Shown here piece by piece: positions 1 to 37,367 of a stretch of 37,367 nt of DNA. Made by a program: the position numbers and the translations under genes. Location: contig CAIXKI010000192.1 of assembly GCA_903920005.1 (NCBI GenBank), forward strand, positions 1-37,367, written 5' to 3'. The DNA is from an uncultured delta proteobacterium. Lineage in GTDB: Bacteria; Bdellovibrionota_C; UBA2361; OMII01. The notes below the pieces were generated by a model that was not told the DNA's origin, ran no database searches, and saw nothing but the letters and a program-made list of their open reading frames with translations. Numbering within the stretch: the first letter of the stretch is position 1; each line of letters opens with the position of its first letter.

Positions 1-33
1 TAGTTACAGCCACCCTATGCGATATCAACCACT

Positions 34-542
34 TCACCTGCTTTCGAAAACTAGAGTGCCCCAGGGGCCAGGATAGGCGGCCATGTAGATATTAAACCTA
101 CCGCCACCTGCACTGCCCCGAAGTAAAACTCCGTGGACGGTTATGTCACGCCAGCCCCGGGGCTCTCCATAAAATTCTCGTAGTCGATACTCGTGTACTG
201 AGCTTTTGTTTTTGAGGTTTGAATGTGGCGACCGTTACCTTCACAAAACGTGATGTAATCTCCTTTCAAGCAGATGAACGTGTGCGCTCTTGGCTGGATG
301 AGTGCGCCACGCTCAACGGTGCCCGAGTAGTTGACTCGCTGGTTGAGGCACTCTTCGACGTGGGCGCGACACTGAATGACTTTTGGCTCGTTTACGTTTT
401 CAGTGGTACCGATAATATCCAAGAGAATCTCGATCTGTTGGCGCAGGTTCGATCTCATATCGGGGGGCCGCGACCGCTCTGCTTCTCTGACGTCGCGGAT
501 GATTGTGGTAAATCCAAGCTCGGCCACTAACGGTGCTTCCAC
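34..542 (-). pseudogene. Hypothetical gene broken by a -1 frame change
   Basis: Product not recognised. A minus-strand frame opens with GTG at 542 and runs 124 codons to about 171. It then degenerates to a stop at 141-143. The frame one base back continues from 171 to a TGA at 34-36 and adds 45 residues that look like a genuine C-terminus: rich in Gly, aromatic and alternating hydrophobic residues, beginning YGEPRGWRDITVHG and ending GTLVFESR. The two halves join naturally at the AAAA run 171-174 (UUUU in the transcript), where UUU can be read in both frames, giving about 169 residues. This fits a one-base loss in a homopolymer: a true pseudogene, a sequencing error, or less likely programmed slippage. 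The start is uncertain; no good ribosome site precedes the GTG, and an internal ATG lies at codon 29. An opposite-strand reading frame covers 219-530 but lacks comparable support. Confidence 0.5.
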
Positions 543-596
543 CCTAATTATTGAGAAAATTTCAGGGTTGTTTAAGTTGCGTGAGGCTGTGCTGCT

Positions 597-2000
597 TTAC
601 TTAGTAGCGCGGTTGCGCTCTAGAAACTCAATCGCAGGGGCGAGGTTGCGATCGAGGGTGCGCTGGAAGTCAGCTCGCAACGACTCCAGTGAGGCCGGAG
701 TATTTCGATGTGCCTCATCGGTGAGGTGCCAGGCGGTGCAGATGACGGTGTTGAGAAGCGACGCACGCTCTTCGAAAGACTTTCCGAGCACATCGCCGAG
801 AGCGATGTATGGAGCAATGAGTCCGAAAACGGGCTTTCCTCCTCCAAGGTCCTCAGCGCACTGCTGGTAGGTTACCTCGAGGAGCGCGCGCACATCGCGG
901 TGCGTCGCAAGCGACTCTCGTTCAGAGGCGTTTAGGGAATTAACGAGGTTGCAGAGAGCCCAAGGTGATACGAACTGATAGAAAGGGAACCCAAGTTCGC
1001 GTGAGCGCTTGAGGTCGTCGCCGGCGGCGAGAAGCAGAGCGCCACTCACGGAGCGCCCCTCAGGGAGGGTGGTGACACAGCTTGCCGCATCTTCCGCCAG
1101 GAGCTTCTGTATGGTGTTCTGGAGTTTCAACAGAGTGTGCGGGTCCGACACTGACTCAAGCGAGCGTTGCTCCGATGCGCGCATCGCGTTGCTCTTCGGG
1201 CCAGGATTCAGCCGGACCGAAAACTCCGCTTCTTCCAGGCTCCGCTTTCCTGCGGCGAGGAGCGAGTCACGGTCAAAGATGCTCGGCATGGATCGGTATC
1301 CAACCATCCCGCGCAGGTGGTGGATGTAGGCGCTCGCGGGCAGTGAGGCTCGGCTCTCCCACGACAGGATAGTTTGAATCTGGACAGCGAAGTCGGGGCA
1401 TCGCTTCCCGGCCTCTATCAACTCCTTCATGAGGCCCGATTCGCGGAGTTTTCGCGTTGCCATGGCGCCGGCCCGATGGCCCAGAACCTCAAGCTCAATC
1501 GAACCGATCATGATGTCTTTTCCAACCGCTGCGCGGAGAGTGTTGGTGTCGTCGATGTGCCGCTGCTCATGCGCGACGGTCTCGCTCGCAACGATTCCCA
1601 CGAGACGAGCGGCCGGTTTTTCTGCGATTCCTGACTGGACTAGCGTCGAGATGACGGTGCGTAATCGCTCCGCATTAAGCACGATTGTGCCGTCGGCGCG
1701 AATAGTTCCGCTTTCGATAGCGTGCGGCACCAGCGCTACTCGGACCGGGCGTTCACCGAGCCCTATCGCGCCAAGTCCCTCGCGCATACCTGGCTCGATC
1801 GCTTCGGCGAGAAGGCGCTCTTGCCGCGCCCAATCCTTGTCCCACTGGAGCGAGGCCCCCGTCTTGGTAACTAGTGCCGAGTGAGGGGAGGGGGCCGTTT
1901 TGGTAGAACCGTCTTGGGCGGGTGCTCGTGAGGGTGTTGCGAGCGCTCCAAGCGCCAGCAAAGCCCCGGTAACAGCTTGTCTTACGGAGATCGAGGTCAT
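597..2000 (-). CDS. Exported protein with HExxH motif, putative zinc metallopeptidase-like
   Basis: Family not recognised. The ATG at 1998-2000 is preferred over an upstream frame extension because it is followed at once by a Sec-type signal peptide: a short N-region with one Arg, a hydrophobic stretch (TGALLALGALATPS) and an Ala-rich cleavage region ending APAQ. The mature protein, about 440 residues, would be periplasmic or surface located. HEQRH at about residues 144-148 matches the HExxH zinc signature, inside a helix-like stretch (ASETVAHEQRHIDD). Glu residues about 25 positions later (IELEVLGH) could supply a third ligand, as in gluzincins. The C-terminal half is helical with no motif I recognise. 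It stands alone between a broken gene and an intergenic region. Seen: signal peptide and HExxH. Inferred: peptidase activity; the motif occurs by chance in many proteins, so the function is tentative. Confidence 0.75.
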   Translation of the reverse strand: MTSISVRQAVTGALLALGALATPSRAPAQDGSTKTAPSPHSALVTKTGASLQWDKDWARQERLLAEAIEPGMREGLGAIGLGERPVRVALVPHAIESGTIRADGTIVLNAERLRTVISTLVQSGIAEKPAARLVGIVASETVAHEQRHIDDTNTLRAAVGKDIMIGSIELEVLGHRAGAMATRKLRESGLMKELIEAGKRCPDFAVQIQTILSWESRASLPASAYIHHLRGMVGYRSMPSIFDRDSLLAAGKRSLEEAEFSVRLNPGPKSNAMRASEQRSLESVSDPHTLLKLQNTIQKLLAEDAASCVTTLPEGRSVSGALLLAAGDDLKRSRELGFPFYQFVSPWALCNLVNSLNASERESLATHRDVRALLEVTYQQCAEDLGGGKPVFGLIAPYIALGDVLGKSFEERASLLNTVICTAWHLTDEAHRNTPASLESLRADFQRTLDRNLAPAIEFLERNRATK

Positions 2001-2455
2001 GTTGTAAGGGTATGACGGTACCGCCTCTGCATGTGAGATAAGCCCAACTATTTCTTCAGGAGGCCCCAACTATATCTCCAACTATTTCTCTCAGACACCG
2101 CGCGCAGCTCGGGTAAAGCTCTGATTAAGGAGGCTTGAGATGGGCTTATCTTCAAATAATGGCTTCCGTCTGCGTAGTTTTTGCCTAATGATTCTAGAGG
2201 GTAACCACGATTATGCATCTTCTTGGTGGCGTAACTCATCGAAATGATGAGAACTCTTGGGCGAATTGCGCCTTAAAAGAAGCGGTAAAAAGGGTCCGTC
2301 GAGAGCCTTCGGAGAGCTCGGTGAAACGAGTTGAAGGCGAGGAACTCCCGAGGTGTATCCCAGGAGATGTGAAATGTGTGACAGGACTTTTTACCACCCT
2401 ATGGGGATACGGACTCGAGAGTTGCCATGTATGACTTTTTAAACGCGAGCGCATC
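2001..2455. other. Gene-free interval upstream of rfbF
   Basis: 455 bases between the divergently transcribed exported protein and rfbF. Short reading frames on both strands (minus 2048-2239, plus 2213-2434) lack ribosome sites and recognisable products. The right half, 2284-2395, holds a nested inverted-repeat structure listed separately. No convincing sigma-70 promoter could be picked, although the rfbF operon must start here or further left. Confidence 0.6.
2284..2395 (+). ncRNA. Candidate structured RNA / 5' leader of rfbF
   Basis: Outer arms GGTAAAAAGGGTCC (2284-2297) and GGACTTTTTACC (2384-2395) pair over 12 bp with a two-base GG bulge. Inside, GCCTTC (2305-2310) pairs with GAAGGC (2333-2338). 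Stacked within that, AGCTCG (2315-2320) pairs with CGAGTT (2327-2332; one G-U) around the loop GTGAAA. This gives a second 12-bp stem with a one-sided GGAG bulge. CTCC/GGAG in the 3' part could form a third stem. The element ends 60 bases before the rfbF start. It matches no riboswitch or ribozyme consensus I can recall. Strand is assigned from the downstream operon. It may be a regulatory leader or a small RNA. Confidence 0.4.
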
Positions 2456-3232
2456 ATGAAGGCAGTTATATTAGCGGGTGGGTTCGGCACGCGCTTATCA
2501 GAGGAGACTAGTCTCGTCCCGAAGCCGATGATTCAGATCGGTGGCAAGCCGATCTTGTGGCACATCCTAAAGCTCTACTCTTCTCACGGGATAAACGATT
2601 TTATTATCTGTCTCGGATATAAGGGATACGTCATCAAAGAGTATTTCGCGAACTATTTTCTTCACACCTCTGACGTGACCTTTGATATGCGCGACAACCG
2701 TATGCATGTCCATCAAAAACACGCGGAGCCATGGCAGATTACGCTGATCGATACCGGGGATAACACGGGAACGGGCGGGCGTTTAAGGCGAGTCGCGCGG
2801 TATCTCGAACCTTCGGAGCCTTTCTGTTTTACCTATGGCGACGGGTTGTCAGATCTGGACGTTAGTTCAGAGCTCCAATTTCATAAGCAGCACAACAAGC
2901 TCGTCACGCTGTGTTCTGTTCAACCTCCCGGTCGATACGGTGCGATCGTTACGAACGGGAAGAACGAGGTAGTTGGCTTTCAGGAGAAGCCCGCAGGTGA
3001 TGGTGGATGGATAAATGGTGGTTTCTTCGTCTTACAGCCGGAGGCTATTGAATTTATCGAAGGGGACGAAGAGTCGTGGGAGTTTCATACCCTTCCAAAG
3101 ATCGCCGCACGAAATCAGATACGTGCCTATGAGCATCACGGATTCTGGCACGCTATGGACACCCTGCGAGATAAGATCAATCTGGAAGAGCTGTGGAAAA
3201 AGGGCGATGCCCCGTGGAGAATTTGGAAGTGA
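2456..3232 (+). CDS. rfbF: Glucose-1-phosphate cytidylyltransferase
   Basis: Transfers CMP from CTP to alpha-D-glucose-1-phosphate, giving CDP-glucose, the first step of CDP-deoxysugar synthesis in the cytoplasm. The 258-residue length is normal for RfbF. The nucleotidyltransferase signature GGFGTRL lies at residues 8-14, followed by KPM at 23-25. Other conserved segments are DTGDNTGTGGRLRR, FTYGDGLSDLD and the Gly-rich WINGGFFVLQPE. It heads a tight cluster: the next gene (rfbG) begins on its stop codon, then an epimerase and a glycosyltransferase follow. The ribosome site is weak (GAGCGC close to the ATG). A potential structured leader lies immediately upstream. The identification is firm. 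Confidence 0.97.
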   Translation: MKAVILAGGFGTRLSEETSLVPKPMIQIGGKPILWHILKLYSSHGINDFIICLGYKGYVIKEYFANYFLHTSDVTFDMRDNRMHVHQKHAEPWQITLIDTGDNTGTGGRLRRVARYLEPSEPFCFTYGDGLSDLDVSSELQFHKQHNKLVTLCSVQPPGRYGAIVTNGKNEVVGFQEKPAGDGGWINGGFFVLQPEAIEFIEGDEESWEFHTLPKIAARNQIRAYEHHGFWHAMDTLRDKINLEELWKKGDAPWRIWK

Positions 3233-4299
3233 TCAATCCAGGATTCTGGCAGAACAAGAGTGTTTTCATTACGGGGCACACCGGTTTTAAGGGATCGTGG
3301 TTATCAATCTGGTTAACGAGCTTGGGTGCCAAGGTGCACGGGTATTCTTTGGCGCCTCCTACAGACCCCAGTCTTTTTGAGGTGGCTGGCGTTGCCTCCT
3401 TTATTTCCAACCACACGATAGGCGATGTTCGAGATCGCGCAGCCTTGGAGCGCGCAATCGATCGAGCAAGGCCTGATATTATCCTGCATCTCGCCGCGCA
3501 GCCGCTTGTGCGGCAGGCATACGTTGACCCAGTTTTTACGCTGGAGACTAACGTCATAGGAACCATGAATCTCCTTGAGTGCGCTAGGGTGTGCGACGGC
3601 GTGAAAGCGATAGTCAATGTCACCACCGACAAGTGTTACGAAAACAAGGAGTCCTTGAGGCCCTATCGAGAGACGGATGAGCTCGGTGGATTCGATGTCT
3701 ACTCGGCAAGTAAGGCGTGTAGCGAACTCGTAACGGGCGCGTACCGCAGGTCCTTTCTCGCCGAGAGTGGGAAATATGTTGCCACGGCCAGAGCAGGGAA
3801 CGTCATCGGTGGGGGGGATTGGTCCGTTGATCGATTAATCCCTGACTTTCTTCGAGCCCTAGATGTGGGAGCGACGTTGCGCATTCGTTATCCGGATTCC
3901 GTGCGACCGTGGCAGCACGTATTGGAAGTTCTCTCGGGATATATGTTGGTCGCGGAGCGATTATATAGTGATGGTGCCGCGTTTGCGGGCCCGTGGAATT
4001 TTGGTCCAAGAGATTCCGACTGTAAGTCTGTGGGATGGATAGTGGAGCACCTTTGCTCGATCTTCCCGGGGGGCACGTGGGCATTGGATGGGGCTCCAAA
4101 GCCTCATGAGGCTCATTTGCTCACTCTTGACGCCAGTAAGGCGCACAGGGAGCTTGGGTGGTCTTCTGTTTGGGATCTCCCCGAGGCTCTCTCGAAAACC
4201 GTTTTGTGGCACAAAGCGTGGCGAGAACAGAGAGGTATGCTTCAGGTCTCGCTTTCGCAGATTCAGAGTTTCGTCGCTGACGGACGAGGGGCCGTATGA
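3229..4299 (+). CDS. rfbG: CDP-glucose 4,6-dehydratase
   Basis: NAD-dependent short-chain dehydrogenase/reductase that converts CDP-glucose to CDP-4-keto-6-deoxy-D-glucose. The GTG at 3229 is preferred. It overlaps the rfbF stop as GTGA, has GGAG nine bases upstream, and gives the usual family N-terminus (MINPGFWQNKSVFITGHTGFKG). In-frame GTG codons at 3193 and 3214 would lengthen it by 12 or 5 residues. From 3229 the protein has 356 residues, with the Rossmann loop GHTGFKG at 16-22, HLAAQPLVRQAY near 87-98, TTDKCYE at 132-138, and catalytic Tyr158 and Lys162 in YSASK. The 3' end overlaps the next gene as ATGA. The identification is firm; only the start is open. Confidence 0.95.
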   Translation: MINPGFWQNKSVFITGHTGFKGSWLSIWLTSLGAKVHGYSLAPPTDPSLFEVAGVASFISNHTIGDVRDRAALERAIDRARPDIILHLAAQPLVRQAYVDPVFTLETNVIGTMNLLECARVCDGVKAIVNVTTDKCYENKESLRPYRETDELGGFDVYSASKACSELVTGAYRRSFLAESGKYVATARAGNVIGGGDWSVDRLIPDFLRALDVGATLRIRYPDSVRPWQHVLEVLSGYMLVAERLYSDGAAFAGPWNFGPRDSDCKSVGWIVEHLCSIFPGGTWALDGAPKPHEAHLLTLDASKAHRELGWSSVWDLPEALSKTVLWHKAWREQRGMLQVSLSQIQSFVADGRGAV

Positions 4300-4877
4300 G
4301 CGACCGATTCGTGATAGAGGAGACTCCCTTAGATGGGCTGAAGGTCATCCAGAGGAATTACGTTGGCGACACTCGGGGCTTTTTCGAGCGTCTCTTCTGT
4401 TCGAGTGACCTTGAGCCGCTCATGAAACACCGCAGGATTGCGCAGATTAATCAATCTCTCACCCATGATGTAGGAGCGGTTCGTGGCATGCATTTTCAGC
4501 ATCCCCCTTATGCCGAGACGAAGATCGTGACCTGCACGAAGGGTGAGCTTTTTGATGTTGCTGTTGACGTGCGTTCATCATCGCCCACATTTCTTCAGTG
4601 GTTCGGTATTCGACTTTCGGAAGAGAATCATACGAGCTTGTTGATTCCCGAGGGGTTTGCCCACGGCTTTCAGGTGCTCCGACCAGATAGCCAGATCCTC
4701 TATTTTCACTCGGCGCCGTATCACAAAGACGCGGAGGGGGGGCTCAACGCGCTCGATCCCCGCGTTGCCATAGCTTGGCCCCTTGCAGTAGGCTCAAGAT
4801 CGGAGCGAGACGCGCGACATCCGATGCTTGGTGATTCCTTCTCGGGAATCTCGTTGTCGGCTGAGGTGTCTGTGTAA
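4296..4877 (+). CDS. dTDP-4-dehydrorhamnose 3,5-epimerase-like (RmlC family), probably CDP-sugar epimerase
   Basis: Cupin-fold epimerase of the RmlC/RfbC family, 193 residues. Visible family features are DTRGFFERLF (25-34), RGMHFQ with the catalytic-base His66, Lys76 (ETKIV), FAHGF (121-125) and a Tyr-containing PYHKDAEGG segment (141-149). Known RmlC enzymes epimerise C3 and C5 of dTDP-4-keto-6-deoxyglucose. Here the gene is translationally coupled (ATGA overlap) to the CDP-glucose 4,6-dehydratase, and no dTDP-sugar genes are in the window. A CDP-4-keto-6-deoxyhexose is therefore the more likely substrate, by inference. No rfbH/ddhC (3-dehydratase) and no dedicated 4-ketoreductase are present nearby, so the end product is unknown. 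Confidence 0.88.
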   Translation: MSDRFVIEETPLDGLKVIQRNYVGDTRGFFERLFCSSDLEPLMKHRRIAQINQSLTHDVGAVRGMHFQHPPYAETKIVTCTKGELFDVAVDVRSSSPTFLQWFGIRLSEENHTSLLIPEGFAHGFQVLRPDSQILYFHSAPYHKDAEGGLNALDPRVAIAWPLAVGSRSERDARHPMLGDSFSGISLSAEVSV

Positions 4878-4971
4878 GCCCGTTTTGTGAAAGACAAGAG
4901 TATTTCTAGGGTACGCTCCGCTGTCGCTAAAAAGGTCTCAATTAAAAAGTCGCTAGTAGGCATCGCATCGT

Positions 4972-5934
4972 ATGAGCAAGATAGTCGTCTATACAGGGGT
5001 CTACAACGAGATCCGGTTTGTGGATCAGATGATTCAGTCAGTGTTGAATCAGACCCATTCCGACTTTGATTTTTATATCTCTGATAATTATTCGACGGAT
5101 GGAACCTCCGATGTCGTCAGGCACTATGCCTCTTTGGATCGTCGAATAAAGGTCATCTCGCCGCCATCCCACCTGAGCTCGCTCGATCATGGGCAGTTCC
5201 TTATAACGTATCTTAAAGGGACGCCGTGTTCAGCGGCTCAGTTTCTCGGTGGGCACGACCTCATCAGCGCTGATTACCTGGAGAAAATGCTAGAGGGGCT
5301 TAATCAGAATCCTACCGCCGCGATAGCGTATCCGAAAAACGCGTATGAGATAGACCACGACAATAAGATTATAAAAAAGTGGGGGAGCTCTCCGCAAACA
5401 ATAGGGGTTCCGCAACCTTTTAAGACGATCATGACCCTTTTAACGTTAACCTATAACGTTCCGTTATATGGTTTGTGGCGGTATGAGGTGTTTAAGCGAA
5501 TCGAGAATCACCCGCGATGTATCGGTGGCGATCACCTCTTTGTCGCGTATGCCACATGTCTTGGAGACCTTGTAGAGATCTCCGAAGGGGGGCTCTTTCT
5601 TCGACAGGCGACAGGCGTCGGGGATATCAATACGTATCAAGAGAAGCACCTCGGTTCTGTAAGAAATACGGGAGAGGATTTCATTCATCAATTGAAGCTC
5701 CTCTCTGAGATGATCGATACGATCAGTCAGGCACAGTCCCCGGAGATGCGCGACGCGATTCGAGCGAGCGCGATCCTCATGTACATCAGCAGGCACAGTT
5801 ACTATGTCACAAAAGAGGAGGACCGCCGTCGTCTCTTCTTAGACCCGACCATTTCAGCCGTGATAAACGTGCTCGTTGAGTCGGGCGGAGTGCTTCGAAC
5901 TATGTTAGACCAATTTAAGCCACCAGCGAGCTAG
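4972..5934 (+). CDS. Family 2 glycosyltransferase
   Basis: GT-A fold glycosyltransferase (GT2), 320 residues. The N-terminus VVYTGVYNEIRFVDQMIQSV and the DNYSTDGTSD segment (about 38-47) are the usual nucleotide-sugar binding elements. GGHDLISADY (about 94-103) occupies the position of the metal-binding DxD loop, with the first Asp replaced by Gly, so metal binding may differ. There is no membrane segment, so it probably acts at the cytoplasmic face on a lipid- or polymer-linked acceptor. It lies 94 bases after the epimerase gene on the same strand, so it is likely part of the same glycan cluster. A terminator-like hairpin overlaps its stop. Donor and acceptor cannot be deduced. Confidence 0.85.
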   Translation: MSKIVVYTGVYNEIRFVDQMIQSVLNQTHSDFDFYISDNYSTDGTSDVVRHYASLDRRIKVISPPSHLSSLDHGQFLITYLKGTPCSAAQFLGGHDLISADYLEKMLEGLNQNPTAAIAYPKNAYEIDHDNKIIKKWGSSPQTIGVPQPFKTIMTLLTLTYNVPLYGLWRYEVFKRIENHPRCIGGDHLFVAYATCLGDLVEISEGGLFLRQATGVGDINTYQEKHLGSVRNTGEDFIHQLKLLSEMIDTISQAQSPEMRDAIRASAILMYISRHSYYVTKEEDRRRLFLDPTISAVINVLVESGGVLRTMLDQFKPPAS

Positions 5935-5951
5935 CTCTGAGCTCCCTTTTT
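5928..5951 (+). terminator. Terminator-like hairpin after the polysaccharide cluster
   Basis: GAGCT (5928-5932) pairs with AGCTC (5940-5944) around a seven-base loop, followed by CC and five T residues (5947-5951). It overlaps the GT2 stop codon and lies between convergent genes. The stem is only five pairs, so strength is doubtful. Confidence 0.4.
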
Positions 5952-5971
5952 CGCGATAGGTCCCTCTCTGA

Positions 5972-7135
5972 CTATGCGTCTATCCGCTTGTCGTCTGAAA
6001 GCCACGGATTGTGAATGTGCTCTGAATAAGCACAGTGCTTCGAGCCGTTTGACTTTTCGCACAGCGCGACGATCTTTTCGATGACGAGTTCCCAACGAAA
6101 ATTCAGGGCCGCATAAGCGGAGGCGTTAGACGACATCTGCGCGAGTCTGATGGGATTAGAGAGGAGATTATTAAGGGCGCCGGTGAGCGCCTGCTGAGAA
6201 ACCTCATCAACTACAAAGCCGGTTTCGTTGTGCGCGATACCCTCCGGAAGGCCTCCCATTTTGAAGGCGACAACGGGGGCGCCGCATGCTTGAGCTTCAA
6301 GAGAGGTAAGTGGATAGGGATCGAACCAGATCGATGGAACCACACAGATTCCTGAACGCCGGAAGCCAGCAGCGATCTCTTGCTGACTCTTCTTTCCATG
6401 AAAGGTGATTCCAGGGACGGTCGCCGCCAGATTTGTGATGTCGAGATATTCGTCACGGGACCAGAGAGAGGAGCTGCCAAACACTTCAAGCTCAAGGTCC
6501 GGAAACTTAGCTTTAAGCTCGATGTATGATCCGATCAATACGTGGAGTCCTTTGTCAGGGACAAGGGCCCCTGAGAATACGAGGCGTCGAGGCGCGCGAA
6601 CCTCCTCGGGTTTCGGCGAGAATATGGAAAAATCCACTCCGTTGTGAATTACGGTCATCTTGTGGGCTGGAGCCCCTTCGCTTACGAGTTTCTCTTTTTG
6701 GGAATGAGATACGCAGAGAATTTCGTCGCAGACCTGCTCTAAAACATCTGGTTTTAATCCTGTGTCTCCGGTGCAACGGTCGTGCGTGACGAGTAGTCGC
6801 CTAACGCAACGCTCTCGTCGACGAGACATGAGAATTGCGAATGCTTTTCCGGCGGCGATTAAAACATACTTCCCTTGAGTGTCCGCCCAATCGAGAGCTC
6901 GATCGATGTCGTAACTGGAACCAAGATCGATGAAATGAACTCCTCGATCGCGGGTGATTGGGTGTTTCAGTCGCGCGGCGATCGCGACGTTTCTTCCAGA
7001 CGCAGCAAGATATCGAGCTTGGTTGAGTGTTGCCATCTCAGCTCCGCTATTCGGGCCTGTTGGATCGAGCGGATGGTCGGTATGAACGATGAGGTAGGTC
7101 GGTGGACTCGGGCGAGGGGCGTTCATGACTATCAT
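5972..7135 (-). CDS. Family 4 glycosyltransferase (GT-B fold)
   Basis: A 387-residue glycosyltransferase of the GT4/RfaB type. The N-terminal half has HTDHPLDPTGPNSGAE, resembling the acceptor-side loop of GT-B enzymes. The middle has CVSHSQKEKLVSEGAP and VIHNGVDFSIF, typical of the domain boundary. The C-terminal donor domain has VFSGALVPDKGLHVLI and EAQACGAPVVAFKMGGLPEGI, the EAxACGxPVVA motif binding the nucleotide sugar. Two ATG codons (7135 and 7126) are possible starts; neither has a clear ribosome site. It converges on the GT2 gene, so it is a separate transcript but probably belongs to the same surface-glycan pathway. The specific sugar is unknown. Confidence 0.9.
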   Translation of the reverse strand: MIVMNAPRPSPPTYLIVHTDHPLDPTGPNSGAEMATLNQARYLAASGRNVAIAARLKHPITRDRGVHFIDLGSSYDIDRALDWADTQGKYVLIAAGKAFAILMSRRRERCVRRLLVTHDRCTGDTGLKPDVLEQVCDEILCVSHSQKEKLVSEGAPAHKMTVIHNGVDFSIFSPKPEEVRAPRRLVFSGALVPDKGLHVLIGSYIELKAKFPDLELEVFGSSSLWSRDEYLDITNLAATVPGITFHGKKSQQEIAAGFRRSGICVVPSIWFDPYPLTSLEAQACGAPVVAFKMGGLPEGIAHNETGFVVDEVSQQALTGALNNLLSNPIRLAQMSSNASAYAALNFRWELVIEKIVALCEKSNGSKHCAYSEHIHNPWLSDDKRIDA

Positions 7136-7285
7136 AGGCGAGCTCGGTTCTTCCGACGGGAAGAGAGGCTAAGTAATTACCCCTTTAAGATGAGTTTTCG
7201 AGGGCGCCCGGTTCGCTGAAAAAAGTCTGTAATATTGTGAGTGTAGGGCATTTTGGATGGGCCAATCGCCACAAAAAGCAGAGTT

Positions 7286-8626
7286 TCAGGGTGTGGCGAT
7301 AAGGTCTTCAAGGGGGCGGGGAAAATCGAGTATCAGAAATTCGGTTGGTAGATCCTGAAAAGTGGCTATTTGCGCCCTAGTTTTTTCTCTCTCGCGCGGC
7401 TTCAGTGTAATCCCAAAGTCGTTGTCCTTCGACACGATCAGTGTTCGATTTTTGTTGATGAGCGCCAGCCCTTCGATCTTTCCGGAGTCCCAAGAGAAGT
7501 CCTTAAAGTCGAGCACCAATGACCGTTGGATCGGCGCGGTAATCTTGCCGGTGCTTGTGATGAAATGATCCGAGTCTATCGCGCGCGCTTTGTGGAGGTC
7601 GAGAAGGATAACGTGATAATGCTTTTTGTCGTCTTTCGACTTGTAGGCTTCAAGGGCCAGAAATCTATGGTTAGACAGAGAGACGAGCTCGCCGATTTTA
7701 TATGAGTCCGGCTCCGCGTTAGTGGGAAGTACGAGGGGATACGTAACCACCGCGTCCTTTGGGTTAGCTGTCGCTGGCAGTATCAACAAGCGAACGAAGC
7801 CCTCTCGCGTACTGTTGGAACGGTTGTGCAGAGGGCTCTGAAGGATTGCGGCGAGATGGTCGGAGGGCATATAGGCAAGGCCCTCAAATCCTCGATTTGT
7901 GGCCCTGTGTTTTACGAGCTCAGGCAGGCCGGCGCCGGGATACAGCTCTTTCGTAATCCTGCGGGTAGACGGATCAATAGCCAAGAGGCTAGGGCCGTAC
8001 TCCTCGGCGACCCAGAGGATCTTTCGATGGGTGTCAAAGGTGACCGCTTCCGGGTCGATGCCGTGTCCTCCGTCTTTGGGTGTATCGATTTCGGAATGCG
8101 ACGAGTCTAGGGCTATTTCGTCCTTACGAGACGAGGGGAGTCCCGTCATCGAGTGACCAGTCGAGGAGGTTACCGGCAACGCCTGGCCTTTCGGCAGTAA
8201 AAAACCGGTATCGGAGTCTCCCGGGGATGGATGGACAGAGATATCGCTCCCTCGTACCGTTAGCGCATAGAGGGAAGGGTTGAAGTCTGGCTTGGGAAAC
8301 AGGACCCGCTCTGCCGCAACTCCTGCCGCGTTGTTCAGGGTGATGTTTGGTCCTCGGTCGGAGAGCGCAAGAAGGAGGGACGCGTCTCCGCTACTATAAA
8401 TTGTTGCTAGGCCCGAGCCTATCGCCAAAGGAATCTTCGTCCCGTCATCAGATGCGGCCGCAAGGTATGTCTGGTGTTGTACAACTCTTTGTGTTGACGG
8501 GCTCTCCCGTGAGAGCATGGGGACCTCGGGAGGGCTCGCAAGCCCGGCATCTACAACGCCCAGCACCGCCCAGAAAATCGAGGCGGCTATTAGGTAAATT
8601 CGGCGTGTAAATAGCTGGTAATACAT
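7286..8626 (-). CDS. Exported esterase-like phytase family protein
   Basis: About 446 residues with an N-terminal signal peptide: positive MYYQLFTRRIY, a hydrophobic core IAASIFWAVLGVVDAG, and cleavage near LAS. The body matches the esterase-like phytase family (Pfam Phytase-like), a beta-propeller-like domain. Conserved pieces are LLALSDRGPN near the start, GHGIDPEAVTFD with LWVAEEYGPSLLAID in the middle, NRGFEGLAY, and KIEGLALINKNRTLIVSKDNDFG near the end. Substrates of this family are poorly defined; phosphate ester hydrolysis is implied by family name only. It is divergent from the DUF4956-VTC-CotH operon and shares its upstream region. The start ATG at 8626 fits the signal peptide. Family assignment is good; activity is uncertain. 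Confidence 0.8.
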   Translation of the reverse strand: MYYQLFTRRIYLIAASIFWAVLGVVDAGLASPPEVPMLSRESPSTQRVVQHQTYLAAASDDGTKIPLAIGSGLATIYSSGDASLLLALSDRGPNITLNNAAGVAAERVLFPKPDFNPSLYALTVRGSDISVHPSPGDSDTGFLLPKGQALPVTSSTGHSMTGLPSSRKDEIALDSSHSEIDTPKDGGHGIDPEAVTFDTHRKILWVAEEYGPSLLAIDPSTRRITKELYPGAGLPELVKHRATNRGFEGLAYMPSDHLAAILQSPLHNRSNSTREGFVRLLILPATANPKDAVVTYPLVLPTNAEPDSYKIGELVSLSNHRFLALEAYKSKDDKKHYHVILLDLHKARAIDSDHFITSTGKITAPIQRSLVLDFKDFSWDSGKIEGLALINKNRTLIVSKDNDFGITLKPREREKTRAQIATFQDLPTEFLILDFPRPLEDLIATP

Positions 8627-8739
8627 TTACTAAACAGAGTTGCTGCTATAGCTTAACACTAGTCTAACAACTTGGCATCGGGCGTGGATTGAACGCTCAG
8701 AAGTTTACACGGCACCAGGTTGTCGGGCAATTCGTATAG

Positions 8740-8753
8740 CCTCTCTAGAGAGG
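8740..8753. promoter_or_regulatory. Perfect 14-bp palindrome, candidate operator
   Basis: CCTCTCTAGAGAGG is its own reverse complement. It sits in the divergent interval (8627-8798) between the phytase-like gene and the DUF4956 operon, directly after a -10-like TATAGC (8735-8740) and 45 bases before the DUF4956 start. That is where a repressor site would be expected. No good -35 was seen, and no regulator gene is adjacent. Confidence 0.4.
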
Positions 8754-8798
8754 ACCTTGCCTTGTTATAAAGGTAGTACATCGTTCGTTGAGGACCTC

Positions 8799-9494
8799 AT
8801 GGATACTTTTCTTGACCAAATCGCCAAGTTTTCTGACCCAAGTCATGTCCTCTCGCTTAGTCAGCTGTGTGTGAGTCTCGGTCTCACCCTGGTGCTGTGT
8901 CTTATTCAGGCTAAGGTGTATGAGCGAACCTATCGAGGGGCGTCATACTCGCCGGCTTTCATGCACACACTGGTCATCTGCGGAATGGTTATTTCTGCGG
9001 TGATGATGATTATCGGTAGCAATATCGCCCGGGCGTTCAGCCTCGTCGGAGCTCTCTCCATCGTGCGATTTCGAAACGCCGTAAAAGATCCCCGTGACGT
9101 TGCGTACATCTTCTTCGCTATGGCGATAGGAATGGCGTGCGGAACCGGTTTCTACCAAGTGGGCATTGGACTTACGGTGATCGTGAGTGCGGCCTGCCTT
9201 CTTATGGATTGGTTGAATTTCGGTCAATCTGGACTTTCAGAGAAGATCGCTCGCATTCGGGTTCCGTCTGCGGCGGCGACGAGTGGAGTGTTTGACGATA
9301 CGTTGAGGCTTCACTGCAAAGACTTCTCTTTGCTTTCGGTGGAGTCTCTCCGAGCTGGTACAGAGACTGAGTACACCTTTCTCATGCGGGTAGCCGGCGT
9401 CTTCAATATCGACAAATTCATGAAAGACCTACAGCGCCTCCATTCTGAAATGCAGATTCAGGTGCGGGGAACAGACCACATTTTCGAGTTGTAA
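8799..9494 (+). CDS. DUF4956 family membrane protein
   Basis: Integral membrane protein, 231 residues from the ATG at 8799. This start has GAGG six bases upstream (GTTGAGGACCTC) and is preferred over a TTG at 8757. Hydrophobic segments lie near residues 23-40, 54-77, 102-117 and 119-138. Between the second and third is SIVRFRNAVKDPRD, the conserved charged loop of the DUF4956 family. A soluble C-terminal domain of about 85 residues follows, cytoplasmic by the topology of the family. Function is unknown. DUF4956 genes are often found beside VTC-domain and CotH genes, as here: the VTC gene starts 18 bases later. It may be the membrane partner of the VTC protein, comparable to the membrane part of the yeast VTC polyphosphate polymerase (inference). 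Confidence 0.88.
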   Translation: MDTFLDQIAKFSDPSHVLSLSQLCVSLGLTLVLCLIQAKVYERTYRGASYSPAFMHTLVICGMVISAVMMIIGSNIARAFSLVGALSIVRFRNAVKDPRDVAYIFFAMAIGMACGTGFYQVGIGLTVIVSAACLLMDWLNFGQSGLSEKIARIRVPSAAATSGVFDDTLRLHCKDFSLLSVESLRAGTETEYTFLMRVAGVFNIDKFMKDLQRLHSEMQIQVRGTDHIFEL

Positions 9495-9512
9495 TCGGAT
9501 AGGTAGCTATTC

Positions 9513-10325
9513 ATGGCTAAGCCGGGAACGCGCCACGAGCTGAAGTACGTTGTAGATCTTCACAAAGGAGAGGATTTCATGCGCGCCGCCGAGCCGTTCT
9601 GTCGACCGGATGAGCACGCTGGCGCCGATGGGTTCTACGAGACGTTAAGCATCTATTACGATACCGAAAGTCTACGGTTCTATTGGGATCGTCAGGAATC
9701 GGTTGGATGTCGTCGAAAAGTTAGGTTAAGGCGCTATGCGGGCGGAAGTGTTGTTGATAGTCCGCTCTTTCTTGAAATTAAAGAGAAACATAAGCACATG
9801 ATTGCGAAGAAGCGCTGTGTGCTTGAGCCACAAGACGGTGCCGACATCTTGATATCGGATTCTGGCTTTTTAGCTCTCGACAAGCTTCTTCCTCTTGTCG
9901 CCCCTTCGAAGGGAAGAGACGAGATATCTTTTCTCCACGAAAGGCTTCTATTACAGCCGGTTGTGAATGTTCGATATCTTCGAAAAGCCCTCGCCGGCCA
10001 AGCTGACCCAACACTGAGGATTACTTTGGATAAGAGGCTCACGGCGTCGTTACCCTCTGTCTGTGATTATGACTCGACCACTGAGGATTTCTTTCTTCCC
10101 CCTTCGCAAGCCGTGCTTGAGATAAAGAGTGAGCGCTCAGTGCCATTGTGGTTGCTATCGCTTGTTCGACGCTTCGAGGTCTCGCGGGGGCGCTACTCCA
10201 AATATTGTGCGGCTGTTGATATGCTTAAGAGTGCTCGTCGGACGTCTGGCAGACTGCTCGCCAAGACGGAACCTGAGAGCTGGGATTCGGGTCAGGCACA
10301 TTCCGTTCCTGAGAGGGCGGCCTAA
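9513..10325 (+). CDS. VTC-domain protein, putative polyphosphate polymerase
   Basis: A 270-residue cytoplasmic protein of the VTC domain family, the triphosphate tunnel fold that in yeast Vtc4 makes polyphosphate from ATP. Tunnel strands are visible in order: RHELKY (7-12), YYDTESLRFY (48-57), RRKVRLRRY (67-75), FLEIKEKHK (86-94), VRYLRKAL (153-160), LRITLDKRL (168-176), VLEIKSE (201-207) and GRYSKYCAAV (226-235). The alternating Arg/Lys and Glu residues expected to line the tunnel and bind metal are kept, so it could be catalytically active. No SPX domain or membrane segment is present. It is second in the DUF4956-VTC-CotH-CYTH operon, six bases before CotH. Polymerase activity is inferred from the family; some bacterial members have not been tested. 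Confidence 0.88.
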   Translation: MAKPGTRHELKYVVDLHKGEDFMRAAEPFCRPDEHAGADGFYETLSIYYDTESLRFYWDRQESVGCRRKVRLRRYAGGSVVDSPLFLEIKEKHKHMIAKKRCVLEPQDGADILISDSGFLALDKLLPLVAPSKGRDEISFLHERLLLQPVVNVRYLRKALAGQADPTLRITLDKRLTASLPSVCDYDSTTEDFFLPPSQAVLEIKSERSVPLWLLSLVRRFEVSRGRYSKYCAAVDMLKSARRTSGRLLAKTEPESWDSGQAHSVPERAA

Positions 10326-10331
10326 AGAGGT

Positions 10332-12107
10332 ATGAGAACCGTTTTCTCGTCATCCGCTATTCCTGAGGGCTTTGATACGGGGCACATTCTCTCGCTTCGA
10401 TGGAAGCGTCGTGTAAAACGTGTCGCAATAACCGGGATCTTCTTTATCCCTTTGGCGTGGATTGCCTTCCTTGGTGCGGATTACCTGGCTCGGACTCCTC
10501 GCGAGCGGAAGCTCGCGCGGATCGGTTATTGGGACCAGATTATCTACGGTGCGCGATTTAATGCCATATATGCCTGGAACTGGCTTACTGCGGAACAAGA
10601 CGATCCCAAAGGCTCAGCGCTGCCGGTAATGGAACTTTATATACGTACTGAGCGTTTGAAAGCTCTCAAAGCGCACTTGCCCGAGAGTGGAAGGATCTAT
10701 CAGCCCGGCTTGTTTAAGGTCCGAAGGAAGGGTGAGCCGAATAGTGTTTTGGGTGCGAATCTCCGTTTTCGCGGCGATTCGATGAATCACTGGGCGTTTC
10801 CGCAAAAATCATGGCGAGTAAAGCTTAAGCGGGGCTCGCGATATCTCGGGATGCGGCAGTTCAATTTATACCTCCCCCGAACCAAGAGTCAGATTCCTGA
10901 CTTCCTTGGTTATCGGCTTGCTGAGAACATGGGGGGGCTTGAGGTCCCCAAGGCATTTCCTATTCACCTCCGCGTCAATCGTCAATTCGACGGAGTGAGG
11001 GTCTTTTTGGAGCAGGTTAACGAGGACTTCTTCTTAAATCATAACCTCTCAGCCGATCGCCTCTTTGTAGGTGATATAGATTTTAAAGATGTATACGCAT
11101 ATCACGATCGGGAGTTTCTCTTTGAGAGTGTGAAGGGATGGGAGGTGGTTCCGACCAAAAAGGGCGGGGATACTTCGGTGGCCCCGATGCAGGCCTTGCT
11201 TGAGGTGTTGCCGATTGCCGCGAACGAGCCCGAGCGATTTAAGACTGCGATTGAAAAAGTGCTCGATGTTCAGACGACGCTTCGCTACATGGCATATCTG
11301 GAGATAGTAGGTTCTATTCACGCGGATGAAACCCATAATCAGAGGTACTTTTTTGACCTGCGGACCCAAAAACTGAAACCCATCGTCTGGGACCCAGTCG
11401 CTTACTATCGCGAGAAGATAGACGGTATCGACTTCGCGCCAAACGGGCTCTTTCAGGCATTGCTGCAAATTCCCGAGTACCGCGAGGAGAAGAATCGATG
11501 TGTATGGGAAGCTATTCATGGAGCTCTCTCTCCTGGTCGAGTCGCGCAGCTCATAGAGGACAGCGCGGACTCTGTTCGTAAGGAGATTCTCGCGTCTCCT
11601 CAAAAAGTTTATACGTTTCGGGCGAACCTGGACATGATGCCAAATTCTGAATGGGAGTCTTCCGTTCACGAGTTGGTGGAGAAGAGTCGTGCGCGAAGTG
11701 AGGTGTTGCGATCAGCGTTACGAAAAATCTCGATATCCGCCGAATCGAAAGGTTCCCACGGCGGAGTTGAGGATGTTCACATTATGGTTGGAGCGGATGC
11801 CGGGTTCGAAGCTCGTGAATTGGTATTCGACTCTACAGGAAGTGTCCCCACCTCTGTTGTTGTTGAGGAAGATGGCGTCGCGAAGCGGATACTCTGCGTC
11901 CCAGTTGAGAAGGGTGGGTGTGTAGCTCGGTTCGATCGGTTCTTATCCTCGAAACGGAGGGTCGACAAAAATGACGATTTGATTCGTGAATCGCGTCCGT
12001 ATCGTTGGTCGATACGCACTGGAAGTTCTTCTCTTCGATTGCGTTTCATTCGCGGTGTTAACACCATCACCAAAGAGCCTCATGGTGTTGAGGTGAAGAG
12101 GGGATAG
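10332..12107 (+). CDS. CotH-family protein with N-terminal membrane anchor
   Basis: 591 residues. After about 30 charged residues comes one membrane segment (VAITGIFFIPLAWIAFLGADYL, 31-52), so the rest is probably outside the cytoplasmic membrane. The CotH domain, an atypical protein-kinase-like fold known from spore-coat CotH, spans about 97-400. It has RFRGDS (145-150), KSWRVKLK (159-166) with candidate ATP-binding Lys residues, ADETHNQRYFFD (331-342) and KPIVWDPVAYY (349-359), where Asn336 and Asp354 match the catalytic/metal positions. The C-terminal 130 residues appear to form an added domain I do not recognise. The ATG at 10332 follows AAAGAGGT closely, so the ribosome site is rather near. 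It is third in the operon and overlaps the next frame by at most a base. The phospho-acceptor is unknown. Confidence 0.85.
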   Translation: MRTVFSSSAIPEGFDTGHILSLRWKRRVKRVAITGIFFIPLAWIAFLGADYLARTPRERKLARIGYWDQIIYGARFNAIYAWNWLTAEQDDPKGSALPVMELYIRTERLKALKAHLPESGRIYQPGLFKVRRKGEPNSVLGANLRFRGDSMNHWAFPQKSWRVKLKRGSRYLGMRQFNLYLPRTKSQIPDFLGYRLAENMGGLEVPKAFPIHLRVNRQFDGVRVFLEQVNEDFFLNHNLSADRLFVGDIDFKDVYAYHDREFLFESVKGWEVVPTKKGGDTSVAPMQALLEVLPIAANEPERFKTAIEKVLDVQTTLRYMAYLEIVGSIHADETHNQRYFFDLRTQKLKPIVWDPVAYYREKIDGIDFAPNGLFQALLQIPEYREEKNRCVWEAIHGALSPGRVAQLIEDSADSVRKEILASPQKVYTFRANLDMMPNSEWESSVHELVEKSRARSEVLRSALRKISISAESKGSHGGVEDVHIMVGADAGFEARELVFDSTGSVPTSVVVEEDGVAKRILCVPVEKGGCVARFDRFLSSKRRVDKNDDLIRESRPYRWSIRTGSSSLRLRFIRGVNTITKEPHGVEVKRG

Positions 12108-12112
12108 TGAGT

Positions 12113-13105
12113 ATGCGTATGCGGTCATATGTATCGTTCCTTGTGATATTGACGGCTCTTTTTTCGGCTTTGGTATCCCAGGCCCAGACCCTCGAAAAGT
12201 TCGACACCATGCGTCTTGAGAACGAGATGACCTTTGATGTCCCTCTTGAACAGGCCGAGGAGGTATGGAGCTGGCTCAACGCGACCTTCGGAGGAGGCTT
12301 TCAGTCTCACGCTGCAAATTTTAAGACGTTTCCGGAGGTCGAGGAGTTTGCTGATACCTATTTCGACGTACCAGAGATGACCCTTATTAATCAGGGGATC
12401 GGTGTTCGCCATCGTCGGCGATTCTATCCAAATGGAGATATCAAAGAATTGATTCAGATTAAGCAGCCACACGAGGCTGTGGGGAGGGGAGAGGAGAACG
12501 AGAAGCAGACTCGCGGAGAGGTGAAATTTGAGCCTCGGGGGCCGACCATTACCTATCGACACTCTGAGGACTTTTTGAACGAAGAGCTCCTTCGAATTGT
12601 GAAGAAAGAGCATTTGGCTCCTCTACGGGTACGACTTTCAGATATGGGTGTCTCGCCTGATCGAGTACGTCCGTTCATCGCGATTGAGCAACAGCGTCGT
12701 CGAGTATATTTTAGGGAAAACGGTAATCAGTTTCTTACCGTGACACTCGACTTTGCGAAGACGCAAAAATTGTGGGTGAAGGCAAAATTCGTTCAGCTTG
12801 ATATCGAGATAGGAGAGATTGCGTTCACCTTGGCGGACGATGCCAAGAGAGAAAAGCTGCTCGCTATTCAGGGGGATATATTCGGAATGATAAAGTCCCG
12901 ATTCCCAGATATTAAACGCAATCAAGTTCCCAAAGTTGTGCAGATGGTGAACGTGGTACGAAATCAGGGGATGTGGTCGTACCTGACGGTGCGGTACGGG
13001 TGGTCTCTCCCCCTTGCTCTCTCCCTGGCGACACTGTGTGGGGTGTTATTGTTCCGTCGCCGGAGCTCTAACGCGAACCTACAGGACGCCCGTGATGTGG
13101 CTTAG
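12113..13105 (+). CDS. Exported, membrane-anchored CYTH-like (triphosphate tunnel) protein
   Basis: 330 residues from the ATG at 12113, chosen because AGAGGGG lies about ten bases upstream; GTG at 12107 and ATG at 12119 are alternatives. A signal peptide (about 1-24, ending SQA) is followed by segments in the order of a CYTH domain: ENEMTF (36-41), YFDVPEMTLINQGIGVRHRRR (split at 83-94 and 95-103), ELIQIKQ (112-118), TRGEVKFE (133-140), IEQQRRR (191-197), LTVTLDFA (208-215) and QLDIEIGEI (228-236). The first motif, normally ExExK, has Thr in place of Lys. Near the C-terminus is a membrane segment (298-314) then RRR, giving a type I topology with the domain in the periplasm. It is the last gene of the DUF4956 operon. 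Its 3' end overlaps the convergent GT2 by 27 bases. CYTH assignment is by pattern, not search. Confidence 0.72.
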   Translation: MRMRSYVSFLVILTALFSALVSQAQTLEKFDTMRLENEMTFDVPLEQAEEVWSWLNATFGGGFQSHAANFKTFPEVEEFADTYFDVPEMTLINQGIGVRHRRRFYPNGDIKELIQIKQPHEAVGRGEENEKQTRGEVKFEPRGPTITYRHSEDFLNEELLRIVKKEHLAPLRVRLSDMGVSPDRVRPFIAIEQQRRRVYFRENGNQFLTVTLDFAKTQKLWVKAKFVQLDIEIGEIAFTLADDAKREKLLAIQGDIFGMIKSRFPDIKRNQVPKVVQMVNVVRNQGMWSYLTVRYGWSLPLALSLATLCGVLLFRRRSSNANLQDARDVA

Positions 13106-14587
13106 TGACTCTAGGAGTGGGCGTGGGTCTCGTGCTTTGGCTCGTGTGAGACCGAACGGGTCTGCCTCAAACTCCCGCTTAAGCGTCTTAAGTACTTCGA
13201 GAATGATCCGATCTCTCTCGGTTTGCCATTGCGAGACCTCCATCGAGTAGTTCCGTGTGGTTGGGTGCACGATGACTGTATCGGATCCCTGAATAGACCA
13301 TCCTTTGTATATCAGACGAAGCAGGAGCTCTTTTAGAGAATGTGCCGGGGAGTTCGGGTGTCGGAATGTTTCGAGCTCTAATAAGGCCAGACGTCGCGCG
13401 TATATGTTCGGATAGAAATACGACGACGTGAGAAAACCTGGGAGGTTCAGTTCCCCTGATTGTTGGAAGAACGTATTGAGCTGCGCCATGCCTCCTTGGA
13501 TGGTCGGTATCATTAATCCGACCGTATCGAGGGCGAATTGATGAAGTGCTCGGTGTGATGCGTTCTCATCCAGAGTATCGCCTGGCTGCAAAAATCCAAC
13601 GATCGGCGAGACGGCTTTCTGCACCCCGGTCGTAAACGCTGAAAATTCATTCGGAAGGGCGGCTTTGGCGTAGCGCACGGTTATTTGGGGGATGGCTTCA
13701 GATAGGTCGAGCGAGAATTCGTGAACAAACTTCGACATCTCTCTATCGGCTGCATAGTCAATTATGAAGATATCGAAATCGATGCAGGTCTGTTTCGTCA
13801 GGCTTTTGAAGGTCTCCTTTGAGATCTCTGAGGGCTCGCGCATCGGCATGATGTAGCTTAGTTGTCGCTCGGTCGGATTGAGTCCGTTCATATGACGGCG
13901 GTAGACACGAGAGCACTCCCGTTGAGTCGCTTGTGGGCGAGCACCTGTTTTGTTCTCGTCATAGATGCGGAAAAAAGAGAGAACCTGGTCGATATAACGA
14001 ACGAAGGGATACCTCATCGCCATTCTGAACCAGAGGTCGAGGTCCATGGTGAAAAAGAGATCCTGATCAAGGTAGTTGCCGTCACTCCTTCGCACCTCTT
14101 CCAGAAGGGACCGGCGGAAGAACACAGACGTTTGCGCCACCCACGCATAGGGTATCCAATAACGAGCGAGGTCGTAGAATGATCGTGGAGGGTTTTCAAC
14201 GATAGTGACGACGTTGCCCTCTTTGTCTGTTTGGGCAGCCTTCCCCAAAACAACCGGATAATCCTTAAGGGCCTCAGCGATAACATGGAAGGCCCCTTCG
14301 GCGTACCAGTCGTCCGAGTTGAGCCATGCGATGATGTCGCCAGTCGCTCTGGAAAATCCTTTGTTGAGAGCGTCGGATTGTCCATCGTCTTTGGCGGAGG
14401 TCCACTTCAGGTGAGGGTATTTGCGAAGGATGTCGAGTGTTGAGTCGGTTGAGCCTCCATCTACGATAATGTGTTCGAAATTGGGATAGCCTTGGCTTAG
14501 GACCGACTCAATGTTTTTCTCGATGAATTGTCCCTGATTATACGAAACCGTAACAACGGATATCTTTGGAAAAGTTGAGTCTGTCAT
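13079..14587 (-). CDS. Two-domain family 2 glycosyltransferase
   Basis: About 502 residues from the ATG at 14587; ATG at 14596 and GTG at 14626 are alternative starts. Residues about 8-230 form a standard GT2 domain: ISVVTVSYNQGQFIEKNI, HIIVDGGSTDST, DDGQSDALNKGF and AWLNSDDWYAEGAF carrying the DxD equivalent, then WVAQTSVFFRRSLL. Residues about 245-490 look like a second, degenerate GT-A domain: SLTKQTCIDFDIFIIDYA matches the first strand and loop, and VGFLQPGDTLDENA matches the DxD region with key acids altered. Probably one active and one binding domain (inference). It lies opposite the CYTH-like gene and overlaps its last 27 bases tail to tail. Sugar specificity is unknown. Confidence 0.88.
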   Translation of the reverse strand: MTDSTFPKISVVTVSYNQGQFIEKNIESVLSQGYPNFEHIIVDGGSTDSTLDILRKYPHLKWTSAKDDGQSDALNKGFSRATGDIIAWLNSDDWYAEGAFHVIAEALKDYPVVLGKAAQTDKEGNVVTIVENPPRSFYDLARYWIPYAWVAQTSVFFRRSLLEEVRRSDGNYLDQDLFFTMDLDLWFRMAMRYPFVRYIDQVLSFFRIYDENKTGARPQATQRECSRVYRRHMNGLNPTERQLSYIMPMREPSEISKETFKSLTKQTCIDFDIFIIDYAADREMSKFVHEFSLDLSEAIPQITVRYAKAALPNEFSAFTTGVQKAVSPIVGFLQPGDTLDENASHRALHQFALDTVGLMIPTIQGGMAQLNTFFQQSGELNLPGFLTSSYFYPNIYARRLALLELETFRHPNSPAHSLKELLLRLIYKGWSIQGSDTVIVHPTTRNYSMEVSQWQTERDRIILEVLKTLKREFEADPFGLTRAKARDPRPLLESLSHITGVL

Positions 14588-14651
14588 AGTGCCCATGCGG
14601 CCAATCGCGCGCTTTAAGGTAAACACGGTCAGGTCGGCCTAGCTCGTTACA

Positions 14652-14682
14652 CGACATCATAGGCTCGACAGATAGGATGTCG
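14652..14682. repeat. Inverted repeat between divergent GT2 and lolA
   Basis: CGACATC (14652-14658) and GATGTCG (14676-14682) flank a 17-base spacer in the intergenic region. It may be a protein-binding site or chance; no T tract follows. Confidence 0.25.
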
Positions 14683-14794
14683 ATAAGTGTCCTCTAGTTG
14701 TCTGGGTTGGGCAATTAGTTTTGTCGGCGTGAGGGCGGTGGCGGAATCGCGTCGTCGTGCTAAGGTTTGGAACAACAGATATATGGGTGGCGTG

Positions 14795-15520
14795 ATGATA
14801 CATATCCGACGTTTTTTGGCAGGGCTTGTAACTGTGTGCGCGGTTAGTGGCTTTGATGTGGCCGTTGCCCAGGTCTCGGCGTTTGAGTGTCAGAAAGGTG
14901 GCGAGCTCTCCGTTGCTCAGGGACGCGAGCTTTTAGCCAAAGTTCAAGGTCAATATGCTGGAATTGAAGTTTTGCAGGGGGCCTTTCGACAGGACTCGTA
15001 CGTTGCTGCTTTGGATGAGAGTGAGAGTAGCGCTGGTGAGATGTGGTTCGCGAAGCCTGGGAAGATGCGGTGGGAGTATGCTAAGCCACGGCCCCAGTCA
15101 GTCGTGGTTACTCAGAGTACCCTTTGGCTTTATCAGCCGGACAAGCAGCAGGTTCTGGTCGACGATATCGGGAATGTCCTTCTCTCGAGTCTACCGATCT
15201 CCTTCATGATGGGGGTAGGAAACCTCAGCAGGGATTTTGACCTAAAAGGTGCGTGTCAGGGCCCCGAAGGGGTCATTTTACGACTGGTCCCAAGAAAATC
15301 TAAGGGGGACGCAAATGACGCTTTAGAGGGGTTTGACCTGCTCGTTGATAAGGCTCAATCACTACCAAAAGGAGCTAAAATCAGCTCCTTAGGTGGTAAT
15401 ACGACGGCCATCATCTTCAATAATCTTCTCAGCCAGGGGGTAAAACAGGATCCTCGACGATTTGTTTTAGACTACCCAAAAGGTGTAGATGTAATGGACC
15501 GGCGACAGACCGCCCACTGA
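14795..15520 (+). CDS. lolA: Outer-membrane lipoprotein carrier protein LolA
   Basis: Periplasmic chaperone that takes lipoproteins from the LolCDE transporter to the outer membrane. The ATG at 14795 (GGTGG four bases upstream) starts a clear signal peptide, MIHIRRFLAGLVTVCAVSGF, with cleavage after VAVAQVSA. The ATG at 14783 is an alternative. The mature protein of about 215 residues shows the LolA pattern: GQYAGIEVLQGAFRQDSY, GEMWFAKPGKMRWEYAKP, then LWLYQPDKQQVLV and a beta-rich second half. LolA confirms a diderm cell. lolB and lolCDE are not in the window. It lies ten bases before rimO, so the two are probably cotranscribed. The protein is slightly longer than E. coli LolA but otherwise ordinary. 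Confidence 0.87.
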   Translation: MIHIRRFLAGLVTVCAVSGFDVAVAQVSAFECQKGGELSVAQGRELLAKVQGQYAGIEVLQGAFRQDSYVAALDESESSAGEMWFAKPGKMRWEYAKPRPQSVVVTQSTLWLYQPDKQQVLVDDIGNVLLSSLPISFMMGVGNLSRDFDLKGACQGPEGVILRLVPRKSKGDANDALEGFDLLVDKAQSLPKGAKISSLGGNTTAIIFNNLLSQGVKQDPRRFVLDYPKGVDVMDRRQTAH

Positions 15521-15530
15521 TAAGAGATGT

Positions 15531-16985
15531 ATGAAATCAGGACTTTCCATCCTTCCCCTCGATGACGCACCGGCTAAGAGTTGTTCGGTTGCGGTCAATA
15601 TTACTGAGCCACAAGCTCTGGACGGCAAAGCAGCTTTTGTCGGGCGCGCGGCCATCGTGACTCTTGGTTGTGCCAAGAATCAAGTGGACTCAGAGGTAAT
15701 GATCGGAGTGCTTCGCAACTCCGGGTTTGAAATTACAAACGATCTTAGTCACGCCGATGTCGCGGTGGTAAACACCTGCGGATTCCTTGAGAGTGCGGTA
15801 AAGGAGAGCGTTGATTGCGTTCTTGAGCTTTCGGAGCTTAAGAAATCGGGAAGCCTCCGTCGGTTGCTTGTGGCGGGCTGTATGGTCGAGCGCTACAAGG
15901 GCGATATTCGCAAGGCGCTCCCTGAGGTCGACTCTTTTATCGCCCTCGATGGTCTTTTGAGTGTTGGTCAGGCTGCGCTTGGGGCTGATGATTCTCTACG
16001 AGATATTCTCAACGAAGGCGCGCGACCCTATTTCCTGTACGACGAGACGATGCCGCGTCACCTCGCGTCACATCCGTACATGGCGTATGTAAAGGTGTCC
16101 GAAGGGTGTAATCGTCCTTGTGCGTTCTGCATTATTCCGCAGATTCGAGGATCGATGCGTAGCCGTTCGATCGAATCGATAACAAAAGAGGTTAAGGCGC
16201 TTGCGGCGCAAGGAGTCAAAGAGATTAACCTTGTGGCTCAAGACCTCACCGCGTTCGGAACTGATACGAATGCCGGACGTCTCGTCGAACTCCTTCGCTC
16301 CTTGGATGAGGCGAAGGCCGCTCCGTGGATAAGGTTGCTTTACGCGTATCCAGTGGGCGTTGATGATGAGCTCCTTGACGCTATCACGAACCTGTCGTCT
16401 ATCTGCACGTATCTAGACGTTCCGCTACAGCATGCTAGCGAGGACGTATTGAAGGCCATGAAGCGACCGATCGGCCGCTATGGATCTCGCCGTTTTGTAG
16501 AGTACGTCCGTTCGAAAGCTCCTTCGATTAAGCTTCGTACGACGTTTATCGTCGGATTCCCAGGAGAGACCGAGGCTGATATCAAGCAGCTTGAGGATTT
16601 CGTCGCGGAGGGACATTTCGAGAGTGTTGGAGTGTTTACCTACTCACCCGAGCAGGGGACTACCGCGTTTGATATGGACGATCAGATCTCTGAGAAGGAG
16701 AAGCGAGTCCGTCGAGATCGTATCATGCTCGCGCAACAGAAGGTGAGGATCGCCAAGAACGAAGAGTATATCGGTCAGGAGATAGAGGTTCTCGTTGAAG
16801 GACCTCATGAGGAGACCGATATGTTGCTTTCAGGCCGTACCCGGTTTCAAGCGCCGGAAGTCGACGGGACGGTTCTTATTAACGATGTTGTTGACGGGTT
16901 AGGAGAGATTCAAGCTGGTCATCTCGGCCGCGTGAAGATAACGGAAGTTTCAGGCTATGACCTGGTAGGAACATTAGTTGCATGA
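15531..16985 (+). CDS. rimO: Ribosomal protein S12 methylthiotransferase RimO
   Basis: Radical SAM enzyme with two iron-sulfur clusters that adds a methylthio group to an aspartate of ribosomal protein S12. Order: an N-terminal extension of about 38 residues, the UPF0004 domain with cluster ligands Cys47 (TLGCAKNQVDSE), Cys83 (NTCGF) and Cys117 (AGCMVERY), the radical SAM cluster CNRPCAFC (193-200), and a C-terminal TRAM domain from about residue 415. IIPQIRGSMRSR and QDLTAFGTD separate RimO from the tRNA enzyme MiaB. The extension has no in-frame alternative start near the family's usual position, so it seems genuine. AAGAG lies about four bases before the ATG. The stop overlaps the next start as ATGA. 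Confidence 0.95.
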   Translation: MKSGLSILPLDDAPAKSCSVAVNITEPQALDGKAAFVGRAAIVTLGCAKNQVDSEVMIGVLRNSGFEITNDLSHADVAVVNTCGFLESAVKESVDCVLELSELKKSGSLRRLLVAGCMVERYKGDIRKALPEVDSFIALDGLLSVGQAALGADDSLRDILNEGARPYFLYDETMPRHLASHPYMAYVKVSEGCNRPCAFCIIPQIRGSMRSRSIESITKEVKALAAQGVKEINLVAQDLTAFGTDTNAGRLVELLRSLDEAKAAPWIRLLYAYPVGVDDELLDAITNLSSICTYLDVPLQHASEDVLKAMKRPIGRYGSRRFVEYVRSKAPSIKLRTTFIVGFPGETEADIKQLEDFVAEGHFESVGVFTYSPEQGTTAFDMDDQISEKEKRVRRDRIMLAQQKVRIAKNEEYIGQEIEVLVEGPHEETDMLLSGRTRFQAPEVDGTVLINDVVDGLGEIQAGHLGRVKITEVSGYDLVGTLVA

Positions 16986-17764
16986 GCAATCCAAGGATCG
17001 GAATCTTCATTATTGCCTACAACGCCGTAAATCATCTTATTCAGACGATCTCTCGAATACCGAAAGAGGTCTACGATAACGTAGAAGAGATCTTTGTTAT
17101 CGATGATTGCAGCAAGGATAACTCCTACTACGCGGCGCTAGGTTATAAAGCCGCGTTTGGAATCGAGAAGCTTACCGTGCACCGCAACGTGAAGAATCAC
17201 GGCTATGGTGGCAATCAGAAGATAGGATACCAATACGCGATCGATAGAGGGTTGGATATCGTGGCGCTTGTTCACGGTGACGGCCAGTACGCGCCCGAGG
17301 CTTTACCGAGTCTTTTGGAGCCTCTGATCAAGAAAGAGGCGGATATGGTTTTCGGATCCCGCATGTCGAAGCCGGCTGAGGCCCTTAAAGGGGGGATGCC
17401 GCTCTACAAGTTCGTTGGAAATCGAATTCTAACCCGATGCCAGAATGCTATGACGGGCTTAAAGCTTTCGGAGTACCACTCCGGGTATCGGCTGTATTCA
17501 GTTGAGGCGCTCAAGCGAGTTCCCTTCGAAGCGTTCACCAACAATTGGCATTTTGACACCCAAATCATCCTCGCGATGGCCGAACGAGGTTTTAGGATTG
17601 CGGAGAGACCGATCCCAACGTACTACGGCGACGAGATCTGTCATGTGAACGGTCTCCCATACGCCTTCCACTGTTTGGCAACTAGCTATCAGTATTACCG
17701 CAATAGAAAGCGCAAAGCGCTCTCGTATCCGGGGCCCATGGATATTCCGCGACTCGCTCGGTAA
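16982..17764 (+). CDS. Family 2 glycosyltransferase, polyprenyl-phosphate glycosyltransferase type
   Basis: A 260-residue GT2 enzyme of the dolichyl-phosphate mannose synthase-like (DPM/DPG) group. Motifs: IGIFIIAYNAVNHLIQTI, EIFVIDDCSKDNS (about 35-47), a glycine-rich loop KNHGYGGNQKIGYQYA, LVHGDGQYAPEAL with the DxD-like DGQ, then GSRMSKP and the acceptor-side HSGYRLYSVEAL. There is no C-terminal membrane domain, so it is probably soluble or peripheral. A polyprenyl-phosphate acceptor is suggested by the family and is not proven. It is translationally coupled to rimO, an unusual partner, which probably reflects cotranscription rather than shared function. Confidence 0.88.
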   Translation: MSNPRIGIFIIAYNAVNHLIQTISRIPKEVYDNVEEIFVIDDCSKDNSYYAALGYKAAFGIEKLTVHRNVKNHGYGGNQKIGYQYAIDRGLDIVALVHGDGQYAPEALPSLLEPLIKKEADMVFGSRMSKPAEALKGGMPLYKFVGNRILTRCQNAMTGLKLSEYHSGYRLYSVEALKRVPFEAFTNNWHFDTQIILAMAERGFRIAERPIPTYYGDEICHVNGLPYAFHCLATSYQYYRNRKRKALSYPGPMDIPRLAR

Positions 17765-17910
17765 TCTCTGTCGCCCGGCGACGGGGCGGAGTCGCGTGAA
17801 AAATTGCCACCCTTCAGAGGGCAGAGGGCCAAAATCCCCCCATCTTTTGATTTCCCCCACGGACGGGATAGGTTATATCCATCGTGTCGTTTTGTCCCAT
17901 TGGAGTATTC

Positions 17911-19038
17911 ATGAGTACAGCAAAGAACCCCCAGATTTTAGCGCTTAACGAGCTCGGTCAATCCGTATGGTATGACAACCTCTCACGTGACGTTCTCCGT
18001 TCTGGTGAGCTTAAGAACCTTATTGAGCAGGGCGTATCCGGACTGACGAGCAATCCAACTATCTTTAAGCAGGCGATCGCGGACACCGCTAACTACGACG
18101 ACGACATGCGGTCCGGCGAGCTCAAAGATTTGGGCACAGAGGCTCTTTGCGAAGAGCTCATGTTGCGGGATGTCGCTGCGGCCGCGGACCTCCTCCGACC
18201 GATGTACGATCTGACCGGCGCAGGGGATGGCTACGCGAGTATCGAGGTTTCTCCATACCTCGCGGCAGATGAGAAGGGTACTGTGGAGGCCGCTGTTCGT
18301 TTGTGGAACAAACTCAATCGGCCCAACATCATGATCAAGATACCAGCTACGCCGGAGTGCATTCCCGCGATTCAAGCGGTGCTTGAGAAGGGGATTAACG
18401 TAAACGTGACTCTGATCTTCTCGAAAGAGGTGTACGATAAGGTTGCGAACGCGTACATCTCGGCGCTTCAAGCTCGTGCCGCTCGTGGCGAGAGTGTTCG
18501 AAATATCTCGTCTGTCGCAAGCTTCTTCGTGTCCCGCGTGGACGCAATTGTTGAGAAGAACTTCGATGATCTCGTCAAAGCTGGTAAGGCCAAGGCCGAG
18601 GATAAAGAGAACTTCTTCGGTAAAGTTGGCGTGGCTAACTCTAAGGTTGCCTATGCTTCTTTTGAGAAGCTCTTCTCCTCCGATTCGTTCAAAGCCCTCA
18701 AGGAGCAGGGGGCTCGGGTGCAACGTCCTCTCTGGGCTAGCACAGGCACTAAGAATCCGGTGTTTAAAGCTGTGATGTACGTTGAAGAGCTGGCGGGGCG
18801 AGACACTGTAAATACGATGCCTCCGGCTACCGTGAAGGCTCTGATCGCGGGAGCTACCATCGAACCAAGGCTGCACAATGGAGCGGCGGAGGCTGTCGCG
18901 TTGATCTCAAAGGTGAACACGCTTGGCGTTCCAACCGAGCAGCTTCTTAAAGAGCTTCAGGTTGCTGGTGTTAAGAGCTTCTCGGATTCGTATCGTGAGC
19001 TCCTTGAATCAATAGAGACGAAACGTAAGAGTATCTAA
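17911..19038 (+). CDS. tal: Transaldolase
   Basis: Transfers a three-carbon dihydroxyacetone unit in the non-oxidative pentose phosphate pathway. The ATG at 17911 has GGAG five to six bases upstream; a TG-rich frame extension to 17884 lacks a site. The 375-residue length fits the longer transaldolase subgroup (TIGR00876 type) found in actinobacteria and cyanobacteria rather than E. coli TalB. Seen: SGLTSNPTIFKQAI (43-56), IEVSPYLA (111-118), the Schiff-base Lys143 in IMIKIPAT, NVNVTLIFS (163-171), SVASFFVSRVD and RPLWASTGTKNP. It lies 24 bases before zwf and forms a pentose-phosphate operon with it. A TTGATT/TAGGTT pair near 17847-17874 could be its promoter but is weak. Confidence 0.96.
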   Translation: MSTAKNPQILALNELGQSVWYDNLSRDVLRSGELKNLIEQGVSGLTSNPTIFKQAIADTANYDDDMRSGELKDLGTEALCEELMLRDVAAAADLLRPMYDLTGAGDGYASIEVSPYLAADEKGTVEAAVRLWNKLNRPNIMIKIPATPECIPAIQAVLEKGINVNVTLIFSKEVYDKVANAYISALQARAARGESVRNISSVASFFVSRVDAIVEKNFDDLVKAGKAKAEDKENFFGKVGVANSKVAYASFEKLFSSDSFKALKEQGARVQRPLWASTGTKNPVFKAVMYVEELAGRDTVNTMPPATVKALIAGATIEPRLHNGAAEAVALISKVNTLGVPTEQLLKELQVAGVKSFSDSYRELLESIETKRKSI

Positions 19039-19062
19039 GGCGCATAATCAGTAGGACAGAAC

Positions 19063-20598
19063 GTGACTCAATCTCAATCAGCAGATGTCGACCAGCGAAT
19101 AGTACGACCTCCAGCGACCGCGCTCGTGATCTTTGGCGCAAGTGGGGACCTTACCTCTCGGAAGTTGATTCCAGCTTTGTGTAATCTTGCGGAAGACCAG
19201 TACCTTCCGGAGCACTTTATCGTAATCGGCTCATCGCGCTCTAAGTTGAGTGATGAGGATTTTCGCGCAAAGGTGCTTGAGGGGGTGAAGAAGCACTCTC
19301 GTCGGCCGATTAGTCCCGCCGTCTGGGAGGCTTTTGCTCGCAACCTCCACTACCAACCCCTTGATGGAGAGAAGCCGGAAGACTTTGAGGCGCTGAAGCA
19401 AAGGCTTGAGGCCTTAACAGCTCCTCATGGTGTACGTTTTAACTACGTGTACTACTTGGCGATGGCCCCGCAATTCTTTGGTCCGATCGCGTCCAATCTT
19501 AAAGAGGTGGGGCTGATAGAGGATTACTCTAAGGAAGCGAGGCAGACCTCTGTTGTGGTCGAGAAGCCGTTCGGACACGATCTGGAGTCGGCGCGTGAGC
19601 TGAATCGCGTTATTCGACAGAGTCTCGCGGAGGAACAGATCTATCGAATTGATCACTACCTTGGAAAGGAGACAGTTCAAAACATCCTCGTATTTAGGTT
19701 CGCTAACGGTATCTTTGAACCGTTGTGGAATCGAAAGTACGTAGACCACATCCAGATTTCTGTGTGTGAGGATATTGGTATCGGTACTCGAGCGGCGTAT
19801 TTTGATCAGAACGGCATCCTTCGAGACATCGTCCAAAATCACGTGCTTCAGATGCTCGCGCTTCTCTGTATCGAGCCGCCTATCTCCTTGAGCGACGCGG
19901 ATAGTATTCGTGATGAAAAGGCGAAAGTCCTTCGATCCATAAAGCGAATGACCCCAGAGGAGGTTCGTGAAAATACAGTTCGAGCCCAGTATGTAGCGGG
20001 CACCGTGGATTCAGAGACTGTAGCTGGATACCGCGAGGAAAAAGGGGTTGCGGAGAGCTCTTCCACGGATTCGTATGTAGGACTTAAGCTCGAGATCGAT
20101 AACTGGCGCTGGAGCGGTGTGCCCATTTACATTCGTGCCGGCAAGCGTCTTCCGAAACGAATCACTGAGATTACTATCTTCTTCAATAAGGCACCCGATT
20201 CTCTCTTTAAGGGAAGGAATATCGGCGAGCTTGAGCATAATGTTCTCTCTATTCAGGTTCAGCCTAAGGAGGGAATGTCGCTGCGGATAAGTTCGAAGCC
20301 CCCGGGGCCACGAATGCGAGTGCGACCGGTTGAGATGGATTTCACGTACGACAGCTCCTTCGGAGTAGCCTCTCCGGAGGCGTATGAGCGGCTCCTTCTT
20401 GATGTGATGAAGGGTGACGCGACTCTCTTCACGCGTAACGACGAGATCGAGGAGTCGTGGGATCTTCTTGCTCCTATTTTCGAGGCTTGGTCTGGTCCAA
20501 ATCCGCCGCCTCTGTATGAATACAAAGCAGGAACGTGGGGACCGCCGGAGGCTGATCAGTTGCTTGCGCCGATGAAGCACACCTGGAGAAAGCTCTAG
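19063..20598 (+). CDS. zwf: Glucose-6-phosphate 1-dehydrogenase
   Basis: Oxidises glucose-6-phosphate to 6-phosphogluconolactone with NADP or NAD, the first step of the oxidative pentose phosphate and Entner-Doudoroff routes. The protein has 511 residues, the usual length. The coenzyme loop GASGDLTSRK (25-34), EKPFGHD (167-173) and the active-site signature RIDHYLGKE (195-203) are intact, with the C-terminal domain segments FRFANGIFEPLWN and PIYIRAGKRLPKR. It starts with GTG, preceded by AGGA seven bases upstream. It follows tal in an operon. Neither 6-phosphogluconolactonase nor 6-phosphogluconate dehydrogenase nor edd is next to it, so the downstream route is not shown here. Confidence 0.97.
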   Translation: MTQSQSADVDQRIVRPPATALVIFGASGDLTSRKLIPALCNLAEDQYLPEHFIVIGSSRSKLSDEDFRAKVLEGVKKHSRRPISPAVWEAFARNLHYQPLDGEKPEDFEALKQRLEALTAPHGVRFNYVYYLAMAPQFFGPIASNLKEVGLIEDYSKEARQTSVVVEKPFGHDLESARELNRVIRQSLAEEQIYRIDHYLGKETVQNILVFRFANGIFEPLWNRKYVDHIQISVCEDIGIGTRAAYFDQNGILRDIVQNHVLQMLALLCIEPPISLSDADSIRDEKAKVLRSIKRMTPEEVRENTVRAQYVAGTVDSETVAGYREEKGVAESSSTDSYVGLKLEIDNWRWSGVPIYIRAGKRLPKRITEITIFFNKAPDSLFKGRNIGELEHNVLSIQVQPKEGMSLRISSKPPGPRMRVRPVEMDFTYDSSFGVASPEAYERLLLDVMKGDATLFTRNDEIEESWDLLAPIFEAWSGPNPPPLYEYKAGTWGPPEADQLLAPMKHTWRKL

Positions 20599-20752
20599 CG
20601 GGAAGGGGAAAGACGCTTCGGTCGGTACCATTTTGGGGGGTTGGTCCAAGCTCTCGAAATGCGCGACAGGAGATCGTATGTGACGACCCTGCTAGTGCTC
20701 CTCTTTCGAGGCGCGGTAAGCTGGTGTTCGCATCCTAGGGGAGAGTGTACGA

Positions 20753-21916
20753 GTGCTCAAATTATCAATCTCTGAAACGAGCGAGCGGTTTAGGACAAGT
20801 TTTCAAGAATGGCTTGAGAACAATCCAGTCCCTCACGTTAAAGATGATACCTCGCTCGATGAATTCCAACAGGTTGGGAGAAACTGGCAGCGAAGCCTTT
20901 CGAGTGGCGGATGGCTCGGCACTCACTGGCCACAGGAGTTTGGCGGTCGAGGTCTCTCGCTTGTTGAAGAGGCGATCGTGCAAGAGGAGCTCGTTCGGGT
21001 TTCGGCGCCACAGATATTAGGGCTCTTTGGCCTCACGATGGTTGGGCCGGTCCTGATCGCGCATGGTAACGAGATTCAAAAAAAGCGATTCCTTTCGAAG
21101 ATACTTTCGGGGGACGAAATCTGGTGCCAGGGGTTCTCTGAGCCCGGCGCCGGGAGCGATCTCGCCGCGGTTAAGGCTCGTGCCGTACCCGTCGATGGGG
21201 GCTACGAGCTCTCAGGGCAGAAGATTTGGACGAGTTTCGCGCACGTGGCTGATTGGTGCTTCGTGTTGTGCCGCACCGCTGATTCTGCCCGCAAGCACGA
21301 GGGGCTTTCGTATCTGCTCGTTGACATGAAGTCACAAGGGATCACTACTCGTCCGTTACAGCAGATCAGTGGTGATAAGGAATTTAATGAGGTTTTCTTC
21401 GATTCGGTATTCGTCCCGTCGGAGAACCTTGTTGGTAAAGAGGGCGACGGTTGGAAGATCGCTATCTCGACACTGATGTTCGAGCGGGTCGTGCTTACCT
21501 TCGCTCGACAACTTCAGTCTGAGACTGCGCTTCGTGAACTGCTCGCGCGTGTGGACGCTGATACCGCTCTTACGACAAAAGTAGACTTGGCTCGCTCTAT
21601 CGTGGACGCGTGTGCGACAAGGGCGTTGGCGTACAGTCACCTTATGGATTACGCGAAGGGGGCGGCTCCAGGTCCGGAAGGATCGCTTGATAAGCTACTG
21701 TGGAGCGAGGCGTTTCAAAGGCTTTGTAAGGTAGCGCTCGCCTTCGACGGGGGCGATGTCGCGCTTGGGGAGCATGGACCTGAGAATGGAGCTGATGTGC
21801 ACCGCTATTTGTACTCCAGGGGGAGAACGATAGCGGCGGGCACGTCAGAGATCCAGCGAGGCATTATCGCTGAACGTATTCTAGGATTGCCTCGACTCAA
21901 GCATCAATTGGGATAG
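20753..21916 (+). CDS. Acyl-CoA dehydrogenase family protein
   Basis: FAD-dependent acyl-CoA dehydrogenase fold, 387 residues. Seen: the N-terminal helical domain, THWPQEFGGRGLSLVEEA, the flavin/substrate loop WCQGFSEPGAGSDLAAVKARA, GQKIWTSFAHVADW, and the C-terminal AAGTSEIQRGIIAERILGLPR. The residue before GTS, Glu in medium-chain acyl-CoA dehydrogenase, is Ala here, as in many bacterial FadE-like paralogues. The catalytic base must therefore sit elsewhere, or the substrate is unusual. GTG start with GGGGAG nine bases upstream. It stands alone between zwf and a convergent gene, with no electron-transfer flavoprotein or CoA ligase beside it, so no pathway can be named. The fold assignment is firm and the substrate open. 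Confidence 0.93.
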   Translation: MLKLSISETSERFRTSFQEWLENNPVPHVKDDTSLDEFQQVGRNWQRSLSSGGWLGTHWPQEFGGRGLSLVEEAIVQEELVRVSAPQILGLFGLTMVGPVLIAHGNEIQKKRFLSKILSGDEIWCQGFSEPGAGSDLAAVKARAVPVDGGYELSGQKIWTSFAHVADWCFVLCRTADSARKHEGLSYLLVDMKSQGITTRPLQQISGDKEFNEVFFDSVFVPSENLVGKEGDGWKIAISTLMFERVVLTFARQLQSETALRELLARVDADTALTTKVDLARSIVDACATRALAYSHLMDYAKGAAPGPEGSLDKLLWSEAFQRLCKVALAFDGGDVALGEHGPENGADVHRYLYSRGRTIAAGTSEIQRGIIAERILGLPRLKHQLG

Positions 21917-21952
21917 TGTCATCTGTCTGGCAAATTATACGGGTAGCCTACG

Positions 21953-22375
21953 CTACAGCCTCTCCATAATTTGTTCCTCCGTCGCAAAAGCGAGATCTTT
22001 GTGTATCTCCTGGATAATCACCCCGTGAACCGAGGATGGAAGAACGGTTCGCAGTATTCCGAGGAGCCTTGGCTCAGCGATAAGGATTAAACGATCGAAT
22101 TTTTGCTTGTTGAGCGCTAGATCGATCTGATCCCCGATCTCCCGATAGAAGTTGATAAGGCTCCTCTCTTTCGGCGATTGTTCGGTTGAGTATGCAAGTC
22201 GTCGGCGCATCCGGTTGTCGGAACTTGTGCCTGCTTTATCGCTAACTAAATCCCTTGGGTGCAACTTCCCTTCAGGGTTTCCGATGTCGGTAACCAAGGT
22301 CAGATCCTTCTTCCCTTTCCTTTCAAAGATGCGGACTTCGTCCCGACTTGCTACTACGATCCACGTGGTATCCAT
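21953..22375 (-). CDS. Host_attach / baeRF-like family protein
   Basis: A small 140-residue cytoplasmic protein with the pattern of the Host_attach family (Pfam PF10116): WIVVASRDEVRIFE at the start, GNPEGKLHPRDLVSDKAG in the middle, FYREIGDQIDLALNKQKFDRLILIAEP, then LLGILRTVL and IQEIHKDLAFAT at the end. The family was named for a protein linked to bacterial attachment to plant or fungal hosts, but most members sit in free-living bacteria. Comparative work has grouped it with bacterial eRF1-like (baeRF) proteins possibly acting at the ribosome. Function here is unknown. The start is well fixed: AGGAGG lies six bases before the ATG. It is monocistronic, convergent with the acyl-CoA dehydrogenase gene. 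Confidence 0.85.
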   Translation of the reverse strand: MDTTWIVVASRDEVRIFERKGKKDLTLVTDIGNPEGKLHPRDLVSDKAGTSSDNRMRRRLAYSTEQSPKERSLINFYREIGDQIDLALNKQKFDRLILIAEPRLLGILRTVLPSSVHGVIIQEIHKDLAFATEEQIMERL

Positions 22376-22539
22376 GAGGGCCTCCTCTTGAATGGTTTAT
22401 ACAGATGAGTATCCGCCGACTTGCCGCTTTAGTTGTGTGATGAAACGTAGGGTGTGAGTTTGCAGGAGGGAGAGGGTTGTAACGTATTGGACTAACGAGC
22501 CCGAGGGGAAATATCGCCCTCAGCGCTGGAATAACCTTC

Positions 22540-22548
22540 TGGTATAAG
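22540..22548 (+). promoter_or_regulatory. Extended -10 promoter candidate close to the radical SAM start
   Basis: TGgTATAAG is an extended -10 motif that ends 14 bases before the ATG at 22563. No clear -35 or ribosome site is seen, so the transcript would be nearly leaderless. A GAGGG/CCCTC hairpin (22503-22521) lies just upstream. Confidence 0.3.
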
Positions 22549-22562
22549 CGAGACTCCTTGGT

Positions 22563-24104
22563 ATGAGCGAGATCGTGCTCTCAACATTAAATGCCAGGTT
22601 CATTCATGCCGCGGTTGGCTTGCGATATCTCTATGCCAATCTTGGGGAGTTGCAAGAGCTTGCCGTAATTGCTGAATACGAGGCGTCGCAGCCGGCGAGA
22701 GAGATCGTTGAGTCTATCCTCGACTATAATCCGTCTATAGTCGGGTTCGGTGTGTATATCTGGAATACCGCCCGTACGCGCGAGGTCATTTCCCTCCTAA
22801 AACGCGTTCGCCCCGAGATCGTAGTTGTTATCGGTGGTCCGGAAGTGAGCTTCGAATATGAGGGGCAGCCGATCGTGGAACTCTGCGATTACTTGATTAC
22901 GGGGGAAGCGGATCTTTCGTTCGCGAAGTTATGTCGTGAGGTGCTCTCTGGGAATCTGCCCTCAGAAAAGATAATTCATTCCGGGTTGCCCGCGCTCGCT
23001 GATGTCAAACTTCCGTATCGATACTACACGGATAAGGATATCGCTAACCGGGTTGTTTACGTTGAGGTATCTCGAGGATGTCCGTTCACGTGTGAGTTCT
23101 GTCTCTCCTCTATAGATATCCCGGTACGCCAATTTGATCATCTGCAGGTGCTGGAAGAATTGGACGCGCTCTTTAGAAGGGGATTGCGGACCTTCAAATT
23201 CGTTGACCGTACCTTCAATCTTAATATTCGCACATCGCTCACTATTCTCAATTTTTTTCTTGAACGCATGGAGCCAGGACTCTTCGTCCATTTTGAGATG
23301 GTTCCCGATCGGTTTCCTCCGCAGCTTAGAGAGGTGGTGGCGAAGTTCCCTCCTGGAAGTTTGCAGTTAGAGATAGGGGTGCAGACCCTTAATCCAGAGG
23401 TGAGTGCCAACATCAGTCGGAGGCAAGATGTCCCAAAGCTATTCGAGAACATCGCCTTTCTTCGAAAAGAGACCACGGCATATTTACACATTGATCTGAT
23501 TGTAGGGCTCCCCGGAGAAACTATAGACAGCTTTGGTCGGGGATTCGACCAGATTGTGGCCCTTAATCCCCAGGAGATTCAGGTAGGTATTCTGAAGCGT
23601 CTACGCGGCACGCCGATAGTTCGCCATGACGACGTCTTTAAGATGCGGTACTCGGAAGATCCTCCCTATGAGGTGGTGAGCACGAAAGATGTTTCGTTTA
23701 AAGAACTCCAGGAGATGGGGCGTTTCGCCAGGTATTGGGATTTGGTCGCCAATAGCGGGAACTTCTTGGAGGCGAGAGAGCTTCTCCTCGCCACGCACGA
23801 GTCTCCGTTTCAGGCGTTCTTTCACTTTAGCTCCTGGTTGTTTCTGCAAGTCGGCAAGCGCTCGTCGATTAACTTAAAGACCCTGGCGGAGTTAGTGTTC
23901 GCCTACCTTACAAACGTGCGTGGAGGGGGCATAGAGGATATTGGTCCTATCGTCGCGCGAGACTATGAACGTGGAGGACGAAGCGACCTTCCGCGTGTGC
24001 TGGCTCCGTACGCGTCTTCTCACATGGCAGTTGGAGAGAGAGTGCTTGCGTTAAAGCGTCAGCAGCGAACGCTTTTATCTCAATCACAGGGTGTCGGAGA
24101 GTAA
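22563..24104 (+). CDS. Cobalamin-binding-type radical SAM protein (DUF4080-like C-terminus)
   Basis: 513 residues. An N-terminal B12-binding-type Rossmann domain (1-140) has NARFIHAAVGLRYLYAN, VGFGVYIWNTARTREV and VIGGPEVSFE, but no DxHxxG motif, so cobalamin would be bound base-on or not at all. The radical SAM domain carries CPFTCEFC with Cys173, Cys177 and Cys180, followed by KFVDRTFNLN and LIVGLPGET. The C-terminal 130 residues, from about 380, match the DUF4080 region of this group by general pattern. Substrates of the DUF4080 group are unknown, and the neighbours give no clue. It ends before a strong hairpin and a convergent gene. The fold is certain; the reaction is not. Confidence 0.92.
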   Translation: MSEIVLSTLNARFIHAAVGLRYLYANLGELQELAVIAEYEASQPAREIVESILDYNPSIVGFGVYIWNTARTREVISLLKRVRPEIVVVIGGPEVSFEYEGQPIVELCDYLITGEADLSFAKLCREVLSGNLPSEKIIHSGLPALADVKLPYRYYTDKDIANRVVYVEVSRGCPFTCEFCLSSIDIPVRQFDHLQVLEELDALFRRGLRTFKFVDRTFNLNIRTSLTILNFFLERMEPGLFVHFEMVPDRFPPQLREVVAKFPPGSLQLEIGVQTLNPEVSANISRRQDVPKLFENIAFLRKETTAYLHIDLIVGLPGETIDSFGRGFDQIVALNPQEIQVGILKRLRGTPIVRHDDVFKMRYSEDPPYEVVSTKDVSFKELQEMGRFARYWDLVANSGNFLEARELLLATHESPFQAFFHFSSWLFLQVGKRSSINLKTLAELVFAYLTNVRGGGIEDIGPIVARDYERGGRSDLPRVLAPYASSHMAVGERVLALKRQQRTLLSQSQGVGE

Positions 24105-24111
24105 TGTGGGG

Positions 24112-24163
24112 AGGAGTGTGACGTGTTTTCATTCGGGAAGAATGAGACTCTTGTCACACTCTT
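24112..24163. terminator. Long hairpin between convergent genes, probable bidirectional terminator
   Basis: AGGAGTGTGAC (24112-24122) pairs with GTCACACTCTT (24153-24163) over 11 bp including one G-U. Inside, CATTC (24130-24134) pairs with GAATG (24140-24144). It lies eight bases after the radical SAM stop and 20 bases from the end of the opposite gene. No clean T tract follows on either strand, so it may act with Rho or protect the RNA end. Confidence 0.5.
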
Positions 24164-24182
24164 CGCCTATCATCGAGGGAGG

Positions 24183-24602
24183 TTATCCGTCGACCATTTT
24201 CTTGCAACCTTCAAGCTCAAGTTCAAGATCTCTCCTTCTTTGAGCCGCGGTGTTTCGAGCGTCGGTCAGCGTGTCAACTTTTTGATCCGCTGAGTTCCAA
24301 GCTCTAAAACAGCGCTCCTCTTCAAGCTCGAGCATTAGCTTCATCCGAGGATCTTGCGCCTTTGACCACTTCTCTCCGAGGAATCGAATCTCTCGAAGAA
24401 TCTGGTCTCGGCGGTCGAGCCTGCGAGCGCGGCGAATCTCCAGCGCTCGCTCGCACGTTCTCTGGATTCTCAAATCGAGGTCGAGCCTCCAGATCCGGTC
24501 GAACGTTTTTTCAGCGCATTCTATCGAGCAGACCCCGTAAGGGATGTCTGCTTCAGTAAGAAGGCTTCCGCACTCCACGCATACCTTATGGGTTGAAGCC
24601 AT
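24183..24602 (-). CDS. Small zinc-ribbon coiled-coil protein
   Basis: 139 residues, not recognised as a named family. Cys8, Cys11 (CVEC), Cys25 and Cys29 (CSIEC) form a CxxC-13-CxxxC knuckle fit to bind zinc. The remaining 110 residues are highly charged, rich in Arg, Glu and Leu, and predicted to form one or two long helices or a coiled coil (for example RALEIRRARRLDRRDQILRE). The start is well supported: AAAGGAG lies six bases before the ATG at 24602. It is a single gene, divergent from the GH15-like gene and convergent with the radical SAM gene. Possible roles include nucleic-acid or protein binding, but nothing specific can be concluded. Confidence 0.72.
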   Translation of the reverse strand: MASTHKVCVECGSLLTEADIPYGVCSIECAEKTFDRIWRLDLDLRIQRTCERALEIRRARRLDRRDQILREIRFLGEKWSKAQDPRMKLMLELEEERCFRAWNSADQKVDTLTDARNTAAQRRRDLELELEGCKKMVDG

Positions 24603-24615
24603 ATAAGACTCCTTT

Positions 24616-24633
24616 CTTAAAACCCTTAAAACC
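24616..24633. repeat. Tandem 9-bp repeat upstream of the zinc-ribbon gene
   Basis: CTTAAAACC occurs twice head to tail, 14 bases upstream of the zinc-ribbon gene's start codon in the divergent interval. It could be a promoter element or operator, or chance. Confidence 0.3.
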
Positions 24634-24734
24634 GAAACACGTCACAACACCCGACTTAATTCAGCGTACTGAGTTTAGCCGGGGGATGCCTCCGTGAGTG
24701 TACCGGGGCTAGGCTCCCTAAGCTACGTCACCGC

Positions 24735-26543
24735 TTGGAAAATCAGGCCCACCGAGGGCGCTTCAGTGGTCTTGGTCATAGGTGCATTTACGGGCGCTTG
24801 TACGATTTCCCCTTTGATGAATTGTTTGACCACGCTACCCTGGCTGAACGTCCACTTTTTGAAACATATCTGAGGGGATACATGCCACAAGCTGATGTTG
24901 AATCTTCTCGTGTCGATGGTGCGGTTCCGGAATTGCGGTGGAGGTGTAATCTAGCGCAAGGAATTCTAAAACCGCTTAATTCTGACAGGGTGGCGATTCG
25001 TCCGATGGGTCCCACATTCGTGGAGTTGGGGCTTCCGTCTCTGAAAGATATTCCCCTCTCGCCCCAGCTCGTCTCCGATCACCCGCTCCGAAGCTTTATC
25101 CTCAAGGAGAGTCCTTTAACCTCCCAAGAATTGAGTAGGATTCTCTCGCACCCCGCGCTCGATTTATCGCTTGTCGGGTTTCATTCCGGCACGGTAACCG
25201 CCGCTGTTCACAACCAGCTGATGCACGGTGACCGAGTTGGAGTGGAGGATTACTCTCGTAATATGTGGGCTAGGGATGGAATCATTACGGCGGCCGCGCT
25301 CAATCGCGCGGGGTTTTCCGACCATGCTCACCAGATCGTCAAGAACTTGTGGGACTTCTCTGGTGGGCACCATCACCGAGGGAAGATTCTGCAGTTTCAT
25401 TGGGGGGGTGTTGAGTTTAGTCGAAGACTCTTTCTCGAAGGTAATAACGGCCCCCATATCAAATACTCGGTCAATCAGTCGGGTCATCTTGAGTGGTGCA
25501 ATCACGATTGGGGGCATCAACAACTAGACGCTTTAGGTGCGATGATTTGGGCGCCTTATCGCTTCGCGAACCAGCGCGGGAGATCGGATTCTGACGCTCG
25601 ATTGGATCTGCGACATCTCGATCCGATGAAGGGACAGAACGACTCAATACTTCCGGCGGCGATAAAGATGCTGCACGGTGTCCAGGCTCACGACACGATG
25701 GACTACGGCCCGTGGGAGGATATTCGCGTATGGCGCCGCGCGTCGAGTGTGGGAATCGTTTTAGCCGCGTTGCATGAAGCTCGTGTATTTCATGAGCGAG
25801 AGGGGTGGGACTACCTTCCCGTTGAATATCACGGAAAGCAGGATGGGCAGTCGTTTCACGATCAGCTTGAAGCGACCCTCTACAACTGTCTTAACACGGT
25901 GCAGTCTCGCATTCCAACAGAGGGGCTGGCGACCGAGTGTGATAGGAGGCCGCACGACTCCGCTTTGGTGTTCCTGCTCTATCCGTTTGATTGCAACCTT
26001 AAGCTCGAGCGGCAGAACACAATTCTTCGCACGGTCTATCGAAATATGGGCGAGACTGGCTTCCGTAGGTGGGAGATGGACGTGGAGGACGGTCCGGATC
26101 GGTACGTCGGGCAAGATTATTTTAGTAATGGAGATCCTTCCTATAAGGGAGAATTCGCGAGGGTTGGTGATGGATATAGGCCTGCGGAGTGGTCCCTCTT
26201 TGACCCGTTGCTGGCGGCGTATTATTACCGGCGCTATGTGCACTCGGCCGGAAGGGATCAAGACTCTTTGCTGTACGGTGATAAACACCTTAAGAGAGCG
26301 CTCTCGTTCATCACGAAGGAATCTCACTCTCTATTTGTGGCGGGAAAAGGGGAGGAGTATGTGATTCCAGGCGGGATACTTCCTGAAGCCTTCGCGTGGG
26401 ATTCGTCGCGACAGGAGTGGCGTCCAAATCACAATTCCCCACTCCTTATGGCGCAGGCAGCATTAGGATTGGCGTTTGAACGCGCTCAAGAGGCGTGCAT
26501 AGTGGCGGAAGTCCGTGGGCGATTGCATCCTGTTGTCGCGTGA
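24735..26543 (+). CDS. GH15-like (glucoamylase/phosphorylase-kinase-alpha type) glycoside hydrolase
   Basis: 602 residues with the helical (alpha/alpha)6-barrel pattern of glycoside hydrolase family 15. MWARDGIITAAALNRAG (177-193) carries the substrate-binding Arg-Asp pair, QLDALG (263-268) is conserved, and PWEDIRVWRRASSVGIVLAA (326-345) matches the WExR...SSxx segment holding the general-acid Glu (here Glu328). A later segment, PAEWSLFDPLLAAYYYRR, may include the base. Glucoamylase, trehalase-like and phosphorylase-kinase-type relatives are possible, as is a glycogen-debranching-like role. No signal peptide, so it is presumably cytoplasmic and acts on storage or intracellular glucan. The start is uncertain: TTG at 24735 without a good ribosome site, or ATG at 24882 after GGGG; the first 49 residues look protein-like. 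The CBM9-like gene follows 18 bases later. Confidence 0.68.
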   Translation: MENQAHRGRFSGLGHRCIYGRLYDFPFDELFDHATLAERPLFETYLRGYMPQADVESSRVDGAVPELRWRCNLAQGILKPLNSDRVAIRPMGPTFVELGLPSLKDIPLSPQLVSDHPLRSFILKESPLTSQELSRILSHPALDLSLVGFHSGTVTAAVHNQLMHGDRVGVEDYSRNMWARDGIITAAALNRAGFSDHAHQIVKNLWDFSGGHHHRGKILQFHWGGVEFSRRLFLEGNNGPHIKYSVNQSGHLEWCNHDWGHQQLDALGAMIWAPYRFANQRGRSDSDARLDLRHLDPMKGQNDSILPAAIKMLHGVQAHDTMDYGPWEDIRVWRRASSVGIVLAALHEARVFHEREGWDYLPVEYHGKQDGQSFHDQLEATLYNCLNTVQSRIPTEGLATECDRRPHDSALVFLLYPFDCNLKLERQNTILRTVYRNMGETGFRRWEMDVEDGPDRYVGQDYFSNGDPSYKGEFARVGDGYRPAEWSLFDPLLAAYYYRRYVHSAGRDQDSLLYGDKHLKRALSFITKESHSLFVAGKGEEYVIPGGILPEAFAWDSSRQEWRPNHNSPLLMAQAALGLAFERAQEACIVAEVRGRLHPVVA

Positions 26544-26561
26544 GGTCTCTAAGGTTTCTTT

Positions 26562-27149
26562 ATGTCTATGATCGTCTTTGACTCGCCTGTTACTCTCACA
26601 CAGTCACGGGTTCGTGGACTTCCGCATGGCTCAGTCGGATCGTGTTGGCATGGAGAGGCCCTTTCGTCTCCTCTGTGGTGGGTGGTCGCTCTCGATCCCA
26701 AGCATCTTTGGTTCGCCGGTTCACTGCCGGGAGGAGGAGTCCGCATCCCTCATGCTAAACATGGAGAATTTGTTGAGGGGTTGTGGGAAGCTGATGTGCT
26801 TGAGCTCTTCATCAAGCAGCCTGGCGGAAGATATTTCGAATTTAACGTAAGCCCTCAAGGAGCATGGTGGGCGATGGAGCTCTCCGCCTATCGAGAGCGA
26901 GTCTCGTACCTGCGTTTGCCCAAAGTGGACCTGATTGAGACGGAGGTTTTATCAGATCGATGGACCGCGCTTGTATGTCTCGAACGCGGCTCGCTGCCGT
27001 TGGATATATCGGCGGGTTCGACACTTCACGTTTCGGGTGTCTTTAACGACAAGAAACCGCGATATCTATCCTCGAATCCGGTCGCAAACGTCGCGCCGGA
27101 CTTCCATCATCTTGACGCGTTTCAGCGGGTATCTCTAAGGGGCTTGTAG
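26562..27149 (+). CDS. CBM9-like (DOMON-like) carbohydrate-binding protein
   Basis: 195 residues matching the family-9-like carbohydrate-binding (DOMON-like) fold: VRIPHAKHGEFVEGLWEADVLELFI (about 64-88, split by charged residues), the GRYFEFNVSPQGAWW segment and the terminal NPVANVAPDFHHLDAF. Many members are stand-alone proteins of unknown function encoded beside glycosidases. It has no signal peptide, so it is probably cytoplasmic. It lies 18 bases after the GH15-like gene, most likely in one transcript, and may assist it (inference). ATG codons at 26562 and 26568 are both possible starts; AAGG lies about nine bases before the first. Confidence 0.72.
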   Translation: MSMIVFDSPVTLTQSRVRGLPHGSVGSCWHGEALSSPLWWVVALDPKHLWFAGSLPGGGVRIPHAKHGEFVEGLWEADVLELFIKQPGGRYFEFNVSPQGAWWAMELSAYRERVSYLRLPKVDLIETEVLSDRWTALVCLERGSLPLDISAGSTLHVSGVFNDKKPRYLSSNPVANVAPDFHHLDAFQRVSLRGL

Positions 27150-27236
27150 GTGGCTTTGCGCCAATACCTGCCCGTTTAGTTTTGCAATGTGCTGAAATTA
27201 CGTGTGTTTTGAGGTGCGGCGGTTGCGTACTTCACG

Positions 27237-27265
27237 TTGTACAAGGAAGGGGTTTGTGCTAACCT
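27237..27265 (+). promoter_or_regulatory. Candidate sigma-70 promoter for the rimP-nusA-infB operon
   Basis: TTGTAC (27237-27242), a 17-base spacer and TAACCT (27260-27265). Transcription would begin near 27272, giving a leader of about 158 bases. The leader holds two small hairpins, GGCAG/CTGCC (27278-27291) and CAACC/GGTTG. The -10 is poor. Confidence 0.35.
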
Positions 27266-27429
27266 CTCGACATCTCTGGCAGGTCCCTGCCGCGAGCGTG
27301 TGGTCTCACATGCTCAACCGTAATCCTGGTTGCACGTCTGGTAACGGGGTCGCGCGAATAAAGCGGAGCGTTGGCTATTGTCTGCGTTCCGAGGGACTGG
27401 TCAAGTGTACTACGTGTGTGGCGTAAGGG

Positions 27430-27990
27430 ATGAGTAGTGTTATGTCCGAAAGCCTGGCTGGCGCTGTTGAGGCTGAAGCTGTTGAGGCAACAGCTCTCTG
27501 GAAAACGATCGATGAGGACGCTACGTATGAGGGCGTTGAGCTGTTCGACGTAGAGATGCCTCGCGATGGAGGCTCTGGTCGCAGTGGGGTTGTTCGGGTT
27601 TACATTACGAAGCAAGGCGGCGTGGACGCGGAGGGAGTTGAAGAGGCTCCGGAGCGTCGTAATACCGTCACCTTCGAAGACTGTGTGCGAGTTACGAAAC
27701 GATTGCTCGATATTGATGAGCAGGAAGCGTTCGTTCCTGAACACTGTGTTCTTGAGGTCTCCAGTCCGGGGATTAATAGAACTCTCCGATTGCCATGGCA
27801 CTTTACCGGGGCCGTAGGCGAACGTGTTCGCTTGAAGTTCCGCGATGGACAGAATGCGTACGTCGTTTCAACCGGCACGCTGCGTTCAGCGCGAGAAGGG
27901 CTCCTGGAGCTAGAGAGCGAAGAGAAGAAGGAAGTGCTCCTCGTGAAACTTCAGGATGTGAAGGAAGCCAGAGTAGACTTTAAATTTTAA
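27430..27990 (+). CDS. rimP: Ribosome maturation factor RimP
   Basis: Assists late assembly of the 30S ribosomal subunit. 186 residues, the usual size. The N-terminal domain contains the conserved strand GVELFDVEM (38-46) and CVRVTKRLLDI (78-88). LEVSSPGINRTLR (101-113) is the RimP signature at the domain boundary, followed by the Sm-like C-terminal domain with ERVRLKFRDG. The first 35 residues are Ala/Glu-rich and poorly conserved. ATG codons at 27430 and 27442 are possible, with TAAGGG close to the first. First gene of the operon, 56 bases ahead of nusA, the classic order. Confidence 0.93.
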   Translation: MSSVMSESLAGAVEAEAVEATALWKTIDEDATYEGVELFDVEMPRDGGSGRSGVVRVYITKQGGVDAEGVEEAPERRNTVTFEDCVRVTKRLLDIDEQEAFVPEHCVLEVSSPGINRTLRLPWHFTGAVGERVRLKFRDGQNAYVVSTGTLRSAREGLLELESEEKKEVLLVKLQDVKEARVDFKF

Positions 27991-28046
27991 CGGCGCGTTG
28001 CCCAGTAAGGGGTGGGTGCTGAAGCTAACTGATGAGGTAAGTGAGT

Positions 28047-29543
28047 ATGTCATCAAATTTTGACCTAAATGCGATCCTGAGCCAAATGGGGCGAGACAAG
28101 GGGATTGATAAGCAGGTGCTTATAGAGGCGGTTGAGTCAGCGATGCTGTCTGCCGCGCGCAAGCACTACGGTCACAACCTTAACCTTGAGACCAAATTCA
28201 ACGAGGAGACTGGCGAGATTGAAGTAGTTCAGTTCAAGGTCGTTGTTGATCAGGTAGAGGACGGAGATACGCAGATTTCGACGCAGGACGCTCGTAAGGA
28301 AGTTGACCCTGACGCAATGGTTGGCGATGAGCTTGGTAAAAAGCTCGATACCGACGTTCTCGGTCGCATCGCCGCTCAGACCGCCAAACAAGTTATCATG
28401 CAGAAGGTACGTGACGCCGAACGTGGTGTCATTTACGAAGAGTATAAGGATTGCAAGGGCGACCTCATTAACGGAATCGTTCTTCGCCTTGAGCGCGGAA
28501 ATATCATCGTCAACCTCGGTCGAACCGAGGCGATCCTTCCGAAGCGTGAGCAGATCACCCGAGAGCGTTACCGTCCGGGCGATCGTCTCCGCGGAATGGT
28601 TCTGGACGTCGACCGCTCGGCTCGTGGACCTCAAATTATCCTGTCGCGAAGTCATCCAGATCTTATCAAGAAGCTCTTCGAGCTTGAGGTGCCGGAGATT
28701 GCGGACAAGGTTATTGAGCTCAAGGCTGTGGCTCGTGAGCCAGGTGAGAGAGCGAAGATCGCGGTGTATTCTAACGATCCAAGCGTTGATCCTGTTGGTG
28801 CCTGTGTGGGTATCAAGGGGTCTCGAGTTCAGGCCGTCGTGCAAGAGCTTCGTGGAGAGCGTATCGATATCATTACATGGACTCCGGATGAGCCTTCGTT
28901 CGTCGCGCGTGCCCTTGCCCCAGCGGAGGTGAGTCGAGTCGTTGTCGATGAAGAACAGCACTCCATGGAGGTAATCGTCCCGGACGACCAGCTATCGTTG
29001 GCGATTGGACGTCGTGGACAGAACGTGAAGCTCGCGAGCAAGCTCTCAGGATGGAGAATTGACGTGCGGAGCGTTTCCGTCGCTGAGGAAGAGGCCCGTA
29101 GAGCTCGTGCGGCTCTCGGAGGTATTCCGAATATCGACTTCATGCATGCTGAGTTGCTCTTCCAACATGGGTACCGAACGGTGCGCGAGGTGGCGGATTC
29201 TTCTCTTGAGGACCTCATGGAGATTGAAGGACTCAGTCAGGAGCAGGTATCTGAGCTTCTCAAGAATGCCAAGGAGTACGCCGAGCAGTTGGGTGACGAG
29301 GCTGACAGCCTTGGAACCGCTGAGAGCGAAGAGATAACGGACCTCGATCGTCTTCCGATTACGGCTGACGTTCGAGAGATGTTGCTTGGTGGGGGATTCA
29401 AGACCATTCAAAGTCTCGTTGAGGCTGATGATGACGCGTTGCGTCAAGTAAGTGGTCTTGAGGAAGGAGATGTTGAGCAGATCCGGCAGGCGGTGGATAA
29501 CTTCCTTCGCAGTGGTTCTGTTCGTGCGGCATCGCCTGTCTAA
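28047..29543 (+). CDS. nusA: Transcription termination/antitermination protein NusA
   Basis: RNA-polymerase-binding factor controlling pausing, termination and antitermination. Start: ATG at 28047 has GAGG nine bases upstream; GTG at 28041 is too close. About 498 residues: the N-terminal polymerase-binding domain (1-130), S1 domain (ERGVIYEEYKDCKGDLINGIV onward, as two stretches), KH1 with VGACVGIKGSRVQAV, KH2 with SLAIGRRGQNVKLASKL, then two C-terminal helix-hairpin-helix-like acidic repeats (ending LLKNAKEYAEQ and QAVDNFLRSG). Those repeats match proteobacterial-type NusA and are missing from shorter Gram-positive forms. Confidence 0.97.
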   Translation: MSSNFDLNAILSQMGRDKGIDKQVLIEAVESAMLSAARKHYGHNLNLETKFNEETGEIEVVQFKVVVDQVEDGDTQISTQDARKEVDPDAMVGDELGKKLDTDVLGRIAAQTAKQVIMQKVRDAERGVIYEEYKDCKGDLINGIVLRLERGNIIVNLGRTEAILPKREQITRERYRPGDRLRGMVLDVDRSARGPQIILSRSHPDLIKKLFELEVPEIADKVIELKAVAREPGERAKIAVYSNDPSVDPVGACVGIKGSRVQAVVQELRGERIDIITWTPDEPSFVARALAPAEVSRVVVDEEQHSMEVIVPDDQLSLAIGRRGQNVKLASKLSGWRIDVRSVSVAEEEARRARAALGGIPNIDFMHAELLFQHGYRTVREVADSSLEDLMEIEGLSQEQVSELLKNAKEYAEQLGDEADSLGTAESEEITDLDRLPITADVREMLLGGGFKTIQSLVEADDDALRQVSGLEEGDVEQIRQAVDNFLRSGSVRAASPV

Positions 29544-29565
29544 GGTGCTGCCCCAGAGAGGTCGC

Positions 29566-29904
29566 TTGCGAACGATTGAGCGCACATGTTGTATCTGCCG
29601 CTCGAAAGCTGACAAGCGTGGCCTCTTGAGGGTTGTGGCGGTAAATGGCGACTTGGTAGTGGATGACTCGCAGAGTCTACCAGGTCGCGGCGGGTATGTT
29701 CACCCAACACCGGAGTGCCTGTCCCGAATGGGACAGGTGGCTCGGTGGGAAAGAGCGCTGCGGGTAGGAGATGTCGGGTTAAAGGCGTCTCAGGTTTCAC
29801 GTGTGGCGATGGAGCTGATGGCGAAATTTCAAGCCGTCATCGAAGATCCGAATGGGTCGTCCTCCGGAAGCGGCAAGAAGCCAAAACGAGGGATTCGTCT
29901 GTGA
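29566..29904 (+). CDS. ylxR: YlxR family RNA-binding protein (DUF448)
   Basis: Small conserved protein encoded between nusA and infB in many bacteria; reported as RNA-binding or as a partner of RNase P RNA in some species. The core RTCCICRSKADKRGLLRVV, with ValAsn-Gly-Asp-Leu following and LPGRGGYVHPTPECL, is the DUF448 signature. The start is ambiguous: TTG at 29566 (AGAGG five bases upstream, 112 residues) is chosen; GTG at 29545 is immediately after the nusA stop. A basic tail (KKPKRGIRL) ends the protein. It lies 22 bases after nusA in the operon. Confidence 0.85.
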   Translation: MRTIERTCCICRSKADKRGLLRVVAVNGDLVVDDSQSLPGRGGYVHPTPECLSRMGQVARWERALRVGDVGLKASQVSRVAMELMAKFQAVIEDPNGSSSGSGKKPKRGIRL

Positions 29905-30000
29905 TGAATCTCGCGAGGTAAATAAAGCGTCTCGGTTACGGGACATAAAGTTGTGGTTCTCCGGAGTGGAAGAAACCGTTTCGGTGAGAAAAAAAGGCAC

Positions 30001-32637
30001 ATGTCAAAGATCAGAATTTACGAATTAGCAAAAGAGCTCGGTGTCGATAACAGAATCGTTCTCTCCAAAGCGCAGGAGCTTGGTTTTCGTGGGAAGAGTT
30101 CTCACTCCCATTCCCTTGACTCCGATGAGGCCGACGCAGTTCGCCGCGCCATTATTCGTCAGGCTATTGGCACTCCGAAATCATCTAACACTGAGTTCGT
30201 GACGACCCGAGTTGATAAGGTGACGGGAGCTACAGAGGCTGTAGTTGAAAAGCGTTCTGGGAACGTTATCCGTCGTCGTCGCTCAGCTGATGGCGATGGT
30301 CCAGCGCCAACCGCTCAAGCCGTACAACCGGAGCTGTCGGCTTCCAGTTCATTAACTCAATTGGCATCCGATGGTGGTGCCGCGCGTGATTACAGCGCTG
30401 AGCCTGCAATCGCTGAAGAGGAGATACAAATTCCTGAAGAGCCAACAATCCAGGAGGAGACAGTTCCCGAGGTAGAGTCGGTTCAGGAGGTTGTAGAGCC
30501 AGAGCCGGTTGTTGTTGAGGAAGTCAAAGTGCGAGAGGCGCCGGCGGCTCCAGTTGTTGAAACTAAGCCAGGTATTGGTCCGAGAATCCTCGGACGCATG
30601 GAACTTCCTGTTCAGAGGAAACCAGTAGCGAAGCCTGCTGACGCTCGAAGACCCGGTGCTCCGGCTGCGGCGACTCGCGAGGCTCCGCGTGAGACATTCG
30701 AAAGCGAGGAAGAGGGCGCAAAGAAGAAGAGTGCCTTTAAGAAGGGACGGAAGCGCGAGATTAGCAGTGTCGATCTCATAGATTACGGTGGTCGAGAGGG
30801 GCGACGCTCTAAGCCTCGAAGAGATGATGATAGGCGTAGAGACTTCCATGGCGACGCTGAGAAGCCCAAAGTCGCGAAGCGCGTGATCGAACTTGGTGAT
30901 TCTATCACCGTAGGTGATTTGGCTAAGCAGATGAGCCTCAAGTCCGGTGAGGTTATCGCTAAGCTTCTTGGGCTGGGCGTATTGGCAACAATCAACCAGG
31001 CCATCGACAAGGATACCGCTCAGATCGTCGCTGATGACATGGGATACGAGGTTAAGCACGTTGAATTCAACGAGCAGGATATCCTCCAGGATACAGTCGA
31101 AGATGACGCGGCTACGCTTGTTGCCCGATCCCCAGTGGTTACGGTGATGGGTCACGTCGACCATGGTAAAACCTCACTTCTCGATAAGATTCGTAGTACG
31201 TCAGTCGCGGCAAAAGAGGCGGGCGGTATTACACAGCACATCGGCGCGTATAAGGTCGAGACAGCTGACGGGCGCGCAGTTACCTTTATCGACACTCCGG
31301 GTCACGCCGCGTTTACGGCGATGCGAGCACGTGGCGCTCAGGTAACCGATATCGTCATCCTTGTTGTGGCGGCTGACGACGGTGTCATGCCTCAAACGAA
31401 GGAGGCGGTTAACCACGCGCAGGCCGCGAAGGTGCCCATCATTGTCGCGATCAACAAGATGGATAAAGCGGACGCCAACCCTGACAGAATTAAGACCCAG
31501 CTCGCTGAGTTTGGATTGCAGCCAGAGGATTGGGGTGGTGACACGATGTTTCTCCCGGTTTCAGCCTTACGGGGTGAGGGAATCGAAACTCTCCTTGAGA
31601 GCATTCTTGTTCTCGCGGATGTTCGTGAACTCAAAGCAAATCCAGAGCGACGCGCGAAAGGAACGATCATTGAGAGTCGAACCGATCGAGGCCGTGGAGT
31701 GGTCGCTACAGTTCTCGTTCAGGCCGGAACTCTTCGTACCGGAGATATCTTCATCAGCGGCGCTGAATATGGTCGCGTTCGTACGATGACTGACTATAAG
31801 GGAGAGAAACTCACAGAGGCGGGCCCTTCAACTCCGGTAGAGATAACTGGATTGAACGGTATGCCAGAGTCAGGTGATGACTTCATGGTGGTTGACACCG
31901 AGGGTGACGCTCGTGAAGTCGCGGCAAACCGCCAGGAGATCAAGGCTCAGAAGGAGCGGTCGCTTGCTTCAGGGCCGATCAGTCTTGAAGAGTTTGCTAA
32001 GCGCGCGAGTAACCAAGCAGCGGCTGAACTTAACGTTATTCTCAAGACCGATGTTCAAGGGTCTGAAGAAGCTGTTAAGCAGTCGATTGAGAAGCTCTCC
32101 GGAGAGAAGGTAAAGGTGCGGGTGCTTCACTCAGCGGTGGGTGGAATTAACGAGAGTGACGTTCAGCTCGCTGTGGCCTCTCGCGCCATCATTGTCGGGT
32201 TCAACGTGCGTGGGGAGCCACGAGCGCTCGCTGATGCCGAGAAATCGGGGGTTCAAGTGCGCTTCTATCGAGTTATCTACGAGCTCTTAGACGACGTGAG
32301 GAACGCGATGGTTGGTCTCCTTGAGCCGATTCGACAAGAATCGAGCCTTGGAAGAGCGGAGGTCCGCGATACGTTCACGATTCCGAAGATCGGTGTTATC
32401 GCAGGATGTTATGTTACGGGTGGTTTGGTTCGCCGAAACGCTAATGCCCGCCTTCTTCGAGACAATAGAGTTATCCATGAAGGCAAGATGTCGAGTCTTC
32501 GACGATTCAAGGATGATGCTCGTGAGGTGCAGGCAGGCTTTGAGTGCGGTATCGGACTCGAGGGCTTTAATGACGTCAAGATAGGAGATGTTATTGACGT
32601 TTACGAGTTTAAAGAGGTCGCACCAACTTTGGAGTAG
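30001..32637 (+). CDS. infB: Translation initiation factor IF-2
   Basis: GTPase that delivers initiator fMet-tRNA to the 30S subunit. ATG at 30001 gives the expected IF2_N start (SKIRIYELAKELGVDNR); an in-frame GTG at 29953 would add 16 atypical residues. 878 residues: IF2_N domain (1-55), an acidic low-complexity linker rich in Glu/Val/Pro (about 80-270), a basic stretch, a second IF2_N-like module (about 295-365), the G domain with GHVDHGKT (384-391), DTPGH (431-435) and NKMD (485-488), then domains II-IV. AAGG lies near the ATG. All GTPase residues are present. Confidence 0.98.
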   Translation: MSKIRIYELAKELGVDNRIVLSKAQELGFRGKSSHSHSLDSDEADAVRRAIIRQAIGTPKSSNTEFVTTRVDKVTGATEAVVEKRSGNVIRRRRSADGDGPAPTAQAVQPELSASSSLTQLASDGGAARDYSAEPAIAEEEIQIPEEPTIQEETVPEVESVQEVVEPEPVVVEEVKVREAPAAPVVETKPGIGPRILGRMELPVQRKPVAKPADARRPGAPAAATREAPRETFESEEEGAKKKSAFKKGRKREISSVDLIDYGGREGRRSKPRRDDDRRRDFHGDAEKPKVAKRVIELGDSITVGDLAKQMSLKSGEVIAKLLGLGVLATINQAIDKDTAQIVADDMGYEVKHVEFNEQDILQDTVEDDAATLVARSPVVTVMGHVDHGKTSLLDKIRSTSVAAKEAGGITQHIGAYKVETADGRAVTFIDTPGHAAFTAMRARGAQVTDIVILVVAADDGVMPQTKEAVNHAQAAKVPIIVAINKMDKADANPDRIKTQLAEFGLQPEDWGGDTMFLPVSALRGEGIETLLESILVLADVRELKANPERRAKGTIIESRTDRGRGVVATVLVQAGTLRTGDIFISGAEYGRVRTMTDYKGEKLTEAGPSTPVEITGLNGMPESGDDFMVVDTEGDAREVAANRQEIKAQKERSLASGPISLEEFAKRASNQAAAELNVILKTDVQGSEEAVKQSIEKLSGEKVKVRVLHSAVGGINESDVQLAVASRAIIVGFNVRGEPRALADAEKSGVQVRFYRVIYELLDDVRNAMVGLLEPIRQESSLGRAEVRDTFTIPKIGVIAGCYVTGGLVRRNANARLLRDNRVIHEGKMSSLRRFKDDAREVQAGFECGIGLEGFNDVKIGDVIDVYEFKEVAPTLE

Positions 32638-32683
32638 TGCTGGCGCACATGTAGTAACAGCCTAGCATGGGTAGTAGGGACGT

Positions 32684-33049
32684 ATGTCGCAACGACGAAT
32701 CTTTCAAATTGGAGAGAGGATACGAGAGGTAATCGCGGAGCAGCTCCATAGAGTCGCGGATCCTCGATTCGATCTCGTTACGATTACATCGGTGATGGTG
32801 TCACCGGATCTCCGCAACGCGAAGGTCTATTGGGTAGTGTCGCTGATTTCAGGCGTTGATCGTGAGGTCCGCGTGAAAGAGGTGCAGGAGGCTTTCGAAA
32901 GTGCCGCGGGGCTTTTCAAGAAGACTCTCGCCAAACAACTCGGAATCCGTTTCGTACCGGAAGTTCGGTTTTACTACGATGACACCCTTGATACCGTCGA
33001 GCACGTCGAGCGTTTAATGGCTAAGGTTCGGTCCACGGAAAATCCATGA
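32684..33049 (+). CDS. rbfA: Ribosome-binding factor A
   Basis: KH-fold factor needed for 30S maturation and 16S rRNA 5' processing. 121 residues, normal length. Conserved pieces are RIGERIREVIAEQL near the start, DPRFDLVTITSVMVSPDLRNAKVYW (in two parts, about 26-50) and LGIRFVPEVRFYYDDTLD near the end, preceding a short helix. TAGGG lies about five bases before the ATG. It follows infB by 46 bases, and its stop overlaps the next start as ATGA, so it is coupled to nrnA. Standard operon position. Confidence 0.96.
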   Translation: MSQRRIFQIGERIREVIAEQLHRVADPRFDLVTITSVMVSPDLRNAKVYWVVSLISGVDREVRVKEVQEAFESAAGLFKKTLAKQLGIRFVPEVRFYYDDTLDTVEHVERLMAKVRSTENP

Positions 33050-34053
33050 CGGTACATGGCTCTATCGCTGAGGTGTTAGATCTCATTCAGAGTAGCAAGC
33101 GTGCTTTTGTCGTTTCTCACGTTAATCCGGATGCGGATGCTTACGGCTCGTCGTGTGGATTAGCGCATGGACTCGCGGCCGCGGGCCTCGCGGTGTCGAT
33201 GTATAACGAGAGTGGCTTCGTTCCTCGTTATCGCGTTATCCCGGGTGCGTCAGAGGTATTACATGCTTTGCCGACCGTGTTCGAGGCGGACGATGTCGTT
33301 GTCGTATGTGATTGCGGAGCTATTGAGCGCGTTGGAGATAATTTTCTCGCGCACATAAAAGCCGCTCCGCGACTCGTTAATATTGATCACCACACGGCCA
33401 ACTCCCTCTTTGGTCATGCCAACTATGTCGTTGACGGGGGAAGTTCGACCTCAGAGCTTGTTTTCGATCTGCTCGCGTCTCTTGAAGAGCGAACCGGGCG
33501 TCATGATCTTGTTACGGAAGCTAGCGCTAAATGCTTACTAGCCGGAATTATCGGTGACACCGGATCGTTCCGGTATCCAAGCACTTCGGCAAAAACCTTT
33601 TTGGTGGCCTCCGAGTTGATGCATCGGGGGGCACGTCCAGATATCATCACTCAAGAGCTTTTCGCTAATCAGTCTCTTGCCGCTGTTCGGCTTCAGGCTG
33701 AGGCAATGACGGGAGTGACGCTCCTTGAAGGTGGTGTCTTCGCGGAGGTTGTTGTTACCCAGGAGATGGTCAAGCGAGTAGGGGCGGAGCTCCTCGATGC
33801 TGATTCTCTCGCTGAGAGAGCTCGCGATATAGAGGGAGTGAAGGTTTCGGCGTTGTTCAAGCAAGATGTCGATATGTGGCGTGTGAGTCTCCGTTCCCGC
33901 CAGGGCGCTGTCGACGTGGCCTCGGTCGCGCAACAGTTCGGTGGAGGGGGGCATAAGCCAGCGGCAGCTTTCAGGTGGCGACGAGACTTTGAGACTCTGA
34001 GGACCGAGTTGCGAGCGGCTATAAAAATTGCACTCGCCGGCCCCCATGCGTAG
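33046..34053 (+). CDS. nrnA: DHH/DHHA1 phosphoesterase, NrnA-like
   Basis: Manganese-dependent phosphoesterase that degrades short oligoribonucleotides and, in many bacteria, 3'-phosphoadenosine-5'-phosphate. 335 residues: the DHH domain carries SHVNPDADAYGS (24-35), Asp89 in CDCGA, and NIDHH (112-116), with GIIGDTGSFRYPST later. The DHHA1 domain ends with the GGGGHKPAAAF segment (about 303-313). It lies between rbfA and truB, the usual place for NrnA. Alternative DHH substrates such as cyclic dinucleotides are possible but less likely. The start overlaps rbfA by four bases. Confidence 0.92.
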   Translation: MTVHGSIAEVLDLIQSSKRAFVVSHVNPDADAYGSSCGLAHGLAAAGLAVSMYNESGFVPRYRVIPGASEVLHALPTVFEADDVVVVCDCGAIERVGDNFLAHIKAAPRLVNIDHHTANSLFGHANYVVDGGSSTSELVFDLLASLEERTGRHDLVTEASAKCLLAGIIGDTGSFRYPSTSAKTFLVASELMHRGARPDIITQELFANQSLAAVRLQAEAMTGVTLLEGGVFAEVVVTQEMVKRVGAELLDADSLAERARDIEGVKVSALFKQDVDMWRVSLRSRQGAVDVASVAQQFGGGGHKPAAAFRWRRDFETLRTELRAAIKIALAGPHA

Positions 34054-34939
34054 TGGAATCCTTCTCATCGATAAGCCTGCTGGTATCACCTCGGCTGGTG
34101 TGGTTGCTCGCGTTAAGAGAGCGCTCAAAGCGGATAAGGTCGGACACGCCGGGACATTGGATCCTGACGCGACAGGATTGCTTATAATTTTGGTTAATGG
34201 CGCCACAAAGGTAGCCTCATACGCGGCGGATGGCACTAAGCGGTACTCCGGTGTGATCCAATTCGGCTTAACTACAAGTACCGATGACATCGCGGGAGAG
34301 GTTCTTACTCGAAGCGAGCTACTCCCGGATTTTTCAGAGGTCGCGAAGCTATCCCAGTCCTTTTTGGGAACGATTGAGCAGATTCCCCCGAGAGTTAGTG
34401 CTGTAAAGATTAATGGTCGGCGAGCGCATGATCGTGCTCGCAAGGGAGAAGAGTTCGAGATTAAAGCGCGCTCAGTAGAGGTCTCGCGTTTCGATCTGGC
34501 CCCTTTGGCCCCGAATCGGATCTCGTATGTAATTGAGTGTAGTCCTGGCACCTACGTGCGTTCGCTGGCACGAGATCTTGGAGCGGCGTTAGGGTGTGGT
34601 GGCACCGTTGAGAGCATCCGACGAGAGGCGTCTGGTGGTTTTAGCGTTGAGGACGCGATACCGTTCGAAGAAGCTTCGTACGACACGCTGAAAGATTGGA
34701 CGTTGCTCCTTCCCCGAGTAACCGCCGTTCGCCTTCCACGAGGACAGTGCGAGGCTCTCCTTAATGGTCGACAGGAGTCTTTGCGAGTGCTTGCATCGCA
34801 TCCTCAGCTTGGCGGGATGCCATCTGAAGCGTTGATCTCATACGGATGTGACGGCGGGTCGGAGTATCTCGGCCTTCTCAAGAAGAATGGTGCCGGGGAG
34901 ATCGTTATTCAAGTAAACGTCGAGCGCTCGGTTGATTAA
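34046..34939 (+). CDS. truB: tRNA pseudouridine(55) synthase TruB
   Basis: Isomerises U55 of the T-arm of tRNAs. The ATG at 34046 overlaps the nrnA stop by eight bases and gives MRSGILLIDKPAGITSAG, the family's N-terminus. An upstream TTG (34028) would add six residues. The catalytic Asp39 is in GHAGTLDPDATGLL (34-47); other motifs are KRYSGVIQFGLTTSTDD, QIPPRVSAVKINGRRAHDRARKGE and CSPGTYVRSLARDLG. 297 residues, ordinary. A C-terminal PUA-like region follows. No rpsO-pnp genes come after it, unlike in many bacteria. Confidence 0.96.
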   Translation: MRSGILLIDKPAGITSAGVVARVKRALKADKVGHAGTLDPDATGLLIILVNGATKVASYAADGTKRYSGVIQFGLTTSTDDIAGEVLTRSELLPDFSEVAKLSQSFLGTIEQIPPRVSAVKINGRRAHDRARKGEEFEIKARSVEVSRFDLAPLAPNRISYVIECSPGTYVRSLARDLGAALGCGGTVESIRREASGGFSVEDAIPFEEASYDTLKDWTLLLPRVTAVRLPRGQCEALLNGRQESLRVLASHPQLGGMPSEALISYGCDGGSEYLGLLKKNGAGEIVIQVNVERSVD

Positions 34940-34988
34940 AAAGAGGCTGCCTTCTTGCCCTATTCAGTATAGGATTCCCTCGTAATTA

Positions 34989-35003
34989 CGGGAGCTCTTC
35001 CCG
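34989..35003 (+). promoter_or_regulatory. Small hairpin upstream of purA
   Basis: CGGGA (34989-34993) pairs with TCCCG (34999-35003) around GCTCT, two bases before the AGGAG ribosome site of purA. It could affect initiation or mRNA stability, but it is short. Confidence 0.25.
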
Positions 35004-35015
35004 CTAGGAGAATCG

Positions 35016-36329
35016 ATGTCATCGATAGTAATTGTTGGCGCCCAGTGGGGAGATGAAGGAAAGGGTAAGATCGTTGACGTTCTTACTGAGAAGGCTAACT
35101 GGGTCGTTCGTTTTCAGGGAGGCAACAACGCCGGTCACACAATCGTAATCGATGGTGTAAGGACGGCTTTGAGCCTTCTACCAAGTGGGATATTGCGACC
35201 AAATGTTCGATGTCTTCTTGGGGCCGGGGTTGTTCTTAATCCGACCGTTCTGCTCTCCGAAATAGACCGAGTGCGGTCCGCTGGGGCCGTGATATCGCCC
35301 GGTCGGCTCGTCATCGATAGAGACGCGCACCTCGTGCTTGATTACCATATTCTAGTTGATAAGGCTCGAGAGTTGTCTCGGGGCGCTGACAAGATCGGTA
35401 CGACCGGTCGTGGAATTGGCCCGGCATATGAAGATCGTAGTCAACGATCGGGTATACGATGCGCGGATCTGCTGAATCCAAACAAGATGCGGGAGCGGGT
35501 GAGAGCTCACGTTGACGAGAAGAATAAGCTTCTCAAGTATGTTCTTGATAGTAAGGCGTACGTCGACTTCGATGTCTTGTGGGAACGCCTCTCTCAAGAG
35601 GCGGAGATTCTCGCCCCGTTCGTGGGGTGCGGAAGTCGTATCATATTCGACGCGCTTCGCCGCGATGAGAAAGTTATCTTTGAGGGAGCTCAGGGGGTTC
35701 TCCTCGATCAAGTGCACGGAACGTATCCATTCGTGACCTCCTCATCGACGATCGCTGGCGCCGCGACCGTCGGCACGGGTATTGGCCCAAAGATGATTGA
35801 CTCTGTGATCGGCATCGCGAAAGCATACTGCACACGTGTGGGAGAGGGGCCGTTTCCTTCGGAGATAGATGGAGCGCTGGGAGAGGATATTCGGAAACGC
35901 GGGCATGAATTCGGTACGGTCACGGGGCGACCGAGAAGATGTGGGTGGTTCGATGCCGTTGCCATCAAGCGGGCCATTCGAACGTCAGGAATCGATTCGT
36001 TGGTCTTAACGAAGTTAGATGTCCTGAGTGGATTGCCTGCCGTTAAGGTGTGCGTAGGTTACCAGGTTAACGGAGAGTACGTTGATGATCTCCCCGCCTC
36101 CCTTGAGGGGTACGAGGGGTTGATTCCGGTGTATGAAGAGTTGCCCGGATGGTCCGAAGATATCTCAGCCGTCCGATCTTTGAGGGATCTTCCGGCGAAC
36201 GTTCAAAGCTTTCTTGAAAAGCTTAGTGCGCTTATTGAGTGTCCGATAAGCTTCGCGAGTGTGGGACCTGGTCGGGAAGCGACCATTCCAGTCGAGGTTT
36301 CTGACGTTTTGCGGGCCTTTTTGCCCTAG
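35016..36329 (+). CDS. purA: Adenylosuccinate synthetase
   Basis: Joins IMP and aspartate using GTP, the first committed step from IMP to AMP. 437 residues, standard length. Seen: the GTP loop GAQWGDEGKGKIVD (8-21), NNAGHT, the IMP site GTTGRGIGPAYEDRSQRSGIR (in two parts), EGAQGVLLD, and TVTGRPRRCGWFDAV. AGGAG lies five bases before the ATG, a strong ribosome site. It is 76 bases after truB on the same strand, so it may be cotranscribed or have its own promoter. All active-site blocks are intact. Confidence 0.98.
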   Translation: MSSIVIVGAQWGDEGKGKIVDVLTEKANWVVRFQGGNNAGHTIVIDGVRTALSLLPSGILRPNVRCLLGAGVVLNPTVLLSEIDRVRSAGAVISPGRLVIDRDAHLVLDYHILVDKARELSRGADKIGTTGRGIGPAYEDRSQRSGIRCADLLNPNKMRERVRAHVDEKNKLLKYVLDSKAYVDFDVLWERLSQEAEILAPFVGCGSRIIFDALRRDEKVIFEGAQGVLLDQVHGTYPFVTSSSTIAGAATVGTGIGPKMIDSVIGIAKAYCTRVGEGPFPSEIDGALGEDIRKRGHEFGTVTGRPRRCGWFDAVAIKRAIRTSGIDSLVLTKLDVLSGLPAVKVCVGYQVNGEYVDDLPASLEGYEGLIPVYEELPGWSEDISAVRSLRDLPANVQSFLEKLSALIECPISFASVGPGREATIPVEVSDVLRAFLP

Positions 36330-36378
36330 GGAGGTCAAAAACGGCTGTGTCAGACCATAAACCGGGAAATTTGCCGGC

Positions 36379-36407
36379 TATTTACCTCTAAAACCTGGTG
36401 CTAGTAT
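36379..36407 (+). promoter_or_regulatory. Candidate promoter for yajC-secD
   Basis: An extended -10, TGcTAGTAT (36399-36407), with a weak TATTTA (36379-36384) 17 bases before the hexamer. Transcription would start near 36414, about 40 bases ahead of the yajC start. It fits the gap after purA. Confidence 0.35.
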
Positions 36408-36454
36408 TGTTGGTCCGTGTTATCAGAGAATCGTGTTGTAACGGGTACTTAGAT

Positions 36455-36895
36455 ATGAATAAAGAGACAGTTAAATCAATCTTTCAGGTGAAATCAATTC
36501 TCCTGGCAAATGCCGCCGTTATGGCGCTCTTTGCTTTTTCGGACGCCTCTGCCCAGGACGGTGGTGTGTTCGCTCCAGCCCCGGCAACCGCTCAAAACGC
36601 GCCCACCTTTATGGAGTCGCTTATGAGCATGCTTCCGATGCTCGCTATTTGTTACATGATTTTCTACTTCATGGTCCTTCGCCCACAAGAGACAAAGGTG
36701 AAGAAGCATAAGCAGCTTCTTGAGTCGTTGAAGCGGGGTGATTCCGTAGTGACAACTGGTGGACTGATCGGTCGGGTAAATTCCGTAGAGAAGGGAGTTG
36801 TAAACCTTGAGATCGCGCCAAATGTGAAGATTCGCGTTGAGGAATCTCACGTGCTGCGATTTGAAAAAGATGGCTCATCAGCCGAGGCTGCGTAA
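36455..36895 (+). CDS. yajC: Preprotein translocase subunit YajC
   Basis: Membrane accessory subunit of the SecDF-YajC complex. The ATG at 36455 is chosen; the frame runs open upstream but is not YajC-like. 146 residues: an N-terminal hydrophobic stretch (LLANAAVMALFAF) followed by SDASAQ looks like a cleavable signal peptide, which shorter YajC proteins lack. Then comes the family's membrane helix (LPMLAICYMIFYFMVLRPQE), with VLRPQETKVKKHKQLL and RGDSVVTTGGLIGRVNSVE after it. secD begins 17 bases later. Confidence 0.93.
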   Translation: MNKETVKSIFQVKSILLANAAVMALFAFSDASAQDGGVFAPAPATAQNAPTFMESLMSMLPMLAICYMIFYFMVLRPQETKVKKHKQLLESLKRGDSVVTTGGLIGRVNSVEKGVVNLEIAPNVKIRVEESHVLRFEKDGSSAEAA

Positions 36896-36912
36896 TCTTA
36901 GAAAATAAATTT

Positions 36913-37367
36913 ATGGGCAAGAACGTACAACAGAGAGCGATAGTCGTTGCGGCGGTAGTTATCGGGGCGATCCTAACCCTTTTGCCTACGATGTTAAGAG
37001 ATAACTTCACGGCGAAGTGGTTTACGAAACCTATTGCGCTCGGTTTGGATATCAGTGGAGGTGTTCATCTCGTGTACGGAGTTAAAGCTCGCGAGGCTGT
37101 GACATCTCGCATGCAAGCACTCCTCGCGGGAGCCCGTTCCGACCTTCGTAGTAAAAAGATAGCGGTCGCGCAGTCTCAGGTCGCCTCCGATGGCTCTCTC
37201 CAGATCGTCTTATTGAGCGATGCTTCCCTTGAGGCGGCTAAGCAAGTTATCGGAGAGAAAGCCTCCGAGCTCTCCTTTGTGTCCGTGGAGAACGATGGGG
37301 GGCGCCCGCGCCTCCGTTATCAGATATCCGAGCAAACGGCCAAGAAGATCGAAGTTGATGCCATCGA
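36913..37367 (+). CDS. secD: Protein translocase subunit SecD, 5' part, cut by window end
   Basis: RND-type membrane subunit that uses the proton gradient to help protein export across the inner membrane. Only the first 151 codons are in the window. Present: MGKNVQQRA, a hydrophobic first helix (IVVAAVVIGAILTLLPT), then LGLDISGGVHLVYGV, the SecD signature after the first helix, and the start of the periplasmic P1 domain. The ATG at 36913 follows yajC by 17 bases. No strong ribosome site is visible in the A/T-rich linker, so it may be coupled to yajC translation. secF would be expected beyond the window. Confidence 0.93.
   Translation, partial: MGKNVQQRAIVVAAVVIGAILTLLPTMLRDNFTAKWFTKPIALGLDISGGVHLVYGVKAREAVTSRMQALLAGARSDLRSKKIAVAQSQVASDGSLQIVLLSDASLEAAKQVIGEKASELSFVSVENDGGRPRLRYQISEQTAKKIEVDAI

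Follow-up and report, generated by a model that had tools for sequence, protein, structure and literature searches.

A trio of genes encoding a DUF4956 protein, a polyphosphate polymerase and a CotH-type protein has been described beside pel genes in Gram-positive bacteria (PMC7112168). In Streptococcus intermedius, strains lacking the DUF4956-like gene or cotH lost more than half of their aggregation in one medium and had a shifted level of Pel, and no such change was reported for deletion of the polymerase-like (VTC) gene; the same study did not find the trio outside pel loci (PMC12345266). The trio does occur outside pel loci in the window analyzed here, a stretch of 37,367 nucleotides from an uncultured delta proteobacterium, and at several related loci. 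Like the Pel-associated trio of Streptococcus and Clostridium (SIR_1592-SIR_1594; PMC7112168, PMC12345266), the window contains the same three families side by side with CotH outward and the VTC-type domain inward, but the described trio lies in a pel operon, has a different gene order, and has no outward CYTH partner described. No pel-type genes are present among the scanned ORFs of the window, and the idea that its trio is a pel module was rejected on these grounds. The yeast VTC complex likewise combines a tunnel polymerase in the cytoplasm with a membrane portion that exports the polymer, and the alignable catalytic positions of Vtc4 are kept in the window; here, however, the parts are separate polypeptides, DUF4956 stands in place of the VTC membrane domain, the SPX domain is absent, and outside the membrane a further tunnel protein is predicted. 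The recurrence of DUF4956-VTC-CotH neighbors, which the original prediction for this DNA had noted, is thus already known from Pel loci, and it is the outward tunnel component that is new; in the literature searched we found neither a description of such a partner nor CYTH and CotH named together.

The ORF coordinates agree with the original prediction of four co-directional genes at window positions 8799-13105 of the + strand, separated by successive gaps of 18, 6 and 5 bases:

8799-9494, + strand: DUF4956 membrane protein P0001, 231 aa, four TM segments, MgtC-like, with a C-terminal cytoplasmic domain
9513-10325, + strand: VTC-domain protein P0002, 270 aa, cytoplasmic, no TM segment; Pfam domain at 9531-10226
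10332-12107, + strand: CotH-type protein P0003, 591 aa; N-terminal TM segment at 10422-10478; CotH domain at 10761-11705, predicted outside
12113-13105, + strand: P0004, 330 aa, predicted exported protein of the CYTH/TTM fold

The surroundings are those of a surface-glycan region, with genes for a nucleotidyltransferase, a dTDP-sugar epimerase, an NAD epimerase and four glycosyltransferases (flanking genes at 2456-5934, 5972-7135, 13079-14626 and 16982-17764). An exported phytase-like protein (PF13449) is encoded divergently from the operon at 7286-8626 on the - strand; it was considered as part of the system and dropped, as the related loci showed no counterpart. CotH and DUF4956 are absent from the eleven other members of the genus, several of whose genomes are incomplete and one of which has a VTC match, and the operon is therefore patchy within the genus.

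P0001 matches DUF4956 (PF16316, E 2.6e-19) and MgtC (PF02308, 4.9e-6), and hydropathy gives it four TM segments, as expected of the predicted multi-pass protein. It is 57% identical to the DUF4956 protein of a DUF4956-VTC pair in genome G014, the VTC member of which is 44% identical to P0002. P0002 has no TM segment by hydropathy and matches VTC (PF09359, 1.4e-33). The prediction of an intact VTC catalytic pattern holds for the six alignable Vtc4 tunnel positions (RLR, K, K, R and R), all of them identical in P0002; we take these substrate-binding lysines and arginines of the tunnel to be the Vtc4 positions that matter, and the C-terminal Glu and Lys were judged by eye only. P0002 is probably a polyphosphate-making enzyme inside the cell. 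The constant linkage of DUF4956 suits a role as the membrane partner; that it acts as a channel is a guess.

P0003 matches CotH over the full length of the domain (PF08757, 2.9e-27) and the Bacillus cereus CotH structure 5jd9 by phmmer (E 4.4e-9). Hydropathy identifies a single N-terminal TM segment with basic residues ahead of it, an arrangement that should put the CotH domain outside, and the membrane-anchored, outward CotH of the original prediction is borne out. In comparison with the spore-coat kinases of B. subtilis and B. cereus, with which it shares the full-length domain, P0003 is membrane-anchored, occurs in a non-spore context, and has relatives that are fused to a CYTH-like domain. 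We take K, E, DxxHN and WDxD to be the essential active-site residues of CotH kinases. P0003 has the K, the E, the D/HN and the initial D of WD, but throughout its clade the second D of WDxD is missing, with WDxVAY replacing the WDYDAT of B. cereus CotH, and the catalytic competence of these proteins is therefore uncertain.

The fourth gene was predicted to encode an exported CYTH-like protein, and the following features of P0004 bear on this:

12113-12187, + strand: signal peptide (hydropathy)
about 12188-12982, + strand: tunnel domain (AlphaFold2 model and Foldseek)
12218-12232, + strand: beta-1 motif ENEMT (E36, E38, T40), counterpart of ExExK (alignment of 15 relatives)
12407-12421, + strand: RxRxR tunnel motif (R99, R101, R103), invariant in all 15 relatives
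12800-12808, + strand: acidic DIE motif (D230, E232), counterpart of the acidic EIE of relatives (alignment)
12998-13054, + strand: C-terminal TM segment (residues 296-314; hydropathy), followed by RRR

By sequence, P0004 matches Pfam CYTH with an E value of 0.0083 and 16.4 bits, under the cut-off of 23.2, and phmmer against the PDB returned chance matches only. An AlphaFold2 model built with a ten-row alignment, the rows of which are CYTH-like sequences themselves, is of medium confidence (pLDDT 67, pTM 0.67); a single-sequence model (pLDDT 36) was left unused. The Foldseek search proposed with the original prediction returned tunnel enzymes as the top matches to this model, the best in the PDB being the tripolyphosphatase AtTTM3 in its tripolyphosphate complex (E 2.6e-7, probability 1.0); the refuting outcome named with that prediction, a lack of any structural match to CYTH, did not arise. 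The best matches are TTM-fold proteins with TM-scores of 0.51-0.54 by query, and others include a plant adenylyl cyclase, yeast VTC (3.4e-5), an RNA triphosphatase and, with the same fold, Mediator subunits. A closed eight-stranded tunnel fold for P0004 is thus supported by the model, and together with the signal segment and the C-terminal TM segment, by virtue of which the tunnel should face outward, this supports the predicted exported CYTH-like protein.

With AtTTM3 and Escherichia coli YgiF, P0004 shares the predicted fold, the RxRxR motif and the acidic patch (E36, E38, D230 and E232); it differs in being exported and membrane-anchored and in having no CHAD domain. The matching glutamates of AtTTM3 and YgiF bind two metals, and a role of the acidic patch has been described (PMC4641920). 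The alignment of 15 relatives shows that the RxR pair, a late-strand D/E and a C-terminal K are also kept, and so are both glutamates of ExExK, but the lysine, present in 15 of 15 relatives, is T40 in P0004. The tunnel pattern is therefore mostly, not fully, kept, and because this lysine is missing P0004 may bind rather than cleave its substrate.

At least eight genomes of the window's phylum encode the CotH homologue as a fusion protein of 1130-1180 aa comprising an N-terminal TM segment, CotH (38% identical to P0003 over 549 aa), a middle region, and an outward CYTH-like domain with intact ExExK. This C-terminal domain of about 320 aa carries the motifs EREFK, YFDT, SYRxRNR, LExQAK, ARFEFR, TERFRQH, ISLD, EIEIE and KSKY, and Pfam CYTH was matched by seven of eleven scanned members (the fused domains, P0004 and the stand-alone protein of locus L082, see below), at best with 9.1e-5. 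Among 46 genomes of the phylum, VTC is found in 13, CotH in 13 and DUF4956 in 11, and these are nearly the same genomes; VTC and CotH overlap in 12 of 13 each (hypergeometric 4e-9, with the 46 genomes counted as independent of kinship). DUF4956 and VTC are adjacent in most positive genomes, where CotH is a separate long gene, and in the fusion genomes the DUF4956-VTC pair stands apart from the CotH-CYTH gene. The window looks like a split version of this fused arrangement, with all of the parts in one operon.

A scan for the fused CYTH domain in 84,980 species (one genome per species), which rests on short patterns and misses distant members, identified nine loci. Eight are fusions, and the ninth, L082, is from a metagenome-assembled genome labelled Bdellovibrionaceae, in which CotH is divergent from VTC-DUF4956-CYTH and the CYTH protein has an N-terminal TM segment. 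A profile search of 369 genomes of the L082 phylum added five further outward CYTH loci. All six of the stand-alone loci have the exported CYTH gene immediately after DUF4956 and co-directional with it (DUF4956 is at 8558-9232 in L091, for example); VTC is within the locus in four, the other two stopping at contig edges, and CotH is within two. VTC is encoded in 71 of the 369 genomes compared with five of the six with outward CYTH (hypergeometric 0.0012). Two loci (L093:7238-8908 and L095:10044-11816) have genes of 556 and 590 aa in the place of CotH beside VTC, divergent from DUF4956-CYTH; our first guess that these are CotH was dropped, as they are arylsulfotransferase-like (PF05935). A swap of the outward transferase is possible, and CotH is thus not obligatory. 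The extracytoplasmic CYTH-like partner that set the original prediction apart therefore recurs, either fused to CotH or beside DUF4956.

P0004 aligns continuously with this outward CYTH family with the motifs in identical order, and shares with it both an extracytoplasmic location, as predicted from the signal and TM segments, and an operon with DUF4956, VTC and CotH. In a set of 274 ORFs it ranks above the approximately 257 non-family proteins (10.9 bits, E 0.0026), and the matches that follow include several VTC proteins, but the family profile did not find P0004 in its own genome at E values up to 10. Membership is therefore probable though unproven, as the sequence match is not statistically significant, and the shared fold and shared partners are stronger evidence than the profile. 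The four-gene association that the original prediction asked to be checked across genomes is supported in part: the partners recur, but the exact four-gene order was found nowhere else among the loci examined, no significant sequence homologue of P0004 was found in 45 other genomes of the phylum, and neither P0004 nor P0003 gave a tblastn match on plasmids.

The relatives that fuse CotH to the tunnel domain, or keep the tunnel gene by the same partners, suggest a real system that looks like one for surface use of a phosphate polymer. The module with its new outward tunnel component is real and recurrent. Its architecture is well supported, and from it we infer the chemistry, namely all of the enzymatic activities, the export of a polymer, polyphosphate as the donor and a surface polymer as the target. 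We tentatively favor, at a little under an even chance, a membrane-spanning phosphate-polymer system with VTC and DUF4956 inside and in the membrane, and the CYTH tunnel and CotH outside. The VTC-domain protein would use ATP inside the cell to make polyphosphate or a shorter chain of phosphates, and DUF4956, usually adjoining VTC, would be its membrane partner and a possible exit path for the chain. The anchored outer tunnel protein would then bind, hold or trim the emerging chain, and the CotH-type protein on the same face would use it to phosphorylate a surface protein or polysaccharide. The Gram-negative periplasm has no ATP, which is why the chain is proposed as the phosphate source for CotH, and the joining of the outer tunnel domain to CotH in relatives fits a chain that is held and used outside. 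All of these findings are compatible with the putative function given in the original prediction, a polymer made inside that is sensed, processed or used for phosphate transfer outside.

In its most specific form, this becomes a previously undescribed pathway with tunnel enzymes on both sides of the membrane, in which polyphosphate from VTC passes via DUF4956 to CYTH and then to CotH or a replaceable transferase as an ATP-free donor for surface modification; we regard this as doubtful. The Pfam matches, the fold of the fourth gene product, the fusions, the co-occurrence, the DUF4956 adjacency and the kept Vtc4 positions argue for the favored membrane-spanning system, as does the altered Pel level and aggregation in S. 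intermedius upon deletion of the DUF4956-like gene or cotH (PMC12345266). Against that system are the lysine loss in P0004, the uncertain competence of CotH, the arylsulfotransferase-like swap and the failure of the genome-wide profile search to recover P0004, and also that the drop in S. intermedius aggregation seen with the DUF4956-like and CotH deletions is not reported for VTC. The genetic tie between a VTC polymerase and a CotH-fused outward tunnel offers a testable and concrete account of how kinases that face outward could work in a periplasm lacking ATP, namely with exported polyphosphate as their donor. The same tie would give a partner and a possible role to the DUF4956 and bacterial VTC proteins, which are widespread and uncharacterized.

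The missing lysine of P0004 would suit a sensor or regulator of surface polysaccharide output, in which a tunnel domain on either side of the membrane binds phosphate compounds, DUF4956 (MgtC-like, with its C-terminal cytoplasmic domain) relays their state, and CotH modifies the exporter or the polymer without bulk polyphosphate. Glycosyltransferase genes flank the operon and the related trio sits in pel loci and alters the amount of Pel, but polymerase-type residues are kept in VTC and the scanned ORFs of the window include no pel gene, and we consider this explanation somewhat unlikely. Loss of that same lysine weighs against the unlikely reading of outward CYTH as a phosphate-recovering tri- or polyphosphatase of the periplasm, with CotH an ATP-independent structural or adhesive protein and the operon serving scavenging or storage turnover. 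This would accord with a tripolyphosphatase being the best structural match, with the phytase-like protein encoded next door, and with metallophosphatase-like proteins in some VTC-CotH loci, but no phytase-like gene was seen in related loci, and in relatives CYTH and CotH are covalently joined, which speaks for a task in common. It is quite improbable that P0004 is a chance neighbor, a degenerate tunnel-fold protein beside the trio with no shared function. Its lack of significant homologues in the phylum, its absence from the profile matches genome-wide and the gene order unique to the window all point that way; however, an outward CYTH is found again, independently, with these partners, both in fused form and as a gene of its own, only five bases separate CotH from P0004, most of the invariant charged positions are kept, and P0004 scores best of the non-family proteins.

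Several other genes recur at the related loci. Beside the CotH-CYTH fusion there are an exported TSP3-repeat protein, an exported protein of about 480 aa (with no Pfam match when checked for L064) and MlaA (genes at L064 2451-4992 and 8551-9489, with matching genes in L062, L063 and L066-L069). Metallophosphatase-like proteins, one of them with TPR repeats, are encoded between the DUF4956/VTC and CotH genes at L017:1410-3473 and L030:3745-4722. Many VTC genes of the second phylum (L096-L113) have no adjacent DUF4956; they are located after a gene for an exported protein of about 385 aa, and some face one of about 450 aa, neither type giving a Pfam match in the examples checked. Examples of these VTC-associated exported genes are at L096:311-1471 and 2250-3614.
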